Both the position numbers and the translations under genes were made by a program. The notes beneath the pieces were generated by a model. The model had not been told where the DNA came from. It made no database searches and worked only from the letters and a program-made list of their open reading frames with translations. From Mycolicibacterium parafortuitum (lineage in GTDB: Bacteria; Actinomycetota; Actinomycetes; Mycobacteriales; Mycobacteriaceae), in NCBI RefSeq assembly GCF_010725485.1, contig NZ_AP022598.1, positions 4,216,001 to 4,280,000 on the forward strand: 64,000 nt of DNA, written 5' to 3'. This document shows, in pieces, positions 1 to 64,000 of this stretch (position 1 is its first letter; every line of letters starts with the position of its first letter).

Positions 1-1316
1 TCCCGTCCACCACGTATTCGTACTGGTTTGAACCGAATCCGTACTGGTCGCGCCTGTATGCCCCCGGTTCGGAGCTGAAGACCTACGCCGACCACGTCGC
101 GGACAAGTACGACCTGCGCCGGTACATGCGGTTCAACACCACCGTCGAAGGTGCGCGGTGGGACGAGGAGACCCGGCACTGGCTGGTGTCACTGGTCACC
201 GGTGAGACGCTGCGCACCCAGTTCCTGATCCTGGCCACCGGATACCTGTGTCAGCCGAAGAAGCCGGACATCCCAGGCATCGAGGATTTCGCGGGCACGG
301 TGCTGCACGCGCAGGACTGGGACTACAACTACTCGCTGAAGGGGCGTAACGCCGCGATCATCGGTACCGGTTCCACCGGCGTGCAGCTGATCCCCAAGCT
401 CGCCGAGGATGTCTCGGAGCTGACGGTCTATCAGCGCACCCCGATCTGGGTGATGCCGAAGCTGGACTTCCCGTTCGGGCCCGCCGCCCAGCGGCTGTTC
501 GCGAAATTCCCTGCCACCCAACAGTTCCTGCGGATGTCCAGCGACGCGTTCATGGACGTCATGGTGACGATCGCGATGTGGAAGTTCCGCCAGTTCCGTC
601 CGGTCAACACCGCCGCGGCCAAGATCGGTGCGCTGCACCGGTTCCTGGCGATCCGGGACAGGCGTCTGCGTCGGCAGCTCACACCGGGCTACGACTTCGG
701 CTGCAAGCGCCCGACGCTGTCGAACACGTACTACCGCACGTTCAACAAGCCGCACGTGCACCTGGAAACCGCAGGCATCGAACGCATCGAACCCGACGGC
801 ATCGTCGCCAAAGACGGCACCAAGCGCGTCATCGACACCTTGGTGCTGGCCACCGGTTTCGACGTGTGGGAGTCCAACCTGCCGGCCATCCCGGTGATCG
901 GGCGCGAGGGCCGTGATCTCGGTAAGTGGTGGCGGGAGAACAAGTTCCAGGCCTACGAAGGTCTGACCGTGCCACTGTTCCCGAACCTGATCACCCAGGC
1001 CAGCCCGTACGCGTGGGTCGGGATGTCGTGGTTCGACACCGTCGAATACCAGATGAGGCACATGAACCGCCTCTTCGGGGAGCTTCAACGCCGCGGTGCC
1101 GACACCTTCGAGGTGACCGAGGAGGCCAACGCCGCGTTCCTGCAGAAGATGGAGACACTGCTGGACGATTCGGTGTTCCGGCTGGGTAACTGCGCGAACT
1201 CCCGCTCGTACTGGTTCAACAGTTCGGGTGAGGCGCCGCTGTTCCGTCCGCAGTCGATCCGGCAGGCGGTCAAGGAGCAGGCGACGTTCCCGCTCAGCGA
1301 TTACGCCATCGCCTGA
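1..1316 (+). CDS. Flavin-containing (Baeyer-Villiger-type) monooxygenase, 5' end cut off
   Basis: The reading frame is already open at base 3 and ends with TGA at 1314-1316, so the N-terminus with the FAD-binding GxGxxG lies outside the window. What remains starts inside the segment matching residues about 58 onward of the complete paralogue at 5785-7266, with near-identical stretches. It contains the type I BVMO fingerprint F-x-G-x3-H-x3-W-D (FAGTVLHAQDWD) followed by the NADPH-binding GTGSTG. Family role: NADPH- and O2-dependent conversion of ketones to esters or lactones, or S/N-oxidation. A P450 gene follows 46 bp downstream on the same strand, so the two may be co-transcribed. The substrate is unknown. 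Confidence 0.9.
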   Translation, partial: PSTTYSYWFEPNPYWSRLYAPGSELKTYADHVADKYDLRRYMRFNTTVEGARWDEETRHWLVSLVTGETLRTQFLILATGYLCQPKKPDIPGIEDFAGTVLHAQDWDYNYSLKGRNAAIIGTGSTGVQLIPKLAEDVSELTVYQRTPIWVMPKLDFPFGPAAQRLFAKFPATQQFLRMSSDAFMDVMVTIAMWKFRQFRPVNTAAAKIGALHRFLAIRDRRLRRQLTPGYDFGCKRPTLSNTYYRTFNKPHVHLETAGIERIEPDGIVAKDGTKRVIDTLVLATGFDVWESNLPAIPVIGREGRDLGKWWRENKFQAYEGLTVPLFPNLITQASPYAWVGMSWFDTVEYQMRHMNRLFGELQRRGADTFEVTEEANAAFLQKMETLLDDSVFRLGNCANSRSYWFNSSGEAPLFRPQSIRQAVKEQATFPLSDYAIA

Positions 1317-1362
1317 CCGGTAGACATCTCGACAACAACACCGAACACCAAGGGGTGACGAC

Positions 1363-2724
1363 ATGGCAACCGCCACAACCGATCCCGTGCGGCTGCCGCC
1401 GGGCCCGCGGATACCGAAGCTGATTCAGGGCGGCGCTGTGCTGGCCTTCCGGTACGGCTCGGTCGCCGCGCTGGGGAGGCGTTACGGACCGACGTTCACG
1501 CTGCAGCTGCCGGTCTTCGGCGAGACCGTGGTGATCAGCGACCCCGTGCTGGTCAAGGACCTGTTCAGCACCAGCCGCGAGTTGGTCGGGCGTCCGCAGA
1601 ACAACCTGGGTGGCGACGTCCTCGGCCCCGGGTCCATCTTCAACCTCGAAGGTGACGAGCTGCTGGCCCGCCGCCGGTTGCTGCTCCCGCCGTTCAACGG
1701 CAAGAACATGCGCGCGTACGAGGACATCACCGAACAAGAGGTGATCCGCGAGATGCAGTCGTGGCCCGAAGGCGTCGAGTTCGAGACGCTCGAGCCGATG
1801 ATGCGGATCACGCTCAACACCATCCTGCGTGCGGTCTTCGGCGCCAAGGGGGACGAGCTCGACGAGCTGCGGGTGGTGATCCCGGCCGCGGTCGAATTCG
1901 GTTCCAAGATCGCGCTGCTGCCGTCGGTGGTGCGCAAGGACTTCGGCGCGTGGAGCCCCGGTGGGAAGTTCTCCCGGTACCGCCGCCGGATGGACGAGAT
2001 CTGCAAGCAGCTGATCGACGATGCGCGGTCGGACCCGGACTTCGCCGAGCGCGGCGACGTGCTGTCGCTGCTGTTGCAGGCCCGGTACGACAACGGAGAG
2101 CCGATCCCGGATCCGTTCATCATCGACGAGCTGCTGACGATGCTGGTGGCCGGGCACGAGACCACCTCGACGCAGTTGGCGTGGACGATCGAGCGCATTC
2201 GCAGACATCCGGACCTGTTGGAGCGGCTGTCGGCGGAGGTCGACGAGGGCGGTAAGGAGCTGATGACGGCGACCATCGCCGAATCGCAGCGCACCCGTCC
2301 GGTGCTGACCGCCGCCCTGCGCCGCGCACGGACACGGATCCGCTTGGGGGAGTGGGTGATTCCCGAAGGGGACACCATCATGGCCAGCACCCAGCTCGCG
2401 ATGGACGCCGAGCAGAGCTTCCCGGACCCGGAGCGCTTCGACCCGGACCGCTTCATCGGCAACCCGCCCAACCCGTTCGCATGGATTCCGTTCGGCGGCG
2501 GCATGATGCGCTGTATCGGTGCGTCGTTCGCGACCATGGAGATGGAGGTCGTGCTGCGCACGATGCTGCGGGAGTTCCGGCTCGAGCCCACGACCGAGCC
2601 GGACGAGAAACCCCACAGCCGAGGCGTGACGGTGACCCCGGGCCGCGGTGGCCGCGCCGTCGTACGCCGGCGCGCCAGAACCGCTCCCGCGGACACAGTG
2701 TCGGCGGGCGAATCGTCGCGTTAG
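1363..2724 (+). CDS. Cytochrome P450 (CYP138-like)
   Basis: 453-residue P450 monooxygenase. Landmarks: I-helix oxygen-activation motif AGHETT at about 263-268, ExxR motif (ESQR) at 307-310, and heme-binding FGGGMMRCIG at 377-386, with Cys384 as the expected thiolate ligand. The overall sequence, including the LPPGPR start and the TPGRGGR end, resembles mycobacterial CYP138 as I recall it; the assignment is by eye. ATG at 1363 is preceded by AAGGGGTGA. The gene lies 46 bp after a flavin monooxygenase, suggesting a two-step oxidation unit. Its end overlaps the convergent methyltransferase stop by 4 bp (2721-2724). Redox partners (ferredoxin, reductase) are not encoded nearby. Confidence 0.93.
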   Translation: MATATTDPVRLPPGPRIPKLIQGGAVLAFRYGSVAALGRRYGPTFTLQLPVFGETVVISDPVLVKDLFSTSRELVGRPQNNLGGDVLGPGSIFNLEGDELLARRRLLLPPFNGKNMRAYEDITEQEVIREMQSWPEGVEFETLEPMMRITLNTILRAVFGAKGDELDELRVVIPAAVEFGSKIALLPSVVRKDFGAWSPGGKFSRYRRRMDEICKQLIDDARSDPDFAERGDVLSLLLQARYDNGEPIPDPFIIDELLTMLVAGHETTSTQLAWTIERIRRHPDLLERLSAEVDEGGKELMTATIAESQRTRPVLTAALRRARTRIRLGEWVIPEGDTIMASTQLAMDAEQSFPDPERFDPDRFIGNPPNPFAWIPFGGGMMRCIGASFATMEMEVVLRTMLREFRLEPTTEPDEKPHSRGVTVTPGRGGRAVVRRRARTAPADTVSAGESSR

Positions 2725-3548
2725 AAGCGGTACTGCAGCACGCGTGCCTTGCGGGCGATGGGCGGCACCCGGCGCGAGAGCTTGCTCGCCAACCGCAGCC
2801 CGGCCGGGAACAGCGCCGTCTCGGGGCGGTGCATGGCGCTGGACTCGTCGATCAGCCGCAGGCGGGGATTCCAGCTCTGCGGCTGTCGGGCGTCCTTGAA
2901 GCCCGGAAAGTTCCACTGGCGGTGCGGTGAACTCGCGTTTCGTGAAGTGGTGACCCGCCCGATGAACTGGTTGGCCTTGCCGACCGGCCCGTAGTCGTTG
3001 AACGCGACCACACCAAACGCGAAATGGTCGGTGATCCGGGTGAGGATGCCGATGACCGCGTCCTCGTCGAGGAACGCGAACAGGCCGTCGGCGAACACGA
3101 ACGCGGGCCGCTCGGCCGGGATATCGGCCGTCCAGTCCGGGCGCAACACACTGGCCGCGATGGACCGGGCGCACTCGTGGGACGGCACCACGGCGGCGCG
3201 CAGTGCGACGACCGCGGGCAGGTCGACGCTGAACCAGTCGACCGACGTCGGCGGATCCACCCGGAACACCGCACTGCTCAGCCCCGCGCCGAGGTCGACG
3301 ACCACCGCATCGGGGTGGGCCGAGACGAACGCGCGGATCCGCTCGTCGAGCATCTTGGCGCGCAGCGCGACCAACGCCACCACGCTGGGTGTGGCGCCCA
3401 GCGTGGTGAAGTCATGGTCGATCTGGCGCACGGTCGCGTCGGCGAGCGGATCGCCCAGGATCGGACGCGCCGCCCGGGAATCGAGAGCACGGCAGTACTC
3501 GGTGAGCAGTGCGGTCTGTTCGATCGGGGCGAGGCCGCTGACGTCCAT
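2721..3548 (-). CDS. SAM-dependent methyltransferase (leucine carboxyl methyltransferase-like family)
   Basis: 275 residues from the chosen ATG at 3548; an upstream in-frame ATG at 3596 would add a poorly supported N-terminal extension. The glycine-rich SAM-binding stretch VVVDLGAGLSS and the family-typical following acidic region (DWFSVDLPAVVALR) are visible, as is FVFADGLFAFLDED after them. These match the PF04072/TIGR00027-type methyltransferases that are abundant in mycobacteria and mostly of unknown substrate. It converges with the P450 gene, the two stop codons overlapping by 4 bp. The target molecule cannot be inferred. Confidence 0.8.
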   Translation of the reverse strand: MDVSGLAPIEQTALLTEYCRALDSRAARPILGDPLADATVRQIDHDFTTLGATPSVVALVALRAKMLDERIRAFVSAHPDAVVVDLGAGLSSAVFRVDPPTSVDWFSVDLPAVVALRAAVVPSHECARSIAASVLRPDWTADIPAERPAFVFADGLFAFLDEDAVIGILTRITDHFAFGVVAFNDYGPVGKANQFIGRVTTSRNASSPHRQWNFPGFKDARQPQSWNPRLRLIDESSAMHRPETALFPAGLRLASKLSRRVPPIARKARVLQYRF

Positions 3549-3600
3549 GGGACCACCCAAGCACATCAGCCCTGGCTGCGGAAAACGCAGCCGCAAGCGA

Positions 3601-4863
3601 CTATTCGTCGCCTCCGGTGCTGCTGTCGCCGGTGTCGACAGGTTTCGCGGAGGTGGCGTCGGCGTCGGCGTCTGACTCTGTGGCGGTGTCGGTGTCAGTT
3701 CCGGTGTCGGTGGCGGTGTCGGCCTCGTCCGCCACGTCGGCGTCCTCAGCGGCCTCGTCCTCGTCGATCACCACATCATCGCCGTCGATCACGTCGTCGA
3801 CCACCACATCATCGCTGTCGACCAGACCGTCGCTGTCGACCACATCTTCGGTAACCACATCCACGACCTCGTCGTCGGCCTCCACCGCGGCGGGCTCGAG
3901 TGCTCGGACGCTCTTGCCGCGGACGGGTTCGGTGCGGGCGGCGGTCGACTGCACCAGCGTGGCCTCAGCGCGTGCCGAGTCCTGCTGCGGCCCCTCCGGT
4001 TCGGGGTCCGGGGCGGCCGGAAGCCCCGGCTGTGCCGGCAGATACGAGCGATCGTAGGCGCGGTCGACGATCTCCTTGAGTGACGGGTTGAGCATGTCGG
4101 CGACGAAACCGAGCCCGAACCAGCGCAGCGGCTGCAGCAGCGGCAGGGTTTTGGTCGGAACGAAGACGTAGGTGATGTCTCCCTCGGTCCACACATAGTT
4201 GGCCGGGTCGTAGATGTCGACGGGTTCGTAGTCCTGATGGGTGAGGAAGAAGGCGGCCGTCGAGTTCAGCATCGCCAGCAGATTCGTCGTATCGTCCGGG
4301 AAGTCCGAGGCCATATCGTATTCCTGGGACACGTCGATGATGCGATAGCCGAGGTCGGGGAAGACATCGCTGCCCCGGAGCTTGTCTGACCCGTTGTACT
4401 TGCGGGCGGGGTTCCCCATCAGGACGAAGCTGAGGTTCTCCGGCCCCGGGACGCCCTCCGTCGCGCCGTGCTCACGCATCCACGCCGCGGCGACCCGGGC
4501 GCCCTGGCTGTAGGCGAACACGATCTGTTTGCCGTCGGTGCCGTCACGCAGCACCGTGTCGAGCACCGCGACCGCGGACGGTGTGGAGGCGCGCGAATAC
4601 ACCACGTTCTTGCAGGTGCGAGGCGACTCGCACATCACGCCCTGCAGATCGTCGTCGTTGCCGCCGGGGAGCAGGCTCAGCGTCAGGACGCGGGTCGGTT
4701 CGGTGGGGAAGTACTCGTATGTGGCCGAATGTTCTTGCGTCGCTGCTGCCGACGCATCAGCCATACCGACCGGAAGTGCGACCAGCGGAACGGCCAGCGC
4801 GGCGGCAATCCCCGATGCGCTGCGGCGCCGCTTGCGTGTCCCGGCTCGATGTCGAGTTCCCAT
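3601..4863 (-). CDS. Secreted PE-PPE-domain serine hydrolase with acidic C-terminal tail
   Basis: 420 residues. A basic N-terminus followed by a hydrophobic stretch and an ASA-AAT region (about 15-42) forms a signal peptide. The body resembles the PE-PPE domain (PF08237), an alpha/beta-hydrolase fold; the nucleophile elbow is AYSQGA with Ser at about 119. A 'DYEP.DIYDPANYVW' block and the 'VPTKTLPLLQPLRW' block are shared with the paralogue at 7434-8693. From about residue 330 the protein is a low-complexity Asp/Glu/Val/Thr tail with no recognisable domain. ATG at 4863 follows a GAGGGGG ribosome binding site. Likely an exported esterase acting on lipids; no PE or PPE domain precedes it. Confidence 0.82.
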   Translation of the reverse strand: MGTRHRAGTRKRRRSASGIAAALAVPLVALPVGMADASAAATQEHSATYEYFPTEPTRVLTLSLLPGGNDDDLQGVMCESPRTCKNVVYSRASTPSAVAVLDTVLRDGTDGKQIVFAYSQGARVAAAWMREHGATEGVPGPENLSFVLMGNPARKYNGSDKLRGSDVFPDLGYRIIDVSQEYDMASDFPDDTTNLLAMLNSTAAFFLTHQDYEPVDIYDPANYVWTEGDITYVFVPTKTLPLLQPLRWFGLGFVADMLNPSLKEIVDRAYDRSYLPAQPGLPAAPDPEPEGPQQDSARAEATLVQSTAARTEPVRGKSVRALEPAAVEADDEVVDVVTEDVVDSDGLVDSDDVVVDDVIDGDDVVIDEDEAAEDADVADEADTATDTGTDTDTATESDADADATSAKPVDTGDSSTGGDE

Positions 4864-5067
4864 ACATCCCCCTCATAAGCCCCGCAGCATTTGCTGACCA
4901 CATCAGGGTACGCGTCTTCCCCCCGCCGTCACACTCCAAACATCGACCCTTTTCCGATTTGTGATTACGGAATATTCACAAACTCGGCAGGCTGTGCGAA
5001 GGCTGTGAACTTCACCCGCCACTTGGTTAGCTATGTTTGCCACGCGGCGACGCTGGGCGGCAGCCGC

Positions 5068-5724
5068 CTACCGGAGTCGGTCCGCGACGAAGTTGGCCGC
5101 TTCGTCGACCATCCCGTTCTTGATGTACGAGAAGTGCGCCGGGAAATTGAGGCCGGACGAGCAGAACGGGTCGTCGAGGCCGCACAGGTCGATCGTCCTG
5201 GGCCCGTACACGCCGCTGACCGCGGGCAGCGGACCCCCACCGGCGATGTTGCGCAACGGATTTCCGAACACCGCGACCGCCGCGATCCGATCGGCCAGAT
5301 GGGCCGGCAGCGGGGTGGGGGTGAACCGGCCGAGCGGCTTGGGGTCGACGGTGATCAGATCGATCACTCCCGCCCCCTGGGAGTTCCCGCCGAGTACCAG
5401 TTTGGTGTCAGGGCAGTTGTCGGCCATCCACTGCACCCGGCCGGTCGCATCCGCGGCGCCCAACGGTGCCGACACGTCGAAGTCGAAACTCGCCGGATAG
5501 TTGACGCCGTACGCGCCGACCGTGCGTCCCGGCAGTTTGCCGCGCAACGAGTCGACGAACGCATTGCCCAGCCAGCCGAGTCCCGCGGGCGCCCCGGTGC
5601 CGCGGGCGAAGATCACCTCGACGTCAGGGCAGGGCTGTGCGGCCGCCGTGGGTATCCCGATCACCGCCTGCAGGCTTGCCACCATCGCCAGCACCGCCGC
5701 TCCGGACATCCACCTCAACCGCAT
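5068..5724 (-). CDS. Secreted cutinase-family esterase
   Basis: 218 residues from the ATG at 5724. A signal peptide occupies about residues 1-29 (ending TAAAQ). The cutinase domain shows the nucleophile motif GGNSQGAG (Ser115), Asp in CGLDDPFC (184/185) and His in PAHFSY (about 197), with four cysteines (32, 104, 181, 188) placed for the two family disulfides. Family members hydrolyse ester lipids, phospholipids or cutin-like polymers. It lies between a PE-PPE hydrolase and a Baeyer-Villiger monooxygenase on the same strand, consistent with extracellular release of lipids that are then oxidised inside. An ATG at 5742 is possible but would push basic residues in front of the signal peptide. 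Confidence 0.9.
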   Translation of the reverse strand: MRLRWMSGAAVLAMVASLQAVIGIPTAAAQPCPDVEVIFARGTGAPAGLGWLGNAFVDSLRGKLPGRTVGAYGVNYPASFDFDVSAPLGAADATGRVQWMADNCPDTKLVLGGNSQGAGVIDLITVDPKPLGRFTPTPLPAHLADRIAAVAVFGNPLRNIAGGGPLPAVSGVYGPRTIDLCGLDDPFCSSGLNFPAHFSYIKNGMVDEAANFVADRLR

Positions 5725-5784
5725 GAATCCATGCTGACACATTGCTGTGAGTGGATCGCCGAAACCATTGTTGAGCTGGGGTTT

Positions 5785-7266
5785 TCAGGCGAACGTATAG
5801 TCGGTCAGCGGAAAGCTGTCGTTCTCCCGGTTGGTCTGGTTCGTCGAGGCGGGCCGCACCAGGGTCTCACCGCTGGGGCTGAAGTAGTACGACCGCGACC
5901 CCGCGCAGTCGCCGAGCCCGAACACCGTTTTGCCCAGCAGCTTCGACATCCGCTCCCGGAACTCGGCGTTGGCCTCGGGGGTCACCTCGAAGGTCGTCGC
6001 GTTGCGTCGCTTCAACTCCCCGAACAACCGGTCCATATGGCGCATCTGGTACTCCACGGTGGCGAAGTACGACAGGCCGCTGGAGGCATAGGGTCCGGCC
6101 AGGCTCAGGAAGTTCGGGAACGCGGGAATCGAGACGCCCTGGTAGGCCTGGAAGCCGTTGTCGCGCCACCACTTCCCGAGATTGCGGGCGTCGCGGCCGA
6201 TCACCTCGATCGCGGGGATGTTCGCCTCCCACAGATCGAACCCGGTGCACAGCACCAGAGTGTCGATCTGGGTCTTCGTGCCGTCGCACGCGACGATGCC
6301 GTCCGGTTCGACGTGGTCGATGCCCGACGCCTGAAGATGCACGTGCGGCTTGGTGAACGCGCGGTAGTAGGAATTCGAGTAGGTCGGGCGCTTACATCCG
6401 AACTCGTAATGCGGCGTGAGCTTGGCGCGCAGTTCCTTGTCCCGGATCGAGACGAACCGCAGCGCGCGCGACGTCAGGTCGGCGACGGTGTTGAGCTGCC
6501 GGAAGTATTTGAAGTTCAGCACCGACAGGATCATCATCGTCTCCAGGCCCACATCGCTGCCGGCGCGGAATGCGCGCTGCAGCAGCGGAACCCGGGCGAA
6601 CACCCGGCGCAGCCATGGCGGGATCGGGAAATCGACCTTCGGCACCACGTGGATCGGCGTGCGCTGGTACACCGTGAGCTCGGCGGCATCCTTCATCAGC
6701 TGGGGGATCAGCTGCACCGCGGTGGCCCCGGTCCCGATCAGGCCGATGCGGTCACCGGCGGGCGAATAGCTGTCGTCCCAGTCCATGCTGTGCACGATCC
6801 GGCCGGCGAAATCTTCGATACCGGGGATGTCGGGCTTGCGCGGCTGCGACAGATACCCGGTCGCGGTGATCAGGAATCGGGAGGTCAGAGTCTCCCCGCC
6901 GGCCAGCGCGACCTGCCAGGTCTCGGTGTCGTCGTCCCACCGCGCGCCGTCGACGGCGCAGTTGAACCGCATGTGTCTGCGGACGTCGTATTTGTCGGCG
7001 ACGTGGTCGGCGTACTTCTTCAGTTCGGTCCCGGGCGCATACAGCCGTGACCAGTGCGGATTCGGTTCGAACCAGTACGAATAGGTGGGGGACGGAATGT
7101 CTACCGCCAGGCCCGGGTAGTGGTTGACGTGCCACGTCCCACCCAGATCATCCTCCCGATCAACGATGAGGATGTTCTCGTAACCCATCTTCTTCAACTG
7201 GATCGCGGCCCCCATTCCGCCAAACCCAGCTCCGACGACGATGACGTCGTACTGCGGATCAAACAT
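5785..7266 (-). CDS. Flavin-containing (Baeyer-Villiger-type) monooxygenase
   Basis: Complete 493-residue enzyme. FAD-binding GAGFGG at about 12-17, BVMO fingerprint FAGRIVHSMDWD at 153-164, and NADPH-binding GTGATA at 178-183. A further 'TLVLCTGFDLW' segment corresponds to the ATG-type motif near residue 330. It is closely similar over its length to the truncated gene at 1-1316, so the window contains a recent paralogue pair on opposite strands. Family chemistry: NADPH-dependent oxygen insertion into ketones or heteroatom oxidation (the group includes EthA). Substrate unknown; the neighbouring cutinase and PE-PPE hydrolases hint at lipid-derived ketones. Confidence 0.93.
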   Translation of the reverse strand: MFDPQYDVIVVGAGFGGMGAAIQLKKMGYENILIVDREDDLGGTWHVNHYPGLAVDIPSPTYSYWFEPNPHWSRLYAPGTELKKYADHVADKYDVRRHMRFNCAVDGARWDDDTETWQVALAGGETLTSRFLITATGYLSQPRKPDIPGIEDFAGRIVHSMDWDDSYSPAGDRIGLIGTGATAVQLIPQLMKDAAELTVYQRTPIHVVPKVDFPIPPWLRRVFARVPLLQRAFRAGSDVGLETMMILSVLNFKYFRQLNTVADLTSRALRFVSIRDKELRAKLTPHYEFGCKRPTYSNSYYRAFTKPHVHLQASGIDHVEPDGIVACDGTKTQIDTLVLCTGFDLWEANIPAIEVIGRDARNLGKWWRDNGFQAYQGVSIPAFPNFLSLAGPYASSGLSYFATVEYQMRHMDRLFGELKRRNATTFEVTPEANAEFRERMSKLLGKTVFGLGDCAGSRSYYFSPSGETLVRPASTNQTNRENDSFPLTDYTFA

Positions 7267-7368
7267 GTGTCAACGCTACCTCACAGCAAATCAATCATCA
7301 GCCAACGAAGCCGGGGCTGCGTCGGCTAAAATGTCACGTTTCCGTCAATATCATCGGACACACCACGA

Positions 7369-7391
7369 AGCCCCGGCGTGATGCCGGGGCT
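7369..7391. terminator. GC-rich hairpin downstream of the PE-PPE gene
   Basis: AGCCCCGGC (7369-7377) pairs perfectly with GCCGGGGCT (7383-7391) around a 5-base loop. It sits 43 bp beyond the stop codon of the minus-strand PE-PPE gene at 7434. No T-run follows on either strand, so it would be a U-tail-less terminator. Confidence 0.45.
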
Positions 7392-7433
7392 CCGGGCGGG
7401 CGTCCTTCGTCAGGGACCTCGAGTCCGGGGAGG

Positions 7434-8693
7434 TTACTCCGAGGAGCCGGAGTCAGACGACCCAGATCCTTGCGACGACGATCCTGCTGACGAGTCGGTG
7501 TCCGCCGAGCTCGTCGAGCCCTTGGCGCCGTCGTCGTCGCCGTCCTTCTTGCCGGACTTCCCGGCCTTGCGCACCGTGTCGGCCTTGTCGGCCTTGGCCG
7601 TGTCCGTGTCCGCGTCGGCCTTGGCCGTGTCCTTCGCCGCGTCGGCATCGGAATCGGAATCGTCGTCGCTCACCGCAGGCTTGGCGCTGGTGCGCTTCTT
7701 CGGCGCATCGGCGGTGTCGGTGTCGGTCTCGGCGCTGGCCTTCTCGGCCGTCGCGGCGTCGTCCTCGTCGGCGACCGACTCCTGCACGACCGCGGGGGCG
7801 GCCAGCGCGGCTGCGCTCGAAGCCCCGGCAGTGGTGGTGCGGTTGTCGTTGCGGCTGTAGCCCTTGTCGATCATGGCCTTCAACTCGGCCTCACGGGGAG
7901 CCAGGAACGGCAGCAGCTGAACCAGTGGCAGCTTCTTCGTCGGCACCAGATAGGTGGTCGTGGTGCCGCCGAGATCGTTGGTCACCCGGGTGATGTTCTC
8001 CTCGGGCGTCACCGCCTCGTAGTCCTGCAACATCATCGGCACGTGCACGAAGATGCCGCCGGCGACGGCGTTGGCCAGTGCCAGGAAGTTCCACCACCGG
8101 TCCGGCAGGTCTGCGGCGCCGTCGTACTCGCCGGTGACGACGTCGATGTCGTAGATGGTCTGCGGCGCGGGCAGATAGGTGTAGTCGTAGCGCGGGTTGT
8201 ACTGCGAGTCCTTGAGGAGCTTCTGCCGGCTCGAATCGGCGACCAGGATGAATTTGACCTCGTCCTTGTCCGGAGCGTCGGGATCGTTGATCAGGGTCCG
8301 CATCCAGTCGTTGACGACCAGGGAGCCGGCCGAGAAGCCGACGACCGTCACCACGTCGCCCGGCCTGTTGGCGGCGAGCATCGCGGCGTCGAAATGCGCG
8401 TCGAGACTGATGATTCCGGCAGTGATCGACTGGCCGAGGGTCATATCGTTGCGGCCGGTGTACGGCCCGGCCTGGGCCGGCCACTCCACGCCGTCGAGCA
8501 CGTCGTTCTCGCGGGCGAGCTTGCCGCCGAGCAGTGGTGAGATGACGATCTCGTGCATGTCGGGCGTACCGAGCCCGCCGACGGCGACCGCTGTGTTGAC
8601 GGCCTGCGCGCCGGTCGCGGCGGACAGTGCCACCGTCGCCGAAGCAAAGACCGCACCGCAGGCGACTCCCGCTTTTCGAAAGCTTCTGCGCAT
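7434..8693 (-). CDS. Secreted PE-PPE-domain hydrolase with long low-complexity tail
   Basis: 419 residues from ATG 8693, chosen because GGGGAGA lies just upstream. A signal peptide (MRRSFRKAG then a hydrophobic stretch ending AQA) spans about 1-30. The PE-PPE domain carries the nucleophile elbow GFSAGS. The 'YLVPTKKLPLVQLLPF' block matches the paralogue at 3601-4863. The last about 130 residues are a charged, repetitive tail: mixed Asp/Ala/Lys/Thr, then a Ser/Gly/Asp-rich end. Family members are esterases of the mycobacterial envelope. The tail contrasts with the acidic Val/Asp tail of the paralogue, so the two tails evolved separately or very fast. Confidence 0.82.
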   Translation of the reverse strand: MRRSFRKAGVACGAVFASATVALSAATGAQAVNTAVAVGGLGTPDMHEIVISPLLGGKLARENDVLDGVEWPAQAGPYTGRNDMTLGQSITAGIISLDAHFDAAMLAANRPGDVVTVVGFSAGSLVVNDWMRTLINDPDAPDKDEVKFILVADSSRQKLLKDSQYNPRYDYTYLPAPQTIYDIDVVTGEYDGAADLPDRWWNFLALANAVAGGIFVHVPMMLQDYEAVTPEENITRVTNDLGGTTTTYLVPTKKLPLVQLLPFLAPREAELKAMIDKGYSRNDNRTTTAGASSAAALAAPAVVQESVADEDDAATAEKASAETDTDTADAPKKRTSAKPAVSDDDSDSDADAAKDTAKADADTDTAKADKADTVRKAGKSGKKDGDDDGAKGSTSSADTDSSAGSSSQGSGSSDSGSSE

Positions 8694-9352
8694 TCTGATC
8701 TCCCCGATTGGTAGCAGTGAAGCGATGCGCCATCTCCGGCGCGAGATGAGCATATTGCTCGCCCATCGGCGTCCGCACAGCAAAACCGAGAATTTTTAAT
8801 AAGTGCATTAATAGCAAAACTCATTCGAATTGCTATCTAGTAGTTCGTCCGTCGATCTGCGTATCGCCGGACGACTTTCCGCGGGCCCGAGCCGGCGCGT
8901 GATTTGCGGCTTATCCAGGTGTTTACGCCGGTCTTCAGTCAGTGGTACCGCGCTTGGCGGACAACACGGCCGCACAATATTCGCCGCAGCAATTAGTTTG
9001 CCTACTGGTTCTCTGCTAATAAAAGTTCCTGGTCTGGACCATCGCGCTCAGCACATATCTCCTCCCGGGGAACGGGGCAATGGGCTTTCGGGCGTCGATA
9101 CCGCTCCGTGGCTAGCGCGTGATTGGTCGCCGTGGCGCGTGTGCGGGCCCGGCCCGGCCGCAGGCGTCGCCCGTGTGGCAAACAAATCTGACACACCGTG
9201 ACAAGATCGGCCGCGACAAGCCCTGCACGCCGGGTGCGCGCGAGTCGCCGGCGCCGGCTGAACTGCTGCGCCCCAACGGAATTCAGGTGCCACGGAGCGG
9301 TCGCCCGGATCGACCCGACACGGGCACACGGCGGCCCGTTATCGTTACCCGA
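8694..9352. other. 659-bp intergenic gap with an AT-rich island
   Basis: No gene is supported here. The gap separates a minus-strand PE-PPE gene from a plus-strand SDR gene, so both promoters should lie in it. An AT-rich patch at about 8785-8840 stands out against the GC-rich surroundings and is the best place for the PE-PPE promoter; a second AT-rich patch lies at about 8985-9025. Short reading frames exist on both strands, but none has a ribosome binding site plus recognisable sequence. Confidence 0.5.
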
Positions 9353-10210
9353 ATGGCATCCACAGACACGTCGCAGCTGTCAGGAAAGGTCGCCTTCGTC
9401 ACCGGTGGCGCATCGGGGATAGGGGCGGCACTGGCCACGCGGCTCGCCGCGGCGGGAAGCCTAGTGTGGATCGCCGACCGTCAGGCCGGCCCCGCCGAGG
9501 AGCTGGCGCAACAGCTACGCGCCACCGGTGCGGTCGCTCACGCCGTCGGTCTCGACGTTCGCGATCCCGGCGCCGTCGAGAACGCGATCGCCACGACCGT
9601 CGATACCTCGGGCCGAATCGACTATCTGTTCAACAATGCCGGAATCGGCATCGGCGGCGAGGTCGACACCCTGACCCTGCAGGACTGGGACGACATCATC
9701 GACGTGAACCTGCGCGGTGTCATCCACGGTGTCCAGGCCGCGTACCCGCGGATGATCCGCCAGGGGAGCGGCCACATCATCAACACCGCGTCCATGGCGG
9801 GGCTGATCACCACCGCGGCGCAGGGCGGTTACACGGCGACCAAACACGCCGTCGTCGCACTGTCGAAGACGATGCGCGTCGAGGGCGCGACCCACGGGGT
9901 GCGCGTCTCGGTGCTGTGCCCGGGCGTGGTGCGCACGCCGATCCTCACCGGTGGTGAGTACGGCCGGAACAAGAGCGTCAGCCGCGAGGATCAGCTCAAG
10001 CTGGGGGAGAAGCTGCGCCCGATGGATCCCGAGGTGTTCGCCGAGAAGGCGCTGCGGGGCGTGCTGCGCAACGAGGCGATCATCGTGGTGCCCCGTTGGT
10101 GGAAGGCGTTGTGGTATCTGGAGCGGCTCTCCCCGGGTCTCTCGATGCGCACCGCCGCCGTGGCCCTGCAACGGACCCGCGAGGTCCAGTCAGCCGAACC
10201 GCTTCAGTAG
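9353..10210 (+). CDS. Short-chain dehydrogenase/reductase
   Basis: 285 residues from ATG 9353; upstream in-frame sequence is Arg/Pro-rich and unlike a protein N-terminus. Classical SDR motifs: TGGASGIG (cofactor, about 14-21), NNAG, the catalytic Ser in INTASM, and YTATK (Tyr and Lys). The C-terminal extension 'VPRWWKALWYLERLSPG' is typical of SDRs working on lipid substrates near monooxygenases. It converges with alkB, overlapping its 3' end by 21 bp (10190-10210). Likely oxidises an alcohol or reduces a ketone; the substrate is unknown. Confidence 0.88.
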   Translation: MASTDTSQLSGKVAFVTGGASGIGAALATRLAAAGSLVWIADRQAGPAEELAQQLRATGAVAHAVGLDVRDPGAVENAIATTVDTSGRIDYLFNNAGIGIGGEVDTLTLQDWDDIIDVNLRGVIHGVQAAYPRMIRQGSGHIINTASMAGLITTAAQGGYTATKHAVVALSKTMRVEGATHGVRVSVLCPGVVRTPILTGGEYGRNKSVSREDQLKLGEKLRPMDPEVFAEKALRGVLRNEAIIVVPRWWKALWYLERLSPGLSMRTAAVALQRTREVQSAEPLQ

Positions 10211-11380
10211 CCTGCGCTCCTTGCGCGGGCTCAACGCGGCCTTGCGTACATCGCCGTCGTAGTGGGCGACGACCCGCGGGTCCATCACCCGGCGCCACAG
10301 CGGCGGAACCATCGCCAGCATCACCATCGTCGCGTACCCGGAGGGCAGCTGCGGCGCCTCGTCGGCATGGCAGAGCGCCTGGAACCGGCGGTGCGGATTG
10401 GCGTGGTGGTCGGAATGGCGCTGCAGGTGGAACAGGAACACGTTGGAGATCACCGAGTTGCTGTTCCAGCTGTGTGCGGGCCGAACCTGCTCGTAGTGGC
10501 CGTCGCGACGCTTCTGGCGCCGAAGTCCGTAGTGCTCAAGGTAATTGATCGACTCCAGCAGGCAGATGCCGACGATCGCCTGGCCGACCAGCCAGAACAG
10601 TACGTGCAGCCCGAACACGGCGACCAGCACCGAGAACAGGACGGCCGTCAGCAGCCAGGAGTTCAGGACGTCGTTATGCAGGCTCCAGGTCGACTTGCCG
10701 CGCCGGTTCAGCCGTTTGCGTTCCAGCCGCCACGCCGAGCGCAGACCGCCCCATACGGAGCGGAACACGAACGTATAGAGACTTTCGCCCAGCCGCGCCG
10801 ACGCCGGGTCTTCCGGGGTGGCCACCCGGGAGTGGTGGCCGCGGTTGTGCTCGACGTAGAAATGGCCGTATCCGGTCTGGGCCAGCGCCACCTTGCTCAG
10901 CCGGCGTTCCGCCCGGGCACGCTGATGGCCGAGTTCATGCGCCGTGTTGATCGCGACACCGGCGATACCGCCGACGGTGAGCATCAGCCCGACCTTGTCG
11001 AGTTCGGTCATCGGGATTCCGGCCCGCCCGCTCCACAACCAGCAGGCCAGCACCAGCGACAGATACTGCGCGGGCAGGTAGGCGTAGGTGGCCCAGCGGT
11101 AGTAGGGGTCGTTCTCCAGGATCGCGACCGCACTCTCGGGCGGGTTGTCGGAATCAGGGCCGACGAGGTAGTCCGACACCGGGATCACGATGAACATCAG
11201 CAGCGGCCCGGACCACCAGAACAGCCCGGACCCGCTCAGCGAGACCGCCACCGCCGATAACGGGATCAGCGACGGGATCACCAGCGCGAGCAACCAGAGG
11301 TACCGCTTCCGGTCCCGCCACGACGGGATGGCCGCAGCCGACCGACCGGTGCCCCGCAACGTGCGCTGCATAGTCGGCAT
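10190..11380 (-). CDS. alkB: Alkane 1-monooxygenase (AlkB-type membrane di-iron hydroxylase)
   Basis: 396-residue integral membrane hydroxylase. All four AlkB histidine motifs are present: HELGH at 148-152, EHNRGHH at 177-183 (followed by VATPEDPAS), the AlkB signature NYLEHYGL at 279-286, and LQRHSDHHANP at 319-329. These ligate the di-iron centre that hydroxylates terminal carbons of alkanes or fatty acyl chains. Hydrophobic segments surround them. ATG at 11380 follows GAGGGGGA. Rubredoxin genes, which usually follow alkB in actinobacteria, are absent on either side. It overlaps the convergent SDR by 21 bp. Confidence 0.93.
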   Translation of the reverse strand: MPTMQRTLRGTGRSAAAIPSWRDRKRYLWLLALVIPSLIPLSAVAVSLSGSGLFWWSGPLLMFIVIPVSDYLVGPDSDNPPESAVAILENDPYYRWATYAYLPAQYLSLVLACWLWSGRAGIPMTELDKVGLMLTVGGIAGVAINTAHELGHQRARAERRLSKVALAQTGYGHFYVEHNRGHHSRVATPEDPASARLGESLYTFVFRSVWGGLRSAWRLERKRLNRRGKSTWSLHNDVLNSWLLTAVLFSVLVAVFGLHVLFWLVGQAIVGICLLESINYLEHYGLRRQKRRDGHYEQVRPAHSWNSNSVISNVFLFHLQRHSDHHANPHRRFQALCHADEAPQLPSGYATMVMLAMVPPLWRRVMDPRVVAHYDGDVRKAALSPRKERRLLKRFG

Positions 11381-11659
11381 CTGTCGACCTGTCCCCCTCG
11401 TAGCCGGACGGTATCCCGATCATCGCAACTCCAAGCGACAATAGGGTAACGCTGTCATACCATTGCCGCTCTGGTCCGTCCACCGCGTCAGCGAACGTGT
11501 TTGCGCACCCGTCGTTTCCCTTGGCAGGGCCGCGCAGTTGCTGGGCGCCTGCTCAGGCCGGTGAGGTCAGGCTCAGTGCGGTCCTGGGCGGTATCGGGTC
11601 CAGCAAAGTACGGATCTCGTAGCTCGGGCCCGCCGATCAGCGGCTCGGTCGGGGCGGTC
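11381..11659. promoter_or_regulatory. Intergenic region with the expected alkB promoter
   Basis: 279 bp between the alkB start and the stop of the Rv1836c-like gene, both on the minus strand. It must contain the alkB promoter. A somewhat AT-richer patch lies at about 11430-11465, but no convincing -35/-10 pair or regulator operator could be assigned. Confidence 0.35.
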
Positions 11660-13585
11660 TCAGGACAGCATCCGCGAGATCGCGGCGGCGAGTTCCGGGG
11701 TCGCGGAGTTCGCCAGGTTCTGATAGCTGCCGCCGGTGATCTCGGCGACGGATTCCCAGGTGGCCCGGTCGGAGTCGTCGCCGAAGTCGATGACGTTGAC
11801 CGCGACCGGACGATCCTGCCTGAACGCGCCACGGATGTAGTCCTGCAGGCCCGATGCGCTCAGTGAGCGGTCGGTGTGCGGGCCGGTGGTGATCACGAGG
11901 ACGGAGTTCTTCTGTCCGTCGCGGTACCGCGTCGTCGCGTCGCCGTAGACCAGGCGCAGCGTCGTGAACGACACCGCGCCGCCGTTGGAAGGCTGCTGGT
12001 CGTCGAGCGCAGCGGTCAACGCATCGGAGCGGACAGTCCCGTCCACCTGGTCGGACAGCGGGCCCGCGGGCACCTCGGAGCGGCCTGCGACGCCGTCGAA
12101 CGTCCACAGCCCGATCCCGGAGTCCGGCGGCAGCGCACCGATGCGCGCCTTGAGTGCGTTCACGACGTTGGCCAGTCGGGTCGTGCCGCCCTCGTCGGCC
12201 GGCATCGACTGGTCGAGCATCACGGTGACGGTCGGGCTCTCGACAGGAGAGGCCAGGGTCTCGGCGATGGTGGTCCGCACCGCGTTGTCACCGATGGCCA
12301 GCGGCGCGCCGAGCGGGGCGAAGTCGACCACGTCGCCGCCGGGTGGTTCGGTGCCCTCGGCGCGGAACCCGGCCTTGGCCAGTTCGGCGAGCTGCTCGGG
12401 TTTACGCATGAACCGCGCGAACTCGCTGGCGGCGGTCACCTGCTGTTGGGACAGCCAGTCGCCCGACAGCAGCACGGTCGGGAAATCGGCGACCGCCGCG
12501 GGCCCGGGCGGCAGCCACGCCGCAAGCTTGTCCGGGGCATCCGACAGCGACGATGCGCGCTGGAACAACTGCTGTTCGGTGGTCGCGACCGAGTGCACCG
12601 GCGCCGTCGCCGGGTCGGGGGCGTCGACGAGCGCATCCAGGGCGGTGCCCGCGTTACGGTCCGCGAGTTCGGGGGCGCGCGACATCAGGGTGCTGACCGC
12701 GCCGAGGCCGGCGCTGGCGGGTTGTCCGGACGGCGCGGCCGCGGCGGCGATGGCCTCGGCGGCCAGGTATGACGCGTCGCTGTCCGCGCCGAGAGGCAGG
12801 GCCAGCCGCAGCCCGCCCCAGCCCCGCAACCCGAGACCGTCCAGTGCGGCCGGGCCGGTCTGCAGATCGGGCAGGGTGCCCCAGTTCTGGTCCTTCAGCG
12901 CGTCTTTGAGCCTCGGGTTCACCGCGAGGACGACGGGCGAGCTGACCAGGGAGCGGCTGTCGCTGATGGTCTCGGGGCCGACCGCGCTCTCCAGGCGGGC
13001 TTCGGCCGCCGAACTCCCCGGGATCCACAGTGCGGGTCGCTCACCGAGGTCTGCGGGCCATTCCTGGCGGAAACCGTTGATCACCTGATCGGAGTCGGCG
13101 GCGGTGACACCGACCTTCACGCAGCGGTCACCGACAGGATCGGCGGTCTCGTTGTAGCGCTCGGCGAGGGCGGCGACGGGTTCGGCGATGGCGGGGTCCG
13201 CGACGACGGCGACGGCGACCTCGCCCTCGACGCACCGCGCGGCGGCCACGTCGGAGCGGCTGGAGAGCGCGTCACCGACGAAGCGCCACAGGATCACAGC
13301 GGCGACGACGACCACGACCGAGACCAGCGCGACGATGACCCCGACGCTGACCTTACGGGGCCCCTGCGTCACCGCGCGGTGGCTGCCGGTCCACTCGCCG
13401 TTCTCCCAGCCGCCGCTGCGCTGGGTGGGCGGTGCCGAATCGGCGGCGGGCAGCCGGGTGGTGAGCTCGTCGCCGTCGGAATCACTTCCGCCGGCACCGC
13501 TTTCGTCGTCAGTGGGCTCGCCGGGGGGCTCGGGGCGCCAGCGGCCTGACTCGTCGTCGGGATCCGGGAGGCTGTGTTTTCCCAT
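11660..13585 (-). CDS. Membrane-anchored protein with substrate-binding-like and VWA domains (Rv1836c-like)
   Basis: 641 residues. An Asp/Glu/Ser-rich cytoplasmic N-terminus (1-75) precedes one transmembrane helix (about 78-105). Next comes a region like a periplasmic solute-binding protein (about 115-420) and a C-terminal von Willebrand factor A-like domain (about 450-640) with the MIDAS-like start 'VTVMLDQSMPADEGG'. ATG 13585 lies 6 bp after the glcB stop with AGGAAGG in front, so the pair is one operon, the same arrangement as glcB-Rv1836c in M. tuberculosis. Function unknown; the architecture suggests a cell-surface binding or chelatase-partner role. Confidence 0.82.
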   Translation of the reverse strand: MGKHSLPDPDDESGRWRPEPPGEPTDDESGAGGSDSDGDELTTRLPAADSAPPTQRSGGWENGEWTGSHRAVTQGPRKVSVGVIVALVSVVVVVAAVILWRFVGDALSSRSDVAAARCVEGEVAVAVVADPAIAEPVAALAERYNETADPVGDRCVKVGVTAADSDQVINGFRQEWPADLGERPALWIPGSSAAEARLESAVGPETISDSRSLVSSPVVLAVNPRLKDALKDQNWGTLPDLQTGPAALDGLGLRGWGGLRLALPLGADSDASYLAAEAIAAAAAPSGQPASAGLGAVSTLMSRAPELADRNAGTALDALVDAPDPATAPVHSVATTEQQLFQRASSLSDAPDKLAAWLPPGPAAVADFPTVLLSGDWLSQQQVTAASEFARFMRKPEQLAELAKAGFRAEGTEPPGGDVVDFAPLGAPLAIGDNAVRTTIAETLASPVESPTVTVMLDQSMPADEGGTTRLANVVNALKARIGALPPDSGIGLWTFDGVAGRSEVPAGPLSDQVDGTVRSDALTAALDDQQPSNGGAVSFTTLRLVYGDATTRYRDGQKNSVLVITTGPHTDRSLSASGLQDYIRGAFRQDRPVAVNVIDFGDDSDRATWESVAEITGGSYQNLANSATPELAAAISRMLS

Positions 13586-13591
13586 GCCTTC

Positions 13592-15808
13592 CTAAGCCTG
13601 ACCCGCCGATGCCTTGAACTCCCGACGCCTGCGATGCAGGATCGGCTCGGTATAGCCGTTGGGCTGGGCGGCGCCGTCGAGGATCAGTTCCTGGGCCGCC
13701 TGGAACGCGATGCTGCCCTCGGGGTCCGAAGCCATCGGCCGGAAGTCGGGGTCGCTGGCGTTCTGCTCGTCGACGACGGCGGCCATCCGGCGCAGGCTGG
13801 CCTTGACGTCCTCTTCGGTGATGACGCCGTGCCGCAGCCAGTTGGCCAGCAGCTGGCTCGAGATCCGCAGTGTCGCACGGTCTTCCATCAACGCCACGTT
13901 GTGGATGTCGGGCACCTTGGAGCAGCCCACGCCGGCGTCGATCCAGCGAACCACGTAGCCGAGGATCGACTGACAGTTGTTGTCGACCTCTTCGCGGATC
14001 TCCTCGGGAGCCCAGGCCAGTTCCTTGGCCAGCGGCAGGGTGAGCAGCTGTTCGAGGGAGGAGCGCCGCTTGCCGGCGAGTTCGGACTGCACCGCGAACA
14101 CGTCGACCTGGTGGTAGTGCATCGCGTGCAGCGTCGCCGCGGTCGGGGAGGGCACCCACGCGGTGGTGGCGCCGGCCTTGGGCTGGCCGATCTTCTGCTC
14201 GACCATGTCGGCCATCAGGTCGGTCATCGCCCACATGCCCTTGCCGATCTGGGCTTTGCCGGACAGTCCGGTCTCCAGGCCGATGTCGACGTTCTGGTTC
14301 TCGTACGCGGTGATCCAGTCCGTGGACTTCATCGCACCCTTGCGGATCATCGGGCCCGCCTCCATCGACGTGTGGATCTCGTCGCCGGTGCGGTCCAGGA
14401 AGCCGGTGTTGATGAACACGACACGGTCGGCGGCCGCCTTGATGCAGGCCTTGAGGTTGACGGTGGTGCGTCGCTCCTCGTCCATGATGCCGACCTTGAT
14501 GGTGTTCTGCGGCAGGCCGAGGACGTCCTCGACGCGGCTGAACAGCTCACAGGTGAACGCCACCTCGTCGGGTCCGTGCATCTTGGGCTTCACGATGTAG
14601 ATCGATCCGGTCCGGCTGTTGAGCAGCGGGCCGTTCTTGGTGTCGCCGTCGCCGTCGGATCGCATTCCGTGGATCCCGATGAGGCTGGTGAACAGCGCGT
14701 CCTGGATGCCTTCGAAGACCTCGGGGCCGTCGGCACCGTTGTCGTCGAACACGATCGCGTCGTTGGTCATCAGGTGCCCGACGTTGCGGACGAACAGCAG
14801 GCTGCGCCCGGGCAGCGTGACCTCGCCCTCGCCGTCGGGCGAGGTGAACGTGCGGTCCTCGGTGAGCACCCGGGTGAAGGTCTTGTCGCCCTTGGTGACC
14901 TCCTCGGCGAGGTCGCCTCGGTTGAGCCCCAACCAGTTTCGGTACCCCAGCACCTTGTCGTCGGCGTCGACGGCGGCCACGGAGTCCTCGAAGTCCATGA
15001 TCGTGGTGACCGCCGACTCCAGCACGACGTCCTTGATGCCGGCCCTGTCGGTGGATCCGATCGGCGATTCCGCATCGACCAGGATCTCGATGTGTAGACC
15101 GTTGTTGACCAGCAGCACCGAAGACGGGGCGGCCGGGTCGCCGAGGTAGCCGACGAACTGTTCACCTGACGCGAGACCGACGGCGCCGCCGTCGTCGAGC
15201 GTGGCACTGACGCTGCCGTCCTCGATCTTCAGCCCGGTGATGTCCGACCAGGAGCCCTGGGCGAGCGGGACGGCACCGTCGAGGAATTTACGGGCGTACG
15301 CGATGACCTTGTCCCCGCGCAGCTTGTTGTAAGAGCTTCCCGCCTCGGCGCCGCCCTCGTCGGAGATCACGTCGGTGCCGTACAGCGCGTCGTACAGCGA
15401 GCCCCAGCGGGCGTTCGCAGCGTTCAGCGCGAACCGGGCGTTGAGCACGGGCACCACCAGCTGCGGACCGGCTGTGGTGGCGATCTCGGCGTCGACGCCG
15501 GAGGTGGTGATGGTGAAATCACCGGGTTCGGGTTCCAGATATCCGATGTCGGAGAGGAACTGCTTGTAGTCCTCGGGCTCGAAGCCGCCGATCACCCGGG
15601 CGCGGTGCCACTTGTCGATCTGCGCCTGCAGGCTGTCGCGCCGGGCCAGCAGATCCTGGTTGCGCGGCGTCAGGTCGGCGATCACCTTGTCGACGCCGGA
15701 CCAGAACGTGTCGGGATCGATGTCGGTGCCCGGCAGTGCCTCATTGTTGATGAAGTCGTACAGCACGGGAGCGACGCGCAGGTTGCCCACCGTCACGCGA
15801 TCAGTCAT
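13592..15808 (-). CDS. glcB: Malate synthase G
   Basis: 738 residues, close to the 741 of M. tuberculosis GlcB. It condenses glyoxylate with acetyl-CoA to malate, completing the glyoxylate shunt needed for growth on fatty acids, alkanes or acetate. The sequence shows the isoform G signature regions, including '[20 protein letters not shown]' (catalytic Arg region) and '[10 protein letters not shown]' with the metal-binding Glu. ATG at 15808 follows GGAGGAAA. The Rv1836c-like gene is 6 bp downstream. The alkB nearby would feed acyl chains into this pathway. Confidence 0.97.
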
Positions 15809-15896
15809 TTTTCCTCCCTCATCCGCACGTGCTCTTGCGCCGTGCCGGTACCTTCGTTACGCCGTCAGCTGTCCAGCTTACCCACCGGTAACAGCC

Positions 15897-16775
15897 CTAT
15901 TCGCCGGTGGCGCTGTCCCGCAGTGCTTCGCATCGCCGGATGAGCCGGGCACGAAGCGGCGCCGCGCGTTCGCTGATCCGTTCCTGGGCGCGGGCATAGT
16001 CGCCCCTGCCTGCCGGGGTTTCCACCGCGATCGGCTCGAATCCGTAGTCCCGCAGGTCATATGGGCTCGCGCGCATATCGAGCACACGTGCCTCCAGTGC
16101 GAGCTCGAAGCAGTCGAGCACCAGTTCGGACTCGATCAGCGGGCCCAGTTTGAAGGCCCATTTGTAGAGGTCCATCCCGGCGTGCACGCAGCCGGGTTGC
16201 TCGGTGGCGACCTGGTCCTGACGGGTCAGGTGCTGCGCGTTGCGGCCGGCCGCCGCCGGGGTGAAGAACCGGAACGCGTCGAAGTGACTGCACCGCAACG
16301 GCATTGACTCGACAACCGCGTCGGTGCCCGCCGTGCCGAGGCGCAGCGGAACCTGGGAGTGGCGGACCGTGGGGGACCGGTAGACCATCGCCCACTCGTG
16401 CAGGCCGAAACAGTTGAAGCGCGCGGGCCGGGATGCGGTCGCGGTGAGCAGCTCGGCGATGAACGTCACAGTCCCCGCGCGGGCCAGCAGGTGGTCAGGG
16501 CCGACGGTGACGCCGTCGCCGGCCCGGACATACCCGGTGCGGCGCAGGTAGCCCTGGGAATCTGGCCCGTCGAGCACGGCGCCGTAACCGGGATGCCAGA
16601 CCCTGAGCTGGCGGGGCCGCAGGTTGTAGTAGGTGAACAGGAAGTCGAACACCGGATGGGATTCGCCGGTTCGGCGTCGGCTCAGGTGGGGCTCGAGGAG
16701 GGCATCGGCGCGACGCCGGTGGGTTTCGGCGCGGGAGCGCCAATCGGGCACGGCGGCGAGCCGCCAATCAGACAC
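15897..16775 (-). CDS. Conserved actinobacterial protein, function uncertain
   Basis: 292 residues from GTG 16775, a start that overlaps the upstream stop codon in the 8-base string GTGTCTGA (16768-16775) and gives the sequence VSDWRLA. A longer frame to 16817 reads entirely within the upstream gene. Conserved-looking blocks include 'HPVFDFLFTYYNLRPRQLRVWHPGYG' in two parts, 'FNCFGLHEWAMVYR' and 'RCSHFDAFRFF'. I recall close relatives being labelled 3-methyladenine DNA glycosylase in databases, but no HhH or glycosylase motif is visible, so I do not adopt that name. Translationally coupled to the CNNM/CBS gene upstream. Confidence 0.75.
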   Translation of the reverse strand: MSDWRLAAVPDWRSRAETHRRRADALLEPHLSRRRTGESHPVFDFLFTYYNLRPRQLRVWHPGYGAVLDGPDSQGYLRRTGYVRAGDGVTVGPDHLLARAGTVTFIAELLTATASRPARFNCFGLHEWAMVYRSPTVRHSQVPLRLGTAGTDAVVESMPLRCSHFDAFRFFTPAAAGRNAQHLTRQDQVATEQPGCVHAGMDLYKWAFKLGPLIESELVLDCFELALEARVLDMRASPYDLRDYGFEPIAVETPAGRGDYARAQERISERAAPLRARLIRRCEALRDSATGE

Positions 16776-17821
16776 GATGCGTGCCGTCGCGGACCGTCCC
16801 GACCAGGTCCTCGACAAGATCTTCGAGCGCGATCATCGCGGTCGCGGTGCCGTCGGCCGCGGTGACCAGCGCCAGGTGGCTGTTGGTGCGGCGCATCCGG
16901 GTCAGCCCGTCGGGCAGCGGCAGTGACGCCGGGACCCGGGGCAGCGGCCGCACCATCGAGGAGTCGATCACGGTCGTGCTGTCGAGGTCGCTGTTGACCA
17001 GCGGCAGCACATCCTTGATGTGCAGGTATCCGATGAAGGCGCCGGAGGTGTCGGCGACCGGGAAGCGGGAGTAGCCCGTCTCGCGCAGCGCTTCCTCCAG
17101 CGCGCCGACGGTCGGGCCCATCCCCTCGGCCGCCGCCGGGACCGCGCGGATCTGGTGCAGCGGCATCGCGACGTCGTTGACGACGCGGTTGCGGATCTGC
17201 AGCGCCCGCGTGAGCCGGGTGTGTTCCTCGGGGTCGAGCAGACCCTCGGACAGCGATTCGGCGATCATCTCCGACAGTTCGACCGTCGAGACGGCGACGT
17301 CGAGTTCGTCCTTGGGTTCGACCCCGAACGTGCGCAGCGTGGTGTTGGCGCACCAGTTGTAGAACGCGATGAACGGGCGGGCGATCCGGATGTAGACCAG
17401 ATAGACCGGGATCAACAGCATCGCGGTGGATTCCGGGCCCGCGATCGCGATGTTCTTCGGCACCATCTCGCCGAGCAGCACGTGCAGCGTGACGACGACG
17501 GACAGTGCGACCAGGAACGACACCGTGTGCAGTACGGCGTCGGGGATCCCGACCAGGTCGAACGGCTTCTCCAGCAGATGCGCGACGGCGGGTTCGGCGA
17601 CGCGGCCGAGCAGAATCGAGCAGATCGTGATGCCGAGCTGCGACCCCGCCAGCATCAGCGACAGGTGTTCGCCGGCTCTGATGACGGTGACGGCGCTCCT
17701 CTTGCCCTGCTCGGCGAGGGCTTCGAGGCGGTCGCGGCGCGCGGAGATCAACGCGAACTCCGAGGCCACGAAGAACGCGTTGGCGGCCAGCAGCACAAAG
17801 GTCAGCAGCACCCCGAAGATG

Positions 17822-17829
<8 letters not shown>
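16768..17829 (-). CDS. CNNM (DUF21) plus CBS-pair membrane protein (Rv1841c-like)
   Basis: 353 residues. An N-terminal CNNM/DUF21 transmembrane domain (about 1-190; opens [21 protein letters not shown]) is followed by a CBS-domain pair (about 205-345). The third, CorC_HlyC domain present in the upstream paralogue is missing here. Such proteins are proposed Mg2+/Co2+ or Na+ transport or efflux factors; the old name is hemolysin-like. It is coupled to the paralogue at 17822 by an 8-base overlap (ATGGGTGA), and to the next gene by another. The pair matches M. tuberculosis Rv1842c-Rv1841c. Confidence 0.9.
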
Positions 17830-19177
<1,348 letters not shown>

Positions 19178-19431
19178 CGGGATGCTCCGGGGGAGCCGGG
19201 TCGGGGGCCCGGCCATCTAGAGGACGGCTCGGCCTCGCAGGGCTCGTGGTCAGACCGTCGGACGGCTGTGGCCGACTTGGATGGGTCTCCATCCAGTGCC
19301 TGCGGCACCTGGTCCCTTTCGTCGCGATAACAGCTGGTCGACCACACATGCTAGCGGAATCCGCACCGGCCTCGCCTCGGCCTCATCGCTTCCCGGCCGG
19401 ATTCGGCGTCAGTGGTAGCTTCAACCCCAAC

Positions 19432-19450
19432 ATAGGAAAGGCGAGCCTAA
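19432..19450 (+). promoter_or_regulatory. IdeR iron box overlapping the SD and start codon of the iron ABC operon
   Basis: The 19-mer ATAGGAAAGGCGAGCCTAA matches the mycobacterial IdeR consensus TTAGGTTAGGCTAACCTAA at 14 of 19 positions. Its AGGAAAGG is also the only ribosome binding site for the ATG at 19450, whose A is the last base of the box. IdeR with bound Fe2+ would therefore block the operon very close to its translation start. Confidence 0.8.
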
Positions 19451-20475
19451 TGTCGAAGTCGTTGACCCGGTTGGCCGCGATGTTCACCGCGGTGGCCGCG
19501 GCCGTCGCGCTGAGCGCGTGCGGATCCGAGCAGCAGTCCGATGAGAACAAGATCGTCGTGTATTCGGGTCGCAGCGAGGAGCTGGTCAAGCCGCTGATCG
19601 AGCAGTTCTCCACCGACACCGGCATCAAGGTCGAGGCGCGCTACGCCGGTTCGGGCGAGATGGCCGCGCAGCTGATCACCGAGGGGGACAAGTCCCCGGC
19701 CGATGTGTTCCTGTCCCAGGACGCCGGCGCACTGGGCGCGGTGGCCAAGGCGGGTCTGCTGGCTCCGATCGACGCCGAGACGCTCGCCGCGGTGCCGGCC
19801 CAGTACTCGGCGGCCGACGGCACGTGGGTCGGGGTGTCGGGCCGCGCCCGCGTCCTCGTCTACAACCCGACGCTGGCGCCGAATCCGCCGGACACCATCG
19901 ACGGACTGCTGGCTCCGGAGTGGAAGGGCAAGATCGGCTTCGCCCCGAGCAACGCATCCTGGCAGGCGTTCGTCACCGGGCTGCGGGTGCTGCGCGGTGA
20001 CGACGGTGCCGAGCAGTGGCTGCGCGCGTTCAAGGCGCAGGATCCGCAGGCCTTCGAGAACAACGTCGCCGTGCGCGACGCCGTGGACTCCGGCCAGGTC
20101 GCCCTGGGCCTGGTCAACCACTATTACCTCTACGAACTCATCCACGCCAAGGGCGCCGACGCCGTCGTCGCGCAGAACAAGTTCATGGCGCCCGGCGACC
20201 CCGGCGGCCTGGTCAACGTCGCCGGCGTGGGTGTGCTGAAGTCCGCCCCGAATCCCGAAGGCGCCCAGGCGTTCGCCGCCTATCTGGTCGGGGAGTCCGC
20301 GCAGAAGTACTTCGCGACCGAGACCGCCGAGTATCCGCTCGCGGCAGGTGTCGCCCCGTCGGCCGAGATGCCTCCGCTGGCCGACCTGCAGCCCCCGGCG
20401 GTCGACCTGTCCGACCTCGACGACCTCGAGGCCACCCAGGAGCTGCTGGTCAAGACCGGCCTCCTGACCAACTGA
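19450..20475 (+). CDS. Ferric iron ABC transporter, substrate-binding lipoprotein
   Basis: 341 residues. Signal peptide with lipobox LSAC at about 24-27, so the mature protein is lipid-anchored outside the membrane. The mature start 'KIVVYSGRSEELVKPLIEQF' and 'DVFLSQDAGALG' are typical of the FbpA/SfuA/FutA ferric-binding family; 'NHYYLYEL' near residue 225 contains the tandem tyrosines that bind Fe3+ in that family. The overlapping IdeR box supports iron over molybdate or sulfate. First gene of a three-gene operon; the permease starts 5 bp after its stop. Confidence 0.92.
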   Translation: MSKSLTRLAAMFTAVAAAVALSACGSEQQSDENKIVVYSGRSEELVKPLIEQFSTDTGIKVEARYAGSGEMAAQLITEGDKSPADVFLSQDAGALGAVAKAGLLAPIDAETLAAVPAQYSAADGTWVGVSGRARVLVYNPTLAPNPPDTIDGLLAPEWKGKIGFAPSNASWQAFVTGLRVLRGDDGAEQWLRAFKAQDPQAFENNVAVRDAVDSGQVALGLVNHYYLYELIHAKGADAVVAQNKFMAPGDPGGLVNVAGVGVLKSAPNPEGAQAFAAYLVGESAQKYFATETAEYPLAAGVAPSAEMPPLADLQPPAVDLSDLDDLEATQELLVKTGLLTN

Positions 20476-20480
20476 GCGGG

Positions 20481-22023
20481 GTGAGCGGCCCCGCGGCGCA
20501 GACCCGAGCCCGCCCGCCGGCCCTGCTGTTGCTGCCGGCCGTGCTCGTCGCGGCCTGCACGCTGGTGCCGCTGGTCTACCTGGTCGAGCGCGCCCTGGAG
20601 CGCGGCTGGGCGTTCGTCGTCGACGAACTCTTCCAGCCGCGCACCGCCGCGCTGATCTTTCGGTCGCTGATGCTGGTCGGTGTCGTCACCGCGGCGTGCG
20701 TCGTGCTCGGCGTCGGGCTCGCCGTCCTCGTGACCCGCACCGATCTGCGCGGCAGGCGCGTCCTGGCGGTCGCGTCGGCGCTGCCGCTGGCCATGCCGAG
20801 TTACCTGCTCGCCTATCTGTGGGTGTCGGCGTTTCCTCAGATCGCCGGTTTCTGGGGGTCCGCGCTGGTCTTGACGCTGGTGAGTTATCCGCTCGTGCTG
20901 CTGACCACGACGGCGGCGCTGGCGCGGGTCGATCCCGCTCAGGAAGAGGTGGCCCGCTCCCTGGGCCTCGGCGGGTGGGCGGTGCTGTTCCGGGTGACGC
21001 TGCGCCAGTCGCGGGCCGCGATCGCCGCCGGCGCACTGCTGGTCGCGTTGTATGTGCTCAGCGATTTCGGCGCGGTCGCGGCGATGCGCTTCGAGGCGTT
21101 CACCTGGGTGATCTACGGGGCCTACCGCTCGGGGTTCAACCCGTCCCGGGCCGCGGTGCTGTCGCTGGTGCTGATGGTGTTCGCGATCGCGCTCGTCGTC
21201 GCCGAGCACCGGGCCCGCGGCCTGGCGTCCGCGTCGCGCATCGGGGGCGGCACCCCGCGGCCCGCCCCGCTGAACCGGCTCGGCCAGTGGCGGTGGGCCG
21301 CGCTGGCCGTGCCCGCGGCGGTGCTGGCCGCCGCCGTCGTCGTGCCGGGGGTCGAGCTCGCCGGCTGGCTGCTCACCGCGGGGCCGCGCTGGGACTTCGG
21401 CGAATGGGTCGCGGCGCTGGGCTCGACGGTGTGGCTGTCGGTGGTCGCCGCGGCGGCCGCGACGGCCGCGGCGCTGCCGCTCGGGGTGCTCGCGGCGCGC
21501 CACCGCGACCGCGCGACCCGCGCCCTCGAAGGTGCCAGCTACGTCGCGCACGGGCTGCCCGCGATCGTCATCGCGATCTCGATGGTGTCGCTCGGGGTGC
21601 TGCTGCTGCGGCCGATCTACCAGCGTGAGCCGCTGCTGATCCTGGCCTACACGGTGCTGTTCGTGCCGATGGCGATCGGCTCCATCCGCGCCGCGGTGGA
21701 ATCCGCGCCGATCCGGCTCGAAGAGGTCGCCCGCTCGCTGGGCCGGTCACCGCTGAGGGCCTTCGGCGGCGTGACCGCCCGGGTGGCGCTGCCCGGCATC
21801 GCCGCGGGTGCGGCGCTGGTGCTGCTGACCTGTATGAAGGAGTTGCCGGTGACGCTGCTGCTGCATCCGACGGGTACGGACACCCTGGCCACCCGGCTGT
21901 GGGGGTACAGCTCGGTCAGCGACTACGCGGCGGCGGCCCCGTATGCGGCGGCACTGCTGCTGTTCGCCACCGCCCCGACCGCGATACTGAGCGTGTGGAG
22001 TACGAACACCGTTGCGGTGCACA

Positions 22024-22031
<8 letters not shown>
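20481..22031 (+). CDS. Ferric iron ABC transporter, fused double permease
   Basis: 516 residues from GTG 20481, five bases after the stop of the binding protein. Two homologous permease halves, each with an EAA-type loop ('EEVARSLGLGGWAVLFRVTL' at about 155-175 and 'EEVARSLGRSPLRAF' at about 415-430), and about 12 hydrophobic segments. This fused layout is characteristic of FbpB/SfuB ferric permeases. The end overlaps the ATPase start in the 8-base string GTGACTGA. Confidence 0.92.
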
Positions 22032-26056
<4,025 letters not shown>

Positions 26057-26136
26057 AGACAAAACCCTTTCGATCTTCGTGTGCGGCACAGCTTCTGGCA
26101 GGTACTACGCAAAGAAAACCCCGGGCCCGTCCAGGC

Positions 26137-27072
26137 CTACGCGAGGAACAGTCGGTGCAGCTCGTTGAGCCACGGCAGCGCGAACGCGACCGTCGGAACC
26201 ACCAGCACGGCGGCCGCAGCAGCATATGCGCCCGCCGCCAGTATCCGGCTGTTGGGCTCGCCGCCCAGCCGGCGCACCCGCACCACGGTCGTCGGGCCGC
26301 CCGCGGCCAGCGCACCGCGCGGCGCCCGCCCCGACGCGCACGCGACGAGGGCACGGGCGAGCGGCGTGGGCCCTTCGGCGCGCACCGCGGCGTCGTCGGC
26401 GAGCAGTTCGATCAGCAGCCGGACCGCGTTGAGCGCGTGTGCGCTGCGCACGAACCGGGGGAAGGCCGCATGCACGGCGGTGAACATCTCCAGCACCAGG
26501 TCGTGGCGGGCCCGCAGGTGGGCGTTCTCGTGCTCCAGGATCGCCGAGACCTCGTTCGCAGACAGCGTGTTCAGCGCACCCTCGCTGACGACGACCCGAC
26601 TGCGCACCCCGGGCAGGCAGTAGGCGAGTGGTTCGGCGACGTCGAGGATCCGCAGTCCGCCGCGGGACCGTGGCCGGCGGCGATGACTGCCGACGAGGTC
26701 GACCACCATCCGGTGGTGGGCGCGACGGCGCCTGGTGGCGATCGCCACCCTGAGCACCGACACGATCAGCCGGGCACCGATGACCAGGGTGAGGACGAAG
26801 ACGACGACGTAGGCCGTCCACAGCGGCCAGCCCAGCATCGCGATCGAGCTGGCGAAGGTGGCGGTGGGCCGGCCGTCGGCGCCGGGCTCGAACAGGCGCG
26901 ACGCGATCGCGATGCCGGCCGAGAACGCCGACAACACCGCTGCCAGCGCGATCGCCTGCCATAGCACGATGGCGGCGCGGGGTGCGCGCAGCGGCCACGT
27001 GGCTCGCGCCAGCATCGCAGGCACCGGCCCCGAGAGGAGCAATGCGACGATCGCGAAGGCCAGCGCGGACAC
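26137..27072 (-). CDS. blaR: M56-family (BlaR1-like) membrane metalloprotease
   Basis: 311 residues; homologue of M. tuberculosis Rv1845c by context. Three hydrophobic segments lie in the N-terminal third and one at the C-terminus. The zinc-protease motif HENAH is at 181-185, with a downstream 'ELLADDAAV' as candidate third ligand. Unlike staphylococcal BlaR1 it has no penicillin-binding sensor domain, so the inducing signal must be sensed otherwise. The gene starts 14 bp after the blaI stop, as an operon; the expected substrate is the BlaI repressor. Confidence 0.88.
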   Translation of the reverse strand: MSALAFAIVALLLSGPVPAMLARATWPLRAPRAAIVLWQAIALAAVLSAFSAGIAIASRLFEPGADGRPTATFASSIAMLGWPLWTAYVVVFVLTLVIGARLIVSVLRVAIATRRRRAHHRMVVDLVGSHRRRPRSRGGLRILDVAEPLAYCLPGVRSRVVVSEGALNTLSANEVSAILEHENAHLRARHDLVLEMFTAVHAAFPRFVRSAHALNAVRLLIELLADDAAVRAEGPTPLARALVACASGRAPRGALAAGGPTTVVRVRRLGGEPNSRILAAGAYAAAAAVLVVPTVAFALPWLNELHRLFLA

Positions 27073-27086
27073 GCTTTAAGTGTCCC

Positions 27087-27503
27087 TCAGGCGGTACCGA
27101 AATCGCCAGCGGGTCGAGGTGACCGATGTTTGTCTTCCAACTCGGCGAGAGCGCGGCGCAGTGCCGCGGCCTCGTCAGCGCCCACCCGCTCGACGAAATG
27201 CACGAGCGCGGCCTCTCGGCTGCCGGAATCGGCGGCCTGATCCAGCGCGTCGACCATCAGGCCGGCGACCAGTTCGTCGCGGCCGTGGGTGGGTGCATAG
27301 CGGTGGGCGCGGTCGTCGCGGTGCTGCACGACGAGGTTCTTCTTCGCAAGCCGTTGCAGCACCGTCATGATCGTGGTGTAGGCGAGGTCGCGGCGCGCAG
27401 ACAGGGCCTCATGGACCTGACGCACGGTCTGAGGCTCACCCGAGGACCACAGGTGGTCCATCACGGAGCGCTCGAGCTCGCCGAGTCGAGTCAGCTTGGC
27501 CAT
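27087..27503 (-). CDS. blaI: BlaI/MecI-family transcriptional repressor
   Basis: 138 residues from ATG 27503, chosen for the AGGAGA ribosome binding site and the canonical start MAKLTRLGELERSVMDHLW. Winged-helix N-terminus (about 5-75; 'LAYTTIMTVLQRLAKKNLV' is the recognition region) and a C-terminal dimer/cleavage segment. In mycobacteria BlaI represses the beta-lactamase and some other genes and is released by BlaR proteolysis. The frame extends upstream to 27686 but that part includes the operator region. Rv1846c orthologue by synteny. Confidence 0.93.
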   Translation of the reverse strand: MAKLTRLGELERSVMDHLWSSGEPQTVRQVHEALSARRDLAYTTIMTVLQRLAKKNLVVQHRDDRAHRYAPTHGRDELVAGLMVDALDQAADSGSREAALVHFVERVGADEAAALRRALAELEDKHRSPRPAGDFGTA

Positions 27504-27539
27504 CTTCCGTTCATCTCCTGCCGACGGTAGGTCAAAGCG

Positions 27540-27567
27540 TACTACGGGATTACTACCGCGTGTCGTA
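27540..27567. promoter_or_regulatory. Candidate BlaI operator
   Basis: TACTAC occurs at 27540-27545 and again at 27551-27556; the second copy forms an imperfect palindrome, TACTAC-N5-GTCGTA (27551-27567). It is 37-64 bp upstream of the blaI start, where autoregulation is expected. The TACTA-like half-sites resemble BlaI-type operators, but I have not matched them against a published M. tuberculosis motif. Confidence 0.5.
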
Positions 27568-27696
27568 TGAGATTTCGTCGCTGGTCGGTGCGTCGAAACC
27601 CGCTTCTCCGAGATGCCAACGTCAGCACCGGTGTGAGTGCGTCCGCTTGGTCTTGTGAGTCCAGTCACAGCCTCTAGCCCGTTCATTGGCCATGAC

Positions 27697-27715
27697 TATA
27701 GTAAGGCTAACCTAA
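27697..27715 (+). promoter_or_regulatory. IdeR iron box and -10 of the FhuF-like gene
   Basis: The 3' twelve bases AGGCTAACCTAA are identical to the IdeR consensus; the whole 19-mer scores 15 of 19. TATAGT at 27697-27702 inside the box is a good -10 hexamer, so IdeR would sit directly on the promoter. The gene starts 34 bp downstream. Confidence 0.82.
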
Positions 27716-27748
27716 TTCGGTAAGAGCTACCCAGATCGCGAGGTGCCC

Positions 27749-28522
27749 ATGACGGTTGTCGTCGAGGATCCGCTCATCGCCAGTATGTCGATCGTGCGCG
27801 TGCTGCCCATCCACGAATCGAGCCGCCGGCTACGCGAGCTGTACCGCGAATGTCCGCGGGTCTACGGGGTGGCAGTGATGGGTGACCTGTCGCGGCGGCG
27901 CTGGTGGCCACTGGAGGAGATCCTCACGACCGACCGGCTGCAGCAGATGTTTGACGCGGGGATCGCCGAGACCGAGAGCCGCGCCGCGGTGGCCCAGCAG
28001 TTGGCCGCGACCTTCGCCCATGTCGTGGTCGGGCGCGTGACGCCGTTGTTGGCACTGGAGGGGCGGGCCTGGGATACCGGTCTGGAGAACCTGTGGGTGC
28101 ATGTCGACTCCGAAGGTGCGATCGACTGGGTCGGGGTGGTGGACCCGACGCTGCGCGCGCTGCCCGACGATCCGTACGTCGCCGAGTGCCGGGTTTCCGG
28201 GGGTGGGGGTCGGCACGGCATCGTCGCGCTGCCCAGCGAGGCGGCGTTGACGACCTGGGTCGCCCATCGCAGCCACCGCGCGCTGGGGCCGCTGTTCGCC
28301 AAGCTCGCCACGGTCAGTGACGGGGCGATGTCGGTGGCGGCGATGTGGCACATCGTCGGCGGGGCGGTCGTCAACGCGGCCACCCAGGTGCCGTTGCTCG
28401 CCCACGCCAGCGAAGTCGTCAGCATGCGCCGCGGCCAGGCGGTGCTGGACGCTTTCGTCGGCTTCGGGCTGCCGGTGCGCGGCGTATCCCGGATGAGTTC
28501 CACGAAGGTCTTGATTAATTAG
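27749..28522 (+). CDS. FhuF-like iron-related protein, IdeR-controlled
   Basis: 257 residues from ATG 27749, the first ATG after the iron box; a GTG at 27743 is an alternative. It resembles the FhuF/ferric reductase-like family in the C-terminal half ('AAMWHIVGGAVVNAATQVPLL', then 'RRGQAVLDAFVGFGL'). The terminal Cys-rich 2Fe-2S motif of classical FhuF is absent; only two Cys occur in the whole protein. The role is therefore likely siderophore- or iron-related but perhaps not reductive. The stop codon TAG lies inside the next IdeR palindrome. No counterpart sits between blaI and Rv1847 in M. tuberculosis. Confidence 0.65.
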   Translation: MTVVVEDPLIASMSIVRVLPIHESSRRLRELYRECPRVYGVAVMGDLSRRRWWPLEEILTTDRLQQMFDAGIAETESRAAVAQQLAATFAHVVVGRVTPLLALEGRAWDTGLENLWVHVDSEGAIDWVGVVDPTLRALPDDPYVAECRVSGGGGRHGIVALPSEAALTTWVAHRSHRALGPLFAKLATVSDGAMSVAAMWHIVGGAVVNAATQVPLLAHASEVVSMRRGQAVLDAFVGFGLPVRGVSRMSSTKVLIN

Positions 28523-28540
28523 GCAAGCCTTGCCTATCCT
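28511..28540 (+). promoter_or_regulatory. IdeR-controlled promoter of the MrsI-like small RNA
   Basis: A -35 TTGATT (28511-28516) and a -10 TATCCT (28535-28540) are separated by 18 bp. The spacer and -10 are covered by a 19-bp IdeR-like box (28519-28537) whose core TAGGCAAG-C-CTTGCCTA is a perfect palindrome. It matches the IdeR consensus at 13 of 19 positions. Expected transcription start about 28546-28548. Confidence 0.8.
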
Positions 28541-28546
28541 ATTGGA

Positions 28547-28668
28547 GTCGGGGTTGATCCGAAGTTTCGGAACCAACGGACCGCGCCGGAGTCCTGAGGG
28601 CTGCAGAGACCCCCGGTCCGACCGATGGAAGGGCCCCACGCCGCGTGCGTGGGGCCCTTCTTCTTTTT
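28547..28668 (+). ncRNA. mrsI: MrsI-like iron-regulated small RNA
   Basis: About 122 nt between the IdeR-boxed promoter and a strong terminator, with no reading frame. Predicted hairpins: CCGAA/TTCGG (28559-28563/28566-28570) extended by GGTT/AACC; a stem GGACCG/CGGTCC (28578-28583/28614-28619); and the terminator. The place, just before the Rv1847-like thioesterase and downstream of the blaI locus, corresponds to ncRv11846 (MrsI) of M. tuberculosis, an IdeR-controlled RNA of the iron-sparing response. Name given on synteny and regulation; the seed was not aligned. The start is inferred from the -10. Confidence 0.78.
28628..28668 (+). terminator. Rho-independent terminator of the small RNA
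   Basis: GAAGGGCCCCACGC (28628-28641) and GCGTGGGGCCCTTC (28647-28660) form a perfect 14-bp stem with a 5-base loop, followed directly by TTCTTTTT. This is the only textbook intrinsic terminator with a T-run noted in the window. Confidence 0.92.
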
Positions 28669-28723
28669 GGTGAAAAGGCGGGCGCATTTCGGGACCGGCG
28701 CCTGGGCGTGTAGAACTCCAGTC

Positions 28724-29125
28724 GTGAGCGAAGTTCCTGAGGGCCTCGGCGACGGATTCGACAGACAACTCGGGTTGACGTACCTGGAGATGACGCCCGA
28801 CGGTGGGCGCGCCGAGCTCGAGATCACCGAAAAACTGTTGCAGCCGTGGGGGATCGTGCACGGCGGCGTGTACTGCGCGGTGATCGAGAGCATGGCCAGT
28901 GTGTCCGGGCACGTGTGGCTGTCCCGCAACGGCGGCGGCACGGTGGTCGGGGTGAACAACAACACCGACTTCCTGCGCGCGATCGGGTCCGGGACCGTCA
29001 CCGCGACCTCCGTTCCGATCCACCGCGGCCGGCGCCAGCAGCTGTGGTTGATCACGATCACCGATGAGGCCGGCAAGACGGTGGCGAGGGGACAGGTGCG
29101 CCTGCAGAACATGCCCGACGCATAG
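28724..29125 (+). CDS. Hotdog-fold thioesterase (Rv1847-like)
   Basis: 133 residues from GTG 28724 (VSEVPEGLGDGFD); the frame extends upstream into the small-RNA terminator and is not coding there. PaaI-type hotdog thioesterase core: 'QPWGIVHGGVYCAVIESMAS' carries the family HGG motif, and 'VGVNNNTDFLRAI' follows. It would hydrolyse an acyl-CoA, substrate unknown. It lies 46 bp before ureA, as in M. tuberculosis, where Rv1847 precedes the urease cluster. Confidence 0.87.
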   Translation: MSEVPEGLGDGFDRQLGLTYLEMTPDGGRAELEITEKLLQPWGIVHGGVYCAVIESMASVSGHVWLSRNGGGTVVGVNNNTDFLRAIGSGTVTATSVPIHRGRRQQLWLITITDEAGKTVARGQVRLQNMPDA

Positions 29126-29170
29126 CTGCCAGGCTGCTGAGTTCGGGCCGGTCTGGCAGGATCGCCCACT

Positions 29171-29473
<303 letters not shown>

Positions 29474-29483
29474 GGGCAGACCG

Positions 29484-29801
29484 TTGATACCTGGCGAGAT
29501 CGTCTTCGGCGACGGCGACATCGAGATCAACCCCGGCGCGCAGCGGCTCGAGCTGGAGATCGTCAACACCGGCGACCGTCCGGTACAGGTCGGCAGCCAC
29601 GTGCACGTGGCGCAGGCCAACAGCGCGCTGCAGTTCGATCGGGCGGCGGCCTACGGCTACCGGTTCGACATCGCCGCGGGCACCGCGATCCGGTTCGAAC
29701 CCGGTGTGGCGCAGAACGTTGCGCTGGTGCCTTTGCGCGGCACCCGTGAGGTGCACGGCCTGAGTCTCGATCCGCCCGGCAGATTGGACGAACGGAAATG
29801 A
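29484..29801 (+). CDS. ureB: Urease beta subunit
   Basis: 105 residues with an inferred TTG start at 29484, the only codon giving the conserved N-terminus (M)[15 protein letters not shown]; no in-frame ATG or GTG is suitably placed. '[18 protein letters not shown]' is family-typical, and the length is right for a separate beta subunit. Its stop overlaps the ureC start as ATGA (29798-29801). Confidence 0.95.
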
Positions 29802-31519
29802 CGCAGCTGCCCCGGACCCACTACGCGGCGCTGTTCGGCCCGACGACCGGCGACCGCATCCGGCTGGCCGACACCGACCTGTTCATCGAGATCACCGAGG
29901 ACCGCAGCGGCGGACCCGGGTTGGCCGGCGACGAAGCGGTCTTCGGCGGCGGCAAGGTGCTGCGCGAATCGATGGGTCAGTCGCGCGCGACCCGCGCCGA
30001 CGGCGCCCCCGACACCGTCATCACCGGCGCGGTGATCCTCGACCATTGGGGAATCATCAAGGCCGACATCGGTATTCGCGACGGTCGCATCGTCGGGATC
30101 GGTAAGGCCGGCAACCCCGACATCATGTCCGGTGTGCACCCCGACCTGGTGGTGGGCCCGTCGACGGAGATCATCGCCGGCAACGGGCGAATCGTCACCG
30201 CGGGTGCGATCGACTGCCACGTGCACCTGATCTGCCCGCAGATCATGGAGGAGGCCCTCGGCGGCGGCATCACCACGATCGTCGCCGGCGGTACCGGCCC
30301 GGCGGAGGGCAGCAAGGCTACGACCGTGACCCCCGGCGCCTGGCATCTGGCCCGCATGTTGGAGGCGCTCGACACCTGGCCGATGAACGTCGCGCTGCTG
30401 GGCAAGGGCAACACGGTCAGCAGCGAGGCGATGTGGGAGCAGTTGCGCGGCGGCGCAGCGGGTTTCAAGCTGCACGAGGACTGGGGGACAACCCCGGCCG
30501 CGATCGACGCCTGCCTGACGGTGTCGGAGGCCGCCGGCGTGCAGGTCAACATCCACACCGACACGCTCAACGAGGCCGGCTTCGTCGAGGACACCCTCGC
30601 CGCGATCAAGGGCCGCTCGATCCACGCGTATCACACCGAGGGCGCGGGCGGCGGACACGCACCCGACATCATCACTGTCGCAAGCCATCCCAACGTGCTG
30701 CCGAGTTCCACCAACCCGACACGGCCGCATACGGTCAACACCCTCGACGAGCACCTCGACATGTTGATGGTGTGCCACCATCTCAACCCCCGCGTACCGG
30801 AGGATCTCGCGTTCGCCGAGAGCCGGATCCGGCCGTCCACGATCGCCGCCGAGGACCTTCTGCACGACATCGGCGCGATCTCGATGATCGGCAGCGACGC
30901 ACAGGCGATGGGCCGCATCGGCGAGGTGGTGATGCGGACCTGGCAGACCGCGCACGTGATGAAGCGCCGCCGCGGATTCCTGCCGGGGGACACCCGCGCC
31001 GACAACACCCGCGCCCAGCGCTACGTCGCGAAGTACACGATCTGCCCGGCCGTCGCCCACGGCCTCGACCGCGAGATCGGGTCGGTCGAGGTCGGCAAGC
31101 TCGCTGACCTCGTGCTGTGGGAGCCGGCGTTCTTCGGGGTGCGCCCGCATGTCGTCGTCAAGGGCGGCATGATCGCGTGGGCCGCGATGGGCGACGCGAA
31201 CGCGTCGATCCCGACTCCTCAGCCGGTGCTGCCGCGTCCGATGTTCGGGGCCGCGCCCGCCGCGGCGGCGAGCACGTCCGTGCATTTCGTTGCGCCGCAG
31301 GCGATCGAGGACGGGTTGGCCGATCGAATCGCGGTCAACCGCAAGCTGGTCGCGGTCGGTAACGTGCGCGGCGTCGGTAAGGCGCAGATGCCGCTCAACG
31401 ACGCGACGCCGGACATCCAGGTGGATCCGGACACCTTCACCGTGCGCATCGACGGCGAGGTGTGGCAGGAGCAGCCCGCCGCCGAACTGCCGATGGCGCA
31501 GCGATACTTCCTGTTCTAG
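29798..31519 (+). CDS. ureC: Urease alpha (catalytic) subunit
   Basis: 573 residues. Hydrolyses urea to ammonia and carbamate at a di-nickel centre. The carbamylated Lys lies in [12 protein letters not shown]; metal-binding histidines appear in '[11 protein letters not shown]' and in '[10 protein letters not shown]'; the active-site flap His is in MVCHHLNP. All are intact, so the enzyme should be active. Coupled to ureB by a 4-base overlap. Confidence 0.98.
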
Positions 31520-31536
31520 CCGAAACCCGTTCACCG

Positions 31537-32181
31537 ATGCCGCACCTCACCACCCTGCTGACCCTGTCGGATTCCCGGCTCCCGACCGGCGGCCACGTGC
31601 ACTCCGGTGGGGTCGAGGAAGCGGTCAGCAGTGGGCTGGTGGTCGACCTGGAGACGCTGCGCGCCTTCCTGTGCCGACGGATCCGCACCGCCGGGTTGGT
31701 CACCGCGTCGCTGGCCGCGGCCGTACACCGCGGCACGCTGTCCGCGGCCGCCGGGCAGGACGGTGACCTGGAGACCGATGCGCGCACACCGGCTCCGGCT
31801 GCCCGCGAGGCGTCTCGCGCGCAGGGCCGCGGTCTGGTGCGGCTGGCCCGGCGCGTGTGGCCGGACCGCGACTGGGCCGCTTTGGGGGCGACCCCGCACC
31901 TCGCGGTCGCGGCAGGCGCGGTCGGGCGGGCCGGCGGACTGGAACCCGAGCACACCGCGGTCTCGCTGGTGTACACCACGATGACGGGCTCGGCGACCGC
32001 CGCGCAGCGACTGCTGGCGCTCGACCCCGGTGACGTGGCGGCCGTGACGTTCGAGTTGGCGGGGTTGTGCGAGCAGACCGCGTCCGACGCCGCGAAGGGT
32101 GTCGCCGACTTGTCCGATCCACTGCTCGATGTGCTCGCGCAGCGCCACGCCGACCGCGAACGACCTCTGTTCGCTTCCTAG
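31537..32181 (+). CDS. ureF: Urease accessory protein UreF
   Basis: 214 residues from ATG 31537, 17 bp after ureC. Starts MPHLTTLLTLSDSRLPTGGHVHSGG, the typical UreF opening. GTPase-activating partner of UreG in the UreDFG nickel-insertion complex. A frame extending upstream to 31462 reads through ureC and was rejected as start. Confidence 0.93.
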   Translation: MPHLTTLLTLSDSRLPTGGHVHSGGVEEAVSSGLVVDLETLRAFLCRRIRTAGLVTASLAAAVHRGTLSAAAGQDGDLETDARTPAPAAREASRAQGRGLVRLARRVWPDRDWAALGATPHLAVAAGAVGRAGGLEPEHTAVSLVYTTMTGSATAAQRLLALDPGDVAAVTFELAGLCEQTASDAAKGVADLSDPLLDVLAQRHADRERPLFAS

Positions 32182-32193
32182 AGAGGGCAATTC

Positions 32194-32874
32194 ATGCCAC
32201 CGCATTTCCTGGACGGGCAACCGCACGGCCACGCCGATCGGCCCCGTCGCGTTCGCAAGCCGGACGAGCCGTTGCGTATCGGTGTCGGCGGACCCGTCGG
32301 CTCCGGCAAGACCGCTCTGGTCGCCGCGCTGTGTCGGCAGCTGCGCGAAGAACTCTCGCTGGCGGTGCTGACCAACGACATCTACACCACCGAGGACGCG
32401 GACTTCCTGCGCCGCAACGCCGTGCTGCCCGACGACCGTATCGCCGCCGTGCAGACAGGTGGGTGTCCGCACACCGCGATCCGCGACGACATCACCGCGA
32501 ACCTGGATGCGATCGACGATCTGATCGCCGCGCACTCGGGCCTGGAGTTGATCCTCGTCGAGTCCGGTGGGGACAACCTGACGGCGACGTTCTCGTCGGG
32601 ACTGGTGGACGTGCAGATCTTCGTGATCGACGTCGCCGGCGGCGACAAGGTGCCGCGCAAGGGCGGACCCGGCGTCACATTCTCGGACCTGCTGGTGATC
32701 AACAAGACCGACCTGGCTCCGCTGGTGGGTGCTGATCTGGACGTGATGCGCCGCGACGCCGCCGCGGTGCGCGGTGACCGGCCGTTCGAGCTGATCTCGC
32801 TCACCGTCGATCCTGCCGCGACGCCGGTCCTGGGCTGGGTGCGCGACCAGCTCAGCGCCGCGCAGACCGTGTGA
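32194..32874 (+). CDS. ureG: Urease accessory GTPase UreG
   Basis: 226 residues with a His-containing N-terminal extension ([17 protein letters not shown]), common in mycobacterial UreG and possibly nickel-binding. P-loop [11 protein letters not shown], 'CPHTAIRDD' metal-binding Cys-Pro-His, and NKTDLAP (G4). Supplies GTP-dependent nickel delivery; no ureE is present in the cluster, as usual for mycobacteria. AGAGGG precedes the ATG. Confidence 0.96.
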
Positions 32875-33500
32875 TGCGCTCCGAGGTCGTCATCGTCGCC
32901 ACCGCGGGCCGCTCGCCGCGTATCGAGTGCAGCGGAGGGATCGCCGCCCGCGCCACCCGAGTCGACACCGTGCACCTGGTGTCATCGGTCGCGACGCCGC
33001 TGGGTGGCGACACGATCTCGATTCGGGTCGTCGTGGAACCGGGCGCGCGGCTGCGGGTGCGCAGCGTTGCCGCGACGCTGGCGCTGCCGGGTCGGGCCAC
33101 CGCGGAATCGCACGCCGACTGGGTGCTGGAGGTGGCCGGTGAACTCGATCTCGACCCGGAGCCGACGATCGTCGCGGCCGCGTCCCGGCATTTCGCGGCG
33201 ACCCGCGTTAGGCTCGGGGCCGACGGCGCACTGCGGCTGCGCGAGCGAGTCCAGATCGGCAGAACCGGTGAGACGCAGGGCTTCTGGTCGGGCTCACTGC
33301 ACGCCGATGTCGACGGCGCGCCGCTGCTGCGTCACCGCGTCGAGCTGGGGGAGGGTACACCGGGCGACGACGCGATCGCCGCGCCGCGCGCATGCGTCAG
33401 CGAACTGACCTATCCGCGAACCGATCCCGCGCCGCTCGGCACGCCGCTGATGCTGGCAGGCGGTGGCAGCCTGTCGACCTGGCAGGGCGACAGGCTCTGA
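32874..33500 (+). CDS. ureD: Urease accessory protein UreD
   Basis: 208 residues from ATG 32874, sharing one base with the ureG stop; GTG 32871 would overlap by four. It has the UreD/UreH features 'GGDTISIRVVVEPGARLRVRS' (in parts) and 'LGADGALRLRERVQIGR'. Scaffold of the nickel-insertion complex. Last gene of the cluster: an IS481-type element begins 15 bp after its stop. Confidence 0.92.
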   Translation: MRSEVVIVATAGRSPRIECSGGIAARATRVDTVHLVSSVATPLGGDTISIRVVVEPGARLRVRSVAATLALPGRATAESHADWVLEVAGELDLDPEPTIVAAASRHFAATRVRLGADGALRLRERVQIGRTGETQGFWSGSLHADVDGAPLLRHRVELGEGTPGDDAIAAPRACVSELTYPRTDPAPLGTPLMLAGGGSLSTWQGDRL

Positions 33501-33509
33501 CCGCGACAG

Positions 33510-33515
33510 CTAGCT
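33510..33515. repeat. Left target site duplication GCTAGC
   Basis: GCTAGC immediately before the element, repeated exactly at 34601-34606. It fits the NCTAGN, 6-bp duplication known for IS481. Confidence 0.88.
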
Positions 33516-34600
33516 GTATTGACCACGGACGTTAGGTACGGCGTGGCGTGGTGACATGAAGAAGACCTCCGAGTGAAGTGCGAGCTGTCTAGGAACGCCA
33601 TTCACTTCGGAGGTCTTCGTGTCCCACCGTAATGCCCCCTTGTCAGAAACCGGCCGTCTGCGCCTTGCCCGTTGTGTTGTCGAGGACGGCTGGACGCTGC
33701 GGCGGGCCGCTGAGCGCTTTCACGTCGCGGTCACCACTGCCCAACGGTGGGCCAACCGGTATCGCGAACTGGGACCGACCGGCATGGCCGATCGCAGCTC
33801 ACGGCCGCACCGCAGCCCGCACCGGACGCCGACCCGAACCGAGCGACGGATCATCAAAGTCCGGGTCACGCGCAGGTGGGGCCCAGCCCGCATCGGTTAC
33901 CTGCTGGGTATTCATCCCTCAACGGTGCACCGGGTGCTGGCCCGTTACGGTGTGGCCAGGCTGCGCTGGCTGGACCGCTCAACTGGCCAAGTCGTGCGTC
34001 GTATCGAAACGGCTTCAGTCGGCGAACTGGTCCACGTTGATGTCAAGAAAGTCGGCAAAGTGCCTGACGGCGGTGGCTGGCGGATGCAGGGACGCAGCAT
34101 CGGTAACCGCAACTCCCAGTCCAGCAGGCAACCGGGACAGCACCGCAATCGCCGGCTCGTGCGCGGCTATCACTTCCTGCACACCGCCATCGACGGCCAT
34201 TCTCGGCTTGCCTACAGTGAACTGCTCACCGACGAACGCAAAGAGACCGCAGCCGCGTTCTGGAACCGCGCCAATGCCTGGTTCGCCGAACGGGGCATCA
34301 TAGTTCGAAAAGTGTTGACCGACAACGGTTCCTGCTATCGCTCTCATGCCTTCCGTGACGCGCTCGGCAACATCGAGCACCGCCGAACGCGTCCCTACCG
34401 GCCACAAACCAATGGCAAGGTCGAACGCTTCCACCGCACTCTGGCCGACGAATGGGCCTATGCCCGGCTCTACACCAGCGACGCCGAACGCTGCGACGAG
34501 TACTCCCGATGGCTCCACCACTACAATTACCACCGCGGCCACACCGCACTCGGCGGCCAACCACCCGCCGCCCGCGTCCCTAACCTCTCAGGTCAATACA
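33516..34600 (+). mobile_element. IS481-family insertion sequence, 1085 bp
   Basis: Ends are TGTATTGACC and its complement GGTCAATACA (10 perfect bp), extending to about 21 of 26 matches (left 33516-33541, right 34575-34600). One transposase gene fills it. Intact reading frame, ends and flanking duplications suggest a recent insertion. It lies between convergent ureD and ndh and disrupts neither. Confidence 0.92.
33561..33618 (+). promoter_or_regulatory. Leader hairpin hiding the transposase ribosome binding site
   Basis: GAAGACCTCCGAGTGAA (33561-33577) pairs with TTCACTTCGGAGGTCTTC (33601-33618) with one bulged base. The right arm contains the Shine-Dalgarno GGAGG (33609-33613), five bases before the GTG start at 33619. 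Transcripts entering from outside would fold this stem and be poorly translated. Confidence 0.7.
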
Positions 34601-34605
34601 GCTAG
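33619..34605 (+). CDS. IS481-family transposase
   Basis: 328 residues from GTG 33619. N-terminal helix-turn-helix region ('WTLRRAAERFHVAVTTAQRWANRY', about 24-47), then an rve/DDE integrase core: Asp in HVDVKKVGKV, Asp in LTDNGSCYRS and Glu in NGKVERFHRTL, followed by YNYHRGHTALGG. All catalytic residues are present. The stop codon TAG (34603-34605) lies outside the element, in the target duplication. Confidence 0.94.
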   Translation: MSHRNAPLSETGRLRLARCVVEDGWTLRRAAERFHVAVTTAQRWANRYRELGPTGMADRSSRPHRSPHRTPTRTERRIIKVRVTRRWGPARIGYLLGIHPSTVHRVLARYGVARLRWLDRSTGQVVRRIETASVGELVHVDVKKVGKVPDGGGWRMQGRSIGNRNSQSSRQPGQHRNRRLVRGYHFLHTAIDGHSRLAYSELLTDERKETAAAFWNRANAWFAERGIIVRKVLTDNGSCYRSHAFRDALGNIEHRRTRPYRPQTNGKVERFHRTLADEWAYARLYTSDAERCDEYSRWLHHYNYHRGHTALGGQPPAARVPNLSGQYS

Positions 34606-34606
34606 C
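34601..34606. repeat. Right target site duplication GCTAGC
   Basis: Exact copy of 33510-33515. Its CTAG provides the TAG stop of the transposase on the plus strand and of ndh on the minus strand. Confidence 0.88.
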
Positions 34607-35975
34607 TCGCGGCTTTCTCCGATTCCTGGACCGAGGCCGCGATCTCCTCGAGCTCCTCGATACGTATTCGCGCGTAGGCCTGCTGTTCGGTGATGGTCAG
34701 CTGACCGCGCTTGGTCGACAGGAACGTGACCGTCCACGACAGCAGCGTGACGATCTTGGTCTTGAAGCCGACCAGATACACCAGGTGCAGCACCAGCCAC
34801 GACAGCCATGCGATGAACCCGCCGAACTCCAGCGGCCCGATCTTGGCGACGGCGCTGAACCGCGACACCGTGGCCATCGAGCCCTTGTCGAAGTACTTGA
34901 ACGGTTCCCGCTCCTCGGGGTCGGCGCCCTTGAGACCGGCAGCGATCGCCTTCGCGGCATAGCGGCCGCCCTGGATCGCACCTTGTGCCATCCCTGGCAC
35001 ACCTTCGACGGCCGCCATGTCACCGACCACGAAGACGTTGGGATGACCCGGGATCGACAGATCGGGAAGGACTTTCACGCGTCCGGCACGGTCGAGTTCG
35101 ACGCCGGACTGGTCGGCGAGGTCGCGGCCGAGCGGGCTGGCCGAAACGCCGGCCGACCACACCTTGCATGCGGCTTCGATACGCCGCATGGTGCCGTCGG
35201 GGTCCTTGACCGTGATGCCGTTGCGGTCGACGTCGGTGACCATGGCGTTGAGCTGGATCTCCACGCCCATCTTCTCCAGCCGGTCCTGCGCCTTCTTGCC
35301 GAGCTTCTCACCCATCGGCGGCAGCACCGCGGGCGCGGCGTCGAGCAGGATCACCCGTGCCTTCGTCGAATCGATATGGCGGAACGCACCTTTGAGGGTG
35401 TGGTCGGCCAATTCGGCGATCTGCCCGGCCATTTCGACACCGGTCGGCCCCGCGCCGACGACGACGAAGGTGAGCAGCTTCTCCCGGCGGGCCGGGTCGC
35501 TGGACCGCTCCGCCTGTTCGAAGGCGCCCAGGATCCGGCCGCGCAGCTCGAGGGCGTCGTCGATGGACTTCATGCCGGGAGCCCATTCGGCGAAGTGGTC
35601 GTTGCCGAAGTACGACTGGCCCGCGCCGGCGGCCACGATCAGGCTGTCGAACGGGGTGATGTAGGTGTGGCCCAGCAGCTCCGAGCGAACCGTCTTGGTC
35701 TCCAGGTCGATCCGCGTCACGTCGCCGAGGAGAACCTGCGCGTTCTTCTGCTTGCGCAGGATCACCCGGGTCGCCGGCGCGATCTCGCCCTCCGAGATGA
35801 TGCCGGTCGCGACCTGGTACAGCAACGGCTGAAACAGGTGGTGGGTGGTGCGCGCGATCATCTTGATGTCGACGTCGGCGTGCTTCAGCGCCTTGGCGGC
35901 GGTCAATCCACCGAAACCCGATCCGATGATGACCACCTTGTGGCGATCGCTTGGAGTGGCTCCCGGATGGCTCAT
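34602..35975 (-). CDS. ndh: Type II NADH:quinone dehydrogenase
   Basis: 457 residues. Single-subunit, non-proton-pumping NADH dehydrogenase passing electrons to menaquinone. FAD motif VVIIGSGFGGLTAAKAL near the N-terminus, the second Rossmann 'FVVVGAGPTGVEMAGQIAEL', and a C-terminal membrane-anchoring amphipathic/hydrophobic part ('GGFIAWLSWLVLHLVYLVGF'). Orthologue of Rv1854c by position and sequence. Its stop codon TAG is formed by the target duplication of the adjacent IS; the protein end (EKAAS) appears natural, so function should be kept. Confidence 0.96.
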   Translation of the reverse strand: MSHPGATPSDRHKVVIIGSGFGGLTAAKALKHADVDIKMIARTTHHLFQPLLYQVATGIISEGEIAPATRVILRKQKNAQVLLGDVTRIDLETKTVRSELLGHTYITPFDSLIVAAGAGQSYFGNDHFAEWAPGMKSIDDALELRGRILGAFEQAERSSDPARREKLLTFVVVGAGPTGVEMAGQIAELADHTLKGAFRHIDSTKARVILLDAAPAVLPPMGEKLGKKAQDRLEKMGVEIQLNAMVTDVDRNGITVKDPDGTMRRIEAACKVWSAGVSASPLGRDLADQSGVELDRAGRVKVLPDLSIPGHPNVFVVGDMAAVEGVPGMAQGAIQGGRYAAKAIAAGLKGADPEEREPFKYFDKGSMATVSRFSAVAKIGPLEFGGFIAWLSWLVLHLVYLVGFKTKIVTLLSWTVTFLSTKRGQLTITEQQAYARIRIEELEEIAASVQESEKAAS

Positions 35976-36121
35976 TGCAACTCCTTGTCGAGGTCCTGGG
36001 GAACAGACCTACTTCGGGGTGTTTCTTACCCACTCAGGACAACGAAAATCCTAGTCGCTGCGCTTCCTGTCGGTGCGGTGACGTCCCGCACCACCGCCGA
36101 AATCCCCATCCGTTTCCGACG

Positions 36122-37051
36122 TCACGCGGTGACCAGCGGTTTCAGCGCCTCTCCGAGTGCGGTGATCTGACCGGGCTGATAACCGAGGGCCTGGGTCGGC
36201 ACAAACACGATGACGCCACCGACGCCGGCGTCGAGCACCTTGGCCTTGATCTGCTCGGCGACCTGCTCGGGGCTGCCCGCGACCATTCGCTGCCGGAAAT
36301 CCTCGGGGATCGCATCCGCGGTCACCCCGTCGCCGACGAGGGCACCTACCAGCATGCTGGTCTCCAGGGTCGACGGATCACGGTCGACCTTCTCGCAGGC
36401 CTGCCTGACCACGTCCATCTTGCGGGGCAGCTCGTCGAAGCCGGCGATGACATTGAGGTGGTCGAAGTGCCGCGCGGCCAGCGGGATGGTCTTCTTCTCG
36501 CCGCTGCCGCCGATCATCAACGGAATATGTTCGCGGAAGCGGGGATTGGCCATCGCTTCCTGCACGCGGTAGTAGCGCCCGGTGAACGTCGGCTTCTCGC
36601 CCTCGATCATCGGGATGATGATCTGCAGTGCCTCGTCGAGCTTGTTGAAGCGGTCGGTGAAGGTGCCGAACTCGTAACCGAGTTGGTCGTGCTCGAGTTC
36701 GAACCAGCCGGTGCCGATGCCCAGGATCGCGCGGCCGGCGCTGATGACGTCGAGCGTGGTGATGTTCTTGGCCAGCAGAGTGGGATTCCGGTAGGTGTTC
36801 CCGGTGACCAGGGTGCCCAGTTGCACGTTGTCGGTGGCGGTGGCCAATGCGCCGAGCGCGGTGTAGGCCTCCAGCATCGGCTCGTCGGGCGTGCCGATGC
36901 CGGGCAGTTGGTAGAAGTGGTCCATCAGGAACACCGCGTCGAAGCCCGAGGTGTCGGCTTCTTGGGCCTGTTTGACGACGGTGGGGAAGAGGTCGGCGAC
37001 CCCGGTGCCGTAGGAGAAGTTGTTGATCTGGAGTCCGAGTCGAATGCTCAC
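36122..37051 (-). CDS. LLM-class (F420-dependent-type) oxidoreductase
   Basis: 309 residues, luciferase-like TIM-barrel. Typical elements: 'LGLQINNFSYGTGVADLFP' at the start, 'DAVFLMDHFYQLPGIG', 'RAILGIGTGWFELEHDQLGYEFG' and 'IPLMIGGSGEKKTIPLAA' (in parts). Mycobacterial members generally use coenzyme F420. Corresponds by order to Rv1855c, between ndh and the SDR. Substrate unknown. Confidence 0.88.
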   Translation of the reverse strand: MSIRLGLQINNFSYGTGVADLFPTVVKQAQEADTSGFDAVFLMDHFYQLPGIGTPDEPMLEAYTALGALATATDNVQLGTLVTGNTYRNPTLLAKNITTLDVISAGRAILGIGTGWFELEHDQLGYEFGTFTDRFNKLDEALQIIIPMIEGEKPTFTGRYYRVQEAMANPRFREHIPLMIGGSGEKKTIPLAARHFDHLNVIAGFDELPRKMDVVRQACEKVDRDPSTLETSMLVGALVGDGVTADAIPEDFRQRMVAGSPEQVAEQIKAKVLDAGVGGVIVFVPTQALGYQPGQITALGEALKPLVTA

Positions 37052-37126
37052 ATCTTCGACCCTAGGCAGGCCGGGCCCGACGCCGTCGGGCGTTTCACTC
37101 GGCGCGAAGCGCGGAATAAATCCCCG

Positions 37127-37798
37127 CTAGCCGAAGTTCGCCAACGCTCCGTGGCTGACGTGCAACGTCTGGCCGGTGATGTGCCGGGCCGCCGGGGTGG
37201 TCAGGAACAGCGACAGCCGCGAGATCTCGGCGCTGACCGGCGACGGAGTGCTGGACAGCCCCTCGTAGCCGCGCTCGAAGCCACGGCCCACCGCGACCGC
37301 GTTGATGGTGATCCCACGGATGCCGAAGTGGTTGGCCTGACCGGCGGTCCAGTCCGACACAGCTGCCTTGACCGCCGATGCGGCCCCGCCCTCGGTCGGC
37401 GGTTCGGGGATCACCGTGATGATGGAGCCGCCCGAGCGCATGTGGTCGCCGAGTACCTGGACCGTCAGCACCGGCGACACCAGGCCGGCGTCGAACAGCG
37501 CACGCCACTCGGCGGCATGGTCGTCGAGCGTGTAGGTGCGGGGGTCGCCGCCGGTCCATGCCGGCGCCGGCACGTTGACGATGGTGTCGAGGTGGGCGGG
37601 CACCTGGCCGTGCAGTGCCGCGACCGAAGCCGCATCGGCGCTGTCGAACACGAACACATCGGTGTCGAGTTCCTTGGCGAGGATCTCGAGCTCGTCACGC
37701 CTGCGGCCGCTGACGTACACCTTGTGCCCGGCGTCGTGGAAGCTCTGTGCGATCGTGCGTCCCAGATCGGTGTCGCATCCTGTGACAAGCACGTCCAT
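37127..37798 (-). CDS. Divergent short-chain dehydrogenase-like protein (Rv1856c-like)
   Basis: 223 residues with the SDR fold: nucleotide-binding VTGCDTDLGRTIA (TGxxxxxG) and 'GRRRDELE'. The usual YxxxK is replaced around 'GGAASAVKAAV': Lys is kept but the Tyr position is Ala or Ser. 'NVPAP' replaces NNAG. Dehydrogenase activity is therefore doubtful. It follows the position of Rv1856c; where M. tuberculosis has modABC next, this genome goes directly to apa. Confidence 0.8.
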   Translation of the reverse strand: MDVLVTGCDTDLGRTIAQSFHDAGHKVYVSGRRRDELEILAKELDTDVFVFDSADAASVAALHGQVPAHLDTIVNVPAPAWTGGDPRTYTLDDHAAEWRALFDAGLVSPVLTVQVLGDHMRSGGSIITVIPEPPTEGGAASAVKAAVSDWTAGQANHFGIRGITINAVAVGRGFERGYEGLSSTPSPVSAEISRLSLFLTTPAARHITGQTLHVSHGALANFG

Positions 37799-38112
37799 TC
37801 CGAGCCCTCCTGTTGCGTTCGACGCTGAACCAGCGAGTGCCGATGATGTTACTGGACAGTAGCTAGATCAGAAACCCGGCTCGCCGCGACCGCGTAACGG
37901 TGGTGCGGCGGAGGCCGAATAACGGGCAGGACGTCACAATCGGATCACCGCGACCAACTCACCCCCGCGCGGCGCGCGGGCGGTGAGCCATGTCAGCAAA
38001 TCGAATAACCATCAATGATCATTGGTTATTCACCTCATGGCAATGTAACGATTCGGCACAATTTGACCACCCCGCACTTGCGTCACGGCTGCAACACGGT
38101 AGTTTCTTCCCC
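37799..38112. other. 314-bp divergent intergenic region before apa
   Basis: No gene is supported. It separates the minus-strand SDR from plus-strand apa, so it carries both promoters. The last about 130 bp are AT-rich and contain a palindrome (38003-38031). No remnant of modA, modB or modC was recognised. Confidence 0.6.
38003..38031. promoter_or_regulatory. 29-bp palindrome upstream of apa
   Basis: Perfect 9-bp arms GAATAACCA (38003-38011) and TGGTTATTC (38023-38031) flank an AT-rich centre, 82 bp before the apa start. AT-rich and not followed by a T-run, it looks like an operator or an element at the promoter rather than a terminator. Confidence 0.5.
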
Positions 38113-39165
38113 ATGGATCAGCCGGATGTGTCTTCTCGCCGCCGCAACGGCGCGCCGACGTCGTTTCGACGTTCAGTTCTGACGGGAGCCACGACCGCCG
38201 CACTGGCGGCGGCGTTGACGCTGCCCGCAGTCGCGCACGCTCAGCCAGCACCGACGCCGACCCCGGCGCCCGCCCCGCCGGCGGTCGAGACACCGCAGGC
38301 TCCGCCGCCCGTCGATCCGAATGCCCCCGCGCCGGCTCCGGCGCCGACTGACCCGAACGCACCGGCGCCCGCGCCCGCGGACCCGAACGCGCCGGCGCCC
38401 GCCCCCGCAGACCCCAACGCGCCGGCGCCCGCGGACCCGAACGCGGACCCCAACGCTCCTGCCGCGCCTGCGCCGGAGCCCGGTCGCGTCGACAATGCCG
38501 CCGGCGGGTTCAGCTATGTGGTCCCCGCCGGGTGGAAGGTCTCGGACGCCACGCAGTTGTCTTACGGCCAGGCGCTGCTGTCGAAGCTTCCGCCGGAGGG
38601 ATCGCCGCCGGACGCGCAGCCGCCGAACGACACGAGCGTGCTGCTCGGCCGGCTCGACCTGAAACTCTTCGCCGGTGCGGAGAGCGACAACACCAAGGCC
38701 GCGCAGCGGCTCGCCTCCGACATGGGCGAGTTCTTCATGCCGTTCCCCGGCACGCGGATCAACCAGCAGGTCGTTCCGCTGGAGAACAACGGTGTCGCGT
38801 CGTACTACGAGGTGAAGTTCACCGACACGAACAAGCCCAACGGCCAGATCTGGGCCGGTGTGGTCGGCACGCCGGTGGCTCCCGGAACGCCGCGGGGCCA
38901 GCGCACCCCGGAGCGGTGGTTCGTGGTGTGGCTCGGTACGGCTACCAACCCGGTGCCGCAGGCCGAGGCCGTGACGCTGGCCAACTCCATCCGGCCGTGG
39001 GCCCCGCCGCCTCCGCCGGCCCCGGCGGATCCGAATGCGCCGCTGCCGCCGGCCGACCCGAACGCTCCGCCGGCGGACCCGAATGCTCCGGCGCCGCGGC
39101 CCGCCGTGGGTGTCCCGGTCCCGGTCGACCCGAACACCGCTCCGGGGATGTTGCCTCCCGCGTGA
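38113..39165 (+). CDS. apa: Alanine- and proline-rich secreted antigen Apa (fibronectin-attachment protein)
   Basis: 350 residues from ATG 38113; M. tuberculosis Apa (Rv1860, MPT32, 325 aa) is similar. Signal peptide about 1-45, cut after AHA. A Pro/Ala/Asp-Pro-Asn-rich N-terminal region follows, then a globular domain (about 125-300) matching Apa: '[28 protein letters not shown]', '[18 protein letters not shown]' and '[12 protein letters not shown]' (each in parts). The C-terminus is again Pro/Asn-rich. In pathogens the protein is O-mannosylated and binds fibronectin. Confidence 0.95.
38351..38434 (+). repeat. 30-bp in-frame tandem repeat in apa
   Basis: Units begin at 38351, 38381 and 38411 (the last shortened), each encoding about [10 protein letters not shown]. 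Partial DPN units follow. Likely to vary in copy number by slippage. Confidence 0.8.
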
Positions 39166-39284
39166 TCGTGTCCGATTCGGCGACCGTTGGTAGGACCGAA
39201 TCGTTATCGACAAGCGGTATACCTGCACCATGGGCCCGGATGCGACCGCACCTGGGCTGGGCTGGCGACAGGTAGGAGACCGAG

Positions 39285-39599
39285 ATGGACGCGCAGATAG
39301 ACGTGGTTGCGGCGAGTGAGATCCTGGCCCGGTCGACGACGCTGACCAGCGTCGGCTGGATCGGCTACATCATCATCGGCGCGATCGCGGGCTGGATCGC
39401 CGGCAAGATCGTCAAGGGGTCGGGCTCCGGGATCCTGATGAACATCGTCATCGGCATCGTCGGTGCGCTGATCGGTGGTTTCCTGCTGAGCTTCTTCGTC
39501 GACACCGCGGGCGGCGGCTGGTGGTTCACGCTGTTCACCGCGATTCTCGGCTCGGTGATCCTGCTCTGGATCGTCGGTAAGGTGCAGGCGAGATCCTGA
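39285..39599 (+). CDS. GlsB/YeaQ/YmgE-family small membrane protein (Rv1861-like)
   Basis: 104 residues, transglycosylase-associated protein family. Three hydrophobic segments: about 24-40 ([17 protein letters not shown]), 45-70, and 78-98. The glycine-rich '[20 protein letters not shown]' is the family core. ATG 39285 follows GTAGGAGACC. Stress-related by family, function unclear. Position between apa and adhA equals Rv1861. Confidence 0.9.
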
Positions 39600-39607
39600 G
39601 CCCCGCG

Positions 39608-40606
39608 ATGCGGGCGTGGCAGGTCCGCAGGCCCGGGCCGGTCGCGACGGCGCCGCTGGTGCAGGTCACGGCGCCGGTGCCGGAACCCGGGCCGGGGGAA
39701 TTGCTGGTCGCGGTGCAGGCGTGCGGTGTGTGCCGCACCGATCTGCACGTCGCCGAGGGTGATCTGCCGGTGCACCGGCGCGATGTGGTCCCCGGGCACG
39801 AAGTCGTCGGGGAGGTCGTGCGCGTCGGCGACGGGGTGGACGCCTTCACCGCCGGTGACCGGGTCGGTATCGCGTGGCTGCGGCACACCTGCGGCGTTTG
39901 CCGGTACTGCGCGCGCGGCCAGGAGAACCTCTGCCCGGAGTCCCGCTACACCGGATGGGACTCCGACGGCGGCTACGCCGAATTCGCGACGGTTCCCGCA
40001 GCGTTCGCGCTGCCGCTGCCGAGCGGGTACACCGACGCCGAACTCGCGCCTCTGTTGTGCGCCGGAATCATCGGATACCGGGCCCTGATGCGTGCCGACG
40101 TGCCGCCCGGCGGCCGGCTCGGGATCTACGGTTTCGGTGGTAGCGCCCACCTGACCGCACAGGTGGCGCTGGCCTCAGGTGCCGAGGTGCACGTGATGAC
40201 GCGCGGCGAACGGGCTCGCGAGCTCGCGCTGTCGTTGGGTGCCGCCTCGGCGCAGGGCGCCGCCGACCCGCCGCCGGTACCGCTGGATTCGGCCATCCTG
40301 TTCGCGCCCGTCGGCGACCTGGTCCTGCCTGCCCTGGAGGCGCTGGACCGCGGCGGCACCCTCGCGGTGGCCGGAATCCATCTCAGCGACATCCCGGTGC
40401 TGAACTATCAACGCCATCTGTTCCAGGAACGGCAGCTTCGTTCGGTCACGTCGAACACGCGCGCCGACGCACATGCTTTCCTGCGCTTCGCGGGCGAGAG
40501 CCGCCTGCAGGTCACCACGGCGCCCTATCCACTCGACCGCGCCGACGACGCGTTGCGCGACCTCAGCGCCGGACGCATCTCCGGTGCCGGGGTGCTGATC
40601 GTCTGA
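39608..40606 (+). CDS. adhA: Zinc-containing alcohol dehydrogenase
   Basis: 332 residues, medium-chain dehydrogenase family. Catalytic zinc ligands in '[14 protein letters not shown]' and 'PGHEVVGEV'; structural zinc cysteines in '[17 protein letters not shown]'. Cofactor motif [11 protein letters not shown]. Corresponds to Rv1862 (adhA). It starts 8 bp after the GlsB-like gene, so the two are co-transcribed. Short by comparison with typical 350-residue ADHs but complete. Confidence 0.92.
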
Positions 40607-40624
40607 GCCACAGCATCGACTGAG

Positions 40625-41023
40625 TCACAGCGCCGCCAGCGCCGCGCCCAACCGGCCCGCCAGATCGCCGCGACCGCCCCGGTAGAGCGGCCCGGAGCCG
40701 TCGGCCAGGACGAGGCGCAGTCGCGCGACGCCTCGATCGCCGACCGGATGCGGGGCCAGCAGCCGGCCGACGATCCGCTCGATCAAGCCTTCGGCCGCGA
40801 CGACGTTCGCGACGTGGACCGGGATCCGCGATGCCGAGGTGCCTTCGCGTGCATCGTGTACACAGCGGCGCAGGGCGCGGGCGATCGCGGTCCGCTCGGC
40901 CGCAGAGGTGAGCCGGGCTCGGTGGGCTGACAGTGGGCTCCCCGGCGCGGGTGCGACGCCCACCGAGAGTTGCCGGTCGTAGACCCCGGGGCGCAGCCGG
41001 GCGTCGAGACGGGCGAACAGCAT
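40625..41023 (-). CDS. Hypothetical protein, Arg/Ala/Leu-rich
   Basis: 132 residues from ATG 41023, chosen because GGAG lies six bases upstream; ATGs at 41029 and 41035 are alternatives. No family recognised. 'PLSAHRARLTSAAERTAIARALRR' suggests a helical segment. It converges with adhA (gap 18 bp) and diverges from the CGNR regulator gene, with a palindrome between the starts. Soluble by appearance. Confidence 0.6.
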   Translation of the reverse strand: MLFARLDARLRPGVYDRQLSVGVAPAPGSPLSAHRARLTSAAERTAIARALRRCVHDAREGTSASRIPVHVANVVAAEGLIERIVGRLLAPHPVGDRGVARLRLVLADGSGPLYRGGRGDLAGRLGAALAAL

Positions 41024-41069
41024 CCTCATCTCCATTCAATGACTGCCGAACACGCTATAGCGGTCACGC

Positions 41070-41098
41070 ATGACCAGTCAATGCCGTTTGATGGTCAT
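41070..41098. promoter_or_regulatory. Palindrome between divergent genes
   Basis: ATGACCA (41070-41076) and TGGTCAT (41092-41098), 15 bp apart, lie in the 93-bp gap between the hypothetical gene and the CGNR gene. Candidate operator for the CGNR protein. Confidence 0.4.
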
Positions 41099-41116
41099 CA
41101 GTGCTAGCCTGGGCGT

Positions 41117-41746
41117 GTGGCGCCGCACTGGCCAGGCGACGACGAGGGCAAGCCCGCCCCCGGGTCGCTACGGTGTGTCCAGGAGCTGGTCAACACCGTC
41201 GAACGGCCCGATGGCGCCGACCGCCTCGCCGACCCCGCCGACGCGCGCCCGTGGCTGCTCGGCCACGGACTGCTCGGTGCGTCCGCAGACCTGACGCCGT
41301 CCGATCTGACCCTGGTGGCCCAAGCCCGGGAGGCGCTGCGGGCGATGCTGGTGCACAACGGCGGTGGATCCGTTCCGGCGCCTGGGACGCTCGCGCCGCT
41401 GGTCCGTATCGCCGCGGCGGCGAGGATCCGACCCACGGTCTCCGCGGACGGATCGGTGGGGATGACCGTTGACGGTGACGACGTCGTGAGCCGGCTCGCC
41501 GGCCTGCTGATCACCGTGCGTGACGCCCAGCGTGACGGCACGTGGTCACGGCTCAAGGCGTGCCGCAGCGACGAATGCCGGTGGGCGTTCTACGACACGT
41601 CCCGCAATCGCGGCGGCGCCTGGTGCGATATGGGGGCGTGCGGCAACAAGGTCAAGAACCGGGAGTTCCGGGCGCGTAAGCGGGCGGCGAAAACCGTCAG
41701 GACAGATGCCAGACCAGCGCGGCCGCCAGCGCACCGAGCCCGTTGA
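41117..41746 (+). CDS. ABATE/CGNR zinc-finger putative transcriptional regulator
   Basis: 209 residues from GTG 41117. N-terminal ABATE-like domain (about 15-130) and a C-terminal CGNR zinc finger (about 150-195): CRSDECRWAFYDTSRN followed by 'WCDMGACGNKVKNREFRAR', with four Cys placed to bind Zn. Family members are stress-responsive regulators. The last 50 bp overlap the convergent CPBP gene; a basic/proline-rich tail is encoded there. Confidence 0.88.
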   Translation: MAPHWPGDDEGKPAPGSLRCVQELVNTVERPDGADRLADPADARPWLLGHGLLGASADLTPSDLTLVAQAREALRAMLVHNGGGSVPAPGTLAPLVRIAAAARIRPTVSADGSVGMTVDGDDVVSRLAGLLITVRDAQRDGTWSRLKACRSDECRWAFYDTSRNRGGAWCDMGACGNKVKNREFRARKRAAKTVRTDARPARPPAHRAR

Positions 41747-42458
41747 GCGACCAGTGCAACGCGATCGGGGCGATCAGGCTGCCGCTGCGGCGGCGCAGCC
41801 AGGAGAACACGAACCCGGCCGCCGCGGTCGCGATCACCGCGCCGACCACGCCGGCCACCATGCCGAACACCCCGCCGCCCAGGATCTTGGTGAAGCCGAC
41901 ATTGCTGGCCGTCAGCCCCAGCGAGGTCGCGATGTGCCACATACCGAACAGCAGCGATCCCGCTGCCGCGACGCCGCGCCAGCCCCACGCCCGGTCCAAT
42001 GCGCCGTGCAGCACCCCGCGGAACGCGAGCTCCTCGGGGATCACGGTCTGCAGCGGGATGATGATCATCGACGCGACCAGCGCGCCGGACAGCGTCGCGT
42101 AGTTGTTGTTCAGGAACATCGGCCGCGTCCACGGCAGCAGCGCGCCGACCGCGATGACGGTGCCCACCAACGCGACCGCGCCCAGCGCGTAACCGGCGCC
42201 CGACTTCCAGTGCTCCCGGCCCAGTCCGAGCTCGGACCAGCCGAGACCGCGTGAGCGCACCAGGAACACCAGCCCGACCGCGGCGGCCGGGATCACGGCG
42301 ACGTTGGCCCACGGCGTGGTGAAGTGCGCGAGCAGATTCGACAGCGCGAGGACCACGACGACGATCGCGATGTCCACATAGATCCGGAAGTGGTGCAACG
42401 CGGACAGCTGGGCCAGCACGGGATGCGGTTCCACGGCGGCGGAGGCGACGTCAGACAT
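41697..42458 (-). CDS. CPBP-family intramembrane glutamic protease (Rv1863c-like)
   Basis: 253 residues, about seven hydrophobic segments. CPBP (CAAX protease-like) motifs: EELAFRG at 142-148, 'FGMWHIATSL' and 'IALHWSLNGLGALA', providing the catalytic Glu/His set. Membrane protein processing or bacteriocin-immunity-like roles are known in the family; substrate unknown. Corresponds to Rv1863c. It overlaps the CGNR gene by 50 bp, tail to tail. Confidence 0.88.
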   Translation of the reverse strand: MSDVASAAVEPHPVLAQLSALHHFRIYVDIAIVVVVLALSNLLAHFTTPWANVAVIPAAAVGLVFLVRSRGLGWSELGLGREHWKSGAGYALGAVALVGTVIAVGALLPWTRPMFLNNNYATLSGALVASMIIIPLQTVIPEELAFRGVLHGALDRAWGWRGVAAAGSLLFGMWHIATSLGLTASNVGFTKILGGGVFGMVAGVVGAVIATAAAGFVFSWLRRRSGSLIAPIALHWSLNGLGALAAALVWHLS

Positions 42459-42479
42459 TTCCGCACCAGCGTACCCGGA

Positions 42480-44954
42480 CTATTCGTTGTCACCGCCGGT
42501 CGCGGACGCGCCGTCAGCGCTCGCGGTGCCGAAACCGGACTCGCGCGCGGCCGGCCACACCCAGTCCTTCACCTCGGGGATGTCGTCTCCGTGGGCACGC
42601 GTGTACTCACGCGCGGCGATCCGTTTGTCGGCCATCTGCTGGCGCAGCGTCGCGCATCGGGATCCGAGCGTCGGCACCCGATCGATCACATCCATGACCA
42701 GGTGGTAGCGGTCGAGGTCGTTGAGCATCACCATGTCGAACGGTGTCGTGGTGGTGCCTTCCTCCTTGTAGCCGCGCACATGCAGATTGTCGTGTCCGGC
42801 CCGGCGGTAGGTCAGCCGGTGGATCAGCCAGGGGTAGCCGTGGTAGGCGAACACGATCGGCCGGTCGGTGGTGAAGATCATGTCGAAGTCGCGGTCGGAC
42901 AGACCGTGCGGATGCTCGGTCGCGTCCTGCAACCGCATCAGGTCGACCACATTGACGAACCGGACCTTCAGGTCGGGCAGATGCTGCCGCAGGATGTCGG
43001 CGGCCGCCAGTGCCTCCAGTGTCGGGATGTCGCCGGCCGACGCGAGCACCACGTCGGGGTCGGTGCCGACGACCTCAGAACCCGCCCACTCCCAGATGCC
43101 GAGCCCGCGGGTGCAGTGCGCGACCGCCTGCTCCATGGTCAGGAACTGCGGTGACGGCTGTTTGCCCGCCACGACGACGTTGACGTACTGGCGCGACCGC
43201 AGGCAGTGGTCGTAGGTGGACAGCAGCGTGTTCGCGTCCGGCGGCAGGTAGACCCGCACCACCTTGGCGCTCTTGTTGACGACGTGGTCGATGAAACCGG
43301 GGTCCTGATGGGAGAAGCCGTTGTGGTCCTGGCGCCAGACGTGACTGGACAGCAGGTAGTTCAGGCTCGCGATGGGCCGTCGCCACGGGATCTCGTCGGT
43401 GACCTTGAGCCACTTCGCGTGCTGGTTGAACATCGAATCGATGATGTGGATGAACGCCTCGTAGCAGTTGAACAGGCCGTGCCTGCCGGTCAGCAGGTAG
43501 CCCTCCAGCCAGCCCTGACACTGGTGCTCCGAGAGCATCTCCACGACCCGACCGACCCGGGCAAGGTGCTCGTCGACCTCCGGCCCGACGAACTCGGCGT
43601 CCCACTGTTTGTCGGTGGCCTCGTAGACGGCCTGGAGCCGGTTCGACGCGGTCTCATCCGGCCCGAAGATGCGGAAGTTGTCCGGATTGAGCCTGATCAC
43701 CTCGGTCAGCCACTGCCCGAGCACGCGGGTGGCCTCGGCGACGCTGGCGCCGGGGGCAGGCACGTCGACGCCGAACGTCCGGAAGTCCGGCAGCCGCAGG
43801 TCTTTGAGCAGCAGGCCGCCGTTGGCGTGCGGGTTGTCGCTCATCCGCAGCGTCCCGGGCGGGGCGAGCTCGGCGATGTCGCGCAGCAGTGCGCCGTCTT
43901 CGTCGAACAGTTCGTCGGGGCGGTAGGAGGTCAGCCAGTCGGCGAGCACGCCGAGGTGCTCGGCGGTGTCGCGGGCATTCGACAGCGGCACCTGGTGTGC
44001 CCGCCATGAACCGGTCGTCTTCTTGCCGTCGATGTAGGCGGGCCCGGTCCAGCCCTTCGGGGTGCGGAACACGATCATCGGCCAGGCGGGCCGCGATTCG
44101 TCGCCGTCGGTGGCGCGGGCCTTGATCGCCGCGATCTCGTCCAGCACGTCGTCGAGCAGCGCCGCGAAGCGGCGGTGCGCGTCAGCGTGATCGGACGCCG
44201 AGGCGTCGTCGGGGACCTCGAAGAAGTGCGGATTGTGCCCGTATCCGACCATCAGGCTGCGGAGTTCGTCGGTGGGGATGCGGGCCAGCACCGTCGGGTT
44301 GGCGATCTTGTAGCCGTTGAGGTGCAGGATCGGCAGCACCACGCCGTCCTTGGCCGGGTTGACGAGCTTGTTGGAGTGCCAGCTGGTGGCCAGTGGCCCG
44401 GTCTCGGCCTCGCCGTCGCCGACGACGGCCGCGACGAGCAGATCCGGGTTGTCGAACGCGGCGCCGTACGCATGCGACAGCGCATAGCCGAGTTCGCCGC
44501 CCTCGTGGATCGAGCCGGGTGTCTCGGGGGCGACGTGCGACGGGATGCCCCCGGGGAAGGAGAACTGCCGGAACAGCCGGCGCAGACCCTCGGTGTCCTG
44601 GGTGATGTCGGAGTAGATCTCGCTGTACGTGCCGTCCAGATACGCGTTGGCCACCAGACCCGGTCCGCCGTGCCCGGGGCCGGTCACGTAGATCGTCGAC
44701 TGCTCGCGCTCCTTGATGGCGCGGTTGAGGTGGGCGTAGAGGAAGTTCAGACCGGGCGTGGTGCCCCAGTGGCCCAGCAGTCGGGGTTTGACGTCATCAC
44801 GGGTCAGCGGGGTCCGCAGCAGGGGGTTGTCCAGTAGATAGATCTGGCCCACCGACAGGTAGTTGGCGGCGCGCCACCACCGGTCCACGCGGTCGAGCTC
44901 CGCGTCGCTGAGCGGATTGCGTTGCGTGGTCGCGGTCGTGGTCGTGGTCGTCAT
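42480..44954 (-). CDS. xfp: Xylulose-5-phosphate/fructose-6-phosphate phosphoketolase
   Basis: 824 residues from ATG 44954, after GGATGGAGAG. Thiamine-diphosphate enzyme splitting xylulose-5-P (or fructose-6-P) with phosphate into acetyl-P plus glyceraldehyde-3-P (or erythrose-4-P). Family motifs: '[20 protein letters not shown]', '[23 protein letters not shown]' (in parts), and the ThDP-binding '[19 protein letters not shown]'. Full-length. In this window no ack/pta partner is seen next to it. Confidence 0.96.
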
Positions 44955-45264
44955 CTCTCCATCCAACTCCGCTTGTGGGTGCGGTCAACCCGTACCCGCA
45001 AGCCGGCAGGTTAATCTTCGGTGCGTCCCCAGGCGGTCGATGTCCGAGAACGCCCGTTACGCGATGAGCCGGCCCGCCGCACCGGTGTGGCCGAATCGGC
45101 CAGGGACGCAATGCCTCCCGTCGACAAGGCCACGCCCGCCGTGATGGTTTTCCGGTGAGATCTGCCGCACAGTCCTAAGGGCGGACGTCGACCAGGTCGA
45201 TCGGCTGATCGCCGACGGCATATTGTTCGCCTACCAGAAGAACGTCTAGGAGGCCCCTCCCGTC
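44955..45264. other. 310-bp intergenic region with a short open-frame remnant
   Basis: Lies between divergent xfp and the thiolase-like gene. In one forward frame (45145-45249) codons read WFSGEICRTVLRADVDQVDR and onward to a TAG, with no ATG/GTG/TTG start and no upstream extension beyond a TGA. The TAG overlaps the ribosome binding region TAGGAGG of the next gene. Possibly a gene remnant; otherwise nothing recognised. Confidence 0.4.
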
Positions 45265-46740
45265 ATGCCCATCGACCCCAGGACCCCGGTACTCGTCGGC
45301 TACGGCCAGGTGAACCAGCACACCGAGGATGCGACGGTGGAGCCTGTCGACCTGATGGTGGCCGCGGCCCGCGAGGCGGCCGACCCCAGGGTGCTGGAGG
45401 CGGTCGACGCCGTGCGCATCGTCAACCTGCTGTCGTGGCGCTACCGCGATCCCGGGCTGCTGCTCGCCCAGCGCATCGGCGCCGAGAAAGCCGAGACCCG
45501 CTACACCGGGATCGGCGGCAACGTGCCCCAGACCCTGGTGAACCTGGCCTGCCTGGACATTCAGCAGGGCAAGCACGACGTCGTGCTGATCGCCGGCGGC
45601 GAGACCTGGCGGTCGCGGACCCGGGTCCGCGCGGCGGGCAACAAGATGCAGGGGACACGCCAGGACGAGTCGGTGCCGATGGCGCCGGGTTCCGACGAGA
45701 ACCTCCCGATGGCCGGACCCGGTGACGCCAAGATCGGGCTGGACCGTCCCGCCTACGTGTATCCGATGTTCGAGCAGGCCGTGCGCATCGCCAACGGCGA
45801 GACCTTCGACGAGCACCGCCGCCGCATCGGTGCGCTGTGGGCGCAGTTCTCCGCGGTCGCCGCGACCAACCCGCATGCGTGGAGCCACGACGCGCTGACC
45901 GCCGAGGAGATATTCCAGCCGTCGCCGAAGAACCGGATGATCAGCTGGCCCTACACCAAGCTGATGAACTCCAACAACATGGTCGACCAGGGTGCGGTGC
46001 TGATCCTGACCTCGGTGGAGAAAGCCCAGTACCTCCAGATTCCCTCGGAGCGTTGGGTTTTCCCGTACGCCGGCGCCGATTCGCACGATACCTACGCGAT
46101 CGGCGAGCGGGCCGAGTTCCACACCAGCCCGGCCATCCGCATCGCGGGCAAGCGGGCCCTGGAGCTGGCCGGCGCGGGCGTCGACGACATGGACCTGATC
46201 GACGTGTACTCGTGCTTCCCATCGGCCGTGCAGGTCGCGGCCAGGGAACTTGGTCTACCCGTCGGCGACGCGGACCGGCCGCTGACCGTGACCGGCGGGC
46301 TGACCTTCGCGGGCGGGCCGTGGAACAACTACGTGACCCATTCGATCGCGACGATGGCCGAGCAGCTGGTCGCCCAGCCCGGCAAGCGTGGCTTCATCAC
46401 CGCCAACGGCGGCTACCTGACCAAGCACAGTTTCGGCGTGTACGGCACCGAGCCCCCGGCCCACGAGTTCCGTTGGGAAGACGTGCAATCCGAGGTCGAT
46501 GCAGAACCCACCCGGGCCGAGCTGGTGGACTGGAGCGGCGACGGCAGGGTGGAGACGTGGACGACGCCGTTCGACCGCGACGGCAAACCCGAGAAGGCGT
46601 TCCTGGCGGTGCGCACCCCCGACGACGCCCGCGTCCTCGCGGTGATCACCGACCCGGCCCAGGCGCAGACCACGGTGACCGACGACATCGCCGGGGCGAC
46701 CGTGCGCGTGAACGCCGACGGCACCGCGTCGCTGGCGTAG
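45265..46740 (+). CDS. Thiolase-like protein (Rv1867-like)
   Basis: 491 residues; AGGAGG precedes ATG 45265. Thiolase fold (opens VLVGYGQVNQ; 'VVLIAGGETWRSR', 'IDVYSCFPSAVQVAARELG', 'ITANGGYLTKHSFGVYG'). The N-terminal nucleophile position, normally in an NxxCxSG motif, reads NVPQTLVN, so the acyl-binding Cys seems to be lost; an SCP-x/lipid-transfer-like role is more likely than classical acetyl-CoA acetyltransfer. A C-terminal OB-like domain ('VETWTTPFDRDGKPEKAFLAV') follows. Similar to Rv1867 of the same general region in M. tuberculosis. Confidence 0.83.
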   Translation: MPIDPRTPVLVGYGQVNQHTEDATVEPVDLMVAAAREAADPRVLEAVDAVRIVNLLSWRYRDPGLLLAQRIGAEKAETRYTGIGGNVPQTLVNLACLDIQQGKHDVVLIAGGETWRSRTRVRAAGNKMQGTRQDESVPMAPGSDENLPMAGPGDAKIGLDRPAYVYPMFEQAVRIANGETFDEHRRRIGALWAQFSAVAATNPHAWSHDALTAEEIFQPSPKNRMISWPYTKLMNSNNMVDQGAVLILTSVEKAQYLQIPSERWVFPYAGADSHDTYAIGERAEFHTSPAIRIAGKRALELAGAGVDDMDLIDVYSCFPSAVQVAARELGLPVGDADRPLTVTGGLTFAGGPWNNYVTHSIATMAEQLVAQPGKRGFITANGGYLTKHSFGVYGTEPPAHEFRWEDVQSEVDAEPTRAELVDWSGDGRVETWTTPFDRDGKPEKAFLAVRTPDDARVLAVITDPAQAQTTVTDDIAGATVRVNADGTASLA

Positions 46741-47736
46741 CTAGAGCAGCCCGAGCGCGACCACGGCGTCGCGCTCGGCGCGCAGCTCGTCGACGGAGGC
46801 GTCGACGCGCGCCCGCGAGAACGGATTGATGTCCAGCCCGTCGACGATCTGCCAGCGCCCGTCGACCGAGCGACACGGGAACGAGCACACCAGCCCCTCA
46901 TCGACGCCGTAGACGCCGGGGGAGGGCAACGCCACTGAGGTCCAGTCACCGGCGGGGGTGCCGTGCACCCAGTCGTCGATGTGGTCGATGGCGCCGTTGG
47001 CTGCCGACGCCGCCGAGCTGGCTCCGCGTGCTTCGATGATCGCGGTTCCGCGGCGGGCCACCGTGGGGATGAAATCGTCGGTGAGCCAACGGGTGTCGGC
47101 TGCGTAGTCCGCGCCGGCGCGACCGCCCACGGTCGAGTGGAAGATGTCGGGATACTGGGTCGGCGAGTGGTTGCCCCAGATCGTCATCCTGGTGATCTCG
47201 GTGACCGGCACCTTCGCGTGCCGGGCCATCGCCGCCACGGCACGGTTGTGGTCGAGTCGGGTCAGCGCGGTGAACCGTTCGGCGGGAATGTCAGGCGCGT
47301 GGGCGGCGGCCACGAGGGCGTTGGTGTTCGCCGGGTTTCCGACCACGAGCACCCGGACGTCGGGCGCCGCGCCCGCGTTGAGCGCGCGGCCGGCCGCCGC
47401 GAAGATCTGTGCGTTGGCACCGAGTAGGTCGGCACGTTCCATGCCTTTGGTGCGCGGCTTCGCGCCGATCAGCAGCGCCACCTCGACACCGTCTAAGGCC
47501 CGGACCGGATCGTCGTAGATCTCGGTACCCGCCAGCAGCGGGAAGGCGCCGTCGTCGAGTTCCATCACCACACCCTCGGCGGCGCGCACCGCGTCGGGAA
47601 GCTCCAGCAGGCGCAACATGACCGGGGTGTCACGGCCGAGCATGGCTCCGGCGGCGATGCGGAACAGCGCCGCGTATCCGATGTGGCCGGCGGCGCCGGT
47701 GACGACGACGGTGACTGGCGGCTGGTCGGTCGGCAT
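46741..47736 (-). CDS. mdh: Malate dehydrogenase
   Basis: 331 residues from ATG 47736. NAD-binding [13 protein letters not shown] (about 12-24), substrate and proton-relay residues in 'LTRLDHNRA' and '[14 protein letters not shown]' (catalytic His). TCA-cycle oxidation of malate to oxaloacetate. It belongs to the cytosolic-type MDH group, like Rv1240. Its stop abuts the thiolase-like gene stop without a gap (46740/46741). Confidence 0.95.
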
Positions 47737-47750
47737 GGTGTCGACCCTAC

Positions 47751-48347
47751 TCAGGGGGCGTCGGCGGGCACATCGGTGTAGACGGGCGCGTAGCTGTCGG
47801 CGGAGAACGTGAAGCCCTTGCCGCTGGACTCGGACAGGCACGAGATCCCGCTCGCCTCTTGGATATTGCAGCGGAAGCCGGCGGCCGCGAGGATCCGGTT
47901 GAACGGCAGTACGCGCGCGGGTCCGGGCTCCAGCGCGAAGCCCGGCGGCGCGGGTGCGGCGAACCGCGGGCCGGCGGCACGGTCGAGGGCGATCGCGGTC
48001 GGCGCGGTCGGCTCACCGTCGGGCCCCGGCACCTCGTCGGGCGCCCCGTCGATCCCGAGGGACGACGGACGCGCGTTCTGGCACCCGGCGCGGACCCGTG
48101 GCACGATCGCGCACTCCCACCGTCCGCTCGGCGAGGTGAAGTAGTAGCCGGTCTGCCCGTCGACGTCGGCGGCGAAGTCGAACGCGTTGGCCAGGTGGGC
48201 GTTGGTGGCGCGGGTGGTGGCCGGCGCAGCGGTCGCGGTGTTCGTCGCCGGCGGCGCCGCGTCCTCGGTGTTGACTACGGTCGGTCCGGCACACCCCGCG
48301 CCGAGCACGGCTGTCCCGGCGAGTGCCATGCGGATCACGTATCGCAT
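47751..48347 (-). CDS. Putative secreted lipoprotein
   Basis: 198 residues from ATG 48347 (48362 is an alternative). Signal peptide [19 protein letters not shown] with lipobox LGAGC, so lipid-anchored. A Thr/Ala-rich linker follows, then a domain with four cysteines ('[16 protein letters not shown]', '[17 protein letters not shown]') probably forming two disulfides. Family not recognised. It starts 22 bp after the HhH gene stop, so probably one operon. Confidence 0.8.
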
Positions 48348-48369
48348 AGCCCATTGGACCATCCGCCGG

Positions 48370-49002
48370 TTACGTCGCGATCGTGTCTCGCAGCTCGTCG
48401 TCGAGTGACACCCGGACCAAAGCGGCCGCGAGCCGGGCACATTCACCCCGGCCGAGACTGGCCAGCTCGTCGGGGTCGCCCGGCAGGCCCAGGTCTTTCG
48501 CCGCGGCGGTGGCCCGAGTGTCGAAGTACGGCCGCACCCAGGTCCAGACGTCCTGCACCTCGCGCAGGAAGATGGAGGCGCCGGTGTCGCCGATGCCGGT
48601 GAACTCCTTCAGCAGCCGTTTGGCCGCGTCGCGGTCCTGCTCGCAGCGGGCGGCCAGCTCGCGCAGATCGCCGTGGTAGTCGTCGCGGACCGCGGACGCG
48701 ATATCGACCAGCCGGGTCGCCGAGCTTTCGTCGTAACGGGCGTATCCGGCGCGGCCGAACGCGTCGATCATGGTCCGGCGGTCCGCGTCGAGCACCGCGG
48801 CGGGGGTGCGCAGCTTCTGGCCGAACAGCTCTCTGGCCGCCCGGGTCGCGACGGTCGCGTCGATCGGCTTGCTGGCCAGCATGCACAGCACCAGCAGTTC
48901 GAACAGCGGCATCGGTGTGTCCGCGAGCGTGATACCGGCTTCCTCGGCGTAGGTGGTGCCCGCCTCCTCGAGCAGCCTGCGTGTCGTGTCGTCGTGGCTC
49001 AT
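48370..49002 (-). CDS. HhH-GPD/endonuclease III-like protein
   Basis: 210 residues. A helix-hairpin-helix segment 'LLKEFTGIGDTGASIFLREV' (about 140-160) within a small, all-helical domain is similar to endonuclease III. The catalytic Lys and the 4Fe-4S cysteines of true EndoIII are not evident, so enzymatic activity is uncertain. Transcribed with the lipoprotein gene downstream. Confidence 0.72.
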   Translation of the reverse strand: MSHDDTTRRLLEEAGTTYAEEAGITLADTPMPLFELLVLCMLASKPIDATVATRAARELFGQKLRTPAAVLDADRRTMIDAFGRAGYARYDESSATRLVDIASAVRDDYHGDLRELAARCEQDRDAAKRLLKEFTGIGDTGASIFLREVQDVWTWVRPYFDTRATAAAKDLGLPGDPDELASLGRGECARLAAALVRVSLDDELRDTIAT

Positions 49003-49038
49003 GCCGGACGGCTACCCGGTGCGGCGGTATCGAATCCG

Positions 49039-49371
49039 CTACTTGGCGGGCAGGCTCTTGGCGCGGTCGACGCCGCGGGCCACCCACGCCGACAGCTGCC
49101 GGGTCGTCGCGACCCCGTCGGCGTGCACGCGCAACCAGCCGCGCATCTCGCGTCCTGACATCACCATCGGCTCGACGTGGCGGCGGGACACCAGCGCGTC
49201 GGTCTGTTCGGGTGGGACCCGGATCATCAGACCCCCCTGTGAACTGACCACGACCGCCATGTTGCCGTCGATCAGGAAGGCCAGCCCGCCGAACATCTTC
49301 TTCTCGTCGACTCCGCGTTCGGACGCGATCAGTTCGCGGACACGGTCGGCGAGGCCGGTGTCGTAGGCCAT
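49039..49371 (-). CDS. TfoX N-terminal-domain protein
   Basis: 110 residues. 'KKMFGGLAFLIDGNMAVVV' is the TfoX_N hallmark. The competence regulator's C-terminal domain is missing, as in many small actinobacterial homologues. Function unknown. It lies 36 bp upstream of the HhH gene, on the same strand. Confidence 0.85.
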   Translation of the reverse strand: MAYDTGLADRVRELIASERGVDEKKMFGGLAFLIDGNMAVVVSSQGGLMIRVPPEQTDALVSRRHVEPMVMSGREMRGWLRVHADGVATTRQLSAWVARGVDRAKSLPAK

Positions 49372-49393
49372 GGGGTGACGCTAACCGACACCG

Positions 49394-49451
49394 CGAAAGC
49401 GCGTGTCTGTACGGTGACACGCGGTCATCTGCGTACAAACACGCGCTTTCG
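49394..49451. terminator. Long inverted repeat just after lon
   Basis: CGAAAGCGCGTGTCTGTAC (49394-49412) and GTACAAACACGCGCTTTCG (49433-49451) match at 18 of 19 bases with a 20-base loop. It starts 21 bp beyond the lon stop codon. No T-run. Same design as repeats after gnd1 and the SDR at 52685. Confidence 0.6.
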
Positions 49452-49472
49452 TCAGCAGCTTCCCGAGCGGCC

Positions 49473-51803
49473 TTACGCGGCGACCTGCTCCGCCTGGCCG
49501 GCAGGCACCAGCGCCTGCGCGACGATGTCGGCGACGTCGGTCATCGGCCGCACGTCGAGTGCCTCCAGCACGTCGGCGGGCACGTCGTCGAGATCCGCCT
49601 CGTTGCGCTGAGGGATGAACACGCATCCCAACCCGGCGCGCTGGGCGGCGAGCAGCTTCTGCTTCACCCCGCCGATCGGCAGCACCCGGCCGTTGAGCGT
49701 GACCTCACCGGTCATCCCGACGTCGGCGCGCACCTGGCGCCCGGTGGCCATCGAGACCAGCGCGGTCACCATCGTCACGCCTGCCGACGGCCCGTCTTTG
49801 GGCACCGCACCGGCGGGGACGTGGATGTGGATGCGACGGTCCAGGGCCTTCGGGTCGACGCCGAGTTTGGCCGCGTGGGAGCGGACGTAGGACAGCGCGA
49901 TCTGCGCGGACTCCTTCATCACGTCGCCCAGTTGGCCGGTCAGCTGCAGTCCCGGCTCTCCATCGGTCGCGCCGGCCTCGATGTAGAGGACGTCACCACC
50001 CATACCGGTCACCGCCAGACCCGTGGCGACCCCGGGCACCGCGGTGCGCTCGGCCGACTCCGGGGTGAAGCGCGGACGCCCCAGGTACGCGACGAGATCG
50101 GCCTCGTCGATGACGATCGGTCCAGACCCGGCGGCGAGCTTCGTCGTCGCCTTGCGCATCGCCTTGGCCAGCAGCCGTTCGAACTGCCGCACCCCGGGCT
50201 CGCGGGTGTAGTCCGCGGCGATCTTGCGCAGCGCCGCGTCGGTGACGGTGACCTCGTCGTCGGTCAGCGCCGCACGATCGCGCTGGCGCGGCAGCAGGAA
50301 GTCGCGGGCGATCGCCAGCTTGTCGTCGGCGGTGTAACCGTCGAGCTCGACCAGCTCCATCCGGTCCAGCAGTGCCGTCGGGATGTTCTCGATGACGTTG
50401 GCCGTCGCGAGGAACACCACGTCGGACAGGTCCAGGTCCAGATCCAGGTAGTGGTCGCGGAACGTGTGGTTCTGCGCCGGATCCAGCACCTCCAGCAGCG
50501 CGGCCGCCGGGTCACCGCGGTAGTCGGAGCCGACCTTGTCGATCTCGTCTAGCAGCACAACGGGATTCATCGATCCCGCCTCGCCGATGGCCCGCACGAT
50601 GCGGCCAGGCAGTGCGCCGACGTACGTGCGCCGGTGCCCCCGGATCTCCGCCTCGTCGCGCACGCCGCCGAGGGCGACGCGGACGAACTTGCGGCCAAGT
50701 GCGCGCGCGACGGACTCGCCGAGCGAGGTCTTGCCGACCCCGGGCGGGCCGGCGAGCACCATGACCGCGCCGGAACCGCGACCGCCGACGACGGACATGC
50801 CGCGCTGGGTGCGACGGGCACGCACGGCGAGGTACTCGACGATGCGGTCCTTGACGTCCTCGAGGCCGTGATGGTCGGCGTCGAGGATCTCCCGGGCGGA
50901 CTTCAGATCCGTCGAATCCTCGGTGGTCACGTTCCACGGCAGGTCCAGCACGGTGTCGAGCCAGGTGCGGATCCAGCCGCCCTCCGGGCTCTGCTCACTG
51001 GACCGCTCCAGCTTGCCGACTTCACGCAGGGCCGCCTCGCGCACCTTCTCGGGCAGATCGGCGGCCTCGACGCGGGCCCGGTAGTCGTCGGTCGACTCGT
51101 CACCGTTCTCGTCGAGCTCACCGAGCTCCTTGCGGATCGCCGCGAGTTGCTGGCGCAGCAGGAATTCCTTCTGCTGCTTCTCCATGCCGGTTCGGACGTC
51201 CTCGGCGATCTTGTCGTTGACCTCGGTCTCGGCCAGATGGTCACCGGTCCAGCCGATGAGCAGCCGCAGCCGCTCGTCGACGTTCTCGGTCTCCAGCAGC
51301 TGACGCTTCTGCACGTCGCTGAGGTAGGACGCGTAGCCGGCGGTGTCGGCCAGCGCGGAAGGGTCGGTGATCTTGTTGACCACGTCGACGATCTGCCATG
51401 CCTCGCGGCGCTGCAGCATCGCCAGCAACAGCTTCTTGTATTCGGCGGCAAGCGTTTTGGTCTCGTCGGTGGTCGCGGGTTCGGCGACTTCCTCGACGAG
51501 CACCCACAGCGCGGTGCCGGGGCCGCTGGCGCCGGATCCGATGTGGGCGCGTTTCTCGCCGCGCACCACCGCGACCGCACCGCCGCCGGGCAGACGCCCG
51601 ACCTGCACGACCGATGCCAGCACACCGTAGGTGGGGTAGCGGTCGTCGAGGCGCGGCGCGATCAGCAGCTTGCCGGACTCACTGGCCTGCGCGGCGTCGA
51701 CCGCGGCGCGGGCGGCGTCATCCAGTTCGATCGGGACGACCATCCCGGGCAGAACGATCGGTTCGGCGACGAAGTGCACGGGGACTTGCAAAGCTTCAGG
51801 CAT
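49473..51803 (-). CDS. lon: ATP-dependent Lon protease
   Basis: 776 residues from ATG 51803, preceded by a perfect AGGAGG. N-terminal LON substrate domain (about 1-190), coiled-coil region, AAA+ module with Walker A GPPGVGKTS and 'NPVVLLDEIDKVG', and a C-terminal protease domain with Ser in KDGPSAGVTMV (about 673) and Lys in GGVKQKLLAA (about 714). Degrades misfolded proteins. M. tuberculosis lacks Lon while fast growers such as M. smegmatis have it. A HAIR-like palindrome cluster lies 17-50 bp upstream. Confidence 0.97.
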   Translation of the reverse strand: MPEALQVPVHFVAEPIVLPGMVVPIELDDAARAAVDAAQASESGKLLIAPRLDDRYPTYGVLASVVQVGRLPGGGAVAVVRGEKRAHIGSGASGPGTALWVLVEEVAEPATTDETKTLAAEYKKLLLAMLQRREAWQIVDVVNKITDPSALADTAGYASYLSDVQKRQLLETENVDERLRLLIGWTGDHLAETEVNDKIAEDVRTGMEKQQKEFLLRQQLAAIRKELGELDENGDESTDDYRARVEAADLPEKVREAALREVGKLERSSEQSPEGGWIRTWLDTVLDLPWNVTTEDSTDLKSAREILDADHHGLEDVKDRIVEYLAVRARRTQRGMSVVGGRGSGAVMVLAGPPGVGKTSLGESVARALGRKFVRVALGGVRDEAEIRGHRRTYVGALPGRIVRAIGEAGSMNPVVLLDEIDKVGSDYRGDPAAALLEVLDPAQNHTFRDHYLDLDLDLSDVVFLATANVIENIPTALLDRMELVELDGYTADDKLAIARDFLLPRQRDRAALTDDEVTVTDAALRKIAADYTREPGVRQFERLLAKAMRKATTKLAAGSGPIVIDEADLVAYLGRPRFTPESAERTAVPGVATGLAVTGMGGDVLYIEAGATDGEPGLQLTGQLGDVMKESAQIALSYVRSHAAKLGVDPKALDRRIHIHVPAGAVPKDGPSAGVTMVTALVSMATGRQVRADVGMTGEVTLNGRVLPIGGVKQKLLAAQRAGLGCVFIPQRNEADLDDVPADVLEALDVRPMTDVADIVAQALVPAGQAEQVAA

Positions 51804-51820
51804 CAATCCTCCTGGGGTAC

Positions 51821-51853
51821 GTTCAACCCAAAGTTGAACCTGCTCGACTCAAC
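51821..51853. promoter_or_regulatory. HAIR-like operator upstream of lon
   Basis: Three related arms: GTTCAAC (51821-51827), GTTGAAC (51833-51839) and ACTCAAC (51847-51853). The first two form a perfect palindrome around CCAAA; the last two fit HAIR (CTTGAGT-N7-ACTCAAG) at 10 of 14 positions with the right 7-bp spacing. HspR is the expected repressor. Confidence 0.55.
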
Positions 51854-51932
51854 CTTGTGGCGCTCACCTTTTGTTCCCCGGGCATTTCGCCCGCAGCGGA
51901 ATAGCGGGCGGCGGGCAATGGTCGTAGCCCGT

Positions 51933-52685
51933 ATGACCGAGCACGAGGACGGCATCACCGGAAAGGTCGTCGCGATCACCGGCGCGAGCAGCGGGATCGG
52001 GGCGGCGACGGCCCGCCGGCTGGCGGCGCGCGGCGCGCGGCTCGTGCTCGGAGCGCGCCGGGTGGATCGGCTGGATGCGCTCGCCGACGAGTTGCGCGCG
52101 GCCGGGGCGCAGGTCGTCGTCACCGCGACCGACGTCACCCGGGCCGCGGACCTGGACGCGCTCGTCGCCGCCGCCGTCGCCGAGTACGGGCGCCTCGACG
52201 TCCTGGTCGGCAATGCCGGGATCGCGGCGACCGGCCCGATCGCCGACGGCGACGTCGCGGACTGGATGGCGATGGTCGACGTCAACCTGCGTGGCGTTCT
52301 GCACGGGTTCGCCTCGGCGACACCGGTTTTCCGGCGTCAGGGGCGCGGCCATTTCGTGACCACGGTGTCGACGTCGGGGCTGAAGATCGTGCCGGGCCAG
52401 GGGGTGTACGCCGCGACGAAGAACGCGGTCCGCACGGTGATGGAGGCGCTGCGGCAGGAGTCGACCGACGGCGTCATCCGCACGACGTCGATCTCTCCGG
52501 GTTTTGTGAACACCGAGCTCGACGCGTCTGTCACCGATCCCGAATTGCGCAGGCGGGTCCGGGCCGACATGGACGCGTTCGGCCTGGACCCGGACGCGGT
52601 GGCCCGCGCCGTCGCGTTCGTCATCGAGCAGCCCGACGGCGTGGAGATCGGCGATCTGACGATCCGCCCGACCGTCCAGGGCTGA
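51933..52685 (+). CDS. Short-chain dehydrogenase/reductase
   Basis: 250 residues from ATG 51933; an ATG at 51918 in the same frame is possible. Motifs: TGASSGIG (about 14-21), NAGIA, Ser in TTVSTSG, YAATK. Classical SDR of the NADP-type ('GARRVDRL' after beta-2). Divergent from lon with about 130 bp between starts. Substrate unknown. Confidence 0.88.
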   Translation: MTEHEDGITGKVVAITGASSGIGAATARRLAARGARLVLGARRVDRLDALADELRAAGAQVVVTATDVTRAADLDALVAAAVAEYGRLDVLVGNAGIAATGPIADGDVADWMAMVDVNLRGVLHGFASATPVFRRQGRGHFVTTVSTSGLKIVPGQGVYAATKNAVRTVMEALRQESTDGVIRTTSISPGFVNTELDASVTDPELRRRVRADMDAFGLDPDAVARAVAFVIEQPDGVEIGDLTIRPTVQG

Positions 52686-52687
52686 GT

Positions 52688-52757
52688 TTTCGCCGAACTG
52701 GGATTCCTGGTCGTGATTTCGGGTCAAACCACAACCGGGAACCTCAGTTCGGCGAAA
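52688..52757. terminator. Long inverted repeat just after the SDR gene
   Basis: TTTCGCCGAACTG (52688-52700) and CAGTTCGGCGAAA (52745-52757) are perfect arms; pairing continues inward with a few mismatches for roughly 30 bp per arm. It begins 2 bp after the stop codon. No T-run. Confidence 0.6.
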
Positions 52758-52783
52758 CCGGGGGGGTGCCCGCCCGCACACAG

Positions 52784-52822
52784 CAGAGAGCCTGCCGCTC
52801 GGGGGAAACGGCAGGCTCTCTG
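52784..52822. terminator. Strong hairpin between convergent SDR and antigen 85 genes
   Basis: CAGAGAGCCTGCCG (52784-52797) pairs perfectly with CGGCAGGCTCTCTG (52809-52822) around an 11-base loop. It ends 15 bp before the stop of the minus-strand antigen 85 gene and can serve both strands. No T-run. Confidence 0.65.
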
Positions 52823-52837
52823 GGTGTGGGGTGGGTG

Positions 52838-53974
<1,137 letters not shown>

Positions 53975-54027
53975 CTAACGAAAAGGACTCAGGCCGGATT
54001 CGCCGGACATGCGGCGCCGGAGTGCCT

Positions 54028-55446
54028 TCAGTCGTCGACGGCCGCCATCAGGCGGCGCTCGCTCGCGCGCCGCTCGGCGATCACAGCGCCGAGCACCTGC
54101 AACAGAATGGGCTTTCGCCGGACCAGACGCTCGATCTCGTCGCGCGCGATCTCCAGCACGGTGAGCTCTCCGACCGCGTGGGCGGTGGCCAGCACCGGCT
54201 CGCGGGTGAGCGCGGTCTGTCCCAGGAAGTCGCCCCGCTCGAGGGTGCGGGCTGGGATCACCGCTCCGTCGCGGTCGGTCACCGTGAGGCTGACCCGCCC
54301 CGAGACGACGAACCTCATGCCGAACGGGACCTGCCCGGGCCGCTGCAGAAGTTCCCCGTCGCCATAGCGCACCAATCGCATCACCGCCGCGATGTCGTGC
54401 TGTTCCGCCTCGGTGAGCCGCAGCGTCGAGGCCACCGCGCGCATCGCCGAGGTGACCCGTTCCGGTGTGCCGAAGTCGTCGGCGACACCGTCCAGGCGCA
54501 AGCCTTCGCGCCGCGCCGCGTACCAGACCCAGCGCCGGAACGTGCTCCGCACCGCCTCGTCCAGGGCGGGGGTGTACAGCGGGATCGACGTCTCGTACTC
54601 GGCGCCGCCGAGATAGAGCGTGGTGATCCGGCCGTCGGTACGAACGTCCGGCAGCATCGCGGCGACGGCCGAGAGCATTGCGCACACGTCGTCCGGCGGG
54701 TCGCCGGCGTCGAAGTTCGTCACGAGCGTGAGCCGGTGCTCACCCGGCGGGCGGCTGTAGTTGGTGAACGACGCACCGGCGAGTTCGGCATTCGGCATCA
54801 CCAGAAGGTTGCCGCCGGTGTCGATATGGGTTGCGCGCCAATTGACCTCGACCACTTGCCCGTACGCGGCCGGCCGGCCCGCCGCGGTCGGCACGGTGAT
54901 CCAGTCGCCGAGCCGGAACGGTTGCTCGAACAGCAGCAGCAGACCCGAGATGATCTGGCCGACCGAGTTCTGAAGTGCCAGGCCGAGAACGATCGAGGTG
55001 ACGCCCAGCGCGGCGAACAGGCCGCCCACGTTGGCGCCCCAGATGTTGGCCATGATCACGGTGACGCCGACCGCGATCACCGCGAACCGCGCGACGTCGA
55101 GGAAGATCGACGGCATTCGCCTGCGCCAGCTGTCTTCCGGCGCCCCTTGGATCAGCGTGGCGTTGAAACCCGACAGCATCAACACCAGCAGGACGATCCC
55201 GAAGAGGGTGGCGACCACGCGCACCGAGGTGGCCTCGTCGGAGATCTCCATGGCCTGCACCAGGAGCAGCAGCAGGGCGCCCAGCGGCAGGATGTAGTTG
55301 CGCAGCAGTATCACCGGGCGGGCCAGCGCACTGCCGCGTCGTCGCAGCGCGTTGTGCACCTCGGTGAGCAGGACCAGGAGCACCGGGAAGCCGACGGCGA
55401 CCACGATGGCCCAGACCAACCACGTCGAGTTCAGCACGCTAATCAC
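54028..55446 (-). CDS. MscS-type channel with C-terminal cyclic-nucleotide-binding-like domain (Rv2434c-like)
   Basis: 472 residues from GTG 55446. About four to five transmembrane segments (10-180), then an MscS pore/beta domain ('LGVTSIVLGLALQNSVGQIISG', 'GDWITV', 'VNWRATHIDTGGNLLVMPNAEL'). The C-terminus (about 350-465) has the cNMP-binding fold, but the phosphate-binding cassette reads LGQTALTREPVLATAHA: the canonical Glu and Arg are replaced. Start overlaps the cyclase stop as GTGA. The order cyclase then channel equals Rv2435c-Rv2434c. Confidence 0.88.
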   Translation of the reverse strand: MISVLNSTWLVWAIVVAVGFPVLLVLLTEVHNALRRRGSALARPVILLRNYILPLGALLLLLVQAMEISDEATSVRVVATLFGIVLLVLMLSGFNATLIQGAPEDSWRRRMPSIFLDVARFAVIAVGVTVIMANIWGANVGGLFAALGVTSIVLGLALQNSVGQIISGLLLLFEQPFRLGDWITVPTAAGRPAAYGQVVEVNWRATHIDTGGNLLVMPNAELAGASFTNYSRPPGEHRLTLVTNFDAGDPPDDVCAMLSAVAAMLPDVRTDGRITTLYLGGAEYETSIPLYTPALDEAVRSTFRRWVWYAARREGLRLDGVADDFGTPERVTSAMRAVASTLRLTEAEQHDIAAVMRLVRYGDGELLQRPGQVPFGMRFVVSGRVSLTVTDRDGAVIPARTLERGDFLGQTALTREPVLATAHAVGELTVLEIARDEIERLVRRKPILLQVLGAVIAERRASERRLMAAVDD

Positions 55447-57608
55447 TGTGGGTGCCCCCGCAGCCGCCAGACCGGTTCGGTTCCGTGCTCGCCGGCCGAC
55501 TCACCGGCAGCGACGAACTCCAGCGTGTCGTGCATGACGTCGTACACCCGGGCGGTGACATAGATTCCGGCCTGCGGGTTACCTCGCTGCACCCGGAAGG
55601 CCAGGTCGACCGTCGCGCCCCACACGTCGTAGGTCAGGGTGGAGCGCCCGACCAGTCCGCTCGACACCGCGCCGTTGTCGATCCCCGCTCGGAGCCGCAG
55701 GTCGTACCCGGATTCGGCGGCGTAGCGGTCGACGATGCGGTCCATCTCGATCGCGAAGTCGACGGTGCGCCGAACGTTGTCCAATCGGGGGGTGTTCAGC
55801 CCGCAGGCTGCGACATACGCGTCGTGCAGGGTGCGCACGTGTTCGACACCGAGGCTCTCGGCGGCGGCGTCGAACTGCCGGGTCAGGCTGTTGATGACGA
55901 CCAGCAGCTCCTCGGAGGTCAGCCGGTGCGACAGGTCGTCGAGGCCCAGCACGTCGGCGAACAGCACGGTGACGTTGTTGTGGTCCTGGGCGATGGTTTC
56001 CTCTCCGTCGAGGTAGCGCCGCATCACCGGCTCGGGCATCAGGGACAGCATCAGCCGTTCGTTCTCGGCGCGCTGTTCCTCGAGTAACTTCTCCTTGATC
56101 GCCAGGTTCTGGCTCATGTCGTTGAATGTCGTTGTCAGATCACCGAATTCGTCGCGCGACCATACCGGGATGTTGACCTCGTAGTCGCCGGCGCCGATCT
56201 GCTGGGCGCCGGCCTGCAACCGTCGTATCGGGCGCACGAAAAGCCGGGCCAGCAGCATCGCCGCCAGGCACACCGCGAAGATGATGAGCACCGTCGACAA
56301 GACCAGTGTTCGGGTGAACTGGGACACCGGGGCGAAGGCCTCGTCGGTGTCGATCTTGGCGACGATCACCCAGTGCAGGCCCGGTAGATCCACGGGTGAG
56401 TAGGACTGCAGCGCCTGGTGGCCCAGATAGTCGTCCTCGATGAGCGCCCCGGTGTTGCCGCGTTGTGCCTCTTCGACGGACTCGGTGTTCACCGGTTGCA
56501 CCAAGGTGGTGCCACGACGATCGATGGACTCCTCGGCGATCTCGGGCGGGGTGCCGCCGTCGACGACATCGGAGACGAACGCCTCCCGGTTCTCACGAAA
56601 CAGTCGCGAGTCCGAGCGCATCAGGTCGTCGGGCCCGACCAGAATCGTCTCGCCGGTCTTACCCATCCCGGTGTCGCGCCACTGGCCCTTGGCCGTCATC
56701 AGGTCGTTGATCCGCGATATCGGGAACTGGACCGCCATCACGCCGGCGATCTGGTCCTGCGATCCGACGGGGGACAGGAACCACGCGGTCGGTTCTTCCG
56801 CGGGCAGATACCAGCCGAAGTCGGTGACACCGACGTAGTCGATCGAGTTGGACGCCAGCGCCTTCTCGTAGGCCTCGGTGAGTTGGCCTTCGCGGTAGGG
56901 CCCGGTGAGGATGTTGGTACCCAGGTCGGGTCCCTTGTACGCCGAGTAGACGACGTTGCCGTCGGTGTCGAGCAGCAGTAGGTCTTCGAATTCGAAACGG
57001 TGCACGATTTCGCGGAAGAACTCGTTGAAGCGGGCATTGGCCGCCGACCACCTGCTGCCGTCGCGCGCATCGTCGAACTCGATCGCCCGCTCCCAGTTCT
57101 CGAACGGGGCCGAGTACAGCGCCTGCAGGTACCGCTGCGGGTTCGATTTGGGCAGCAGGGCCCGGACGTCGACGCGGTTGCCGCCGTCGTCGAGCGTCAT
57201 GTCCGCGAACATGCGGTCGTAATACCGGCGCAGCGACGCCGCCTGCCCGATGTTGATGGTCGCCGCGTCCAGTTCGGCGAAGCCTGCGGTGAACGCTGCG
57301 ATCGCCTCCGCCGCTGTGTTGCCCCGGGAGTAGATCGCCAGAGAGTTCTTCAGGTCCGAGAACTGTGTCTCCAATTGGCGTGACTGTGACTCGCGGATCT
57401 CGGTGAGGCGGTCGAACACCGAGGCGCGCAGCGACGACCGGCCGGACTGGTAGCCGATCGCGCCGACCACGGCCGCCGACAGGATGCTGGTCAGAAGGAG
57501 CATCAGCAGCAGCTTGGACTGGATGCTCATCCTGGACAGCACGCCGTGGCGCCCGCGTCTCTTCCTCAGTTTCTCGGGTGCACGCACGGTCCTCGGGAAA
57601 AATGTCAT
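55443..57608 (-). CDS. Membrane class III nucleotide cyclase-like protein with Cache and HAMP domains (Rv2435c-like)
   Basis: 721 residues. Short cytosolic N-terminus, TM helix (about 30-52), large extracellular Cache-like sensor (about 53-435), TM helix (about 440-465), HAMP (about 466-518), coiled linker, and a class III cyclase domain (about 544-715). Metal Asp residues appear kept (552, 596), Arg672 is kept, but the substrate Lys position is Arg592 (VRTLHD) and the transition-state Asn is Asp668 (WGATVDLAFR). Activity is thus doubtful or altered. Coupled to the channel gene by GTGA. Confidence 0.85.
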   Translation of the reverse strand: MTFFPRTVRAPEKLRKRRGRHGVLSRMSIQSKLLLMLLLTSILSAAVVGAIGYQSGRSSLRASVFDRLTEIRESQSRQLETQFSDLKNSLAIYSRGNTAAEAIAAFTAGFAELDAATINIGQAASLRRYYDRMFADMTLDDGGNRVDVRALLPKSNPQRYLQALYSAPFENWERAIEFDDARDGSRWSAANARFNEFFREIVHRFEFEDLLLLDTDGNVVYSAYKGPDLGTNILTGPYREGQLTEAYEKALASNSIDYVGVTDFGWYLPAEEPTAWFLSPVGSQDQIAGVMAVQFPISRINDLMTAKGQWRDTGMGKTGETILVGPDDLMRSDSRLFRENREAFVSDVVDGGTPPEIAEESIDRRGTTLVQPVNTESVEEAQRGNTGALIEDDYLGHQALQSYSPVDLPGLHWVIVAKIDTDEAFAPVSQFTRTLVLSTVLIIFAVCLAAMLLARLFVRPIRRLQAGAQQIGAGDYEVNIPVWSRDEFGDLTTTFNDMSQNLAIKEKLLEEQRAENERLMLSLMPEPVMRRYLDGEETIAQDHNNVTVLFADVLGLDDLSHRLTSEELLVVINSLTRQFDAAAESLGVEHVRTLHDAYVAACGLNTPRLDNVRRTVDFAIEMDRIVDRYAAESGYDLRLRAGIDNGAVSSGLVGRSTLTYDVWGATVDLAFRVQRGNPQAGIYVTARVYDVMHDTLEFVAAGESAGEHGTEPVWRLRGHPQ

Positions 57609-57651
57609 TCAGATCACACATTCCCTGCCAGGGCTGGGGGTAAACGGAGCC

Positions 57652-58098
57652 GTGTCCGCCGATGACCCGTACGACCTCGCGCGTTTCGTCCAGGCGCAGC
57701 AGGGCAGCTATGCGGGTGCGTTGGACGAACTGCGGGCCGGCGCCAAACGCGGCCACTGGATTTGGTTCGTGTTCCCCCAATTGCGCGGGCTGGGGCGCAG
57801 CGCGACCGCCGAGAAGTACGGCATCCGCTCGCTGGAGGAGGCCCGCGCCTACCTGGCGCACCCGGTCCTCGGGCCGCGGTTACGCGAGTGTGCGTCGGTG
57901 CTGGCCACCCATGCCGGGCGGTCGGCGACCGACATCCTCGGCTATCCCGACGACCTGAAGGTGCGATCGTCGATGACGCTGTTCAGCCGGGCGGCCGACG
58001 GGGACGACCGAGCACCGTTGCGCGCCGTCCTCGACGCGTTCTACGACGGCCGCGACGATCCCGTGACCCTCGAGCTGCTCACCGCGGATTCAGGATGA
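57652..58098 (+). CDS. DUF1810-family protein
   Basis: 148 residues from GTG 57652 after ACGGAG. 'DLARFVQAQQGSYAGALDELRAG' and 'GHWIWFVFPQLRGLG' are hallmark DUF1810 blocks, with 'KYGIRSLEEARAYLAHPVLGPRL' following (each in parts). Function unknown; calpastatin-like in older labels. The end overlaps the convergent GH13 gene by 20 bp. Confidence 0.9.
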   Translation: MSADDPYDLARFVQAQQGSYAGALDELRAGAKRGHWIWFVFPQLRGLGRSATAEKYGIRSLEEARAYLAHPVLGPRLRECASVLATHAGRSATDILGYPDDLKVRSSMTLFSRAADGDDRAPLRAVLDAFYDGRDDPVTLELLTADSG

Positions 58099-59383
58099 GC
58101 CAGCCGTGGGCGGGCACCACGACGTCGGGAACGACCTCGGCCGGCGGCGCCCCCGATCCGGCGACGATCTCGGCGTGCCCGATTCCGAGTCCGGTCAGCG
58201 TCAACGGCAGCGGTTCGTCATCGACGTTGAGAGCCACGACGAGGGCGTCATCGTCGTTGCGGGTGATGTAGACGTAGCCGCCGTTGGTCACCGACAGCGG
58301 TGTGGTGCGCGCGAAGCGCAGCCACGGATGCCTGCGGCGCAACCCGATCAGATGCTGATGGGTGCGGTACAGCTGGTGGCCGTGCTCGCCCACACCGTCG
58401 AAGGGCGAGGTGAATTCGGGCCGCACCGCGTCGTCGCCGCCGAACCGTTCCTCTTTCACCCCGCGGTAGGCGACTTCGTCACCGGCGTACACGCTCGGGG
58501 TGCCGCCGGTGGTGAGCAGGACGACCAGGGCGTGCTCGACGTGGACGGGGTTCTCCAACTGGCTGGCGATCCGGGTGACGTCGTGGTTGCCGATGAACGT
58601 CAGTGGCACAAAGGTGTCGAGGAATTCGTTGTGCCGGGTCAGTGCCCAGTCGAGTTCGTGGAAGTTGACGTCGTTGATGCTGCTCCAGATCGCCTTCCAC
58701 AGTTCGTATTGCGTGACGGAGTCGAAGCCGGAGTCGCGTACGCGGGCCGCGTAGTCGCCGTGGATCACCTCGCCGACGAACCACGCCTCCGGATGGCTCT
58801 CCCGGACCCGGGGCAGTACCTGCGCCCAGAACGCGTCGGGTACGGCGTAGGCGGCGTCGAGACGCCAGCCGTCGGCGCCGCGGTCCAGCCAGTGCCGCAT
58901 CACGTCGACGGTGTAGTCGATGACCTCGGAATTGCGGTGGTTCAACGCGATCAGGCCGCCGTGACCTTCGAAGGTCACGAACTCGCCGCCGCGTGTGCGG
59001 AACCACGAGGTGTCCCCGCCTTCGACGGCGTCCCGGTATCGCGGGAAGTCGGTGCCGACGTGGTTGAACACGCCGTCGAGCAGAATCCTCAGGCCGCGCC
59101 TGCGCGCCTCGGCGACCAGGTGGTCGAAATCGCCGTCATCGCCGAGCCGGGGGTCGATGCGGTAGTGGTCGGTGGTGTCGTAGCCGTGGGTCGAGGACGC
59201 GAAGACGGGACCGAGCGCCAGTCCCGACGTGCCGAGTTCCAGCGCGTAGTCGAGCCAGTCGACGAGGCGCCGCAACCTGTGCTCGTCAGGACCCGGAGCC
59301 GGATCGGCAGGGTGGGCGCCGACGAACCCGAGCGGGTACACCTGCCACCAGATCGCGTGCTCTACCCACGCCGGCTCGGTCAT
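58079..59383 (-). CDS. GH13 alpha-amylase-family glycosidase
   Basis: 434 residues. TIM barrel with the four GH13 regions: DGVFNHVG (103-110), GWRLDAAYA with nucleophile Asp176, VGEVIHG with acid/base Glu205, and FIGNHDVTR with Asp268. A small C-terminal beta domain follows. No signal peptide, so it acts in the cytoplasm on alpha-glucans, glycogen or trehalose-type sugars; specificity unknown. The deaminase gene lies 28 bp upstream on the same strand. Confidence 0.92.
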   Translation of the reverse strand: MTEPAWVEHAIWWQVYPLGFVGAHPADPAPGPDEHRLRRLVDWLDYALELGTSGLALGPVFASSTHGYDTTDHYRIDPRLGDDGDFDHLVAEARRRGLRILLDGVFNHVGTDFPRYRDAVEGGDTSWFRTRGGEFVTFEGHGGLIALNHRNSEVIDYTVDVMRHWLDRGADGWRLDAAYAVPDAFWAQVLPRVRESHPEAWFVGEVIHGDYAARVRDSGFDSVTQYELWKAIWSSINDVNFHELDWALTRHNEFLDTFVPLTFIGNHDVTRIASQLENPVHVEHALVVLLTTGGTPSVYAGDEVAYRGVKEERFGGDDAVRPEFTSPFDGVGEHGHQLYRTHQHLIGLRRRHPWLRFARTTPLSVTNGGYVYITRNDDDALVVALNVDDEPLPLTLTGLGIGHAEIVAGSGAPPAEVVPDVVVPAHGWLILNPR

Positions 59384-59411
59384 ATCGGCTCCTCGCGCAA
59401 GCGCTCGTCGG

Positions 59412-59894
59412 TCATATCGCTCGAAAAGCCCTCTCGTACAACGCCTTCATCTCCTCCGTCAGCTCCGCCGCCGGGCCGTCGACCGCGACTCCGGGGGCGA
59501 CCGCCGTGATGGGCAGCCCGGCCACCGGCGGCGGCGGGGCATTCCACTCGGCCAGCCACCGGGTCAGCTGCGCCGACGACGCGGCGTACACCACGCGCCC
59601 GAGACCTACCCACGCATGCGCGGCCGCACACATCGGGCAATGTTCCCCGCTGGTGTACACGGTGGCCCGGGCCCGCTCGGCGGGACTCAGGTGCTCGACG
59701 GCCCATTTCGCGATCGCGTATTCCGGGTGCCGGGTCGCATCACCGTCCTTGACGCGGTTGTGGTCCTCGAAACGGGTCACCCCGTCGCCGTCGAGCAGCA
59801 GCGAGCCGAAGGGCTCGTCGCCGCCGTCGAGCGCCTCACTGGCGAGCTCGACGCATCGCCGCAGGTGACGCAGGTCCTCGTCGGTGACTGCCAC
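59412..59894 (-). CDS. Nucleoside/cytidine deaminase-family protein
   Basis: 160 residues. Zinc ligands and proton shuttle: HPEYAIAKW (HxE motif) and EHCPMCAAAH (CxxC motif, Cys-Pro-Met-Cys). CMP/dCMP deaminase superfamily, closest in layout to guanine deaminase or tRNA-type nucleoside deaminases. Probably a purine or cytosine deaminase in salvage. Upstream of GH13 in the same direction. Confidence 0.9.
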   Translation of the reverse strand: MAVTDEDLRHLRRCVELASEALDGGDEPFGSLLLDGDGVTRFEDHNRVKDGDATRHPEYAIAKWAVEHLSPAERARATVYTSGEHCPMCAAAHAWVGLGRVVYAASSAQLTRWLAEWNAPPPPVAGLPITAVAPGVAVDGPAAELTEEMKALYERAFRAI

Positions 59895-59964
59895 AGCCGG
59901 ATTCTACGCAGCGCGGCGCATGGGGTGGGCCGCGCATCGGGCGCGCATAGGGTAGGAAAGGGAC

Positions 59965-60732
59965 GTGACCGCCTTCGGTTGGCACTGCAACGAGATCGAG
60001 GCCCAGGCCGACCTGTTCGCCGGCCACCTCGAGGGCTCGGATCTGTCGGCGCCCGTTCCGTCGTGTCCCGGTTGGTCGGTGGCGCAGCTGACCCGCCACG
60101 TCGAGGCCGGCTTGCGTTGGGCGCACGAGATCGTCTCGACCAGCGCGGCAGCACCTCCACCCGAGACCGCGCTGCGGCAGCTCGCGGCGGTGTCCGACGA
60201 CGACGGCGCCGCACTGGGGGCGGTACTGCGTTCGGCGGCGTCGGATCTCGCGCGCGTGCTGCGTCGTGCGGGACCGGACGCGCAGATGTGGTGCCCGGTT
60301 CCCGGGGGCGGCAGCGCGTTCTACGCGCGCCGGTTCGCGCACGAGGCGGCGGTGCACCGCGCCGACGCCGCGCTGGCACTGGGCCACCAGTTCGTGGTCC
60401 CCACCTTCGTCGCGATCGACGGTGTCGAGGAGTGGCTCGAACTCGGTTGCCTGCCCTTCCATTTCGAGGTCCATCCGTGGATGCGTGACCTGCTCGGGCC
60501 CGGTCGGACGATCGGGCTGCACACGACCGACACCGACGACCACTGGATTCTCGACTTCACCGGGGATGTGCTGGCCTGGCGCCGCGGGGCCGAGCAGGCC
60601 GCCGCCGATCTGCGCGGGCCCGCCGCTGATCTGCTCCTGGTGCTCTACCGCCGCAAGCCGGTGAGCACCGTGGCGGTCCGCGGCGACGCGGGGCTGGTCG
60701 ACTTCTGGTTGGACAGGGTCGGATTCGCCTGA
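59965..60732 (+). CDS. Maleylpyruvate isomerase-family (mycothiol-dependent-like) protein
   Basis: 255 residues from GTG 59965, with AGGAAAGG upstream. N-terminal DinB-like MDMPI domain ('VPSCPGWSVAQLTRHVEAGLRWA' and 'RFAHEAAVHRADA', carrying metal-binding His/Glu) and a C-terminal MDMPI_C domain ('ADLLLVLYRRKP'). Actinobacterial relatives use mycothiol for isomerisation or conjugation. Substrate unknown. Its stop is 4 bp from the convergent TPR gene stop. Confidence 0.88.
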   Translation: MTAFGWHCNEIEAQADLFAGHLEGSDLSAPVPSCPGWSVAQLTRHVEAGLRWAHEIVSTSAAAPPPETALRQLAAVSDDDGAALGAVLRSAASDLARVLRRAGPDAQMWCPVPGGGSAFYARRFAHEAAVHRADAALALGHQFVVPTFVAIDGVEEWLELGCLPFHFEVHPWMRDLLGPGRTIGLHTTDTDDHWILDFTGDVLAWRRGAEQAAADLRGPAADLLLVLYRRKPVSTVAVRGDAGLVDFWLDRVGFA

Positions 60733-60736
60733 CCTG

Positions 60737-62434
60737 TCAATCGCAGCAGGATCTCGCGGCGACATCCAGCCGGCATGCGCAGGAGGCCGCGATCGGCACG
60801 TCGGCGCGGGCGGCGGCGAGCTCGAGCTGTTTGCCGATGATCACGGCTTCGGCGTCGCGGCCCAGCCGGGTCAGGCACTCGTGGTAGCCGTGCAGGCTCC
60901 ACACGTTGCCCGGGTGCTGGCACGGCCTGCTCAGCGTCGGGTCCAGCCCCAGATCGGCGGCGTACACCGCGGCGGCGTCCTCGACCCGGCCCTGCTCCAG
61001 CAGCAGCGCGCCGAGCGCGTGCCGGGTGGGCTGCATCCATCCCCAGGGTTCGTCGTACGGGAGCGAGTCGTCGAGCTCGACCGCCCGCCGCAGATGTGCG
61101 AACGCTTCGTCGAATTTCCCGGCTCGGTAGTCGATCTCACCGTCCAGCATGGCTGAGGCCACCGCCAGGATGTCGCGGCTGGTGTTGTTGAACAGATACC
61201 GGCTTTCCGGGATCCGGGCGTAGGCGGCGGCGAACGAGTCGCGTTCGGCGCATGCCTGGTCGAGGTTGCCGCTCGCCGCGTGCGCGACACCGCGTCCGTA
61301 GTGGATGGTCGCCGTGGTCGTGCAGTACAGCGACGTGTCCTCGGGCAGCGGGGCGGCGATCAGTTCCTCCCACCGTCCGAACCGCACCAGTACGTGGACG
61401 CGCAGCGGGACGAACGCTTCCAGCCAGTCCGCCATGGGAGGTGACTCGATGGCGAGCAGTTGCGGTGTCAGTTGTTCGGCGAGCTCGTCGGCGGCCCGCA
61501 GCGCGATCGACGAATTCCCTTCGAACATCGCCGAATACACCACGAAGTGTAGGTTGTGCGCCCGGTAGAGCGAATAGAAGTTCAGCGGTCCTCGCGTTTC
61601 GACGAAGCGGTGGTCCACCTGCACCGCGGCCAGGTTGGCGACCACAGAATCCCGGTAATTGCCGCACAGCACGTCGATGTGGCTGGGCATGTGCTGGAGG
61701 TGGCCGGCGTCGGGGACCAGGCCGCGCAGGAGGTCCGCCGCGGGCAGGGCGGCCTGCGGTGTGGTCGACATTTCCATCGTGTGGATGTAGAGGTGCAGGA
61801 TTCCCGGATGCCTGCGGCCGGCCTCGGTGGCGAGGGCGTCCTCGAGGAGGCGTCTGGCCTCCACGACACGGGAACCGGGCGCGGGCTCACCGGTTCGGCT
61901 GTCCCACAACGCCCATGCGGTGACGTTGAGCAGCGCGTCGGCCGCCAGTGCCGCGACGTCGACGTCGTCGGGGTGGTCGGCGGCCAGCGCGGCCATCGCA
62001 TCCGCGTAGGCGGTGTGGCCGGCGGTCAACGTGTCTGCGTCGGCCGGATCGCCGGTGGGGAAGCGGGCCGTGAGCGCGTCGATCAGGCGCCGTTCGAGCA
62101 CCGAGGCCCGCCCTTTGGCCGCGAGCCGGAGTTCTGTGCGTGCCCGCGCCAGCGACGCCGCGAGGTCGACGGGGTCGAACGCCTCCCAGCCCTTGTTGTA
62201 GTTCGGCCCGACCGCGTAGGCGATGCCCCAGCGGGCGAACGCGAAGTCCGGGTCGAGTTCCAGCGCGCGTTCGAAGCAGTGGATGGCTTCCTCGTGGTTG
62301 AACGCGTACGACCAGACCATGCCGCGGTCGAACCAGATCTGCGCGTTCTCGGATGTGGTGTCAGTCCGGCGATGATACGAGCCGAGGTCGTAGTACGGTT
62401 CGGCCTCGTTCGGCACGCTCGACGCGGCGGTCAT
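60737..62434 (-). CDS. Tetratricopeptide-repeat protein
   Basis: 565 residues from ATG 62434; GTG 62443 is possible. TPR-like helical repeats: 'WFDRGMVWSYAFNHEEAIHCFERALELDPDFAFARWGIAYAVGPNYN' (in parts) near the N-terminus and 'RAVELDDSLPYDEPWGW' near the C-terminus, with a central 'HLQHMPSHIDVLCGNYRDSV'. The C-terminus is Cys-rich (CACRL, CCD). The start lies 74 bp inside the upstream membrane-protein gene, an unusually long same-strand overlap. Function unknown. Confidence 0.82.
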   Translation of the reverse strand: MTAASSVPNEAEPYYDLGSYHRRTDTTSENAQIWFDRGMVWSYAFNHEEAIHCFERALELDPDFAFARWGIAYAVGPNYNKGWEAFDPVDLAASLARARTELRLAAKGRASVLERRLIDALTARFPTGDPADADTLTAGHTAYADAMAALAADHPDDVDVAALAADALLNVTAWALWDSRTGEPAPGSRVVEARRLLEDALATEAGRRHPGILHLYIHTMEMSTTPQAALPAADLLRGLVPDAGHLQHMPSHIDVLCGNYRDSVVANLAAVQVDHRFVETRGPLNFYSLYRAHNLHFVVYSAMFEGNSSIALRAADELAEQLTPQLLAIESPPMADWLEAFVPLRVHVLVRFGRWEELIAAPLPEDTSLYCTTTATIHYGRGVAHAASGNLDQACAERDSFAAAYARIPESRYLFNNTSRDILAVASAMLDGEIDYRAGKFDEAFAHLRRAVELDDSLPYDEPWGWMQPTRHALGALLLEQGRVEDAAAVYAADLGLDPTLSRPCQHPGNVWSLHGYHECLTRLGRDAEAVIIGKQLELAAARADVPIAASCACRLDVAARSCCD

Positions 62435-63431
62435 ATACCGCACGATAATTCACCCTGGCTGCGGTCGCGCAGATTGCGAGGAAAGCCCCTGCCGCGGCCC
62501 ACGCCGCCAGCGTCAACAGTGGTGCCACGGCACCGTGTCCGTCGAAATAGGTGATACTGCGCAGCAACTCGACCCCGGATCCCTGCGGGACCACATCGGT
62601 GAACGTGGAATAGAACCCCGACAGCAGCGGGCGTCCCACCGGACCCGCCGCCGCGGCGTTACCGATCACGACGAGGAACAGCCCCAGCGCCACCGACGGC
62701 ACCGCCCCGAACGCGGTCGCGACCCCGGTGATGGCGCCGCCGACGGCGATCGCGTAGAGCCACAGCACGCCGAAGACCTGCCACGGGTGCGCGGTCAGCG
62801 CGTCCAGCCCAGGGCCGACATAGAGGGTCACCAGTCCGGCCAGTACCGCCGAGAACACCGACAGCGACACGGTGCGTAGCGCGAGCATCACCGGCGTGCG
62901 GACCGTACCCATCAACCGTCCGAGCAGCGCCGCACCCAGCGACGCGCCGATCGAGAGGAAGATGACCGCGTAGAACTCGACGGTTCCGGACGGGTCGCCG
63001 GCCGAGGTCGGCGCGACGTCCTCGACGACTGCGGCGAGACCGGTCTGCTCGGCAGCCTGTCGGCCGACCGATTCGGCGGCGACCGCGACGCTGTGGCCGC
63101 CACCACCCGCGACGAAGATCGTCATCCTGCCCTCGGGGTCCACGGCGAATGCGGTGTCGGCTTTGCGCTCGAGGACCTGCGCCCTCGCGTCGGCGGCGTC
63201 GCCGAACTCGTTGACCGTCAACACATCCTGTTGGCGCAGCGCGTCGACGAAGGTCGCCGGCCCGGACGCCGCCACCGTCATGTGATGCAGCGTCGGTTTG
63301 GCGAATGCGCCGGAATAGCTCGCCACCATCGCGAGCACGAAGACGGTCAGGCCGGCCAGGGCCAGCACCGTGGTGCGGATCGCGGCGCGATCGCGGATCG
63401 GGGGGAGTTCCGGTGAGTGGTGTCTACCCAC
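62361..63431 (-). CDS. Membrane protein, YhgE/ABC-2-permease-like
   Basis: 356 residues from GTG 63431, which overlaps the TetR stop in the 8-base string GTGGGTAG. One N-terminal TM helix (about 17-40), an extracellular domain (about 45-155), then about five TM helices (155-340). This layout fits YhgE/Pip-like or ABC-2-type export permeases; no ATPase is adjacent. Probably controlled by the TetR upstream and involved in export or resistance. Confidence 0.78.
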   Translation of the reverse strand: MGRHHSPELPPIRDRAAIRTTVLALAGLTVFVLAMVASYSGAFAKPTLHHMTVAASGPATFVDALRQQDVLTVNEFGDAADARAQVLERKADTAFAVDPEGRMTIFVAGGGGHSVAVAAESVGRQAAEQTGLAAVVEDVAPTSAGDPSGTVEFYAVIFLSIGASLGAALLGRLMGTVRTPVMLALRTVSLSVFSAVLAGLVTLYVGPGLDALTAHPWQVFGVLWLYAIAVGGAITGVATAFGAVPSVALGLFLVVIGNAAAAGPVGRPLLSGFYSTFTDVVPQGSGVELLRSITYFDGHGAVAPLLTLAAWAAAGAFLAICATAARVNYRAVYDRRVERAERGRTVLRPRLVSSPD

Positions 63432-64000
63432 GGTCGGGTCCTTTCTGGATCGACGCAGTGCCCAGCAGTGCATCGACGGTGTCGAGTGCCGCGCGCACCC
63501 GGGCGTGCAGATCGGGGGCGTCCGGGTCTTCCATCCAGGACCTCAGGACCTCCACGAACCCGCCCACCAGGAAGCGGGTGACCGCGTCGGCTGGAACAGG
63601 GGAGACCGCGTCGAGCACGGCGAGGCCCTGTTCGGCGATCTGGCGGCAGGGTGTGACCAGTGCGTCGCGGTAGGTGACGAGCACATGTTGGTGGACGGTG
63701 CTCGATACGGCGTTGCGGCACAACGGCGAATGCTGCGCGGCGAACCCGAACAACTCAAGAATCCGTGCGCGCGCGTCGGTGCCGTCGTAGATGGGCATGG
63801 CGGAATCGAAGGCGTGGCTGAATGCGGCGGCCACCACATCGTCGCGGTCGCGGAAATGGCGGTAGAAGACCTGACGGCTGACCTGGGCGTGCGCGGTCAG
63901 ATCGCCGACCGAGATCGCGTCCACCGGATGCTCGTGGGCGAGCGCGAACGCCGCATCCCGGAGCCGGGTATGGACCCGCTCCGCACGTGGATCGGCACTG
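63424..64000 (-). CDS. TetR-family transcriptional regulator, 5' end cut off
   Basis: The frame is open to the window edge; residues RLRDAAFALAHEHPVDAISV and the recognition helix 'TAHAQVSRQVFYRHF' form the N-terminal TetR HTH. A GTG at 63924 would remove half the HTH, so the true start lies beyond 64000. The C-terminal ligand domain is intact. Translationally coupled to the membrane-protein gene downstream, whose expression it likely controls. Confidence 0.9.
   Translation of the reverse strand, partial: SADPRAERVHTRLRDAAFALAHEHPVDAISVGDLTAHAQVSRQVFYRHFRDRDDVVAAAFSHAFDSAMPIYDGTDARARILELFGFAAQHSPLCRNAVSSTVHQHVLVTYRDALVTPCRQIAEQGLAVLDAVSPVPADAVTRFLVGGFVEVLRSWMEDPDAPDLHARVRAALDTVDALLGTASIQKGPDRG

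Follow-up and report, generated by a model that had tools for sequence, protein, structure and literature searches.

Iron-repressed small RNAs that lower iron-using or iron-storing proteins are well described in bacteria, with RyhB of enterobacteria and PrrF as examples, and Gram-positives have iron-sparing RNAs of their own in IsrR (staphylococci) and FsrA (Bacillus). MrsI is a further RNA of this kind, and its source paper is reportedly that of Gerrick et al. (2018, PNAS). According to the available text of PMC9410917, RyhB works like MrsI in being an iron-repressed small RNA, but it is controlled by Fur and has neither synteny nor sequence in common with MrsI; IsrR and FsrA are also Fur-controlled and are unrelated to MrsI in sequence and place. 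The reports on MrsI, in their accessible portions, concern M. tuberculosis and M. smegmatis (PMC8628891, PMC11188477, PMC9410917, PMC7029489). The RNA maps to 2096766-2096867 in M. tuberculosis in the text available of PMC8628891, and the published molecule carries its seed in a 7-nt apical loop in that of PMC11188477.

The locus described here lies in a window of 64,000 nucleotides (the whole stretch of DNA that was analysed). We put the probability at about 0.88 that it is mrsI, encoding the MrsI (ncRv11846) ortholog of a fast-growing mycobacterial relative of Mycolicibacterium parafortuitum, which would be repressed by IdeR and would act on the leader of bfrA. An earlier note on this DNA had proposed an IdeR-type small-RNA gene of the MrsI kind before an Rv1847-like gene, a proposal well supported by the synteny, the box, the terminator and the 7-base apical loop. 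Its features and those of its neighbours are as follows:

26137-27072, minus strand: M48/M56-type peptidase gene, to the left of the MrsI locus.
27087-27686, minus strand: BlaI-type repressor gene at the position of Rv1846c (Pfam Penicillinase_R, E 2.5e-29).
27743-28522, plus strand: upstream FhuF-like 'iron reductase' gene of 259 amino acids, 96% identical to a Mycolicibacterium parafortuitum protein of that name.
28511-28516, plus strand: -35-like hexamer TTGATT, read from the sequence and under the threshold of a generic promoter scan.
28519-28537, plus strand: IdeR-like box TTAGGCAAGCCTTGCCTAT over the promoter, a candidate binding site with one mismatch to TTAGGNNAGNCTNNCCTAA and of the same type as in relatives.
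28535-28540, plus strand: -10-like hexamer TATCCT, read from the sequence and overlapping the box.
28547-28668, plus strand: predicted MrsI RNA of ~122 nt, starting ~6 bases past the -10 and ending with the T-run (fold z -3.91).
28578-28619, plus strand: core hairpin, the most conserved part of the RNA (30-locus alignment, covariation, model R2).
28597-28603, plus strand: apical loop AGGGCTG, the proposed seed, unpaired in the predicted fold, identical in 142/142 copies and complementary to bfrA leaders.
28628-28660, plus strand: terminator stem-loop of 14 perfect pairs with compensatory changes in relatives, followed by TTCTTTTT (28661-28668).
28724-29125, plus strand: Rv1847 ortholog, a hotdog thioesterase and the conserved downstream neighbour (Pfam 4HBT; PDB 3s4k, Rv1847, E 1.3e-48).

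The Rv1847 ortholog is followed by reading frames that we take to be the urease genes. In order, strand and neighbours the locus follows MrsI of M. tuberculosis and M. smegmatis, lying before Rv1847, on the same strand and after a BlaI-type gene, and it shares with the published RNA an IdeR site at the promoter (here a sequence match) and a 7-nt apical loop, as far as the portions available of PMC8628891, PMC11188477 and PMC7029489 describe them. The published target bfrA is a predicted one here, with strong pairing across the genus and a weaker variant of the site in the source genome. The published length of ~100 nt with a terminator (PMC8628891, text available in part) is also close to that in named relatives, where the RNA measures 102-103 nt in 7 of 9 and 106 nt in one, the ninth being unmeasurable. 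Unlike in M. tuberculosis and M. smegmatis, a FhuF-like gene here separates blaI from the RNA; the predicted RNA is ~20 nt longer at its 5' side than the published one, the reported hypF target finds no support, and the bfrA leader of the source genome has GCCCTCGG rather than CAGCCCT.

Letter-by-letter examination of the promoter region bore out the elements named in the earlier note, namely the -35, the -10 at a spacing of 18 bases, the IdeR-like box and its 17-bp palindrome, the last being a perfect 8+1+8 palindrome with one central base at 28520-28536. The two hexamers match at 8 of 12 positions, and a generic promoter scan with a cut-off of 9 found nothing at threshold for mrsI. If up to 3 mismatches are allowed, TTAGGNNAGNCTNNCCTAA is matched 3 times in the window against 0.24 expected, a count reached by 0 of 100 shuffles; with at most 1 mismatch there are 3 such places in the 6.04 Mb genome, the mrsI box being one of them. 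At up to 3 mismatches the whole-genome scan for TTAGGNNAGNCTNNCCTAA gave no enrichment (30 matches per strand vs 70 for a backward control).

The palindrome had previously been considered unusual for its GGCAAG half-sites, and a different iron threshold in the host species had been suggested. It is instead an ordinary mrsI-type box: the commonest form is TTAGGGCAGCCTTGCCTA, in 90 of 151 cases, and the form in the window, TTAGGCAAGCCTTGCCTA, comes next with 23, the 151 being loop-bearing stretches with a pattern-matching box in the fetched loci, with some genomes counted repeatedly. Since the window carries the usual type of box, a species-specific iron threshold is unsupported, and no feature of the box singles out the host species. 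What mrsI boxes have in common is that their outer repeats are intact and their inner repeats altered. In the accessible part of PMC8464063, the IdeR of Saccharopolyspora has an apparent KD of ~45 nM for the consensus and of ~128 nM when each repeat has its two As altered; a somewhat weaker IdeR site is plausible for the whole class of mrsI boxes. A box in this position, across the promoter, is consistent with repression by IdeR. On this point the available portions of PMC8628891 and PMC9410917 are worded differently, one having MrsI induced and the other down-regulated by IdeR.

The FhuF-like gene runs into this promoter, with its stop codon TAG (28520-28522) falling inside the mrsI box. Pfam and NCBIfam gave no match for its protein, and the gene has an IdeR-like box of its own at 27697-27715. 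The overlapping stop codon and the separate box would both suit an RNA processed from the FhuF-like mRNA at its 3' end, with no promoter of its own. Among the best 80 named Rv1847 loci, however, the FhuF-like gene is present in only 6 (the BlaI-type gene in 76) and is therefore missing there in most of those relatives, and the arrangement of promoter and box is kept where it is missing. We therefore regard processing from the FhuF-like mRNA as very improbable.

The predicted RNA consists of a 5' hairpin, the core hairpin and the terminator, the first of these within a segment whose length differs from one relative to another. The ~122 nt and three hairpins described earlier are thus recovered in the prediction, but the accompanying statement that no frame crosses them is not, as 41 codons from 28548 onward form one open frame, which includes a TTG at 28554. 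Folding, which the earlier note had also suggested, gave a z of -3.91 for 28547-28668 with 0 of 200 shuffles equally stable; this stability is carried by the terminator, and 28541-28625 alone has a z of -0.03 and the core alone -1.12. Fold stability by itself is weak evidence for an RNA. The terminator was confirmed in its letters as the 14-bp perfect stem with T-run that had been noted, its arms 28628-28641 and 28647-28660 enclosing the loop CGCGT and being followed by TTCTTTTT; nine of its stem pairs show compensatory changes among 27 loci. A generic terminator scan found 1 terminator vs 0.8 expected. An Rfam 15 search of the window matched no family at the MrsI RNA, and the RyhB family model had no match in the window at the gathering score.

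The strongest evidence for the locus being real is comparative. A 186-base query matches 130 of the 148 genomes of the genus, a few of the matches being to the terminator only. The core covariance model finds MrsI in 62 of the best 80 named Rv1847 loci of the search, a set in which M. tuberculosis and M. smegmatis are not included; a pattern search covering up to 520 bases upstream finds it in 61, the 62nd, found by the model only, lying further upstream. The box is present in 60 of the 61 pattern-found loci, and the remaining one is cut by a contig end. Named species bearing MrsI include M. szulgai, M. simiae, M. gastri, M. gordonae and M. genavense. The alignment proposed in the earlier note was made with other relatives in place of the two published species, whose MrsI was compared by description only, and it shows the core and the loop to be conserved.

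Across the 30-locus alignment CGGACCGNGCCGGAGTCCTGAGGGCTGCAGAGACYCCCGGTCC is almost invariant, and the piece from promoter to core varies in length, with 18 to 46 bases between box and core. This pattern bears on the frame from TTG 28554, which is open across the core and could in principle belong to a small protein. A coding frame over mrsI was rejected on three grounds: the part before the core changes length, substitutions within the core are matched on the opposite side of the stem, and no base of the loop varies. A small-protein gene is scarcely credible.

In 34 diverse cores 93.9% of pair cells are standard and two-sided changes are seen in 6 of 14 pairs, neither value being reached in any of 500 shuffles. 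The loop AGGGCTG is identical in 142/142 model-found copies (from a model-based alignment of 62 named loci and 80 others, two sets that may share genomes). Model R2 leans to this loop because the rows of its alignment, A2, were chosen by a pattern that contains the loop letters; blastn and model R1 did not demand the loop. Around the fixed loop the closing stem takes several forms, CTG/CAG in 132 copies, CAG/CTG in 7, CCG/CGG in 2 and a broken CTG/CCG in 1 (the decayed locus L138). An alternative hairpin that would hide the seed, AGUCC-UGA-GGGCU, has the lowest energy of the folds predicted for M. simiae and M. persicum; the open loop is favoured because its closing stem shows compensatory changes. 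The parts of the locus, their conservation, these compensatory changes, the synteny and the complementarity of the loop to bfrA leaders can all be read directly from the sequences.

The 18 loci without MrsI among the best 80 named ones include all 11 from Mycolicibacter. Four MrsI-lacking genomes (L240, L247, L249, L250) have a trace of the core resembling CTGAGGGTCTGCTGCGACCC or CTGAGGGTCTGCTRCGACCC and no IdeR box, as if an mrsI gene were decaying there. In L138, from a genome of 3.27 Mb, the core, box and terminator of mrsI look degraded, and another small genome (G114, 3.3 Mb) gave no match to MrsI or Rv1847 and has bfrA. In M. kyorinense DSM 45166 (L197) the interval from the FhuF-like gene to Rv1847 is missing the stretch with the box and core, which strain E861 (L185) has; the difference is either a natural deletion or an assembly fault.

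Candidate targets were examined through the complement of the loop. The bfrA gene of the source genome lies outside the window, at contig position 4287474. We took leaders from 50 of 58 genomes with bfr (46 MrsI-bearing and 2 MrsI-lacking, with L101 and L103 dropped for a wrong start codon) and added 10 further MrsI-lacking ones to reach 12; several genomes have two bfr genes, of which only one was used each. In three genomes with two bacterioferritin genes (L098, L099, L102) the fetched copy has a different leader without a loop-complementary site. Of the 46 MrsI-bearing genomes, 17 have the motif CAGCC[CT]T at -45 to -12 of bfrA (0.2 expected), compared with 0 of the 12 MrsI-lacking ones (Fisher p 0.012, which is not over independent cases because the 12 genomes are mostly similar). 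Where relatives carry CAGCCCT or CAGCCTT, its usual place is 24 to 28 bases ahead of the start codon, immediately preceding the ribosome-binding site.

The exact motif is absent in 29 of the 46 MrsI-bearing genomes, the source genome among them; the predicted duplex with its own bfrA leader is -19.6 kcal/mol (two sets of 300 shuffles of that leader gave p values of 0.007 and 0.020). On 45 distinct leaders, one duplicate having been dropped, the real loop beats 300 of 300 scrambled loops, with a mean of -14.93 vs -11.07 kcal/mol. Scrambles were as good as the real loop in 85 of 300 cases on leaders of MrsI-lacking genomes, in 158 of 300 at the bfrA coding start and in 191 of 300 further upstream.

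No such signal was seen for hypF, where direct pairing near the start was the only form tested: the motif is in 0 of 30 loci, 156 of 300 scrambles are as good as the real loop, and the start of the source genome's own hypF has no site. We therefore set hypF aside as a conserved target; it is a reported target and not a defining feature of MrsI orthology. A search for new targets by exact CAGCCCTCA in the source genome gave 16 sites (10 forward, 6 reverse; 12 and 15 in the control), one being the mrsI locus itself and none being convincing.

We infer that mrsI is transcribed, that IdeR binds its box and represses it, and that the RNA affects bfrA. In this scheme Fe-loaded IdeR would occupy the box over the promoter when iron is sufficient and block transcription. 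Under iron starvation IdeR would leave, and an RNA of ~122 nt ending at the terminator would be made. Its core hairpin would display AGGGCUG, and this loop would pair with the leaders of mRNAs, the bacterioferritin mRNA (bfrA) among them, at a site immediately 5' of the ribosome-binding site; pairing there may reduce the iron-storage protein and so spare iron.

Model R2 (core only, E ≤0.001) finds MrsI in 215 of 301 genomes and in 19 of the 31 genera of the family (in the GTDB sense), with two matches in 2 of the 215 genomes and one in the rest. A tally by model R1 (258 of 301 genomes, 30 of 31 genera) was set aside because matches to the terminator only can reach that model. Genus g30 is reached weakly by R2 (best 7.5e-5), and its locus L350 has the loop, a box-like sequence and an Rv1847 homolog. 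An order-wide sample of 397 genomes gave 62 matches at E ≤0.01 under stricter filters by which weak matches were lost, of which 61 belong to the family and a single weak one (7.2e-4) lies outside it. Thirteen other genera gave 15 loci, all of them with the Rv1847 homolog downstream, and upstream there is a FhuF-like gene in 8 and a BlaI-type gene in 7 (both in one locus and neither in another); IdeR-like boxes of varied form were seen in these loci by eye and were not counted. Among 27 bfr leaders from other genera CAGCCCT is found in g11 (3/3) and g20 (2/2) and CAGCCTT in g2 (1/2); 21 of the 27 have no site, and bfr was rejected as a general target beyond the genus.

The constant Rv1847 neighbour, at a short distance and on the same strand, also raises the reading that the element acts in cis on the Rv1847-urease genes as their leader or attenuator, its iron-controlled transcript either stopping at the terminator or reading through into the thioesterase gene. 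Against this, the fixed loop and its compensating stem are complementary to bfrA leaders and not to the Rv1847 leader, on which 276 of 300 scrambled loops are as good as the real one; a strong terminator follows the core; and the published MrsI is an independent trans-acting transcript in the portions available of PMC8628891 and PMC11188477. A purely cis-acting leader is thus unlikely, and the RNA could act both in cis and in trans.

The distribution suggests that MrsI is older and wider than the mycobacteria alone. A literature search returned no title on MrsI outside mycobacteria, a weak result with most subscription papers beyond its coverage. We think it likely that MrsI did not originate in mycobacteria but is ancestral to the whole family, as an iron-sparing RNA usually present in one copy, with the cassette of box, core, terminator and Rv1847 homolog kept in at least 12 other genera, the core in 18 and the loop AGGGCUG unchanged. 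Its targets would have been rewired, bfr sites being present in some genera only, and both the RNA and its bfrA site would have decayed in the Mycolicibacter lineage.

As a single gene the mrsI described here is ordinary, and it is more interesting as a member of a family-wide RNA with a fixed loop; the range, the fixed loop and the bfrA link are useful additions to what is known of MrsI. Together, the fixed loop, the compensating stem, the presence in many genera and a bfrA site unseen where the RNA is absent make a single case into a family open to comparative tests. Targets can be predicted from the seed of the family, its covariance model covers an RNA unmatched by Rfam 15 in the window, and the mechanism could be studied in harmless fast growers.

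Elsewhere in the window the sole Rfam model at gathering score is RF02514 (5_ureB_sRNA), which scores 51.4 bits, against a gathering value of 40, at 29960-30251 on the minus strand, in antisense orientation to the beginning of the gene for the large urease subunit; this may be a true antisense RNA or mere similarity of coding sequence. Within 19432-20475 an IdeR-like box with 2 mismatches immediately precedes the gene of an extracellular solute-binding protein (Pfam SBP_bac_6, E 1.1e-27), which is followed by a permease-like frame and probably belongs to an iron ABC transporter.
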